Assembly (NCBI GenBank): GCA_016195095.1
Contig: JACQAE010000029.1
Coordinates: 1 to 36,159 of the forward strand
Reading direction: 5' to 3'
Source: Pseudomonadota bacterium
GTDB lineage: Bacteria; Pseudomonadota; Alphaproteobacteria; Rhizobiales; Xanthobacteraceae
Length of the DNA: 36,159 nt
Translations under genes and position numbers: made by a program
Shown: positions 1 through 36,159 of the stretch, piece by piece
Layout: each line of letters starts with the position of its first letter
Position numbering within the stretch: the stretch's first letter is position 1
The notes under the pieces: generated by a model
What the model was told of the DNA's origin: nothing
The model's input: the letters and a program-made list of their open reading frames with translations, nothing else
Databases searched by the model: none

Positions 1-1
1 C

Positions 2-718
2 CGCGACGGCGTGCCATTCATGCTGCCAGACGTGACGGCCCTGGAAAAGCTGATCGGCGAGCTTGGCATTGCCGAGGACAGCCACGTCGTCGTGGTGCCG
101 GCGGGCGTGAGCGTGCTCGATTTCGGCGCCGCCGCGCGCGTCTACTGGACGCTCAAGGTCGCCGGCATCGCCACCGTGTCGATCCTCGACGGCGGCTTCA
201 AGGCGTGGACGGAAGACGCGTCCTACCCGCTGGAAGGCGGCGCGCGGCGGCCCTCGCCAACGATCTTCACCGTCGCGCTCGAGCGCGCGATGATCGCGCA
301 GACCGCCGACGTCGAGACAATCGAGAGCGCCGGCGGCGCCACGCTGCTCGATGCGCGGCCGGCGAGCTTCTATGCGGGCAAGGAACGCGCGCTCAGCGTC
401 GCCGCCTATGGCCATATCCCCGGCGCGCGCAATCTCGACAGCGCCGAATTTTACGACGCGGCCGCAGACCGCCTCAAGTCTCCGGCCGAACTCGCCGCCA
501 TCGCCGCCGCCATTCCGCCGGGCCCAGTCGTGAGCTATTGCAATACCGGCCATTGGGGCGCGACCAATTGGTTCGTGCTCTCGGAAATCCTCGGCCGCAA
601 GGATGTAAGGCTCTATTACGGCTCGATGACCGCGTGGACCGCGGCGCCGGGACACGCGGTGGTGTCGGCGCGCAGCAAGTGGGATGACCTCAAGAAGACG
701 CTCGGCTTCGGCTCCTGA
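2..718 (+). CDS. Sulfurtransferase (rhodanese, two-domain), 5' end outside window
   Basis: Tandem rhodanese that moves sulfane sulfur from a donor such as thiosulfate or 3-mercaptopyruvate to a thiophilic acceptor. The frame is open to the left edge and the first residues (RDGVPFMLPD) already match the middle of the N-terminal domain, so the true start lies upstream. The C-terminal domain carries the active-site loop YCNTGHWGATNW, with the catalytic Cys at about residue 177 counted from the GTG at position 11. It lies 180 bp before a YeeE/YedE transporter on the same strand, a common pairing that suggests uptake plus use of thiosulfate. The substrate cannot be settled from sequence; the family is certain. 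Confidence 0.9.
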   Translation, partial: RDGVPFMLPDVTALEKLIGELGIAEDSHVVVVPAGVSVLDFGAAARVYWTLKVAGIATVSILDGGFKAWTEDASYPLEGGARRPSPTIFTVALERAMIAQTADVETIESAGGATLLDARPASFYAGKERALSVAAYGHIPGARNLDSAEFYDAAADRLKSPAELAAIAAAIPPGPVVSYCNTGHWGATNWFVLSEILGRKDVRLYYGSMTAWTAAPGHAVVSARSKWDDLKKTLGFGS

Positions 719-898
719 GCCGGCGCGCCCGCACGGCGCGCATGGCGCAGGCGCGCAAACCGATTTTGCCAACGCAATCGAACCGGCGCAGATTGCGCGT
801 CCACGAACAATCCGTGCGCCTCGTCGTCTGCGGCGCGCGCGTCATCCAAAGCGACGCCGCCTCCGCTTCGCCTGACAATGCCCTGATCGGATCGCCCC

Positions 899-2053
899 AT
901 GTCCGGCATGCTTGCCATTGATTCCGCGACGACCTCCGTGCCCGCGCCCGCGCGCGACTGGCCGTTCCTGGCGCTGGCCACGGGCGCGACCGGCGTCTTC
1001 GTCGCGCTGGTGCTGCTCGACGGTCAACCGCGCTCGGCGCTTCTCATCCTGTGCGGATTCGCGCTCGGCGCCGCGTTTCTCAAAGCGGAGTTCGGATTTA
1101 CCGCCGCATGGCGGCGCTTCCTCGCCGGGCGCGACTCCGGCGGCCTCGTCGGCACGTTGCTGCTCATCGCGCTTAGCGCCGTCGTTATCGTGCCGGTCGC
1201 CGCGCTGGTGCCGGGATATGGCGGCGCCGGCGCCCCGCTCGGCGCGTCCCTCCTCGTTGGCGCCTTCGTGTTCGGCATCGGCATGCAACTCGGAAATGGT
1301 TGCGGCTCGGGCACGCTCTATACCGTTGGCGGCGGGTCGGGCCGCATGCTGGTCACGCACGCGTTCTTCATCGTCGGCGGCGTCATCGGCAGCCTGCAAC
1401 TGCCGTTCTTCCTCGCGCTTGGCGGCTTCGATCCGCCGCTCGCCAGCGACCTCCTCGGCGCCTGGGGCGGGCTTGCGGCAACGCTCGCCAGCATCGCGCT
1501 CGTTGCCGGCGTCGTCATCGCGCTGGCGCGGCGCAAAGGCGTGAATTTCGTGCCATCGGTCACGATGACGATCGGCGCCGTCGTGATTGCGGCGCTGGCG
1601 ATCGCCACTTTCCTGACCGCGCATCACCCGTGGAGCGTCACGTTCGGCTTCACGCTGTGGGGCGCCAAGATCGCGGCGGCGCTGGGATACGACTTTTCTG
1701 CCCATGAATTCTGGCAATGGCCGGGACCGCAGCACGCGCTGAGCACGTCGGTGCTGCGCGATACGACCAGCCTCACCGATTTTGGCATGATCCTCGGCGC
1801 CATGGCCGCGGCCGCCGCCGCGCGCCCGTTCGCGCGCGCCGCCTGGCCGCCGGCGCGCTCGTTGCTCGCGGCCGCGATCGGCGGCCTGCTCATGGGCTGG
1901 GGGGCGAGGCTTGGATTCGGTTGCAATATTGGCGCCTTCGTCAGCGGCGTGGCCTCGGGCTCGCTGCATGGCTGGGTCTGGTTCGCGGCCGCGCTCGGCG
2001 GCTGCGCCGTGGGCATGCGGCTGCGCCCATGGTTCGGACTTTCGCGCGTTTGA
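899..2053 (+). CDS. YeeE/YedE family (TsuA-like) sulfur-compound transporter
   Basis: Polytopic inner-membrane protein of 384 aa, almost entirely hydrophobic segments. Two conserved Cys-containing loops are visible, GNGCGSGTLY (Cys135) and GFGCNIGAFVSG (Cys342). These match the cysteine motifs of the YeeE/YedE family, whose member TsuA imports thiosulfate by relay over cysteines. The upstream rhodanese would process the imported sulfur compound. The start is the ATG at 899, following the ORF-free linker after the rhodanese. The exact substrate is inferred from the family and the neighbour. Confidence 0.9.
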   Translation: MSGMLAIDSATTSVPAPARDWPFLALATGATGVFVALVLLDGQPRSALLILCGFALGAAFLKAEFGFTAAWRRFLAGRDSGGLVGTLLLIALSAVVIVPVAALVPGYGGAGAPLGASLLVGAFVFGIGMQLGNGCGSGTLYTVGGGSGRMLVTHAFFIVGGVIGSLQLPFFLALGGFDPPLASDLLGAWGGLAATLASIALVAGVVIALARRKGVNFVPSVTMTIGAVVIAALAIATFLTAHHPWSVTFGFTLWGAKIAAALGYDFSAHEFWQWPGPQHALSTSVLRDTTSLTDFGMILGAMAAAAAARPFARAAWPPARSLLAAAIGGLLMGWGARLGFGCNIGAFVSGVASGSLHGWVWFAAALGGCAVGMRLRPWFGLSRV

Positions 2054-2064
2054 GGAGGGTGGGC

Positions 2065-2199
2065 GTGAGCATGCGCATCGTCTACGTCGTCGTGCTTGTT
2101 ACCGCGATCGCCGCGGTGGCGATCGACCATCTGTCCTCGCCGGCGAGCGACGGCACGGGCACGCGCGAGGATGCAGCCGCCGCGCGCACGCACGAGTAG
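2065..2199 (+). CDS. Small single-pass membrane peptide, unknown
   Basis: A 44-residue ORF with a GTG start at 2065 preceded by a strong GAGGAGGG ribosome site at 2052-2059. An ATG at 2071 is the alternative start. Residues 3-19 (MRIVYVVVLVTAIAAVA) form one hydrophobic segment, followed by a short polar tail rich in Ala, Thr and acidic residues. It starts 11 bp after the transporter stop, so the two are probably co-transcribed. No family recognised. It could be a small membrane partner of the transporter, but nothing in the sequence proves this. Confidence 0.5.
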   Translation: MSMRIVYVVVLVTAIAAVAIDHLSSPASDGTGTREDAAAARTHE

Positions 2200-2233
2200 C
2201 GCGCCGCCCGCATTCACCGGCGAATGATCAGGA

Positions 2234-3193
2234 TCAACCCGCGGCGAGCAGGCGGTCGACCTCGGCACGCTCGGGCGCGGCGGTGATGCCGCCGAAGCGG
2301 GAGCATTTGATGGCGGCCGCCGCGGCGGCAAAACGAACGGCGTCGCCCGGCGCGGCGCCTCCCGAGACGGCGACCGCGAAGGCGCCGTGAAACACATCCC
2401 CCGCCGCCAACGTGTCGACGGCATCGACGCGATAGGCCGGAAAATGAACAATCCGCGCGCCGTCAAACCAAAGCACGCCGTTGGCGCCGTCGGTGACGGC
2501 AAGAAACGAACGGCTGGTGTTGCGAAAATTCCCGAGCGCCTGGACGAGATCGTCCGTTTCCATGGTGCCGCGCAACGCCTCGGCGGAAAAAATCGTGTGG
2601 GTCGCGGCGGCAAAATGCGGATCGTTCACCGCCATCGGCTTGTCGGCGTCGAGAATAAGCGGAATTCCGCGCGCCTGCGCCGCCTTGCAGATCGGCAACG
2701 AAAAATTCGGCATGCGATTGTCGGCGAGCACCGCGTCGGCCGATGCGACCAAACCCGCCGCGTCGTCCCCCGCGATTTGCAGCAACTTCTCGTCGCGGTA
2801 GGTGACGATCGTGCGCGCGCCGCGCGCGTCGATGATGATCGTTGAAATGGGTGAGCGCAATCCCGCGACGCGGATGCAGCCATGACAATCGACCTGTTCG
2901 CGCGTCAGTGCGGCGATGATGCGATCGCCGATGGAATCTTCTCCCTGCGGTCCACCGAGCGGACCGGCAAACGCCGCCGCCGCCCCAAGCCGGCCGATCG
3001 CGACCGCTGCATTCGCCGCGCAACCGCCGCTCACCGTCTTGAAGTCGATGGCATTTCGCTTGGTGTCGACGCGGGGCAATTCGTCGATAAGAAAAACCTC
3101 GTCGAGCACCGCGATGCCGGTGCACAGGATCGACGGGCGGCGCCGCGGCGCCGGCTGCTGCGAGGAGGGGCCCCTAGCGCAAGACACGATCAC
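2234..3193 (-). CDS. PfkB-family sugar kinase (YihV/ribokinase-like)
   Basis: ATP-dependent sugar or nucleoside kinase of about 319 aa. The N-terminal glycine motif SGGCAANAAVAIGRLG (about 56-70) and the C-terminal catalytic motif VDTLAAGDVFHGAFA (about 259-273, catalytic Asp266) are clear. From memory, the stretch AGDVFHGAFAVAV...VRFAAAAAAIKC resembles E. coli YihV, the sulfofructose kinase, but no other sulfoquinovose genes are nearby, so the substrate stays open. The usual DTTGAGD is DTLAAGD here. The GTG at 3193 overlaps the nudC end by 20 bp; a second GTG at 3187 has better spacing from GAGGACGG. It is the last gene of a HIT-nudC-kinase unit. Confidence 0.88.
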   Translation of the reverse strand: MIVSCARGPSSQQPAPRRRPSILCTGIAVLDEVFLIDELPRVDTKRNAIDFKTVSGGCAANAAVAIGRLGAAAAFAGPLGGPQGEDSIGDRIIAALTREQVDCHGCIRVAGLRSPISTIIIDARGARTIVTYRDEKLLQIAGDDAAGLVASADAVLADNRMPNFSLPICKAAQARGIPLILDADKPMAVNDPHFAAATHTIFSAEALRGTMETDDLVQALGNFRNTSRSFLAVTDGANGVLWFDGARIVHFPAYRVDAVDTLAAGDVFHGAFAVAVSGGAAPGDAVRFAAAAAAIKCSRFGGITAAPERAEVDRLLAAG

Positions 3194-4127
3194 CGTCCTC
3201 GAACCATTTTTGGATGATGTGGTGCGCGATCGAAATCGGCGGCGGGATTGTCAATCCGTCGGGATGCCGCCCGCTCATCATTTGCGCAACCTCCGCGCGC
3301 TCAAACCAACGCGCGGCATCGAGTTCGCTGTGGTCAATCGTCAATTCCTTGCTCAGCGCCTCGGCGAAGCAGCCGATCATCAGCGACATCGGAAACGGCC
3401 AGGGCTGCGATGAATGATACACGACGCGCCCGCACACCACCCCCGTCTCCTCGCGCGTCTCGCGCCGCGCCGCTTCCTCGATGTTTTCGCCCGGCTCGAC
3501 GAATCCGGCGAGGCACGACCACATGGTGGGCGGAAATCGCGCTTGCCGCCCAAGCAGGCATCGCGTGCCATCAACCACATGCATGATAACGACCGGGTCG
3601 GTGCGCGGGAAATGCGGCGTCCGGCAGGCCGGGCAGTCGCGCCGCCAGCCGGCCTCGACCATGGCGGTCGGCGCGCCGCAGGCGGCGCAGAAGCGGTGGC
3701 GCGCATGCCATTGCAGCAGCGCCTTGGCCTGCGCCAATGGCGGCAGATGCAACGGATCGACCAGGCCCTGCACGGCGATTGTGCGCAGGTCGAGCACCAC
3801 CAGGTCCGCGCGCGCGCGCAGCGCCTCGGCCGCCGCCGCGTCGATGCCGGCACCAAATCGCGCGGCACCATCGGCGAGGCCGAGGAACACCAGTTCGCGC
3901 ACCTCGCCCAATACGTGTGCCTGCGCCAACGCGAACAGCGGATTGTGCGTGGGCAGCGATTTTTTCGCGATGATCGCCTCGCCGCACACGACGTAGACGC
4001 CCGCGCCGGGCGCTGCCGTCAACGCGGCGATGGCGGCCGCGTCGCCGCGCCGCTCGGCCGCCCGGTCGAGCACGCTGCGCGTGAAGCCAAGGCGCGGCCT
4101 GGCGCCAAAATCGGCAATTGACGGCAT
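3174..4127 (-). CDS. nudC: NAD(+)/NADH diphosphatase NudC
   Basis: Nudix hydrolase that splits NAD(H) into NMN(H) and AMP and, in characterised homologues, removes NAD caps from RNA. The 317 aa show an N-terminal domain, a zinc ribbon (Cys147, Cys150, Cys165, Cys168), the Nudix box at 208-230 (GFVEPGENIEEAA followed by RRETREETGV), and the NudC hallmark SQPWPFP at about 240-246. The ATG at 4127 begins MPSIADFG; the upstream in-frame extension is low-complexity and was not used. It lies between a HIT protein and a PfkB kinase on the same strand, all consistent with nucleotide turnover. Confidence 0.95.
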   Translation of the reverse strand: MPSIADFGARPRLGFTRSVLDRAAERRGDAAAIAALTAAPGAGVYVVCGEAIIAKKSLPTHNPLFALAQAHVLGEVRELVFLGLADGAARFGAGIDAAAAEALRARADLVVLDLRTIAVQGLVDPLHLPPLAQAKALLQWHARHRFCAACGAPTAMVEAGWRRDCPACRTPHFPRTDPVVIMHVVDGTRCLLGRQARFPPTMWSCLAGFVEPGENIEEAARRETREETGVVCGRVVYHSSQPWPFPMSLMIGCFAEALSKELTIDHSELDAARWFERAEVAQMMSGRHPDGLTIPPPISIAHHIIQKWFEDGDRVLR

Positions 4128-4183
4128 GAATGGCTCCGGCGGGTAGGCGAGGCTGGCACGCCGCGCCGGCGCGCGCAACGTGT

Positions 4184-4612
4184 TCAGCCAAGGTCGGCGG
4201 CGGCGCGCAGCGCGGCGATGAAGCGCGCCAGCGCCGGCGCGTCATAGGCAAGCGGCGGCGCATGATTCCAAACCGGTCTTGGCCAGGCAATGTCATCCCT
4301 GCGACGCGCGATCACATGCACGTGCAATTGCGCGACCACGTTGCCGAGCGCGGCGATATTGAGCCGGTCGCACCTGGTGAGCGTCTTGAGCGCGCCCGCG
4401 ACGCGCGCGATTTCGCCCATCAGACGTGCCTGGTCCGCCGCCGACAGGTCGAGGATGTCGCTCGCCGCGGCAATGCGTGGCACCAGTAGCAGCCAGGGGA
4501 AATTGGCGTCCTTCATCACCAGGATGCGCGACAGCGGTAGGTCGGCGATGCCGACCGCGTCGGCCTGCAGGCGCGCATCGAGCGACCACGGCACGGGCGC
4601 GGCATCGCGCAT
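4184..4612 (-). CDS. HIT-family hydrolase
   Basis: Histidine-triad protein of 142 aa, a nucleotide hydrolase or transferase acting on nucleoside phosphoesters. The motif is QLHVHVIAR near residues 95-103. The first His of the usual triad is Gln, while the presumed catalytic middle His97 and His99 remain, a pattern I have seen in alphaproteobacterial HIT proteins. The ATG at 4612 gives a normal-length protein. The frame stays open much further upstream but would then overlap the SRP RNA on the other strand, so that extension is rejected. First gene of the HIT-nudC-kinase unit. Confidence 0.88.
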   Translation of the reverse strand: MRDAAPVPWSLDARLQADAVGIADLPLSRILVMKDANFPWLLLVPRIAAASDILDLSAADQARLMGEIARVAGALKTLTRCDRLNIAALGNVVAQLHVHVIARRRDDIAWPRPVWNHAPPLAYDAPALARFIAALRAAADLG

Positions 4613-4794
4613 CGCATAGGCCTCCCAGCGGCGCGGCCGCCGCCCTGGCCTTGCCACGTTGCATATGCGCGACCGCGACGCGGCCCGCCGCGCTGCAATG
4701 CGCAAATTCGCGGGCGCTGTAAAGAGCGTATTTTCACGCCACGCCGGCCAGCGCGCACCGCTTGCATTCGCGCGCCGATCCGTCGATATAGGCG

Positions 4795-4892
4795 GGGGAG
4801 GTTGGCAGTGGACGAGCCACTCGCCAACCGGGTCAGGTCCGGAAGGAAGCAGCCCCAACGAGCTTCGGTTCGGGTCGCTCGTCAGCCTCCCA
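4795..4892 (+). ncRNA. ffs: Bacterial small SRP RNA (4.5S)
   Basis: Contains the near-invariant domain IV core GTCAGGTCCGGAAGGAAGCA at 4832-4851, where Ffh binds and which docks with FtsY. Outer strands pair: GGGAGG at 4796-4801 with CCTCCC at 4886-4891, giving the hairpin of about 97 nt expected for a small SRP RNA. It lies 160 bp before dnaX, a common alphaproteobacterial position. Its partner FtsY is encoded at 28420-29370. Ends are approximate (a few nt). Confidence 0.95.
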
Positions 4893-4929
4893 CTTTGCGG
4901 CCATCGGCTGGCGGGTATTTCGGCGGAAT

Positions 4930-4947
4930 GGCCGCCTTTCGGCGGCC
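4930..4947 (+). other. Hairpin downstream of SRP RNA
   Basis: Perfect 7-bp stem GGCCGCC/GGCGGCC with a TTTC loop, 38 bp after the SRP RNA. No T-tract follows, so a terminator role for the RNA is only possible, not shown. Confidence 0.35.
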
Positions 4948-5049
4948 AGGCATGCGCCATCCGGGAAGCAAAGAGCGCGTTCACACACGAGCGGATTGCA
5001 TTTTGCCGAACGCGGCCTCGCATTGCCCCGCGCAGCGGCCGGAGCGACG

Positions 5050-6960
5050 ATGAGCGACGCCGAAAAGTCCGCGGGCGCATCCGGCGCCGCCACAGCGCCA
5101 CCGCCGGCGGCCGTGGCGGGCGATTATCGCGTGCTCGCCCGCCGCCACCGGCCGACGACCTTCGCCGATCTCATCGGCCAGGAGGCGATGGTGCGCACGA
5201 TCTCCAATGCATTCGCCTCGGGACGCATTCCGCAGGCCTGGATTCTCACCGGCGTGCGCGGCGTCGGCAACACCACGACCGCGCGCATTCTGGCGCGCGC
5301 GCTCAATTACGACCTCGCCGACGGCTCGATCACGGGCCCCACGATCGATATGCCCAAGCTCGGCATCCACTGCCAGGCGATCATCGAAAGCCGCCACGTC
5401 GATGTCCTGGAGATGGATGCCGCCTCGCATAACAGTGTCGACGCGGTGCGCCAGATCAACGACGCCATCCGCTATTCACCGGCCACGGCGCGCAGCAAGG
5501 TCTACATTCTCGACGAAGTGCACATGCTCTCCACGGCGGCGTTCAACGCGCTGCTCAAGACGCTGGAGGAGCCGCCGCCGCACGCCAAGTTCGTCTTCGC
5601 CACGACCGAGATCGGCAAGGTTCCGGTCACGGTGCGCTCGCGCTGCCAACGCTTCGATCTGCGGCGGGTGGAGAGCGAACGGCTGGTGGCGCATCTGGAA
5701 GCCATCGCCGGCAAGGAAGGCGTCGCCTGCGAGAGCGACGCGCTTGCGCTGATCGCGCGCGCGGCGGAAGGCTCGGTGCGCGACGCGCTGTCACTGCTCG
5801 ACCAGGCGATCGCCCATGCCGGCACGCTTGGCGCCGGCGTCGCGGCGGCCGGCGTGCGCGACATGCTCGGCCTCGCCGACCGCGCCCGCGTCATCGACCT
5901 CTTTGACGCGCTGATGCGCGGCGATATCGCCTGCGCGCTGGCGGAATTGCGCGACCAGTACGATAGCGGCGCCGATCCGGCGGTGGTTTTGGCCGATCTC
6001 GCGGAATTCACGCATTTCGTGACGCGGGTCAAGATCGTTCCCGCGGTCGCCGAGGACCGCTCCCTGGCCGAGGTCGAGCGCATACGCGGCCGCGCGTTCG
6101 CCGCCGCGCTGTCGATGCCGGTGCTCTCGCGCACCTGGCAGATGCTGCTCAAGGGCCTGGCCGAAGTGCAGATCTCGGCCAGGACCATTGCCGCGGCGGA
6201 AATGGTGCTGGTGCGCATCGCCTATGTCGCCGACCTGCCGACGCCCGACGACGTCGTGCGGTCGCTCTCCGGCGAAACGCCGGCTGGCGCCGCGCCGGTG
6301 TCGAACGAGCGCCATTTGCCGGCACGCCCACAATCGCCATCGCCGGCGCCGGCGCCGCAGGGCGTGCAGGCGCCGCGGGCCATGCAAGCGCCGCGCGATG
6401 CGCAGTCGCCGCCGGCCGCACGGTCGGCGCCAGCAATGCGCCCCGAGCCGCAGGTCGCCCCCGCCATGGCCGCGCGCGCGCTTTGCGACTTCGGCGATAT
6501 CGTTGCGCTGGCCATGGAAAAACGTGATCTCGTGCTCAAGGCGGCGCTTGAGCGCGACGTGCGGCTCGTGCGTTGCGAGGACGGCCGCCTCGAGATTGCG
6601 CTTGAGCCCGGCGCACCAAGGACGTTGGTCGGCGAGCTATCGCGCAAGCTCGGCGAATGGACCGGACGGCGCTGGATGGTCGTGGTTTCCGCCGAGCCCG
6701 GCGCGCCGACCTTGCGCTCGCAGGGCACGGCGCGGCGCGAGGCGCTCGAAACCGGGGTGCGGACCGACCCGTTGGTGCGCGCCGTGCTCGACCGCTTTCC
6801 CGGCGCGGAGATTATCGACGTGCGCGAGCCGCACGCGCACAATGGCGGCAATGCCAATCCGGCGCGCGCCAATGATGACGACATGCCGCAGGCGCCGCCG
6901 CGGGATGAATTCCCCGACGCCGAAATGACCGCGGATGAAACCGAATTCGACGATCCCTGA
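5050..6960 (+). CDS. dnaX: DNA polymerase III subunit gamma/tau, Walker A Lys replaced by Asn
   Basis: Clamp-loader ATPase of the replicative polymerase, 636 aa. AAA+ features in order: GVRGVGNTTTARI (68-80), Walker B VYILDEVHML, sensor region FVFATTEI, arginine-finger motif SRCQRFDLRR, lid helices, a Pro/Ala-rich linker near 430-480, and an alphaproteobacterial tau tail ending acidic. The codon at 5269-5271 is AAC (Asn74) where the P-loop normally has Lys; everything else looks intact and alpha-like. Start is the ATG at 5050 behind GGAG at 5041-5044; an upstream ATG at 4996 has no support. First gene of dnaX-ybaB-recR. No A-rich slippery site for a separate gamma product is evident. Confidence 0.93.
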   Translation: MSDAEKSAGASGAATAPPPAAVAGDYRVLARRHRPTTFADLIGQEAMVRTISNAFASGRIPQAWILTGVRGVGNTTTARILARALNYDLADGSITGPTIDMPKLGIHCQAIIESRHVDVLEMDAASHNSVDAVRQINDAIRYSPATARSKVYILDEVHMLSTAAFNALLKTLEEPPPHAKFVFATTEIGKVPVTVRSRCQRFDLRRVESERLVAHLEAIAGKEGVACESDALALIARAAEGSVRDALSLLDQAIAHAGTLGAGVAAAGVRDMLGLADRARVIDLFDALMRGDIACALAELRDQYDSGADPAVVLADLAEFTHFVTRVKIVPAVAEDRSLAEVERIRGRAFAAALSMPVLSRTWQMLLKGLAEVQISARTIAAAEMVLVRIAYVADLPTPDDVVRSLSGETPAGAAPVSNERHLPARPQSPSPAPAPQGVQAPRAMQAPRDAQSPPAARSAPAMRPEPQVAPAMAARALCDFGDIVALAMEKRDLVLKAALERDVRLVRCEDGRLEIALEPGAPRTLVGELSRKLGEWTGRRWMVVVSAEPGAPTLRSQGTARREALETGVRTDPLVRAVLDRFPGAEIIDVREPHAHNGGNANPARANDDDMPQAPPRDEFPDAEMTADETEFDDP

Positions 6961-7010
6961 TCGCGCCACTGGTTCGCCGATCGGGTGGCGTTGGCCAACA
7001 AGGACACGCA

Positions 7011-7331
7011 ATGACGGATTTTCTCGGACTGATGAAGCAGGCGGGCGAGCTCAAGGCCAAGATGGAAGCCATGCAGGCGGAGCTTGATCGCATCTCCGTC
7101 GAGGGCGCCGCCGGCGGCGGCCTGGTCACCGTCACGCTCAGCGCCAAGGGTGCGATGAAAGGCGTGCGCGTCGACGCCTCGCTGCTCGCGCCCGGCGAAA
7201 AGGAGGTGCTCGAGGATCTGCTTATCGCTGCTCATGAGGAGGCGCGGCGCAAGGCCGAAGCCGCGGTGCAGGATAAGATGCAGGCGCTGACCGGCGGGCT
7301 TGCCCTGCCGCCGGGCCTCAAGTTGTTTTAA
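7011..7331 (+). CDS. YbaB/EbfC nucleoid-associated protein
   Basis: 106 aa, the normal size for this family of dimeric DNA-binding proteins. The N-terminus [20 protein letters not shown] is a helical segment, followed by the Gly-rich beta segment [18 protein letters not shown] and a C-terminal helix ending LPPGLKLF. It lies 50 bp after dnaX and 47 bp before recR, the classical order. Family members bind DNA broadly; the recurrent linkage with recR suggests a role with recombination repair, though this is not established. Confidence 0.93.
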
Positions 7332-7378
7332 GCCCCGTCCCGGCCCAGCCTGGGCCAACCATCACCGCGCCGATCCGC

Positions 7379-7984
7379 ATGTCGACCGCCATCGCCGGAC
7401 CCGAAATCGAGCGTCTCATCCAGTTGCTGGCGCGGCTGCCGGGCCTCGGCCCGCGCTCGGCGCGGCGCGCGGCGCTGCATCTCATCAAGAGGCGCGAGCA
7501 ATTGCTGGTGCCGCTGGCGAGCGCGATGCAAACGGCGATCGAGAAGATCACCGTGTGCCGCACCTGCGGCAATATCGATACACAAAATCCGTGCACGATC
7601 TGCGCCGACCCGCGCCGCGACCCTTCGGTCATCGTCGTCGTCGCCGATGTCGGCGACCTGTGGGCGCTGGAGCGCGCGCGCGTTATCAATGCGCGCTATC
7701 ACGTGCTGGGCGGAACGCTTTCGCCGCTCGACGGCGTCGGCCCGCAAGACCTCGCGATCGAGGCGCTGGTGACGCGCGCGCATGCGAGCGACGTCGGCGA
7801 GGTCATCATCGCGCTCAACGCCACCGTGGACGGTCAGACCACGGCCTATTACATCACCGACCTCATCGCCGATGCCGGCGTCAAGGTCACGCGGCTCGCG
7901 CATGGCGTGCCGGTCGGTGGCGAGCTTGATTATCTCGACGAAGGGACGCTGTCGGCGGCGATCCGTCAGCGCACGCCGTTCTAG
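7379..7984 (+). CDS. recR: Recombination mediator RecR
   Basis: 201 aa, full length. Works with RecF/RecO to load RecA on SSB-coated gaps. Visible are the N-terminal helix-hairpin-helix ([17 protein letters not shown]), the zinc finger with Cys60, Cys63, Cys72 and Cys75 (CRTCGN...CTIC), the Toprim segment [14 protein letters not shown], and the C-terminal [17 protein letters not shown]. Its TAG stop at 7982-7984 lies in the CTAG that opens the palindromic repeat array directly downstream. Last gene of dnaX-ybaB-recR. Confidence 0.97.
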
Positions 7985-8142
7985 CGCATGATCCCGAAAA
8001 GTGGGAACCGCTTTTCGGGCAAGATCATGCGCCAGCGAAACTCATGATCCCGAAAAGTGGGAACCGCTTTTGCGGCAAGATCATGCGCCAGCGAAACTCA
8101 TGATCCCGAAAAGTGGGAACCGCTTTTGCGGCAAGATCATGC
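7981..8142 (+). repeat. Three-copy array of 56-bp palindromic repeats
   Basis: Units start at CATGATCCCG at 7987, 8043 and 8099, exactly 56 bp apart. Each is an imperfect palindrome of about 44 bp (CATGATCCCGAAAAGTGGG, then AACCGCTTTT, then GATCATGC) plus a linker of about 12 bp (GCCAGCGAAACT). Units 2 and 3 read TTTTGCGG where unit 1 reads TTTTCGGG. The first is preceded by CTAG carrying the recR stop. The same element recurs at 17743-18009 (other orientation) and from 36094. Possible roles are RNA 3'-end hairpin, protein binding site, or passive dispersed repeat. Confidence 0.9.
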
Positions 8143-8216
8143 GCACGGCCACGACCGCGCCGACGCCGTCGGCATTTTTTCAAGAACGCGGCCGCTGGTT
8201 CTTGTCCCGCCGCGCG

Positions 8217-8636
8217 CTACCAGCCCCAGCGCGACGCGCCGAAATAGAAACCGTATGGCCCAAGGCCGAAGCCGACATGCGGCCGATGGTAGTAGGGCTG
8301 GTAGTAATACGGCTGGTAATAATACGGGCTATAGTAGGGCCGCGCGTAGTAGGGCCGGTAGTAGCCGTAGCGGTGGGCGCGATACGGCCGGTAATAATAG
8401 CCATGGCGATAGGCGCGGTAATGCCGGTAATGCGCGTGCCCGCCGCGATAATGGCCATGACCGCGGTAAGCGCCATGGCGCCGGTAGTGACGCTGGGACG
8501 AGGAGAAGTCCGTGGCGCGATCAGCCACGCTGGCGCGCTCCGAACGTGGCGCGGCAGTAGCCGGCGCGGCAATCGATAATCCGCAAGCGATGATCGACGC
8601 CGCCAATCCTGCAATGAGTTTCGACATGTTCACCAT
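8217..8636 (-). CDS. Secreted Tyr/His/Arg-rich repeat protein
   Basis: 139 aa. The N-terminus is a Sec signal peptide (MSKLIAGLAASIIACGLSIA with an Ala-rich cleavage region). The mature part is almost wholly short repeats: HYR/GHYRGGHAHYRHYRAYRHG, then YYRPY-type units (YRPYYARPYYSPYYYQPYYY). The C-terminus is VGFGLGPYGFYFGASRWGW. Such proteins are frequent in Bradyrhizobiaceae-like genomes and have no known function; metal binding by the His-rich half or an envelope role is only a guess. The start could be the ATG at 8636 or at 8627. Divergent from asd. Confidence 0.75.
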   Translation of the reverse strand: MVNMSKLIAGLAASIIACGLSIAAPATAAPRSERASVADRATDFSSSQRHYRRHGAYRGHGHYRGGHAHYRHYRAYRHGYYYRPYRAHRYGYYRPYYARPYYSPYYYQPYYYQPYYHRPHVGFGLGPYGFYFGASRWGW

Positions 8637-8967
8637 CCTGTTTCCCTGTCGTCTGCCGCGAATGCCGCGACGGAACGATCGTGAGCTGCGCCGGAGCTTT
8701 TCCGGTCCGGCCTGTCGGGAATTGGCTGCATTTTATCGCAAATTTTTGGGTTCGTACCGGTGAGGGACACAAAAAAACGATCCCATCCTTAATTCCGCCG
8801 CGTGCGCGGGCGGCGGCGGCGCCGGTATCCACGGACCGGCAAGGCACGGCGCGCGAAGCAGGCGCCGATCGGCGCGCAGGTTCACTTGTTGGCCAAAATG
8901 CGCTAATAGCGCTGCGCCACGGTTGCCGCACGCTTGGCGCGGGTTGCTTGTGGCGGGAGAGTTATCG
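8637..8967. other. Intergenic region between secreted protein and asd
   Basis: 331 bp between divergent genes, so it should hold promoters for both. It contains an A/T-richer stretch near 8730-8790 (including a run of seven A), the most promoter-like part, and a short hairpin GCCGGA/TCCGGC near 8690-8710. I see no convincing ORF or RNA gene. Confidence 0.4.
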
Positions 8968-10002
8968 ATGGGATTCAAGGTCGTGGTGGTTGGGGCCACC
9001 GGAAATGTCGGACGCGAGATGCTGGCCATCCTCGCCGAGCGGGAATTCCCCGCGAGCGAGGTCGTGGCCCTTGCCTCGCGCCGCAGCCAGGGCGTCGAGG
9101 TTTCCTTCGGCGAGCGCGTTCTCAAGTGTAAGGCGCTCGAACATTTCGATTTTTCCGACACCGACATCTGCCTGATGTCGGCCGGTTCGGCGGTGTCCAA
9201 GGATTGGTCGCCAAGGATCGCCGCCGCCGGCGCGGTCGTGATCGATAATTCATCGTGCTGGCGCTACGACGCCGACGTGCCGCTGGTCGTGCCCGAGGTC
9301 AACGCGCAGGCCCTCGACGGCTTTCGCAAGAAGGGCATCATCGCCAATCCGAACTGCTCGACCGCGCAACTGGTCGTGGCGCTCAAGCCGCTGCACGATC
9401 ACGCGCGCATCAAGCGCGTCGTCGTCGCCACCTACCAGTCGGTTTCCGGCGCCGGCAAGGAGGCGATGGACGAATTGTTCTCGCAGACCAAGGCCGTCTT
9501 TACCGCCGGCGACATCACGCATAAGAATTTTCCCAAGCGCATCGCCTTCAACCTCATCCCGCAGATCGACGTGTTCATGGATGACGGGTACACCAAGGAA
9601 GAATGGAAGATGGTCGTGGAAACCAAGAAGATCCTCGACTCGAAGATCAAGCTGGTCGCGACCTGCGTGCGCGTGCCGGTATTCGTCAGCCATAGCGAGG
9701 CGGTGAATATCGAGTTCGAGAACCCGATCACGGCGCAGGAAGCGCGCGATATCCTCAGCCGCGCGCCCGGCTGTCTGGTGATCGACCGGCGCGAGCCCGG
9801 CGGCTACGTGACGCCGCACGAAGCGGCCGGCGAGGACGCGACCTATATCAGCCGCATCCGCGAGGACGCGACCGTGGAAAATGGCCTCGTGCTGTGGTGC
9901 GTATCGGATAATCTGCGCAAGGGCGCGGCGCTCAACGCCATCCAGATCGCGGAATGCCTGATCAGCCGCAAACTAATCGAGGCTAAGAAGCAGGCGGCAT
10001 AG
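8968..10002 (+). CDS. asd: Aspartate-semialdehyde dehydrogenase
   Basis: 344 aa. Converts aspartyl phosphate to aspartate semialdehyde with NADPH, the branch point to lysine/DAP, threonine and methionine. NADP loop VVVGATGNVG (5-15), active-site Cys130 in NPNCSTAQ, and CVRVPVFVSHSE with the catalytic-type His segment. The ATG at 8968 follows GGGAGA at 8955-8960; the ATG at 8923 would add an unlikely leader. Stands alone between a divergent secreted protein and an amidohydrolase operon; dapF of the same pathway is at 24830. Confidence 0.96.
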   Translation: MGFKVVVVGATGNVGREMLAILAEREFPASEVVALASRRSQGVEVSFGERVLKCKALEHFDFSDTDICLMSAGSAVSKDWSPRIAAAGAVVIDNSSCWRYDADVPLVVPEVNAQALDGFRKKGIIANPNCSTAQLVVALKPLHDHARIKRVVVATYQSVSGAGKEAMDELFSQTKAVFTAGDITHKNFPKRIAFNLIPQIDVFMDDGYTKEEWKMVVETKKILDSKIKLVATCVRVPVFVSHSEAVNIEFENPITAQEARDILSRAPGCLVIDRREPGGYVTPHEAAGEDATYISRIREDATVENGLVLWCVSDNLRKGAALNAIQIAECLISRKLIEAKKQAA

Positions 10003-10207
10003 CGCGCGTTGCCATGCGCCGCCGGCAATGCTGCCGGGCCTGGCGCCGCGTATGGCGCGTGTCCTTTGTGGTAGGCTGAGCGGCATCGCCGCGAGCGCTC
10101 GGCCGACCGCGAGGGGTCGCGGGATATTCGCGATTGCGGTCGGGGGCCATCAATATCCGCGACAAACCGCTCCAATCCGAGCGGATTCGGACTCAGGGGA
10201 GCCATGC

Positions 10208-11461
10208 ATGCTTGAGCGAACGCCACAACAATTTCGTGAGCTCAAGGAAATCACAATCAAATCCGACACGCGCGACATTCTGTCTCATGCGACGCGGCAG
10301 GCGGAATCGTTCGAGGACTATTTCCTGGTCGACATCGACGCGCATGTCACCGAGACGCAATTCTGGAACGAGATCCTCGCCTGCATCGACAACGAGGTGA
10401 TCCGCGCCATGGGCATGGGCCAGCAGCTGCGTCCCGGCCAGGGATCGACGGCGCTCCTCAATACCGTGACAGGGATGAGCTACCAGCACGTCTACGGGCG
10501 CATCCCCCACCAAGCCGCGCTCGACGAGCCGGTCGAGGACACGGGCGTGCACCATTTCACCACGCTGGCGCGGCGCGCCATGGACGCGCTCGGCCTCGAT
10601 TACCAGATCGTGTTCCCGACGCCCATGCTCACGCTCGGCATGCACCCGCAGGAGGACATCGAGGCGGCACTCGCCGGCGGCTACAACCGCTGGCTCACCG
10701 AACGCATCCTGCCCGAGGACGACCGTCTCAAGGGCCTCGTCTACCTGCCGTTCAACACGCCAGAAGCCTGCGTCGAGCTGGTGGAGAAATACGCCGGCGA
10801 TCGCAACGTCATCGGCTTCACCGTCACCTCGACGCGCAACAAGCCGGTGCACCACAACGCCTATATGCGCCTCTATTCCATGATCGAGGAAACCGGCAAG
10901 CCGTTCGCGTTTCACTCCGGCTTCCACTGGGGCGACCCGTCATTCCTCCAGCTCAATCGCTTCATCTCCATGCACTCCATCGCATTCGTGCACTGGAGCC
11001 TGATCCACATGACCAACTGGATCATCAACGGCCTGCCCGAGCGCTTTCCCAAGCTCAAGCTTATCTGGGTGGAGAGCGGACTTGCCTGGATTCCATTCCT
11101 CATGCAGCGGCTCGACCACGAATACCAGATGCGCACCTGCGAGGCGCCGCAGCTCAAGCGGCTGCCGAGCGAATACATGCGCGACATGTTCTATACGAGC
11201 CAGCCCTTGGAAAAGACCAATCTCAAGCTGCTGCAATCGACGATGGAAGCGTTCAACGCGCAAACGCAACTGCTCTTTGCCTCCGACTGGCCGCATTGGG
11301 ATTTCGATACGCCGGCTTCGGTCACCTCGCTGCCGTTCCTCGACGCGGCGGCCAAGCGCAACATCCTCGGCCTCAACGCGGCGCGGCTGTTCAATCTCGA
11401 GGTCAAGCGCCGCCGGCCGCGCGCCAAGGACGTGCTGGCGTCGCGTCCGGGCATTTCCTGA
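10208..11461 (+). CDS. Amidohydrolase-family metal-dependent hydrolase (ACMSD-like)
   Basis: 417 aa TIM-barrel amidohydrolase of the PF04909 type (decarboxylases or hydrolases of aromatic or dicarboxylic substrates). Candidate metal ligands are DIDAH (Asp42, Asp44, His46), His236 in FHSGFHW, His267 in WSLIHMTNW and Asp360 in FASDWPHWD. The ATG at 10208 has AGGGGAG at 10194-10200. The stop TGA shares one base with the ATG of the next gene, so the two are translationally coupled, and a Rieske protein follows. The substrate is unknown; the Rieske partner hints at aromatic or heterocycle breakdown, which is inference. Confidence 0.85.
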   Translation: MLERTPQQFRELKEITIKSDTRDILSHATRQAESFEDYFLVDIDAHVTETQFWNEILACIDNEVIRAMGMGQQLRPGQGSTALLNTVTGMSYQHVYGRIPHQAALDEPVEDTGVHHFTTLARRAMDALGLDYQIVFPTPMLTLGMHPQEDIEAALAGGYNRWLTERILPEDDRLKGLVYLPFNTPEACVELVEKYAGDRNVIGFTVTSTRNKPVHHNAYMRLYSMIEETGKPFAFHSGFHWGDPSFLQLNRFISMHSIAFVHWSLIHMTNWIINGLPERFPKLKLIWVESGLAWIPFLMQRLDHEYQMRTCEAPQLKRLPSEYMRDMFYTSQPLEKTNLKLLQSTMEAFNAQTQLLFASDWPHWDFDTPASVTSLPFLDAAAKRNILGLNAARLFNLEVKRRRPRAKDVLASRPGIS

Positions 11462-11781
11462 TGCCGGCCGCCGCCGATCAGGCCGCGCCGGCCGCCGAGC
11501 GCGGCGCGCAAGCGGGCTGCGGCGATGATTTCGTCGCCGCCGCCGAACGCGCGCTGGCGTCCGGCGACTTCGACGCGGTGCCTGACGGCGCGCTCGAGCG
11601 CGTGATGACCGCCGCCATTCGCCTTTACGCCGCCAAGACCGAGCGCGACGTACCGGCGCCGCGGCCATTCGCCCCGGAACAGGTCACTCCCACCGACGTC
11701 GTGGTCACCGTCAGCGACATGATCCGTACCGCCGGGCTCAATCTGTGGGACGTGTCGATGTGGTTCGGCCGGCGCAAATGA
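11461..11781 (+). CDS. Unknown small protein between amidohydrolase and Rieske protein
   Basis: 106 aa with no recognised domain. The first 25 residues are Ala-rich and probably disordered; the rest looks helical (DDFVAAAERALASGDFDAV, LERVMTAAIRLYAAKTER) and ends TPTDVVVTVSDMIRTAGLNL then WDVSMWFGRRK. No signal peptide. It starts on the last base of the amidohydrolase stop and ends 16 bp before the Rieske gene, so all three are one operon. A subunit or adaptor for the neighbouring enzymes is plausible from context only. Confidence 0.8.
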   Translation: MPAAADQAAPAAERGAQAGCGDDFVAAAERALASGDFDAVPDGALERVMTAAIRLYAAKTERDVPAPRPFAPEQVTPTDVVVTVSDMIRTAGLNLWDVSMWFGRRK

Positions 11782-11797
11782 GCGTGGAGAAGCCAGC

Positions 11798-12238
11798 ATG
11801 CAGGAGTTGAACATCGGCCCCGCCGCGGACTTCACCGATCCGGGCCGCAGAATCGTCGAGTGCGACGGCATCGAGGTCGGCGTATTCAAGCTCGACGGCG
11901 CCTTCTACGCCTATGGCAACATTTGCCCGCACATGGGCGGACCCGCCTGCCAAGGCCGCATCATCGCCAAGGTGGACGAGGACATCGCGCCCGACCGCAC
12001 CAGCCGAGGCTTTGTCTTTTCCAAGACGCAGTTGAACGTGATCTGTCCGTGGCACGGTTACGAGTTCGACATCCGCACCGGTCGTCATAGCGGCAACTCG
12101 AAAATGCGGCTCCTGCCGGTGCGCGTGCGCGTCTCCGAGCAGGGCGACGTCATCGTTGCCCTGCCGCCGGAAATCCGCCGCGGCATCGCCGACGCAGGCA
12201 TGGGCGTGCCGCCGCGGCCAAGCCCCCCCGCCGCCTGA
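11798..12238 (+). CDS. Rieske [2Fe-2S] ferredoxin-like protein with long inter-motif insertion
   Basis: 146 aa. Cluster ligands are Cys43-Pro-His45 (ICPHMGG) and Cys83-Pro-Trp-His86 (CPWHGYEFDIRTG). About 37 residues separate the two motifs (ACQGRIIAKVDEDIAPDRTS and following), roughly twice the usual spacing; a charged insertion like this occurs in a subset of Rieske proteins. No catalytic oxygenase domain follows, so this is an electron carrier or a small accessory subunit. The C-terminus is Pro-rich. Third gene of the amidohydrolase-orphan-Rieske operon. Confidence 0.9.
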   Translation: MQELNIGPAADFTDPGRRIVECDGIEVGVFKLDGAFYAYGNICPHMGGPACQGRIIAKVDEDIAPDRTSRGFVFSKTQLNVICPWHGYEFDIRTGRHSGNSKMRLLPVRVRVSEQGDVIVALPPEIRRGIADAGMGVPPRPSPPAA

Positions 12239-12248
12239 GCGCGACGCG

Positions 12249-13010
12249 TCAGCTCCAGATCGCCATGGCCAGGCCGTATTCGTCGCGCGGCGGCAGCGGC
12301 GGAAACGGCTGCGCCTCGCCGGCATGGATGCGCAGCGCGATCGCCGCGCAGGCAAGCGCGTCGAGGAGGTCGTCGGCGCTGGCGCCGGCCGGCGCCGGCG
12401 CATCGACGACGCCGACGCCGAACCCGGCCGCGATCAAGATCCGGCCGCGCTCCAGGAGGCCGGGCTCGTAGGGTCGCCCCTTGACGCGCTTTGGCTCGTC
12501 AAGCGCGCGCTCGTCGTTGAGCCGCCAGAACGCGACCTCGGGATGCACCTCAAAGACGCGCGCGGCGAGCGCGGCATCCGCGCGTAGCAGCGCGTCGACC
12601 TCGCGGATTTTCGGGGCGATACCGAATAGTTGGCGCGAGACCTTGCGCGGCGGATCGGAGGAGGCGAGCGCGGCGCGGCAGGCAAGGAGGTAGTCGCCGG
12701 CATAGACGGCGTCGCGCGCGGGCACGGAAAAGACCGACGACCGGCGCCGGCCGATGAGCGGGCGCACCGCCGCCTCCGCCGCGCGCCCGCCGGGGCCGGC
12801 CCGCTGCGGCAGCCCGATCGGGATATCGATGGCGATGACGGCCGGCGCCTCCGGCGCAAACAGGTGGGCGGCGATGTCGCGCGCGACGCGCGCGCGTACC
12901 TCGCCGCTTTGCGGGCTCACGAACGCCGCCAGCCAGCCGCCGCGGCAGCCGTCGATGCCCGCCAGCCAGACGTCGTCCTGGCGCTTGCCGTTCCCCGCCG
13001 ATACCGACAT
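12249..13010 (-). CDS. DUF429 domain protein (predicted RNase H-like fold)
   Basis: 253 aa. The N-terminal GIDGCRGGWLAAFV, the central AIDIPIGLPQ, and later FEVHPEVAFWRLN and DDLLDALACAAIALRI are the conserved blocks of DUF429, a family predicted to have an RNase H-like fold with acidic active-site residues (Asp in GIDGC, Asp in AIDIPIG). Function unproven. I chose the ATG at 13010 (MSVSAGN); a GTG at 13049 has GGAG directly adjacent with no spacer. Convergent with the Rieske gene (10 bp gap) and divergent from the CitE-like gene. Confidence 0.82.
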   Translation of the reverse strand: MSVSAGNGKRQDDVWLAGIDGCRGGWLAAFVSPQSGEVRARVARDIAAHLFAPEAPAVIAIDIPIGLPQRAGPGGRAAEAAVRPLIGRRRSSVFSVPARDAVYAGDYLLACRAALASSDPPRKVSRQLFGIAPKIREVDALLRADAALAARVFEVHPEVAFWRLNDERALDEPKRVKGRPYEPGLLERGRILIAAGFGVGVVDAPAPAGASADDLLDALACAAIALRIHAGEAQPFPPLPPRDEYGLAMAIWS

Positions 13011-13099
13011 GTCCCGCGCAAAGGTTTTCGGTTGATCCCCGCAGCGCACCTCCGTATTGGCAAGGCATGGATAAAAGTAGGTCGCCCGGAGGCAATTCG

Positions 13100-13975
13100 A
13101 TGACCATGCGCCCGCGCCGCAGCGTGCTCTACATGCCCGGCTCCAACGCCCGCGCCATCGAAAAGGCCAAAACCCTGCCCGTCGACGGCGTCATCCTTGA
13201 CCTAGAGGACGCCGTGGCGCCGGAGGCCAAGCCGGCGGCGCGCGCGCAGGTGGCGAGTGCGGCCAAGGCCGGCGGGTTCGCCTTGCGCGAGGTATTCATC
13301 CGCGTCAACGCGATCGCAACGCAATGGTTCGCCGATGACCTTGCCGCGGCGATCGCCGCCGCCCCCGACGCGATCCTCGTGCCGAAAGTGTCCTCGCCCG
13401 ATGCGCTTGAGACGATCGGGCGGCGCCTGCGCGACGCCGGCGCCGACCCGCGCATACGCGTTTGGGCGATGATCGAAACCCCGGCCGCCATTCTCAATAT
13501 CGGCGATATCGCAGCCGCCGCGCGCGGCGACACGCGACTCGCCGGCCTCGTCGTCGGCGCCAATGACCTCGCCAAGGAAACGCGCGCGCGCCAGCTTCCC
13601 GGCCGCGCCCCGATGCTGCCCTGGCTCGCGGCATGCGTGCTCGCGGCGCGCGCGCACGGCGTCGATATACTCGACGCCGTCTATAACGACCTATCCGATG
13701 CCGAGGGCTTCCGCCGCGAATGCGTGCAGGGGCGCGACATGGGGTTCGACGGCAAGACGCTGATCCACCCCGGCCAGATCGACACCTGCAACGACGTGTT
13801 CTCCCCGGCCGCCGCGGAGGTCGCGCAGGCGCGCGAGATCATCGCGATTTTCGATCTTCCCGAGAACCGCGACAAAGGCGTCGTCGGCATTGACGGGCGC
13901 ATGGTCGAGCGCATGCATGCCGATATCGCGCGCCGCACGGTCGCCATCGCCGAGGCGATCGCCGCGCGGGCGTGA
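13100..13975 (+). CDS. CoA-ester lyase, CitE/HpcH-HpaI family
   Basis: 291 aa TIM-barrel lyase of the citrate-lyase-beta / malyl-CoA lyase type, cleaving or forming C-C bonds in acyl-CoA esters. Typical blocks are RRSVLYMPGSNARAIEKA (6-23), VILDLEDAV (31-39, metal-binding acid), the magnesium Glu126 in MIETPAAIL, and GKTLIHPGQI near the C-terminus. The ATG at 13100 has CGGAGG at 13087-13092. No citrate lyase alpha or gamma genes are nearby, so a stand-alone malyl-, methylmalyl- or citramalyl-CoA lyase is more likely than citrate lyase. Confidence 0.88.
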   Translation: MTMRPRRSVLYMPGSNARAIEKAKTLPVDGVILDLEDAVAPEAKPAARAQVASAAKAGGFALREVFIRVNAIATQWFADDLAAAIAAAPDAILVPKVSSPDALETIGRRLRDAGADPRIRVWAMIETPAAILNIGDIAAAARGDTRLAGLVVGANDLAKETRARQLPGRAPMLPWLAACVLAARAHGVDILDAVYNDLSDAEGFRRECVQGRDMGFDGKTLIHPGQIDTCNDVFSPAAAEVAQAREIIAIFDLPENRDKGVVGIDGRMVERMHADIARRTVAIAEAIAARA

Positions 13976-14007
13976 TCCGCCAACCGCCGGCGCGCCATGC
14001 GGGCGCG

Positions 14008-14613
14008 TCAGAGCCAGGGGCGTTCCGCCTTGGCCTTGTGCTCGTAGCCGTCGATCTGGCCCTTGCGCACCAGGGTCAGGCCGATATCGTCGAGGCCGTT
14101 GAGCAGGCAATGCTTGCGGAACGCATCGATGTCGAAATGGATGACGCCGCCATCCGGGCCGCGAATTTCCTGTTTCGCGAGGTCGATGGAGAGCGTGGCG
14201 TTGGCGCCGCGTTCGGCGTCGTCGAACAGCTTTTGCAGCGCCTCCGGCGGCACCGCGATCGGCAGGATGCCGTTCTTGAAGCAATTGTTGTAGAAAATAT
14301 CGCCGAACGAGGTCGAGATGACGCAGCGAATGCCGTGATCGAGGAGCGCCCAGGGCGCGTGCTCGCGCGAGGAGCCGCAGCCGAAATTATCGCCGGCGAC
14401 CAGAATTTTGGCCTTGCGATAGGCGGGCTTGTTGAGCACGAAATCCGGGTTCTCGCTGCCGTCGTCGCGGTAGCGCTTCTCGGCGAACAGGCCCTTGCCG
14501 AGGCCGGTGCGCTCGATGGTTTTGAGATACTGCTTGGGGATGATCATGTCGGTATCGACATTGGTCATCGGCACCGGCGCGGCGACGCCTTCGAGCGTGG
14601 TGAATTTTTCCAT
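14008..14613 (-). CDS. leuD: 3-isopropylmalate dehydratase small subunit
   Basis: 201 aa, full length, starting MEKFTTLEG at 14613. With LeuC (not in the window) it isomerises 2- to 3-isopropylmalate in leucine synthesis. Hallmarks are [14 protein letters not shown], the swivel-domain substrate loop [17 protein letters not shown], and [14 protein letters not shown]. The downstream enzyme LeuB is encoded 6 kb away on the same strand but is broken there. leuC and leuB are often close in alphaproteobacteria; here leuD stands between a CitE-like lyase and a Tat-exported hydrolase. Confidence 0.96.
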
Positions 14614-14935
14614 GGTCGGCGATCTTTCACGAGGGCGGCGCCGGCAACCCGCGAACGCGCGCAGCCGCATTCGCGCGCGGCAACCCGCCTACCGGCAGTC
14701 CGCCCGTCTTATCCCGCAGGCGCGCCGTTTTGCCAAGCCGGCCTTTGTGAAAATTTCCCGCGCCCGGCACGGTGCGAAATCGCCGCGTGCGTGAGCCGTG
14801 GCGCGCGCGCCGGTCGCCCCTCACGCCATCGTGATCGTTGGCGCCGATGATTTCCTACCGTCGTCATCGTCGCGACCATAGATTGCCGCCCGCGCCGCCA
14901 GCACAGAATGTAGCCCGGCGCCCAAGGAGAAATCG
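14614..14935. other. Intergenic region between leuD and MBL-fold gene
   Basis: 322 bp between divergent genes. GC-rich, with no ORF having plausible codon use and no RNA gene recognised. AAGGAG at 14925-14930 is the ribosome site of the right-hand gene. Promoters for both genes are expected here, but I cannot place them. Confidence 0.35.
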
Positions 14936-15913
14936 ATGAAGTTTACCCGCCGGAAATTCATGGCCGCGGCGACGCTCGCCGCCGCCGCACCCGCGCTGCC
15001 CCACGCCATCGGCGTTGCGCGTGCCGCCGCCCCACAAGTCGGTAAGCAGGCGCCCGCCTTCTACCGCTTCAAGCTCGGCGATTTCGAAGTGACGACCTTG
15101 CAGGACGGCGTCGCCAAGATTCCCAAGCCTGAGGCCTTCGTCGTTAACAAGCCGCTCGAGGAAATCAACAAGGCGCTCGACGCTGCCTTCATTCCGCGCG
15201 ACAACGTGCGCATTCCGTTCACGCCGACGCTGGTCAATACCGGCAAGAACCTCGTCCTCATCGACACCGGTTTCGGCGACAATGGCGGGCCGACGACCGG
15301 CCAATTGATGACCAACCTCGCCGCCGCCGGCGTCGATCCGAAATCAATCGACACCATCTTGATCACGCATTTCCACCCCGACCACCTGTCCGGCATTCGC
15401 GCCAAGGCCGGCGCGGCCAATTTCCCCAACGCCGAGATCATCGTCGCCGCCAACGAATACAAGTTCTGGACCGACGAGGGCGAGGAGAGCCGCGCCGCGG
15501 CGGTGTGGAAGGCCTCGTTCGCCAATACCAAGCGCACGCTTGGCCCGATCGCCAAGGACGTCAAGCGCATCGATTACGGCAAGGAGGCGGTGCCCGGCAT
15601 CACGCTCATCGATTCGCGCGGCCACAGTCCCGGCCACGCCTCCTACGTGGTCGCCTCCGGCAACGCCAAGCTGATGGTGATCGGCGACGTCACCAATCTT
15701 CCCGGCCTCTTCGCGCGCAATCCCGACTTCCGGCTGTGGGCCGACATGATCCCGGACCAGGCGCTCGACACGCGGCGCAAGCTCCTCGACATGGTGGTGG
15801 CGGAAAAGATGCCGATCACCGGCTATCATTATCCGTTCCCTGCCCATGGCTATTTCACCAAGCAGGGCGCCGGCTACGAATTCGCGCCGGCGACGTGGAG
15901 CCCGACGCTATAG
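14936..15913 (+). CDS. Tat-exported metallo-beta-lactamase-fold hydrolase
   Basis: 325 aa. Twin-arginine signal TRRKFMAAATLAAAAPALP at 4-22, so exported folded with metal. Zinc motif THFHPDH (His145, His147, Asp149, His150), later RGHSPGHASY and the C-terminal GYHYPFPAHGYF. This architecture is shared with AHL-lactonase-like and arylsulfatase-like MBL proteins, and the substrate cannot be told. AAGGAG ribosome site at 14925-14930. A strong rho-independent terminator follows at 16007-16033. Confidence 0.88.
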   Translation: MKFTRRKFMAAATLAAAAPALPHAIGVARAAAPQVGKQAPAFYRFKLGDFEVTTLQDGVAKIPKPEAFVVNKPLEEINKALDAAFIPRDNVRIPFTPTLVNTGKNLVLIDTGFGDNGGPTTGQLMTNLAAAGVDPKSIDTILITHFHPDHLSGIRAKAGAANFPNAEIIVAANEYKFWTDEGEESRAAAVWKASFANTKRTLGPIAKDVKRIDYGKEAVPGITLIDSRGHSPGHASYVVASGNAKLMVIGDVTNLPGLFARNPDFRLWADMIPDQALDTRRKLLDMVVAEKMPITGYHYPFPAHGYFTKQGAGYEFAPATWSPTL

Positions 15914-15926
15914 CCGCAAGCGTTTT

Positions 15927-15995
15927 CCTGGCAACGTGGATGGCGTTTCACCACGCCAGTGCTCTCGTCGCCCTGGAATGAGAAACGTTGCCAGG
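15927..15995. repeat. Nested inverted repeat after MBL gene
   Basis: Outer arms CCTGGCAACGT (15927-15937) and ACGTTGCCAGG (15985-15995) are perfect 11-bp complements. Inside lies a second hairpin, TGGCGT (15941-15946) with ACGCCA (15953-15958). The element sits just after the MBL stop and before the terminator. It may be a dispersed palindrome or a structured 3' UTR. Confidence 0.6.
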
Positions 15996-16006
15996 CACAC
16001 GATCAG

Positions 16007-16033
16007 CGGGCGGCATGCGTGCCGCCCGTTTTT
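16007..16033 (+). terminator. Rho-independent terminator of the MBL gene
   Basis: Perfect 9-bp stem CGGGCGGCA/TGCCGCCCG with loop TGCG, followed by five T (16029-16033). It points in the direction of the MBL gene. The T-tract touches the stop codon of the convergent zincin gene. Confidence 0.85.
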
Positions 16034-16458
16034 CATTCCGCCGCGCGTTCGATGGCGTCGATGTCGGCGTCGCTCAGGCCGAAATGATGGCCGATCTCGT
16101 GCACCAGCACATGCGCGACAATGCCGGCCAGCGTCTCGTCATGTTCCGCCCAGTAGTCGAGGATCGGGCGCCGGTAGAGCCAGATCATGTTCGGCATTTG
16201 CACCGGATCGCTAATCGAGCGAAACGGTAGCCCAGTGCCCTGGAACAGGCCGAGCAGGTCGAATTCGCTTTCCAGGCCCATGTGATCAAGCACCTCGTCT
16301 TCTGGAAAGTCGTCGACCCGGATGACCAGGCCGTCGCATAGAGCGCGGAAATTTTCGGGCAACCGGCGATAGATGTCGCCGGCCAGCGCCTCGAACTCCG
16401 CGAGCGAGGGCGCGCGTGCGGCCTGCCAGGCGTTCGGATCGGGCGTGGGTTGCGTCAT
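16033..16458 (-). CDS. Zincin-like metallopeptidase family protein
   Basis: 141 aa. The HEIGHHFGLSD motif near the C-terminus is the zincin HExxH signature with the third ligand expected shortly after, as in the PF06262 family of small possible metalloproteases. The N-terminal block (LAEFEALAGDIYRRLPENFR) and DFPEDEVLDHMGLESEFDLLGLFQG are typical. Start is the ATG at 16458; a GTG at 16497 overlaps the upstream stop as GTGA and would add 13 residues, so coupled translation is possible. Substrate unknown. Confidence 0.85.
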   Translation of the reverse strand: MTQPTPDPNAWQAARAPSLAEFEALAGDIYRRLPENFRALCDGLVIRVDDFPEDEVLDHMGLESEFDLLGLFQGTGLPFRSISDPVQMPNMIWLYRRPILDYWAEHDETLAGIVAHVLVHEIGHHFGLSDADIDAIERAAE

Positions 16459-16493
16459 TGCATGTCGTCTCGCCTGCAATTTTTCCTCGATGG

Positions 16494-17084
16494 TCACCGG
16501 CGCCGCACGAACTCCATCACGTTGTATTTCGATTCATAATAGGGCGCGGGAAACTCCATGCGCAGCCGGTCCTCGCCGACGCGCATGAGCAGCGCCACCT
16601 CGTCGAATTGCGGCCCGGCGCCGTAGCGCCGGCGCGCGACATAATCAGTGAACCCGACCCCCGTATAGATAAACGCCGTGGCGTCGAATCGTTTGAGCTC
16701 GCCCGCCGTGCGCTGCGACCCGGTGAGTTTTTCCAGCGTCCCGTCTTCGCCGCGCCCGCCGATGCGGCAGCGAAAGAAGCCATAGGGCGTCAGCGGCAAC
16801 AGGCCGCCGACCTTGATGGTGCGACACCGCCAGTCTCCCGCGATCGCCGCGAGGTCGGGCAGCGGCCGCGCCGGCGCGTCAAGCAGCGTGCGCAGCACCG
16901 CCACCTCGCGCGGCCTGCCGCCCTGGCTCGCCTGCGCCAAGGCGTCGCGCAAATGCTGCGCGCGCTGCGCGATCTTGGCGGCATCGGTCGCCGTCAATGC
17001 GAATTTGCCGGCGTCCTGCGCCAACGATGCTCCTTGCGATCCGCATGCAATGCCGGCCAGCAGAACAATCGCGAGCCTTGTCAT
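16494..17084 (-). CDS. DUF4893-type secreted protein
   Basis: 196 aa. Signal peptide MTRLAIVLLAGIACGSQGAS. The central and C-terminal blocks DWRCRTIKVGG, YGFFRCRI, LEKLTGSQRTAGEL and PYYESKYNVMEFV match my memory of DUF4893, a periplasmic family of unknown function common in alphaproteobacteria. Two Cys (DWRCRT, FFRCRI) could form a disulfide. It overlaps the start region of the zincin gene by 4 bp if that gene begins at GTG 16497, so the two are likely one unit. Confidence 0.75.
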   Translation of the reverse strand: MTRLAIVLLAGIACGSQGASLAQDAGKFALTATDAAKIAQRAQHLRDALAQASQGGRPREVAVLRTLLDAPARPLPDLAAIAGDWRCRTIKVGGLLPLTPYGFFRCRIGGRGEDGTLEKLTGSQRTAGELKRFDATAFIYTGVGFTDYVARRRYGAGPQFDEVALLMRVGEDRLRMEFPAPYYESKYNVMEFVRRR

Positions 17085-17224
17085 GGCAATATCTCCCGGT
17101 ACGCGGCCACGGCGCGGACCTGCCGCAGTCGCGGGGACATTGCACCGGTTGACGCATCCGGCGCAATCGTAGAGCGTGATGGCGATCGGGATCGTCGGCG
17201 GCGGCGCCGGCGCGGGAGACGAAA

Positions 17225-17554
17225 ATGCGTAACCTTGTGTTGTGTCACGGCGTTGGCAGGCGCGGCTTCGCGGCCTGCCTCGTCATTGCGGCCACGATCG
17301 TGGCAATTCCGGCGGACGCGGCGCGAGCCGCGATGATGGACGCCGCGGCGCTACCGGCGACATCCGTGCCGTTGGACGCGGCGGCCGCGACGGACCTGTC
17401 GGCGCAGCGCCGCCAGCGGCGCGCGCGGCGGCGCATCGAAATATACCCGCAACGCGATTACGTGCGCCGCTGCGTGGACTGGTATGCCGTGGAGCGGCGC
17501 GCCAGCGGCCCGACCGTCGTGCCGCACATGCGCTGCTGGTGGGCGCGGCGCTAG
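17225..17554 (+). CDS. Small secreted basic protein, unknown
   Basis: 109 aa. N-terminal hydrophobic signal (RGFAACLVIAATIVAIPADA), then an Arg-rich stretch (QRRQRRARRRIEI) and a C-terminal block RRCVDWYAVERRASGPTVV then PHMRCWWARR with two Cys, a pattern I know from uncharacterised Bradyrhizobium-type proteins. Ribosome site GGGAG at 17214-17218. The stop TAG at 17552-17554 is part of the CTAG that begins the inverted-repeat element downstream. Confidence 0.7.
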   Translation: MRNLVLCHGVGRRGFAACLVIAATIVAIPADAARAAMMDAAALPATSVPLDAAAATDLSAQRRQRRARRRIEIYPQRDYVRRCVDWYAVERRASGPTVVPHMRCWWARR

Positions 17555-17627
17555 TGTGGTGGATTTGAAGTTCCTACCATCGTTGCCGCGATCTCGTATA
17601 GGAACTTCAAATCCAAAACCACACTAG
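17551..17627. repeat. CTAGTGT inverted-repeat element, copy 1
   Basis: The arms CTAGTGTGGT+GGATTTGAAGTTCCTA (17551-17576) and their complement ending ACCACACTAG (to 17627) match over 26 bp, interrupted only by a 3-nt bulge in the right arm after the tenth outer pair. The loop is about 22 bp. It starts and ends with CTAG. The left CTAG supplies the stop codon of the preceding gene. No transposase inside. Confidence 0.85.
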
Positions 17628-17640
17628 AATCATAAGTTTG

Positions 17641-17716
17641 CTAGTGTCCCTTCGATTCCGAAGTTCGTATCGAAGCGCGCCGCAGGGTGTTGCGAACTTC
17701 GGAATCGGGACACCAG
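17641..17716. repeat. CTAGTGT inverted-repeat element, copy 2
   Basis: The arms CTAGTGTCCC+TTC+GATTCCGAAGTTCG and the right arm CGAACTTCGGAATC+GGGACACCAG pair 23 of 24 positions. The 3-nt bulge again follows the tenth outer pair but lies in the left arm, so this copy is inverted relative to copy 1, from which it is 13 bp away. The loop is about 25 bp. The two share the CTAGTGT end and the GATT-GAAGTTC core but differ elsewhere. Confidence 0.85.
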
Positions 17717-17742
17717 CGGCGGACAAGCGGCCGCCGAACCGG

Positions 17743-18009
17743 CATGATCTTTTCGCAAAAGCGGTTCCCACTTTTCGCGATCATGATTTTCGCCTGAGCA
17801 TGATCTTTTCGCAAAAGCGGTTCCCACTTTTCGCGATCATGATTTTCGCCTGAGCATGATCTTTTCGCAAAAGCGGTTCCCACTTTTCGGGATCATGATT
17901 TTCGCCTGAGCATGATCTTTTCCGAAAAGCGGTTCCCACTTTTCGGGATCATGATTTTCGCCTGAGCATGATCTTTTCCGAAAAGCGGTTCCCACTTTTC
18001 GGGATCATG
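17743..18009 (-). repeat. Five-copy array of 56-bp palindromic repeats
   Basis: Units start (plus strand) at CATGATCTTT at 17743, 17799, 17855, 17911 and 17967, exactly 56 bp apart. They are the reverse complement of the array at 7981-8142. The first three units read TTTTCGCAAAAGC and the last two TTTTCCGAAAAGC, so they fall into two sub-types in order. The linker is ATTTTCGCCTGAG. Read from the cytochrome gene, the array begins directly after the gene's TAA stop, in the same relative orientation as the recR array. Confidence 0.92.
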
Positions 18010-18011
18010 CT

Positions 18012-18389
18012 TTAGCGCTTGAGAAACGGATTCTGCCAGCCGCCGGTGCGCTCGGCGGCGCGCGGTGAATAGGTGGCTTCGAGATAGTCGAGGATGACCT
18101 TGCGGTCCTTGGTGTCGAGCTGTGGCATATTGTGGCGTTGCATCATCAACTCGATCGACTCGTCCCATTGCCGCCGCGTCATGCCCTGCGCGGCGACAAG
18201 CTGGAAATTGTGGCAGGCCGTGCAGGTGTAAAAAGTTTCGTCCCGGCCGTCGCCGGCGGGGAACTCCTCCGGGCTCTCGGCGCGCGGCGCAAATGCCGCG
18301 CCGGTGGATTGCGCGCGCGGCGCCGACGCCGACAGCGCCAACACGGCAAGGGCCGTGAAAAAGACGGCGGCAGTCGCAGCGCGGCTCAT
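18012..18389 (-). CDS. Cytochrome c subunit, probably of sulfite dehydrogenase
   Basis: 125 aa. Signal peptide at about 1-26 (AAVFFTALAVLALSASAPRA), one heme c site CTACH at 56-60, and a C-terminal helix region with candidate axial Met in MMQRHNMPQL. It lies 64 bp downstream of the sulfite oxidase on the same strand, so it is the likely periplasmic electron acceptor (SorB-like). Start is the ATG at 18389 (MSRAATAA). The intergenic space holds a perfect palindrome that could set the ratio of the two products. Confidence 0.85.
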   Translation of the reverse strand: MSRAATAAVFFTALAVLALSASAPRAQSTGAAFAPRAESPEEFPAGDGRDETFYTCTACHNFQLVAAQGMTRRQWDESIELMMQRHNMPQLDTKDRKVILDYLEATYSPRAAERTGGWQNPFLKR

Positions 18390-18419
18390 GCAATGTCCAT
18401 CGATTTGCGGCAAAGGGCG

Positions 18420-18444
18420 CCTCTCCCCGCAAAGCGGGGAGAGG
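18420..18444. repeat. Palindrome CCTCTCCCCGC-AAA-GCGGGGAGAGG
   Basis: Perfect 11-bp stem with an AAA loop between the sulfite oxidase stop and the cytochrome c start. No T-tract, so it is not a classical terminator. I have the impression this palindrome is dispersed in Bradyrhizobium-type genomes. It could act as an RNA-stabilising or attenuating hairpin within the operon. Confidence 0.8.
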
Positions 18445-18453
18445 CTTGCGCCG

Positions 18454-19839
18454 TCAACCAACCAGCACCGCGATGCGGTGCATGGCGTTGCCGCCATAAC
18501 CCTGCGGATTCCAGATCCCGGACTGGTGCGGCTGCATCGCGCCCTTGGAATCCGTTGCCCGGGCCCAGACCTCGTAATAGCCGTCCGAGGGCAGCGTCAC
18601 GCTGGCGGTGAAGCGCTGCCAGTCATACTTGTTCGCCGGCTTTTCCAGCTTGGCGGCCTTCCACGTCGCGCCGAAATCGATCGACACATCGACCTTCTTG
18701 ACCGTCAGGTCGCCCGCCCATGACGCGCCGCGCAGCTTGAGCTCCTTGGTGCCGGCGGCGATCTTGGCGCCATTGGCCGGGCTGGTGATGATCGAGCGCA
18801 CCGGCATCGACATGAGCACGCGGAAGTTCTTCGGATCGGCCTTGTCGCCGGGAACCATCGGCTTGATCGGGACGCGATAGGAGAACCCGGTCATGCCCGG
18901 ACCGTCATGTTCCTTGTCGCGCAGTGCGATGCGGGTGAGCCATTTCTGCGACGCCGATCCGGTCCAGCCCGGGTAAAGCAGCCGCACCGGGCCGCCATGG
19001 ATATTGGGCAGCGGTTCGCCGTTCATCGCCCATACGATCATGCTGTTTTCGTCCATCGCCTTGGCGATGGGAACGCCGCGCGAGAGCGTCGGCCGCTTGG
19101 CATCGCCCGACAGATGCACGTCGGCGCCGTAATGCGCGGTATAGATTGCCGACGGCTTGACCCCGGCCATTTTCAGCACGTCGGCCAGGCGCACCCCGGT
19201 CCATTGTGCGCAGCCGGCGCCGCCGTTCGTCCACTGGTTGCCACGTGCGGCGGGCGTGAAGAACGCGCGTCCATTTCCTCCGCATTCGAGCACGAAGCGC
19301 CGCGTCTGCGCCTTGAATTTCGCCTTGATCTCGCCAAGCGTGATCTCGACCGTCTTGTTGACCTCGCCGTCGATGCCGATCTTCCACTTGTCCGGGTCGG
19401 CGGCGGGATCGGGAATCTGTCCGTTGTTGCGGATGTAGAACTTGCCGATCGGCGTGATGGCGTCGTCGAGCAGCTCGGCCGGCGTCTCGGCGACCAGCGG
19501 ACGGTCGCCGAGCAGGACGAGCTTGGGGTCCTTGCCGGGGAAATTGAGGTGTTGCGGACCCTTGGGCGCGGCCGGCGCCGCTGCCGCCGGGGCGGCTGGT
19601 GCCGCCGGGGCGCCCGCGGCGGGCTGGCCCTGCGCCAGCGCGGCGGGGATGAGGCCGCCGGGCATGAAGGCCGCGAAGGGTATCGCGCCACCGACCGCCG
19701 CGCTCATCGTCGCCAGCGCGCCGCCGCCGAGAAATCCGCGCCGGCTCGGGCCGACCTCGCGGCCGAACGCAACCGCGTCCGCGCGCTCGGCATCGTCCTG
19801 GTAGAGTTCCTCGATCGAGCGTTCGATTTTTCCTGACAT
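18454..19839 (-). CDS. Sulfite oxidase, molybdopterin subunit (SorA/SorT-like)
   Basis: 461 aa periplasmic enzyme oxidising sulfite to sulfate, passing electrons to cytochrome c. Twin-arginine motif SRRGFLGGGAL at 32-42, unusually preceded by about 30 residues of charged N-terminus. Ala/Pro-rich linker at 73-93, then the Mo-binding domain with candidate Mo-ligand Cys186 in VLECGGNGRAFF, GCAQWTGVRLADVL and HGGPVRLLYPGW, then the C-terminal dimerisation domain ending SGIWNPQGYGGNAMHRIAV. Start is the ATG at 19839 with GGGGAGG at 19843-19849. First gene of the pair with the cytochrome. Confidence 0.93.
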   Translation of the reverse strand: MSGKIERSIEELYQDDAERADAVAFGREVGPSRRGFLGGGALATMSAAVGGAIPFAAFMPGGLIPAALAQGQPAAGAPAAPAAPAAAAPAAPKGPQHLNFPGKDPKLVLLGDRPLVAETPAELLDDAITPIGKFYIRNNGQIPDPAADPDKWKIGIDGEVNKTVEITLGEIKAKFKAQTRRFVLECGGNGRAFFTPAARGNQWTNGGAGCAQWTGVRLADVLKMAGVKPSAIYTAHYGADVHLSGDAKRPTLSRGVPIAKAMDENSMIVWAMNGEPLPNIHGGPVRLLYPGWTGSASQKWLTRIALRDKEHDGPGMTGFSYRVPIKPMVPGDKADPKNFRVLMSMPVRSIITSPANGAKIAAGTKELKLRGASWAGDLTVKKVDVSIDFGATWKAAKLEKPANKYDWQRFTASVTLPSDGYYEVWARATDSKGAMQPHQSGIWNPQGYGGNAMHRIAVLVG

Positions 19840-20097
19840 GCTTTCCTCCCCGCACCGCCATGGCATCGGCCACGGTCGTTGAAATCCGTCATATTCAATT
19901 CCGATAATGTATACTTCCACATGACGCGCCACGCCGGCAACGGTTTTCCGCCAGGCGCCATACATAAGCCGGCGTTTTGATCGATCGTGTCGGGCCTGCC
20001 CCATGCTGGCCCCCCATGCCGGCCATTGTGGCGAAGCGGCAAAGCCCGCTACAATGACGGCCGAATCCGCTCACGAACCCGCGCAACGAGGATACCG

Positions 20098-20427
20098 ATG
20101 AAAATAAGCACAAAGGCAGCGGTGCTCGCCATTTCCGGGCTCGCCGTCGTCGTGACCGCGCTGCCGGCCGACGCCTCGCCGAAAAAGCGCCGCCTCGCCG
20201 TGGAGCAGCCGACGCGCACGATCTACTATACGCCCGCCGGCAGGCGCGTCGTCGTCACCGGCCGCAGCTATCTTGACGCTGGCACCGACGTGCTGCCGGG
20301 CGAGCGCAAATACAGCGACTACGCGCTGCCGCCCTATTACACGACCTATAGCCGCAACGACCCGAAAATCAGCTGGAACCGCATGCCGTTCCCGGATTGC
20401 TTCGACCTCGGCATTTTCTGCCGCTGA
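20098..20427 (+). CDS. Small secreted protein, unknown
   Basis: 109 aa. Signal peptide KAAVLAISGLAVVVTALPADA, then a basic KKRR segment and a Tyr/Pro-rich body (RTIYYTPAGRRVVVTGRSYL, YSDYALPPYYTTYSRNDPK) ending PFPDCFDLGIFCR with two Cys. I recognise the type from Bradyrhizobium-like genomes but know no function. ATG at 20098 with ACGAGG just upstream. Divergent from the sulfite oxidase. Confidence 0.72.
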   Translation: MKISTKAAVLAISGLAVVVTALPADASPKKRRLAVEQPTRTIYYTPAGRRVVVTGRSYLDAGTDVLPGERKYSDYALPPYYTTYSRNDPKISWNRMPFPDCFDLGIFCR

Positions 20428-20521
20428 TTTAATCGCCGCCTGGTGTCGCACGCGCGCGCGGACGCGACGTTAACGCGCGTTATTGTCGCAGCGCCGTCCA
20501 GTGGCCGGCGCAGCCGTCTGG

Positions 20522-20602
20522 CTATTTGAACGTGCCGCCGCCCGAGCCGCCGGAGTGCCGACCGCTGCCGAGCACGGTGAGCCCGCTGGCGTTTACCGCC
20601 AT
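20522..20602 (-). CDS. Possible 26-residue Gly-rich peptide
   Basis: Short ORF starting ATG at 20602 and ending TAG at 20522-20524: MAVNASGLTVLGSG then RHSGGSGGGTFK. Third codon positions are mostly G or C, as in the surrounding genes, but no clear ribosome site precedes it. It lies downstream of the broken leuB on the same strand. Could be a real small peptide or chance; low confidence. Confidence 0.25.
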   Translation of the reverse strand: MAVNASGLTVLGSGRHSGGSGGGTFK

Positions 20603-20651
20603 GCGCACATAAACCCATCGCGCCGCGCCGGTTACTTATGCCGCGCCCGCT

Positions 20652-21615
20652 TCAGCGCGCGAGCCGCGCCAACTCGGAAATAATCGCGTCGCCCATCTCG
20701 CGCGTGCCGCCGTTGGTGGTGCCCGGCGCGCCCTTGCCGGCGATGTCGGGCGCGGAGCCGTGCACCGGCTCGTAGAGCGCCTTGCGCTTGCGCGTGCGCG
20801 CGTCGACCTCCCCGAGCGAGGCCGATGGCAGCATCCCGAGCGAGCCAGTCAGCATGGCGGCCACGTCGGAGAGCATGTCGCCGAACAGATTGTCGGTGAC
20901 GATGACGTCGAATTGCCGCGGCCAGCGCACGAGCTGCATGCCGCCGGCGTCGGCCAGCATGTGCTCAAGCTCGACATCCTTGTACTCGCGGCGGTGCAGA
21001 TTGGTGACGACCTCGTTCCACAGCACGCCGGTCTTCATCACGTTGCGCTTTTCCATCGACGTCACCTTGTTGCGCCGCGTGCGCGCAAGCTCGAAGGCGA
21101 CGCGCGAAATGCGCTCGATCTCGTAGGTGTCGTAGACCTGGGTGTCGACGGCGCGCTTCTGCCCGTTGCCGAGATCGGTGATGGTCTTGGGCTCGCCGAA
21201 ATAAACCCCGCCGGTCAATTCGCGCAAAATCATGATATCGAGCCCGTCGACCACTTCGGGCTTGAGGCTCGAGGATCCGGCCAGCGCTGGATAGCAGATC
21301 GCCGGGCGCAAATTGGCGAACAGCGCCAGATCCTTGCGCAGACGCAGCAGCCCCGCCTCCGGGCGCGCCTCATAGGCGACCTTGTCCCATCGCGGGCCGC
21401 CGACCGCGCCAAAGATCACCGCGTCGGCGCGCTGCGCCCGCTGCATGGCGTCCTCGGTGATGGCAACGCCATGCGCGTCGTAGCAGCAGCCGCCGACCAG
21501 CCCCGAAGTCGCCCATGGCGTTCTTGTTCATCCAGCCGATCAGTTTCTTGACCTCGGCCATGACTTCGGGACCGATGCCGTCGCCGGGGAGCAGCAGGAG
21601 ATTCATGGTGGTCAT
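20652..21615 (-). pseudogene. leuB: 3-isopropylmalate dehydrogenase, degraded
   Basis: LeuB oxidatively decarboxylates 3-isopropylmalate with NAD. The start at 21615 gives a normal N-terminus (NLLLLPGDGIGPEVMAEVKK to NAMGDF). At about 21501-21507 the frame breaks, and the family continues in the next frame as [20 protein letters not shown] and then normally through [31 protein letters not shown] and [11 protein letters not shown]. Comparison with the usual FETDxGLVGG suggests about 11 nt lost. After AGKG (near 20725-20735) the usual ANP-containing block of roughly 45-50 residues is missing and the sequence jumps to [11 protein letters not shown]. Two deletions argue for true decay. Confidence 0.88.
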
Positions 21616-21957
21616 GGATTGTCGCCTCGATGCCAAGCGGTTGGAATTTACCGGCCGCGCCGGCTTCGTGCCCACGCCGGCCGCGCGGGCCGCCGACCCG
21701 CCGGGCGCGTGCGTTTCATCTCGGCGCCATCGGCAAGCGCCACGGGTTTCGCTGTCCTCGACATTTTACGCGGCAGGCTCCGTGGCGGTGCGCCAATCAC
21801 GTCACGGAAAATTGTTGCGGTCCTTTACGGCCGACTGCGATTTTCGCGACGCAAGGGTGTTTTCATCGCGGGCAAATGCTCTAAAGCGACGCTGGCGGCT
21901 TGGCAAGGCACAAGCCGATGCGCGGCGGCGGCGCCTGCCAGGAAACGGAAACATGAA
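21616..21957. other. Intergenic region between leuB and nucleoside phosphorylase
   Basis: 342 bp between divergent genes. The frame of the phosphorylase stays open leftward through most of it, but the translation is low-complexity Arg/Ala-rich and lacks family similarity, so I treat it as non-coding. GAGGCGAC near 21625-21632 fits a ribosome site for leuB. No RNA element recognised. Confidence 0.35.
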
Positions 21958-22797
21958 ATGACGGATGCGATCGGCGATACGCGCGAAGGATTGGCCCCCA
22001 TCCTCGCCGGCAAGGACGCCGGTGCGCCCTCCGTCTTCGTGCCACAAGCGCTCTTGCGCGAGGCAAGGCGGCAGAAGCGGCTCGCCGCGGTCGACGTGCC
22101 GGAGCTATGTATCCTCGATCCCGACGGCGATATCGTTCGCCGCCTGGAGCGCACCGGCGAGGCGCGGGTATTCGAGGGCTGGCCCTGCTATCATACGCGC
22201 CTGCACGAATTCTCGCTCAACGGCATGCCGGCGGGGATCATCGGCTGCGCGGTCGGCGCGCCGTTCGCGGTGTTGGTCGCGGAGGAACTGTTCGCCTGCG
22301 GCTGTCGCGCGCTGATCAGTCTGACCTCGGCCGGGCAGATCGTGCCGGCCGGGCCGCCGCCCTATTTCGTTATCATCGATCGCGCGTTGCGCGACGAAGG
22401 CACGAGCTACCACTATGCGCCGGCGGCGCCATACGCGCATGCCGAGCCGGCCCTCGTGCGCCGCGCGCAGGCGGCGCTGGCAAATCATGGCGCGCGCGTA
22501 TTCACCGGCGCCACCTGGACGACCGACGCGCCGTTTCGCGAAACCGAAGCGGCGATCGCGGCGGCGCGCCGGCGCGGCGTTTTCGCCGTCGAAATGGAGG
22601 CGGCGGCGCTTTACGCTTTCGCGCGGGCGCGCGCTGCCCGCGTCCTGTGCCTCGCCCATGTCACCAATACGATGGGTCAGGGCGAAGGCGATTTCGAGAA
22701 GGGCGCCGCCGACGGCACCACCGATGCGCTTGCCGTCCTTGGCGCGATCGCCGCCGTCCTGCGCGAGCCTTTTGCCGATCGCCCGGGCCCAGCCTGA
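21958..22797 (+). CDS. Nucleoside phosphorylase (PNP/UDP family)
   Basis: 279 aa. Phosphorolysis of purine or pyrimidine nucleosides. Recognisable blocks are the glycine-rich IIGCAVGAPFAVLVAEELFA, the LTSAGQIVP loop (phosphate/ribose side), the VEMEAAALYAFA motif at 211-222 that binds the ribose, and CLAHVTNTM. Closer to uridine phosphorylase-like members than to trimeric PNP, but specificity is not decidable. The ATG at 21958 follows AGGAAACGGAAAC. Single gene, divergent from leuB. Confidence 0.87.
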   Translation: MTDAIGDTREGLAPILAGKDAGAPSVFVPQALLREARRQKRLAAVDVPELCILDPDGDIVRRLERTGEARVFEGWPCYHTRLHEFSLNGMPAGIIGCAVGAPFAVLVAEELFACGCRALISLTSAGQIVPAGPPPYFVIIDRALRDEGTSYHYAPAAPYAHAEPALVRRAQAALANHGARVFTGATWTTDAPFRETEAAIAAARRRGVFAVEMEAAALYAFARARAARVLCLAHVTNTMGQGEGDFEKGAADGTTDALAVLGAIAAVLREPFADRPGPA

Positions 22798-22920
22798 GCG
22801 CGAGAACGATCGATCCGCCGCCGCGAGCGCCCCTTGCCGCCCGGCGGCGGAGCGGATATTTCGCCTGGCGGGTGACCGGCCGAGGGTTGTCAGCCACGCC
22901 ACGCCGGGAACCGCCGCGCC

Positions 22921-23982
22921 ATGCGCATCAGCCGCCGCAAATCACTCGCCGCCCTTGCCGCCGTCGCGACTTTTGGTGTCGCCGGCGGCGCCACGCGCAG
23001 CGTCCTTGAGCGCTATTACGACGGGCCGGCGTCCGACCATTTCGACGGGGCGCGTTTTTTCGATCCGCATGGCATGCCGCCGAAGAGTCTCGCCGAGGTC
23101 GCGCGCTGGCTGGCGGCAGGCGGCAAGGCGCGCTGGCCGAAATGGGCGCCAAGCCCCTATAGCGACAGTCCGCCCGCCCGTGTCGAGGGGCGCGCATGGC
23201 GCATATCCTATGTTGGCCACGCGAGCTTTCTCTTGCAAACCGCCGGCCTCAATATCCTCATCGATCCGGTCTGGTCGGAGCGCGCCTCGCCGTTCGGCTT
23301 CATCGGGCCGCGGCGGGTCAACGCGCCGGGCATCGCCTTCGACGCGCTGCCGCCGATCGACGTCGTACTCGTCTCGCACAATCACTACGATCATCTCGAC
23401 GTGCAAACCCTCTCGGCGCTCGCCGCGGCGCATCGCGCGCGCGTGCTCGCACCGCTCGGCAACGACGCGGTGATGGCCGCGCATGATTCGGCCATCCGCG
23501 TCGAGGCGCATGATTGGGAGACGCGTGTCGAACTGGCGCGCGACGTCGGCGTGACGCTGGTGGCGTCGCGCCATTGGTCGGGGCGCGGGCCGCTCGACCG
23601 CAATAAAGCGCTGTGGGCGGCATTCGTCATCGACACGCCGGCCGGCCGGATTTTCCATGTCGCCGATTCAGGCTATGGCGACGGCTGGCATTTCCGCACC
23701 GCGCGCGAGCGCCATGGCCCATTTCGCCTGGCCATCCTTCCGGTCGGCGCCTATGAACCGCGCTGGTTCATGCGCGACCAGCACATGAACCCGCGCGAGG
23801 CGCTCAAGGCCTTCGCCGACTGCGGCGGCGAATTCGCGCTCGGCCATCATTACGGCACGTTCCAACTCACCGACGAGGCGATCGAGGCGCCGGTCGAGGC
23901 ACTGGCCGCCGCGCGTCTGCAAGCGGGCGTTTCCGCCGAGCGATTCGGCCTGCTGCGGCCGGGACAGGTGTGGGACCTATGA
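22921..23982 (+). CDS. NAPE-PLD-like metallo-beta-lactamase-fold hydrolase
   Basis: 353 aa. N-terminal twin-Arg signal [20 protein letters not shown] suggests Tat export. The MBL core has [30 protein letters not shown] and [10 protein letters not shown] (His153, His155, Asp157, His158), then [17 protein letters not shown] and [19 protein letters not shown]. This order is characteristic of the N-acyl-phosphatidylethanolamine phospholipase D family; in bacteria the substrate is mostly unknown. Starts 123 bp after the nucleoside phosphorylase, same strand. Confidence 0.9.
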
Positions 23983-24019
23983 TGATCCGGGAATGGCCGG
24001 CCGCGTCTGCGCCAGCGCC

Positions 24020-24655
24020 CTATTTCAGCGGCACATAGACCTCGATGACCAGCTTGTCCTCGGGGGTCGTGCGCAAATCCGTCATGTATTGCTCGAAAAA
24101 CAGGTCCTTGGCCTCGAGCCGTTTCTCGTCGAGGAAATTGGTAATGGCCTCGTAGGTATTGTCCATGGCGTCATAGGAACCACGGTGGACAAACTTGAGC
24201 GCCTTGCCTTGCGGCGACGTGGCGACGGCAATATCGCCGCGCGGCAGCTCCTTCGGCGGCTCCGAGATCGGCACCGCGGCCTGAAAATGGAACCCGCTAT
24301 CATCCGTCGAAAGATAGATCGTCATTGCCGGGCCGTCCGCCTTGAGCCCTTGCCGGTCGATGAAGCCGTAGATCGTCTTGAACGTATCGAGCAGGGTTTC
24401 GTAGGCGCTATCCCAGGTGGCGGTGCCCTTGATGCCGACGATGCTACGAGCGGTCAGCATCACCTCAAGGCCAAACGCGTCGGCGGGCGGCGCATCCGGC
24501 GCCGTCGGCGCGGCGGGCACGGTGCCAGGCGCCGCCGGGGCAGCGTTCGGTGTCGTGGGCGGCACGGTTTGCGCACGCGGCGCGCCGGCGGCAATAATCG
24601 CCAGCGCCGCGCCAATGAGCACGCCCGCGACCCCGTTTCGAAACCAAGGCATCAT
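24020..24655 (-). CDS. Exported GyrI-like (effector-binding) domain protein
   Basis: 211 aa. Signal peptide or membrane anchor ([21 protein letters not shown]), Pro/Ala/Thr-rich linker at about 31-58, then a GyrI/effector-binding fold: [60 protein letters not shown] and [11 protein letters not shown]. Stand-alone exported copies of this domain, otherwise fused to AraC/MerR regulators, bind small hydrophobic molecules. The double ATG at 24655/24652 has TTGGAG just upstream. Convergent with the NAPE-PLD-like gene (37 bp). Confidence 0.8.
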
Positions 24656-24829
24656 CGCGCTCCAAGATGCGCCGGGCCGGCTCGGCCGCGCCACCGCATG
24701 CGGCCTAATTTACCACGCCAGCGGCGGATTGGGCAGGCGGATTGTGTCGGCCGATCCGGCTCGCGCCGCTTCGCCTGGGCTGGCGCTGGCGCCCCGGTTC
24801 GCCATATAAATCTCGATGCAGGTTGGATC

Positions 24830-25708
24830 ATGAGCGCGCTCGCCAATCACCCGTTCGTCAAGATGAACGGTCTCGGCAACGAGATCGTCGTCGTCGACCT
24901 GCGTGCGCGGCCCGTTGCCATCTCCGCCGCCGAGGCGCGCGCCATCGCCCAGCCGGACGGGGTGCCATTCGACCAGTTGATGGCGCTTTATCCGCCGCGC
25001 ACGCCCGGCACCGATGGCTACATTCGCGTCTACAACAGCGATGGCTCGGAGGCCGGTGCCTGCGGCAATGGCATGCGCTGCCTCGCCGACATCGTGTTCG
25101 ACCAAACCGGCAGGGGCGCGCTGACCTTCGAGACCGCGGCCGGCCTGATCAATTGCTGGAAGGAGGCCGAGCCTTACGTATCGACGGTCGACATGGGCGC
25201 GCCGCGTTTCGGCTGGCAGGACATTCCGCTGGCGCAGGAGTTCCGCGACACGCGCGCCATCGAGTTGCAGATCGGCCCGATCGACGCGCCGGTGCTGCAT
25301 TCGCCATCGGTGGTGAGCATGGGCAATCCGCACGCCATATTCTGGGTCGCGGACGTCGATGCGCATGATCTCGCCAAACTTGGTCCGTTACTGGAATGCC
25401 ACCCGATCTTTCCCGAGCGCGCCAATATCACGCTATGCGCGGTGCGCGGCCGCGACCACATCGTCATCCGCACCTGGGAGCGCGGCGCCGGGCTCACGCG
25501 CGCCTGCGGCTCGGCGGCCTGCGCGGCGGCGGTCGCGGCGGCGCGGCTGCGGCGCACGCAACGCAAGCTCACGGTCACGACGCCCGGCGGCGACCTGCGC
25601 ATCGACTGGCGCGAGCGCGACGATCATGTCCTCATGACCGGGCCGGTCGCTTATGAATTCGCCGCCCGCTTTGAGCCGGCGCTGTTCGCTTCGGCCGCGA
25701 CCACCTGA
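24830..25708 (+). CDS. dapF: Diaminopimelate epimerase
   Basis: 292 aa, full length. Interconverts LL- and meso-DAP for lysine and peptidoglycan with a two-cysteine acid/base pair: Cys78 in GACGNGMRC and Cys226 in [11 protein letters not shown]-terminal [15 protein letters not shown] is typical. Start is the ATG at 24830 after AGGTTGG; the frame is open a further 279 codons upstream but this has no family similarity. mtaB begins 2 bp after its stop, so the two are co-translated; the dapF-mtaB-ftsY order is common in this group. Confidence 0.96.
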
Positions 25709-25710
25709 CC

Positions 25711-26982
25711 ATGCGCAACAGCGTCGTCACTTTCGGCTGCCGCCTCAATGCCTACGAATCCGAAGCGATCCGGCATCTTGCCGGCGCCGCCGGCCTCGAT
25801 GAGGCGATCATCGTCAATACCTGCGCGGTCACCGGCACGGCGGTGCGCCAGGCGCGCCAGGCGATACGGCGGCTGCGCCACGAGCATCCGCGCGCGCCGA
25901 TCGTGGTCACCGGCTGCGCCGCGCAAATCGAGCCCGCCACCTTCGCGCGCATGCCGCAAGTCGATCGCGTCCTCGGCAACGCGGAGAAGCTTGACCTCGC
26001 CGCCTGGCGGCGTGCCGGCGCGCGAATTGGACCTCGCGCGGACGGCGCCGCGGCCGCCGACAAGGTGGACGTCGGCGACATCATGCGCGAGCAAAGAGTG
26101 AATGCGCCGATGATCGACGGCGTCCTGCGTCGCGCGCGCGCTTTCGTGCAGGTGCAGAACGGTTGCGATCACCGCTGCACGTTCTGCGTCATCCCTTTCG
26201 GGCGCGGCAATTCGCGCTCGCTGCCCATGGACGGCGTCATCGCCCAGGTCCGCCGCCTGGTGGAGAGCGGCTACCGCGAAATCGTCCTTACCGGCGTCGA
26301 CATCACGAGCTACGGCGCGGGCCTGCCGGGCGCGCCACGGCTTGGGACGCTGGTCGGGCGGGTGCTGCGCGCGGCGCCGGAACTGGCGCGACTGCGGCTC
26401 TCCTCGATCGATGCGGTGGAGGCCGATCGCGAGCTGGTCGAGGCCTTCGCAAGCGAGCCACGGCTGATGCCGCACCTGCATTTGTCGTTGCAGGCCGGCG
26501 ACGACATGATCCTCAAGCGCATGCGCCGGCGTCACCGCCGCGCCGACGCGCTCGGCTTCTGCGCGACGCTGCGCCGGTTGCGTCCCGACATCGTCTTCGG
26601 CGCCGACATCATCGCGGGCTTTCCGACCGAAACCGCCGACATGTTCGCGCGCTCGCTCGACCTGGTCGATGAATGCGGGCTGACCTATCTGCACGTCTTT
26701 CCGTATTCGCCGCGACCGGGCACCCCGGCGTCGCGCATGCCGGCGCTGGCGCCGCCCCTGGTCAAGGAACGCGCGGCGCGTTTGCGCGCCAAGGGCGACA
26801 GCCGGTTGCAGCGCCATCTCGATGCGCAGGTCGGCACGACGACAAGCGTGCTCATCGAGGGCCGCGCGCTTGGCCATACCGAGCAGTTCACGCCGATCCG
26901 CCTGCCGGCGCCCGCGCCGCCGGGTACCCTCGCCCGTCTTGCCGTCGCCGGCCATGACGGCCGCCGCCTCATCGCCGCCTGA
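25711..26982 (+). CDS. mtaB: tRNA t6A37 methylthiotransferase MtaB
   Basis: 423 aa radical-SAM enzyme that adds a methylthio group to t6A37 of tRNAs reading ANN codons. The UPF0004 domain has three cluster Cys (Cys10 in FGCRLN, Cys38 in NTCAVT, Cys69 in TGCAAQ). The radical-SAM motif is CDHRCTFC with Cys152, Cys156 and Cys159. Later LSLQAGDDMILKRMRR and GADIIAGFPTET are family blocks, with a C-terminal TRAM-like segment. MtaB rather than MiaB or RimO is based on the GCRLNAYES start and the operon context. Confidence 0.92.
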   Translation: MRNSVVTFGCRLNAYESEAIRHLAGAAGLDEAIIVNTCAVTGTAVRQARQAIRRLRHEHPRAPIVVTGCAAQIEPATFARMPQVDRVLGNAEKLDLAAWRRAGARIGPRADGAAAADKVDVGDIMREQRVNAPMIDGVLRRARAFVQVQNGCDHRCTFCVIPFGRGNSRSLPMDGVIAQVRRLVESGYREIVLTGVDITSYGAGLPGAPRLGTLVGRVLRAAPELARLRLSSIDAVEADRELVEAFASEPRLMPHLHLSLQAGDDMILKRMRRRHRRADALGFCATLRRLRPDIVFGADIIAGFPTETADMFARSLDLVDECGLTYLHVFPYSPRPGTPASRMPALAPPLVKERAARLRAKGDSRLQRHLDAQVGTTTSVLIEGRALGHTEQFTPIRLPAPAPPGTLARLAVAGHDGRRLIAA

Positions 26983-27010
26983 CGCAACCGGACGGGATTT
27001 GGAGCACGCC

Positions 27011-27643
27011 ATGACACACGTCGATTTTCGCGATCATCTGCTGCGCACCCATGACGAACTCGACGCCCTGTTTCCCCCGCCCGCGGGCAATGCCGTGATC
27101 AAGGAGATCGACCGGATCAACGCGCCCTATCGCGCGTTGATCGAGGCGGCGCCATTTTTCGCGCTGGCAACGAGCGGCCCCGGCGGCATGGATTGCACGC
27201 CGCGCGGCGACGCGCCGGGCTTTGTGCGCGTGCACGACGACAAGACGCTGCTCGTCCCCGACCGCCGCGGCAACAACCGCGTCGACAGCTTGCGCAACAT
27301 CATCGACGATCCGCGCGTCGCGCTCCTGTTCCTCATCCCCGGCTGCGGGGAGACGATCCGTATCAACGGCCGCGCCGCGATCTGCGCCGACGCGGCGCTG
27401 GCGCGGACCTTCGCCGTCAACGACAAGACGCCGCGCGTCGTGCTCGTCGTGACCATCGATCGCGTCTATTACCAGTGCCCCAAGGCGATCGTGCGATCGC
27501 GGCTTTGGGACGTCGCGAGCTGGACCGACCGCGCGACGCTGCCAACGAGCGGGCGCATCATCGCCACCATTACCGACGGCAAGGCCGGGGGCGACGCGCA
27601 TGACCGCGAATATCCCGCCCGCCTTGCCGCCACGCTCTACTGA
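27011..27643 (+). CDS. PPOX-type FMN-binding flavoprotein
   Basis: 210 aa of the pyridoxamine-5'-phosphate-oxidase-like fold, split-barrel FMN or F420-type. Visible blocks are APFFALATSGPGGMDCTPRG, LLVPDRRGNNRVDSLRNIID, VALLFLIPGCGETIRINGRA and VDRVYYQCPKAIVRS-like VTIDRVYYQCPKAIVRS. This matches the MSMEG_1061/DR2398-type subgroup of unknown substrate. The ATG at 27011 follows GGAG at 27000-27003. It lies between mtaB and ftsY, breaking the usual order. Its 3' end overlaps the convergent RluA gene by 7 bp. Confidence 0.85.
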   Translation: MTHVDFRDHLLRTHDELDALFPPPAGNAVIKEIDRINAPYRALIEAAPFFALATSGPGGMDCTPRGDAPGFVRVHDDKTLLVPDRRGNNRVDSLRNIIDDPRVALLFLIPGCGETIRINGRAAICADAALARTFAVNDKTPRVVLVVTIDRVYYQCPKAIVRSRLWDVASWTDRATLPTSGRIIATITDGKAGGDAHDREYPARLAATLY

Positions 27644-28368
27644 TTCTCCGGCGCTTGCGGCGCGACCCAGCCGCAGGCCTTGAGCCGCGCGTGCATATGC
27701 GCCGGCGGCGGCGCGCTCACCCGCACCGGCGCGCGATTGCGCAGGAGCGGAATTTCGATCTCGCGCGCGTGCAGGTGCAGGCCGGGGCCGGTGAAGCGCG
27801 GCGCGGTGCCATAGATGTCGTCGCCAATGACGGCAAAACCCGACGCCGCGCAGTGCACGCGCAATTGGTGCGTGCGCCCGGTCAATGGCTCAAGCGCGAG
27901 CCACGCCATCCCCTCGCCGCGGCCGAGCACCGTCCAGCGCGTGAGCGACGCCAGCCCGCACGGGTCGGGCTTCATCCACCAGCCGCGCGTGGCGTCGAGC
28001 CGCCCGAGCGCGAGATCGATGGATCCCGAGTCGTCCCGCGGGCCACCCTCGACCAATGCCCAATAGGTCTTGCCGATCTTGCCATGCTTGAACAGGAGCC
28101 CGAGATGCGCGAGCGCCTTGCGATGGCGGCCGAGCACGAGGCAGCCCGACGTCTCCTTGTCCAGCCGGTGGGCGAGCGCTGGCGCGCGCGGCAGCCCAAA
28201 GCGCAGGGCGTCGAAATAATCCTCCACGCTGGGGCCGCCCTTGGGACCGCGATGCACCGCGAGACCGGCCGGCTTGTCGATCACCAGCATGAGCGCGTCG
28301 CGGTAGAGCACGCGCGCCGCGATGTCGGCGGGCGGGTAGTCATGCGCGCGGGTCTCTTTCGGCTGCAT
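27637..28368 (-). CDS. RluA-family pseudouridine synthase
   Basis: 243 aa. Isomerises uridine in rRNA or tRNA. Catalytic Asp70 in AHRLDKETSGCLVLG, the conserved LEPLTGRTHQLRVHCAASG, and VIGDDIYGTAPRF. No S4 domain at the N-terminus, so it is closer to short RluA/TruC-type members; the target RNA is unknown. Start is the ATG at 28368 (MQPKETRAHD); the frame stays open to 29283 but only as the antisense of ftsY. Divergent from ftsY with 51 bp between. Confidence 0.9.
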   Translation of the reverse strand: MQPKETRAHDYPPADIAARVLYRDALMLVIDKPAGLAVHRGPKGGPSVEDYFDALRFGLPRAPALAHRLDKETSGCLVLGRHRKALAHLGLLFKHGKIGKTYWALVEGGPRDDSGSIDLALGRLDATRGWWMKPDPCGLASLTRWTVLGRGEGMAWLALEPLTGRTHQLRVHCAASGFAVIGDDIYGTAPRFTGPGLHLHAREIEIPLLRNRAPVRVSAPPPAHMHARLKACGWVAPQAPENQ

Positions 28369-28419
28369 GGCAAAACCGCTATCACGGTTTCGCCAAGAAG
28401 CGACAGCGCCAACGACAGC

Positions 28420-29370
28420 ATGAACGACAGCGTCAAGGACGGCACGAATAATCCAGGCTGGCTGCGGCGGCTTTCCGGCGGCCTGCGGCGCACGTCGGCG
28501 TCGATCTCGAGCGCCATCACCGACCTCGTCGCCAAGCGCAAGCTCGACGCGGCGACGATCGAGGAACTCGAGGACGCGCTCATTCGCGCCGACCTCGGGC
28601 TCGCGACCGCGGCCAAGGTGGCGGCCGCCATCGGCGCGGGGCGGCACGATCGCGACGTGAGCGGCGAGGAGGTGCGGGCCGTTCTCGCCGCCGAGGTCGA
28701 GAAAATTCTCCTTCCCGTCGCCGCGCCGCTGGTGGTCGACGGAGCAAAGAAGCCCTTCGTCATTCTGGTCGTCGGCGTGAATGGGTCGGGCAAGACAACA
28801 ACCATCGGCAAGCTGGCGGCGAAATTTGCCGCCGAGGGCCGCAAGGTCGTGCTCGCCGCCGGCGATACGTTCCGCGCCGCGGCCGTCGAGCAGCTCAAGA
28901 TCTGGGGCGCGCGCGCGGGCGCGCCGGTCATCGCACGCGCACCAGGCGCCGATGCGGCCGGGCTCGCCTTCGACGCCCTCGAACAGGCGCGCGCGCAAGC
29001 CGCCGACATTCTGCTCGTCGATACCGCCGGCCGGTTGCAGAACAAGGCGGCACTGATGGAGGAGCTTGCCAAGATGGTGCGCGTGCTGCGCAAGGTCGAC
29101 GCCGGCGCGCCGCACGCCGTGCTGCTCGTGCTCGACGCCACCGTCGGGCAGAACGCATTGGGCCAGGTCGAGGAATTCTCGCGCATCGCCGGCGTCACCG
29201 GCCTGGTCATGACCAAGCTCGACGGCACCGCGCGCGGCGGAATCCTGGTCGCGATCGCGGAAAAATACCGCCTGCCCGTGCATTTCATCGGCGTCGGCGA
29301 GGGCATCGACGACCTCGCGACCTTCGCGGCGCGCGATTTCGCCCGCGCCATCGCCGGCATCAAGGATTGA
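28420..29370 (+). CDS. ftsY: SRP receptor FtsY
   Basis: 316 aa GTPase, the membrane receptor for SRP-ribosome complexes. Short N-terminus without the long acidic A domain of E. coli, then the N domain helices (about 25-100) and the G domain: P-loop GVNGSGKTTTIGKLA (119-133), DTFRAAAVEQL (149-159), DTAGRLQNK (201-209) and TKLDGTARGG (265-274). Its RNA partner is encoded at 4795-4892. The ATG at 28420 is the first with an N-domain-like sequence; no strong ribosome site is seen. Confidence 0.95.
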   Translation: MNDSVKDGTNNPGWLRRLSGGLRRTSASISSAITDLVAKRKLDAATIEELEDALIRADLGLATAAKVAAAIGAGRHDRDVSGEEVRAVLAAEVEKILLPVAAPLVVDGAKKPFVILVVGVNGSGKTTTIGKLAAKFAAEGRKVVLAAGDTFRAAAVEQLKIWGARAGAPVIARAPGADAAGLAFDALEQARAQAADILLVDTAGRLQNKAALMEELAKMVRVLRKVDAGAPHAVLLVLDATVGQNALGQVEEFSRIAGVTGLVMTKLDGTARGGILVAIAEKYRLPVHFIGVGEGIDDLATFAARDFARAIAGIKD

Positions 29371-29401
29371 GCGGCGCGCGCTACCGCGCTACACAGGCGC
29401 C

Positions 29402-30034
29402 ATGAAAGAGCCGCAGCCCATCAATCCGCTGCTCAAGCTGGCGCTCGATCTCGGCCCGCTTGTGCTGTTTTTCTACGCCAATTCGCGCCCGGCCGTTTTC
29501 GCCCCGCTGGTCGAGCCGCTGATGCCGGCTGGCCTTGCCGCCAGCACGCGCGCCGGCATATTCGTCGCGACGGCGGTTTTCATGATCGCCATCCTCGTGG
29601 CACTGGCAATCTCCTATGCGCTCACGCGCCGGTTGCCGGTCATGCCGGTGGTATCGGCCGCCATTGTCGTCGTGTTCGGCGGCCTCACCTTGTTCATGCA
29701 GGATGAGACGTTCATCAAGCTCAAGCCGACCTTGATCTACCTCATGTTCGCGGTCACGCTCGTCGGCGGCCTGGTGGCGCGCCGGCCGCTGCTGGCGCTC
29801 GTTTTTGACTCGATGTTCAATCTCACCCCCGAGGGCTGGCGCAAGCTGACCGTCCGCTGGGCGATGTTCTTCTTCGCTCTCGCCGTCCTCAACGAGATCG
29901 TCTGGCGTACGCAATCGACCGATTTCTGGGTGAGCTTCAAGCTGTTCGGCTTCTTGCCGCTCACGCTTGCGTTCGCCATGCTGCAATATCCGCTGATGCA
30001 GAAATACGCGGCCGAGCGGCCGGCGCAGGATTAG
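29402..30034 (+). CDS. yciB: Inner-membrane septation protein A (YciB/IspZ)
   Basis: 210 aa, about five membrane segments. The N-terminal LLKLALDLGPLVLFFYANSR, middle TLIYLMFAVTLVGGL and FNLTPEGWRKLTVRWAMFFF, and NEIVWRTQSTDFWVSFKLF are the family's conserved blocks. Involved in cell division and envelope shape in enterobacteria and required for Shigella spreading. Located 31 bp after ftsY, the usual alphaproteobacterial neighbour. Confidence 0.95.
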   Translation: MKEPQPINPLLKLALDLGPLVLFFYANSRPAVFAPLVEPLMPAGLAASTRAGIFVATAVFMIAILVALAISYALTRRLPVMPVVSAAIVVVFGGLTLFMQDETFIKLKPTLIYLMFAVTLVGGLVARRPLLALVFDSMFNLTPEGWRKLTVRWAMFFFALAVLNEIVWRTQSTDFWVSFKLFGFLPLTLAFAMLQYPLMQKYAAERPAQD

Positions 30035-30225
30035 CGCGCGCGCAACGCCGAGGTTGCTGGCGGGATCGTGGCGATCATCGTCGTGGGCGGGGCCGGCATT
30101 GCCGCCAGGCGGCGCGCGCCGCGGCGTCACGGATCGGCGCGAAAGACTTGGCCCCCGCGCCACGGAATATACTACACTCGTGCATCGTTCGCGCGCGCCA
30201 ATCGCGCGCGCACCGGATCGCTTCG

Positions 30226-31041
30226 ATGCCGCAAATCGAAATCGAGGATATTTCACTCGTCTACGACACGCCCGCCGGGCGCGTGCAGGGCGTCGCGGGC
30301 GCGAATTTCAGCATCGAGGCGTCCGAATTCGTGTGCCTGGTGGGACCGAGCGGATGCGGCAAGTCGACGCTGCTCAACATCATCGCCGGATTCCTGGCGC
30401 CGAGCGGCGGCGAAATCCGCATCGGCGGCAAGCCGATCAGCGGTCACGGCATGGACCGCGGCGTGGTGTTTCAGGATTTCGCACAGCTGTTTCCCTGGCG
30501 CACCGCCCTGGGCAACGTGGCCTTCGGCCTGGAAATGAAGGGCGTCGCCAAGGCGGAGCGCGAGGAGATCGCGCTCGAACAGCTGCGCCTCGTCAAGCTC
30601 GAGAAGTTCGCGCACGCTTACCCGCATCACCTCTCCGGCGGCATGCAGCAGCGGGTCGCCATCGCCCGCGCGCTCGCCTATAATCCCGCGGTGCTGCTGA
30701 TGGATGAGCCCTTCGCCGCGCTCGACGCATTGACGCGCGACGACATGCAAAAGCTGCTGGCGGACGTATGGCGGGAAACGCGCAAGACCGTCGTCTATGT
30801 GACCCACAATGTCGCCGAGGCGGTCTATCTCGCCGACCGGGTCATCGTCATGACCCCGCATCCCGGCACGGTCAAGACGCAGGTGCCTATCACGCTGGAT
30901 CGGCCGCGCGACCCGCTCAGCGTCGCCTTCCTCGAGCATCAGAAACAATTGCTGCGCGATCTCGGCCAGCAGCATATCGCGCACGAAACGGAGCCGCACG
31001 ACCAGGTTGACCATTCGATCAACGGGAGGAGCAAGCGATGA
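30226..31041 (+). CDS. ABC transporter ATPase (taurine/nitrate/sulfonate type)
   Basis: 271 aa. Walker A GPSGCGKST (40-48), Q-loop VFQDFAQLFPWRT, signature LSGGMQQR (136-143), Walker B VLLMDEPFAALDA (157-168), and His loop VTHNVAEAV. The overall type is TauB/SsuB/NrtD. The TGA stop overlaps the ATG of the binding protein (ATGA). Start is the ATG at 30226 (MPQIEIEDIS); no clear ribosome site. No membrane permease gene is found next to it. Confidence 0.9.
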   Translation: MPQIEIEDISLVYDTPAGRVQGVAGANFSIEASEFVCLVGPSGCGKSTLLNIIAGFLAPSGGEIRIGGKPISGHGMDRGVVFQDFAQLFPWRTALGNVAFGLEMKGVAKAEREEIALEQLRLVKLEKFAHAYPHHLSGGMQQRVAIARALAYNPAVLLMDEPFAALDALTRDDMQKLLADVWRETRKTVVYVTHNVAEAVYLADRVIVMTPHPGTVKTQVPITLDRPRDPLSVAFLEHQKQLLRDLGQQHIAHETEPHDQVDHSINGRSKR

Positions 31042-32036
31042 CACTATTTGGGCCCGGCATCACCCGCCGGCAATTTCTCGCCGCGACCGGCGCCAGCGCG
31101 CTCGCCGCCGGCCTTGCGCCATGGCATCCGGCATTGGCGCTCGAGCCGATACGCCAGGGCTACCAGACCAATATGTGGGGCATGCCCACCTATTATCTGC
31201 TCAAGTCCGGCGCGCTGGAAAAACGCGGCATCACGTTCCAGGAATTCGCCGTCCCGTCGGGCAACCTCACCATGCAGCAGATGGTGGCGCGGCAAGTCGA
31301 CATGGGGACCTATGCCGGCCCCTCGTTCATCATCGGGCATGACAAGGGCGGCCTCGTCGGCATCGCCGTGATCGAATATGTCGGGCGCACCGCCGCGGTC
31401 GTCGCGCGCAAGGATCTCAACATCAGCAAGCTCGAGCAATTGCGCGGCAAGAAGATCGCCAATCAGACCGGATCCTCGATCGGCAATATATTCGTCGATC
31501 AGGTCGGTCCCAGCCACGGCCTCAACAAGGGCGACTACCAGGAAGTGCGCATGAACGTCAACGACATGGTCGCCGCGATGGCGGCCAAGACGGTCGATGC
31601 CATGGTGAATATCGAGCCCTACAACGCCATCGCCGAGGATGACGGCCTTGGCGTCGCGCTGTTCGACCTCTCAAGCGTCGACAAGGTGCCGGTCTTCATG
31701 GCCGCCACGCCCGAATTCGTCGCCAAGCACCCGGACACGATCGTCGCCTACCTCAAGGCCTGGCTCGATGTCGGCAAGGATTTCAAGGACGATCCCAAGA
31801 AGGTCACGGCGGCGATTCATTCCTTCTACACGTCAAAGGGCTACAAGATGTCGCCGACGACGCTGCAAAAGGCGCTGTCGAAGATCGACGTCGACCCGGG
31901 GTTCCCGCAGGATCTGCAACCCTATATGACGCATCACGCCGACATCCTGCTCAAGACCAACAAGATCAAGGCCATACCCGACTGGAAACAGGCATTGCGG
32001 CCGGATTTCATCGCCAAGGCGCGCGCCGGCGCGTGA
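31038..32036 (+). CDS. ABC substrate-binding protein, NMT1/SsuA-like, Tat signal
   Basis: 332 aa periplasmic binding protein. Twin-arginine signal ITRRQFLAATGASALAAGLA at 8-27. Binding-protein blocks are NMWGMPTYYLLKSGALEKRG, MQQMVARQVDMGTYAG, LEQLRGKKIANQTGSSIGN and a C-terminal helical part. The fold is that used for sulfonates, taurine, nitrate or thiamine precursors; the ligand is not decidable. Overlaps the ATPase gene by 4 bp. Cofactorless Tat-exported binding proteins are less common than Sec-exported ones. Confidence 0.9.
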   Translation: MTLFGPGITRRQFLAATGASALAAGLAPWHPALALEPIRQGYQTNMWGMPTYYLLKSGALEKRGITFQEFAVPSGNLTMQQMVARQVDMGTYAGPSFIIGHDKGGLVGIAVIEYVGRTAAVVARKDLNISKLEQLRGKKIANQTGSSIGNIFVDQVGPSHGLNKGDYQEVRMNVNDMVAAMAAKTVDAMVNIEPYNAIAEDDGLGVALFDLSSVDKVPVFMAATPEFVAKHPDTIVAYLKAWLDVGKDFKDDPKKVTAAIHSFYTSKGYKMSPTTLQKALSKIDVDPGFPQDLQPYMTHHADILLKTNKIKAIPDWKQALRPDFIAKARAGA

Positions 32037-32340
32037 TTGGGCGGGCGCGGCCGCGACGACGGCCGCTGGGCGATCGCACGGTCGAGGGCTAGGGCCCTCT
32101 GGCGCCGTTTCAGCGCCAGCCCAAATCGCGGCAATCCGCGCCGCGACCGCGAGCGGCGCGAGAACCGGCGCCAATCATCGCAACGTCGGCGATCGTCGGG
32201 TCGATGACGACGGCACCAACGCGCGAAGCCGCGCGATGTGCCGACGGTCTCCGGCGGAAAGAATTTTGCGCCGGCACGTTCCATGCGGACACGCGAGGCG
32301 CTATCGTCCGCCGCGCCCAGCCGCATGCACGGAGACTGCG
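32037..32340. other. Intergenic region, no permease present
   Basis: 304 bp between the binding protein and the LVIVD gene. Holds a 7-bp hairpin CTGGCGC (32099-32105)/GCGCCAG (32113-32119) without a T-tract. No membrane-protein ORF, so the expected ABC permease is not here. GGAG at about 32331 is the ribosome site of the next gene. Confidence 0.5.
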
Positions 32341-33780
32341 ATGTCGAGGAAGCCCGCCAGAAAGTCCGGCAAGAAGCTCGCAAAGTCATCGACCAGGAAA
32401 AGCTCCGCATCCGGCAGATCGTTGGCGGCGAAACCGGCCAGCAAGCCGGCGGCGGCCAAACGCGCGCCGGCCATGAAACCCAAGGGCGCGCGGCCGGCGG
32501 CGCGGCAGGCGCCGCAGCGCCGCCCGTCGGAACGCTCCGGCGCGCCGCCACGCCTCGGCCCTGCCGGCGAGGTCACGTGGAACTTCAAGCTCCTGGCGCA
32601 TCACGAACTCGGCGGGTTCGGCGGCATGGGCGAGGGCATGGCGATCCAGATCGCGCGCGACGGCCGCCGCATCATCTGGTTGGCGCATGAAAGCGCGCCG
32701 AAGAACTTCACCGCCGTCGATGTCTCCGATCCGCGCCGGCCCAAGATCGTGGTCCAGACCGACCTGCCGGAAAGCTTCATGCGCTCGAACTCGCTGGAAT
32801 TGACCGGCGACATCATGGCCGTCGCCTACCAGACGCAGAAGGTCGGTCAAAAGCCGGCCGGCTTCGAACTGTTCGATATTTCCACGCCGGAACGGCCGCG
32901 CTCCATCGCCTTTGTCGATGCTTCCGGGCCGCACTCGCGCGGCGTTCATCAATTGTGGTTCTGCGACGGCGAGTACGTGCACCTCGCCGCCGGCGCCCCC
33001 GACTTCACGCCGACGCATGAACTCGACGACCAGTTCTACCGCATCTTCGAAGTGCGCGATCCGGCGCGACCCGTCGAGGTCGGCCGCTGGTGGTTGCCGG
33101 GCACGCGCGAGGGCGACCGCGAAGCGCCGCCGGCGCGCCACGCGCGCCCGCTGCTCGACCGCGGCAACCGCGCCCACAACACCAACGTCTATCCGCAGCG
33201 GCCCGACCGATGCTACCTCGGCTACATCGACGCCGGCATGTTCATCATGGACATTTCCGACAAGGCCAACCCCAAGCCGATCTGCCGCTGGGACAACTCG
33301 CCTCCCTATACCGGCTTCACCCACACGGTGCTGCCGCTGTTCAACCGCAACCTCCTGGTGGTCACCGACGAATCGACCGTCAATGACGCCGCCGACTGGC
33401 CCAAGCTCGTGTGGATTCTCGACGCCCGCGACGAACGCCGCCCGGTGCCGATCTCGACCTGCCCGCTGCCGCCGGTCGATGCCTGGAAGGGTCGCGGCGG
33501 GCGCTTCGGCGCCCACAACATCCATGAGAACGTGCCGCTGCCGACGGCGTGGCAATCCGAAGACGTGGTGCTCGGTACGTTCTTCAATGGCGGCCTGCGC
33601 GCCTATGACATCACCAATCCCTATCAGCCGCATGAGATCGCGACCTTCGTTCCGCCGGCGCCGGCCATGTCGGCGGTCGGATCGATCCAGCTCAACGACG
33701 TGTTCGCCGACGAGCGCGGCATCGTCTATACGGTGGATCGATTCAGCGGCGGGCTCTACATCCTGGAAATGGATTTCTGA
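32341..33780 (+). CDS. LVIVD-repeat beta-propeller protein with histone-H1-like N-terminal tail
   Basis: 479 aa. Residues 1-67 are Lys/Arg/Ala/Pro/Ser-rich (MSRKPARKSGKKLAKSSTRK and on), like bacterial histone-H1-type tails, with no signal peptide. The remainder is an LVIVD-type propeller: repeated blade signatures such as FTAVDVSDPRRPKIV, FELFDISTPERPRSI, FRIFEVRDPARPVEV-like, MFIMDISDKANPKPI and LRAYDITNPYQPHEI. Ends LYILEMDF. Start is the ATG at 32341 with GGAG upstream. Such propellers are usually extracellular or membrane associated; a DNA- or anion-binding tail is unusual. Function unknown. Confidence 0.85.
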   Translation: MSRKPARKSGKKLAKSSTRKSSASGRSLAAKPASKPAAAKRAPAMKPKGARPAARQAPQRRPSERSGAPPRLGPAGEVTWNFKLLAHHELGGFGGMGEGMAIQIARDGRRIIWLAHESAPKNFTAVDVSDPRRPKIVVQTDLPESFMRSNSLELTGDIMAVAYQTQKVGQKPAGFELFDISTPERPRSIAFVDASGPHSRGVHQLWFCDGEYVHLAAGAPDFTPTHELDDQFYRIFEVRDPARPVEVGRWWLPGTREGDREAPPARHARPLLDRGNRAHNTNVYPQRPDRCYLGYIDAGMFIMDISDKANPKPICRWDNSPPYTGFTHTVLPLFNRNLLVVTDESTVNDAADWPKLVWILDARDERRPVPISTCPLPPVDAWKGRGGRFGAHNIHENVPLPTAWQSEDVVLGTFFNGGLRAYDITNPYQPHEIATFVPPAPAMSAVGSIQLNDVFADERGIVYTVDRFSGGLYILEMDF

Positions 33781-33849
33781 CCCCGCCGCGCGGTCGGCCG
33801 CGTGGGCGATGCGCCAGCGCGACGGCGGCGCGCGCAACGGTGGTGAAGG

Positions 33850-34932
33850 ATGCCGGCGGTGACGGACGCGCCCTACTCCGTGCTCAACCTGTTTCCCTCG
33901 GCGAGCGCCGGCCGCTTTGGCCGCCGGCGGCGGCGCGAGCGCGGCGCGCGCATTCCGGTGAGCGTGATCACCGGCTTTCTCGGCGCCGGCAAGACGACGC
34001 TGGTGCGGGCATTCCTGAACAGCGAGCAGGGCCGCGGCACGGCGGTTCTGGTCAACGAATTCGGCGAAGCGGGCATCGATGACGCGCTCCTGCGCGACAG
34101 CGCGGAGGCGACGGCGCTGCTCGGCAATGGCTGCCTGTGCTGCAATTACCGCTCCGACCTGCAAGCCGCGCTGCATGGCCTGGTCATCGAGCGCGAGCGC
34201 GGGAAAATCCCCTATTTCGGCCGCGTCATTATCGAGACGAGCGGGCTCGCCGATCCGGGTCCGATCCTGACGACCTTCGCGACCGACCGCGCGCTTGGCG
34301 GCGAATTTCATATTGAAACCGTGATGGCGGTCGTCGCGGCGGTGTCGGCGGACTCAACGCTCGACCGCTTCATCGAGGCGCGGCGGCAAATTCTCCTCGC
34401 CGACCGGGTGGTGCTGGCAAAGACCGATATCGCCGATGCCGACCAGATCGCCCGCGCGCAGGCGCGCGTGCGCGCCCTCAATCCGCGCGCCGAGATCCTC
34501 ACCGCCGTCAACGGCGCGCTCGATCCGCGCGGCTTTTTCGAGCCGAGCGCGCCGGCGCTCGTCCGAACGGCGATTTCCGGCGCCGGCGGCGGATTTTTCG
34601 CCGAAGAGGTCGAGATCGAGCACACCGACAATGTGCGCAGCTTCACCCTGGTCGAGCACGCGCCGCTGGCGTTCGAGCCGTTCGCGCGCGCCATGGAGGC
34701 GCTGATGGCGCTGCGCGGCGCCGACCTCTTGCGCGTCAAGGGCTGGCTCAACGTCGCCGGGTGCGCTGGCCCGGTCATCGTGCATTTCGTGCAGCATCTC
34801 GCGCATCCGCCGATCGAGCTTGACCGCTGGCCGGGGACGGACCGCGCCAGCCGCGTCGTTTTCATCATGCGCGGCATCGGCGAGCGGCAGGTCAGGGACC
34901 TCCTGGCCGCGACCAGGGCGCTGCACGAATAA
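33850..34932 (+). CDS. CobW/G3E-family metal-chaperone GTPase
   Basis: 360 aa. P-loop ITGFLGAGKTTLV (40-52), metal-binding GNGCLCCN (Cys95, Cys97, Cys98), switch segment IETSGLADP, base-recognition AKTD, and the C-terminal CobW domain (FTLVEHAPLAFEPFARAME, LRVKGWLNVAG). The family delivers Zn, Co or Ni or acts in zinc starvation (ZNG1/YeiR-like). A basic stretch (FGRRRRRERGAR) precedes the P-loop, longer than usual. ATG at 33850. The neighbouring LVIVD gene gives no specific metal clue. Confidence 0.92.
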   Translation: MPAVTDAPYSVLNLFPSASAGRFGRRRRRERGARIPVSVITGFLGAGKTTLVRAFLNSEQGRGTAVLVNEFGEAGIDDALLRDSAEATALLGNGCLCCNYRSDLQAALHGLVIERERGKIPYFGRVIIETSGLADPGPILTTFATDRALGGEFHIETVMAVVAAVSADSTLDRFIEARRQILLADRVVLAKTDIADADQIARAQARVRALNPRAEILTAVNGALDPRGFFEPSAPALVRTAISGAGGGFFAEEVEIEHTDNVRSFTLVEHAPLAFEPFARAMEALMALRGADLLRVKGWLNVAGCAGPVIVHFVQHLAHPPIELDRWPGTDRASRVVFIMRGIGERQVRDLLAATRALHE

Positions 34933-34946
34933 CGCGCGCCGCGTGG

Positions 34947-35033
34947 TCACAGCGGCTTGCGGAAACGCGCGTAGAGGTCCTGCACCGCGGCGAGCGACTT
35001 GTTGGTCATCGGCAGATCGACGGGCTCGCCATG
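34947..35033 (-). pseudogene. Orphaned C-terminal tail of the Gfo/Idh/MocA gene
   Basis: Twenty-eight in-frame codons after the amber stop read HGEPVDLP, then MTNKSLAAVQDLYARFRKPL, then TGA. Homologues end with a segment of the form ADLSAxxGxPVxLP, so this tail looks like the natural end. It would be translated only by readthrough. The single change explaining it is a sense codon such as CAG to TAG. Confidence 0.65.
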
Positions 35034-36032
35034 CTAGGCGGAGAGGTCGGCGCCGAGATAGCATTCCATGACGCGGCGCGCGCTCTGCGGGGCCACCATC
35101 GGCGGCCGGTCGAGAATGACCGATTCGAGGAAATGCAGCGTTTCCGGCCCCATCTGGCCGGCGAACACGTGATCGACCTGCTCGCCGGGCATTGTCGACA
35201 TGGGAAAGCTGATGCCGTCCTTCGCGGTGGTGAGCCAATTGTCGCGGCTGCTATCGTCGAGGAACAGCGAGCCTTCGGTGCCGGTGATCTCGATCCAGGT
35301 CGTGCAGTAATTGGGATAGCTCGGCGGCAGGTTCCAGCCGCCGCCGATGGCGACGAGAACGCCGTTATCCATGGTCACCGTGCTCCACATCACGTCGTAG
35401 GAGCCGTTGACCGGTTGCATGAAACCGTAGGCGCCCTGCGCATAAACGCGCGCCGGCCTGGCCGGCTCGAGCAGCCAGAACACCAGGTCGAGGTCATGCG
35501 TGGATTCCATCGCCGCCGGCGACAGGCGCACGCGGCTCGCGATCTTCTTGCCCAGCGCGCGCGAGAGATGGCGGCTGACCATGACCGACACCGGCTTACC
35601 GAGCGTGCCGTCGGCGAGCTTCTTCTTGGCATAGGCGAATTTTGTGTTGAAACGCTGAGAGTAGCCGATGGTGAATTTGAGACCGCCACGCTCCGCGATG
35701 GCGATGAGTTCGTCGGCCTCGAACAGCTCCATCGCGATCGGCTTTTCAAGAAGCACGTGCTTGCCGGCGCGCAGGCAGTCGCGCGCGATCGGGAAATGCG
35801 TATGCTCGGGCGTCGTGCAGACATAGACGACCTTGACCGCGTCGTTGCCGATGATGTCCCGATAATCGAGCGTCGCCGTCGCCGGGTTGGTCAGCGCCTT
35901 GACCTCGGCCAGGCGGTCGGGCCTGATGTCGCAGATATGCAGCTTGGCGCACAGCGCCGAGCGCGAAAGGGTCTCGGCGCGGATGCCGCCGCACCATCCG
36001 GTTCCGATGACCGCGGCTTCGAGTGGTCCCAA
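35034..36032 (-). CDS. Gfo/Idh/MocA-family oxidoreductase, cut by a premature amber stop
   Basis: 332 aa as read. The NAD(P)-binding motif is AAVIGTGWCGGIRAE; the catalytic-type EKPIAMELFEADEL (Lys of EKP) and later YSQRFNTKFAYAKKKL are family blocks, and HDLDLVFWLL is the H-D pair. TAG at 35034-35036 ends it at YLGADLSA, yet in the same frame HGEPVDLP then MTNKSLAAVQDLYARFRK follow to a TGA at 34947-34949. Likely start is TTG 36032 with GGGAG six nt before it; an ATG at 36086 would add an unlike-family leader. Substrate unknown (sugars, inositols). Confidence 0.85.
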   Translation of the reverse strand: MGPLEAAVIGTGWCGGIRAETLSRSALCAKLHICDIRPDRLAEVKALTNPATATLDYRDIIGNDAVKVVYVCTTPEHTHFPIARDCLRAGKHVLLEKPIAMELFEADELIAIAERGGLKFTIGYSQRFNTKFAYAKKKLADGTLGKPVSVMVSRHLSRALGKKIASRVRLSPAAMESTHDLDLVFWLLEPARPARVYAQGAYGFMQPVNGSYDVMWSTVTMDNGVLVAIGGGWNLPPSYPNYCTTWIEITGTEGSLFLDDSSRDNWLTTAKDGISFPMSTMPGEQVDHVFAGQMGPETLHFLESVILDRPPMVAPQSARRVMECYLGADLSA

Positions 36033-36093
36033 GCAAGTCTCCCGTCGTGGTTCGGCCGACGCCTCGGCGTTGCGTTGACATTCCATTGCGAGC

Positions 36094-36159
36094 CTAGCGC
36101 ATGATCCCGAAAAGTGGGAACCGCTTTTCGGATAAGATCATGCGCAAGCAAAAGTCATG
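36094..36159 (+). repeat. 56-bp palindromic repeat, array running out of window
   Basis: CTAG at 36094-36097, then a unit beginning CATGATCCCG at 36100, and a second unit starting CATG at 36156, again exactly 56 bp later. The linker reads CGCAAGCAAAAGT. Same CTAGCGCATGATC entry as at 7981. It lies just upstream of the Gfo/Idh/MocA gene. Confidence 0.9.

Follow-up and report, generated by a model that had tools for sequence, protein, structure and literature searches.

An asparagine in place of the Walker A lysine of DnaX in a draft alphaproteobacterial genome is probably a consensus error

Does this bacterium load its sliding clamps with a DnaX that lacks the lysine of its ATP-binding loop, or has a single base of its draft genome been called wrongly? 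The question is raised by the dnaX gene of the window (the whole stretch of DNA that was analysed, 36,159 nucleotides long and contig 230 of the source draft), in which the codon for the Walker A lysine reads AAC, for asparagine. Loss of the Walker A lysine is expected to cripple ATP binding. If the asparagine is genuine, ATP binding should be severely impaired at the DnaX sites, and clamp loading could no longer be said to require that the DnaX subunits bind ATP. The gene, its motifs and its neighbours are located as follows.

4797-4893, + strand: small SRP RNA (RF00169), upstream of dnaX
5050-6960, + strand: dnaX, DNA polymerase III subunit gamma/tau, 636 aa (translation, NF006585, PF12169 and PF12362)
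5251-5286, + strand: P-loop GVRGVGNTTTAR, residues 68-79
5269-5271, + strand: codon 74, AAC (Asn), equivalent to E. coli K51; Lys in 49 of the 49 relatives read
5512-5517, + strand: Walker B Asp155-Glu156 (DEVH), intact
5602-5607, + strand: sensor 1 Thr185-Thr186, intact
5638-5646, + strand: SRC motif (residues 197-199) with arginine finger R198, intact
7011-7331, + strand: ybaB/ebfC, downstream of dnaX; open frame, no outlier at conserved columns
7379-7984, + strand: recR, downstream of dnaX; open frame, four outliers, none of them radical

NCBIfam model NF006585 matches the window protein over nearly its whole length with 859.1 bits (cut-off 604), and TIGR02397 matches it with 367.4 bits (cut-off 250). 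Collar domain III is present (PF12169, residues 264-406), and the C-terminal domain PF12362 is whole (residues 480-591), as the first-pass annotation had stated of the alphaproteobacterial C-terminus; its reading of the Walker B, sensor and SRC motifs as intact likewise holds for all three. The gene does not have the marks of a pseudogene: all 636 codons are open and comparison with relatives raises no frame flag. Its neighbourhood, with the SRP RNA followed by dnaX, ybaB and recR, is ordinary, and a single full-length DnaX match was found in the genome. In its Walker B, sensor 1 and SRC motifs, its collar, its PF12362 domain and its setting between the SRP RNA and ybaB-recR, the window protein is thus like the DnaX of NF006585, from which it differs in the asparagine at the Walker A lysine, an arginine before the SRC motif and five further deviations at family-conserved residues.

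The translation of the open reading frame around residue 74 reads ...LTGVRGVGNTTTARILARAL..., with asparagine at 74, and DnaX as sequenced in the draft does not conform to the Walker A pattern GxxGxGK[ST] with its lysine. HMMER alignment with E. coli tau/gamma runs at an offset of 23 and places N74 opposite K51, which confirms the initial report of an asparagine at the Walker A lysine. Excerpts of two papers bear on the position: K51 of E. coli is named there as the Walker A lysine (PMC6997377), the Walker A motif is described as sitting at the ATP phosphates (PMC6997377, PMC8121543), and in deep mutagenesis of the T4 clamp loader the residues most sensitive to mutation are said to surround the ATP sites and to include two glycines of the P-loop (PMC8121543). 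Alignment with relatives, the check proposed at first pass, left no room for a misreading of the alignment, since the P-loop flanks match. DnaX was matched in 148 of 149 genomes of the family (the source genome included), and the codon was read in the 49 relatives with the best matches. Lysine occupies the position in all 29 same-family relatives of a first set (22 with AAG, seven with AAA) and in 49 of 49 in the enlarged same-family set, which includes those 29; the AAC of the window is one base away from either lysine codon. Among the relatives drawn there was no genome of the same genus besides the source itself.

Asparagine at this position appears to be rare. When 84,980 species genomes were scanned for a DnaX P-loop of the asparagine type (contigs of at least 3,000 bases, arginine sought as CGN, records of the source genome possibly left out), five stretches were returned, four of them falling in frames that are short or unrelated. 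The fifth belongs to the DnaX of a Nitrospira sp. MAG (isolate S0bin1_add, JACOEF010000341.1, positions 693-727 of locus L032), where the loop reads GTRGVGNTT with the asparagine encoded by AAT; like the window gene, it has asparagine at the Walker A lysine, one base from a lysine codon. DnaX could be read in 26 of the 30 relatives of this MAG that were searched, with lysine in all 26, and a stretch of 241 residues of the MAG protein is 97-98% identical to its nearest relatives. Within the MAG itself there is one match to DnaX, plus a second that is weak. In titles and opening abstracts of the open-licence literature, no report was found of a DnaX that naturally lacks the Walker A lysine.

We consider it likely that N74 results from one wrong base in the consensus of a fragmented draft, and that the DnaX of the organism carries the normal Walker A lysine. 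With the lysine present, DnaX is a standard tau/gamma ATPase; in the living cell the protein would then act as an ordinary tau/gamma ATPase, binding ATP through the P-loop lysine and driving clamp loading. This reading is favoured by the lysine in all relatives read, the single-base distance of the codon, the lack of a second dnaX and the broken state of dnaN, holA, rpoB, leuB and glnD; counting against it, the lesions elsewhere in the draft consist of deletions and frame changes rather than of altered bases. The first-pass annotation had offered three options, namely a wrong base, tolerance of the change by the organism, or compensation. The choice was a fair one, and a wrong base is the option best supported. 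Simple compensation is disfavoured by the failure to find a second dnaX: in the genome, 96% complete, the only other, weak match is delta', and a second dnaX as the compensating factor was rejected on that ground. Tolerance has one line of support, the excess of outliers in DnaX discussed below, and that excess is read from a draft in which dnaN, holA, leuB and rpoB are damaged.

The source draft, probably derived from a metagenome, comprises 3.81 Mb in 307 contigs, with an estimated completeness of 96.19% and contamination of 1.06%. Twelve of its genes were examined, and four carry internal lesions, one is truncated and seven are sound; the choice was partly deliberate, leuB having attracted notice by its apparent shortness, function having decided for dnaN, dnaE and holA, and rpoB and gyrA serving as universal controls. 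One of the damaged genes lies on the same contig as dnaX.

20652-21615, - strand: leuB, broken; frame changed close to the N-terminus (about 21503-21505), 46-residue gap close to the C-terminus

None of the 29 relatives in which leuB was read is flagged (in the thirtieth, G011, the gene is split over contigs and was not read). The dnaN gene of the draft (L178; G000 C227, 4593-5619, - strand) switches frame, about 29 codons having been lost between the two frames, and 0 of 30 relatives are flagged for this gene. Similarly, holA (G000 C208, 2630-3498) is split between two overlapping frames, and each of the 30 relatives has one holA match above the cut-off. From rpoB (G000 C297, 9069-12968), profile positions 714-760 (47 positions) are missing in frame; 22 of the 30 relatives have one nearly full-length rpoB match, five have it in pieces or truncated (including G047, with a frame change) and three gave no match. 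Roughly the first quarter of dnaE is absent, at an apparent contig edge. The genes found unbroken where tested are dnaX, recR, ybaB, asd, dnaA, holB and gyrA, with dnaA and holB judged over a trimmed reference and recR from its profile match and family comparison. The dnaA gene sits on the same contig as the broken dnaN and is unbroken over the part compared. A second match to the gyrA model, which we take to be parC-like (G000 C213, 4829-6853, - strand), was reported with one internal TAG.

A cell without dnaN, holA or an intact rpoB is, to our knowledge, not viable, and no second copies of dnaN or rpoB were found in the genome. As loss of dnaN, holA or the rpoB block should be lethal and no spare copies were found, the lesions are most simply explained as faults of the draft, and those in dnaN, holA and rpoB are probably artefacts. 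Apart from their breaks, dnaN and leuB are clean, with no radical outlier in 118 and 116 conserved columns, respectively, which is unlike slow pseudogene decay. According to an excerpt of Cooley and Wright (PMC11017572), many pseudogenes of such kind are assembly errors, and the spurious ones track overall assembly error. That other indispensable genes are broken in the draft makes it more likely that the AAC is a sequencing or assembly mistake than biology; a draft with such lesions would be expected to hold point errors as well, one of which may be at codon 74.

The integrity of genes was also assessed in a blind sample, in which open reading frames of a complete relative (G092, 800 kb of its sequence) were compared with 509 kb of the source genome (window included), another MAG (G030) serving as control. 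The first pass gave 13 matches in the source genome, 11 of them away from contig ends and four flagged (one being dnaX, for an insertion), and seven in the control, with six away from ends and two flagged. In a looser second pass, 23 of the 25 matches in the source genome covered at least 60% and two were flagged, as compared with 16 of 18 and three flags, uninspected, in the control. Upon inspection, the two second-pass flags of the source genome proved to be one frame change, in glnD (so named by its family), and one stop upstream of the likely start, which leaves one of 23 genes frame-broken. A permease of the source genome has a gap of 19 residues. By the measure of this blind sample, the draft is not exceptional.

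Beyond codon 74, DnaX deviates from its relatives at other conserved positions that had not been remarked on at first pass: an arginine directly before the SRC motif and five more. The seven outliers are K32R, Y33H, K74N, R189G, L196R, R357P and P379T, and those other than codon 74 are located as follows.

5143-5148, + strand: Arg32-His33; Lys in 48 of 49 and Tyr in 49 of 49 relatives, respectively
5614-5616, + strand: Gly189; Arg in 49 of 49 relatives, Gln in E. coli, His in Nitrospira
5635-5637, + strand: Arg196, directly before SRC; Leu in 49 of 49 relatives
6118-6120, + strand: Pro357; Arg in 49 of 49 relatives
6184-6186, + strand: Thr379; Pro in 48 of 49 relatives

These are seven outliers in 210 conserved columns, as against a mean of 1.86 and a maximum of five among the 49 relatives; when only radical outliers are counted, the window DnaX has four (K74N, Y33H and K32R fall outside this class), and the relatives average 0.37 and reach two at most. 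An earlier count against 29 relatives also gave seven, with D132A in the list and P379T not. If the threshold is relaxed to columns at least 95% alike, the window DnaX ties with one relative at eight, and in the DnaX tree its terminal branch is the longest of 50, at 0.174 versus 0.170 for the next. The divergence of this DnaX is therefore at the upper edge of the family and not beyond it; only the outliers at the most conserved columns exceed those of all relatives. At constrained amino-acid sites, comparison with its tree neighbour L011 gives 11 to 1.

Eight other genes of the genome are nearly clean by the same test, with one radical outlier in 856 conserved columns: none in recR (114 columns), leuB (116), asd (132), dnaN (118), dnaA (79), dnaE (213) or ybaB (21), and one in holB (63). 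For five of them (leuB, asd, dnaN, dnaA and dnaE) the comparison extended to other families of the order, so that their conserved columns are stricter, and part of the contrast with DnaX stems from this; the three judged within the family (recR, ybaB and holB) have one radical outlier in 198 columns. With so marked a difference between these genes and DnaX, a uniform rate of base error explains DnaX poorly, and as a complete explanation it was rejected on the conserved columns of the nine genes. Nor is every deviation a lone miscall, given that K32R is a difference of three bases. Either some constrained sites of DnaX have truly drifted in this lineage, or dnaX has collected more than its share of errors. 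Other DnaX proteins show changes at several of the outlier positions too; histidine, for example, also replaces Tyr33 in two relatives of the Nitrospira MAG. For this reason we think that most of the outliers may well be real and tolerable; K74N, alone in the catalytic core, would then be the odd one out.

The same data bear on the possibility that the asparagine is real, the DnaX of the lineage being under relaxed or altered constraint and binding ATP weakly or not at all, with loading sustained by residual binding or by delta'. DnaX is alone among the nine genes in exceeding every relative in radical outliers (four versus a maximum of two), and the three-base K32R and the 11-to-1 imbalance point the same way. 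The delta' (HolB) of the genome, whose P-loop GPPGIGKAT keeps its lysine, could in principle contribute ATP binding. Against this, the divergence is high but not extreme, as the near-equal branch lengths and the tie at eight attest; several outliers look tolerable (histidine at 33, glutamine or histidine at 189 in other DnaX proteins); and the change would strike every DnaX copy in the pentamer simultaneously. On balance, a genuine asparagine seems rather unlikely. E. coli delta' is described, in an excerpt of PMC6997377, as an AAA+ subunit of the clamp loader whose Walker A motif is degenerate, and so offers a precedent for a natural clamp-loader subunit without a working Walker A motif; it is, however, a separate subunit of the pentamer and not the DnaX ATPase, and the HolB of the present genome instead retains its P-loop lysine. 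That this bacterium, an alphaproteobacterium by its DnaX type, replicates with a DnaX devoid of the Walker A lysine and carrying further changes such as the arginine beside the arginine finger, in a clamp loader with weakened ATP binding at DnaX that perhaps leans on the P-loop of delta', is a decidedly doubtful proposition.

True decay of the genome or of its replication genes, with recent pseudogenisation and replication by genes outside the bin, could account for the damage to dnaN, holA, leuB, rpoB and glnD together with the altered dnaX; it is nevertheless very improbable, as no cell is known to survive the loss of dnaN or rpoB and a search for second copies came up empty, dnaN and leuB show no accompanying radical point changes, completeness is 96%, and dnaA, holB, asd, recR and gyrA are unbroken. 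There is an equally slim chance that the AAC stems from a minor strain, or from a chimeric consensus in which variants are mixed, the assembler having kept a rare mutant allele. Such an origin would suit a draft that is fragmented and shows its anomalies in certain genes only, but it sits poorly with a contamination estimate of 1.06% and a bin in which no duplicate or alternative dnaX was found. Mixing of the consensus driven by a repeat was rejected for codon 74: words of 13, 15, 17 and 21 bases across base 5271 have no other occurrence in 515 kb of sequence from the same genome.

The lesions in dnaN, holA, rpoB and leuB make this draft untrustworthy at the resolution of a single codon, and the case suggests that single-codon oddities in drafts call for a check of other essential genes before they are given a biological reading. 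Elsewhere in the window, an open reading frame of 571 aa (23993-25708, + strand) matches the DapF (diaminopimelate epimerase) family best at residues 440-553, with a long part of the frame lying upstream of that stretch.
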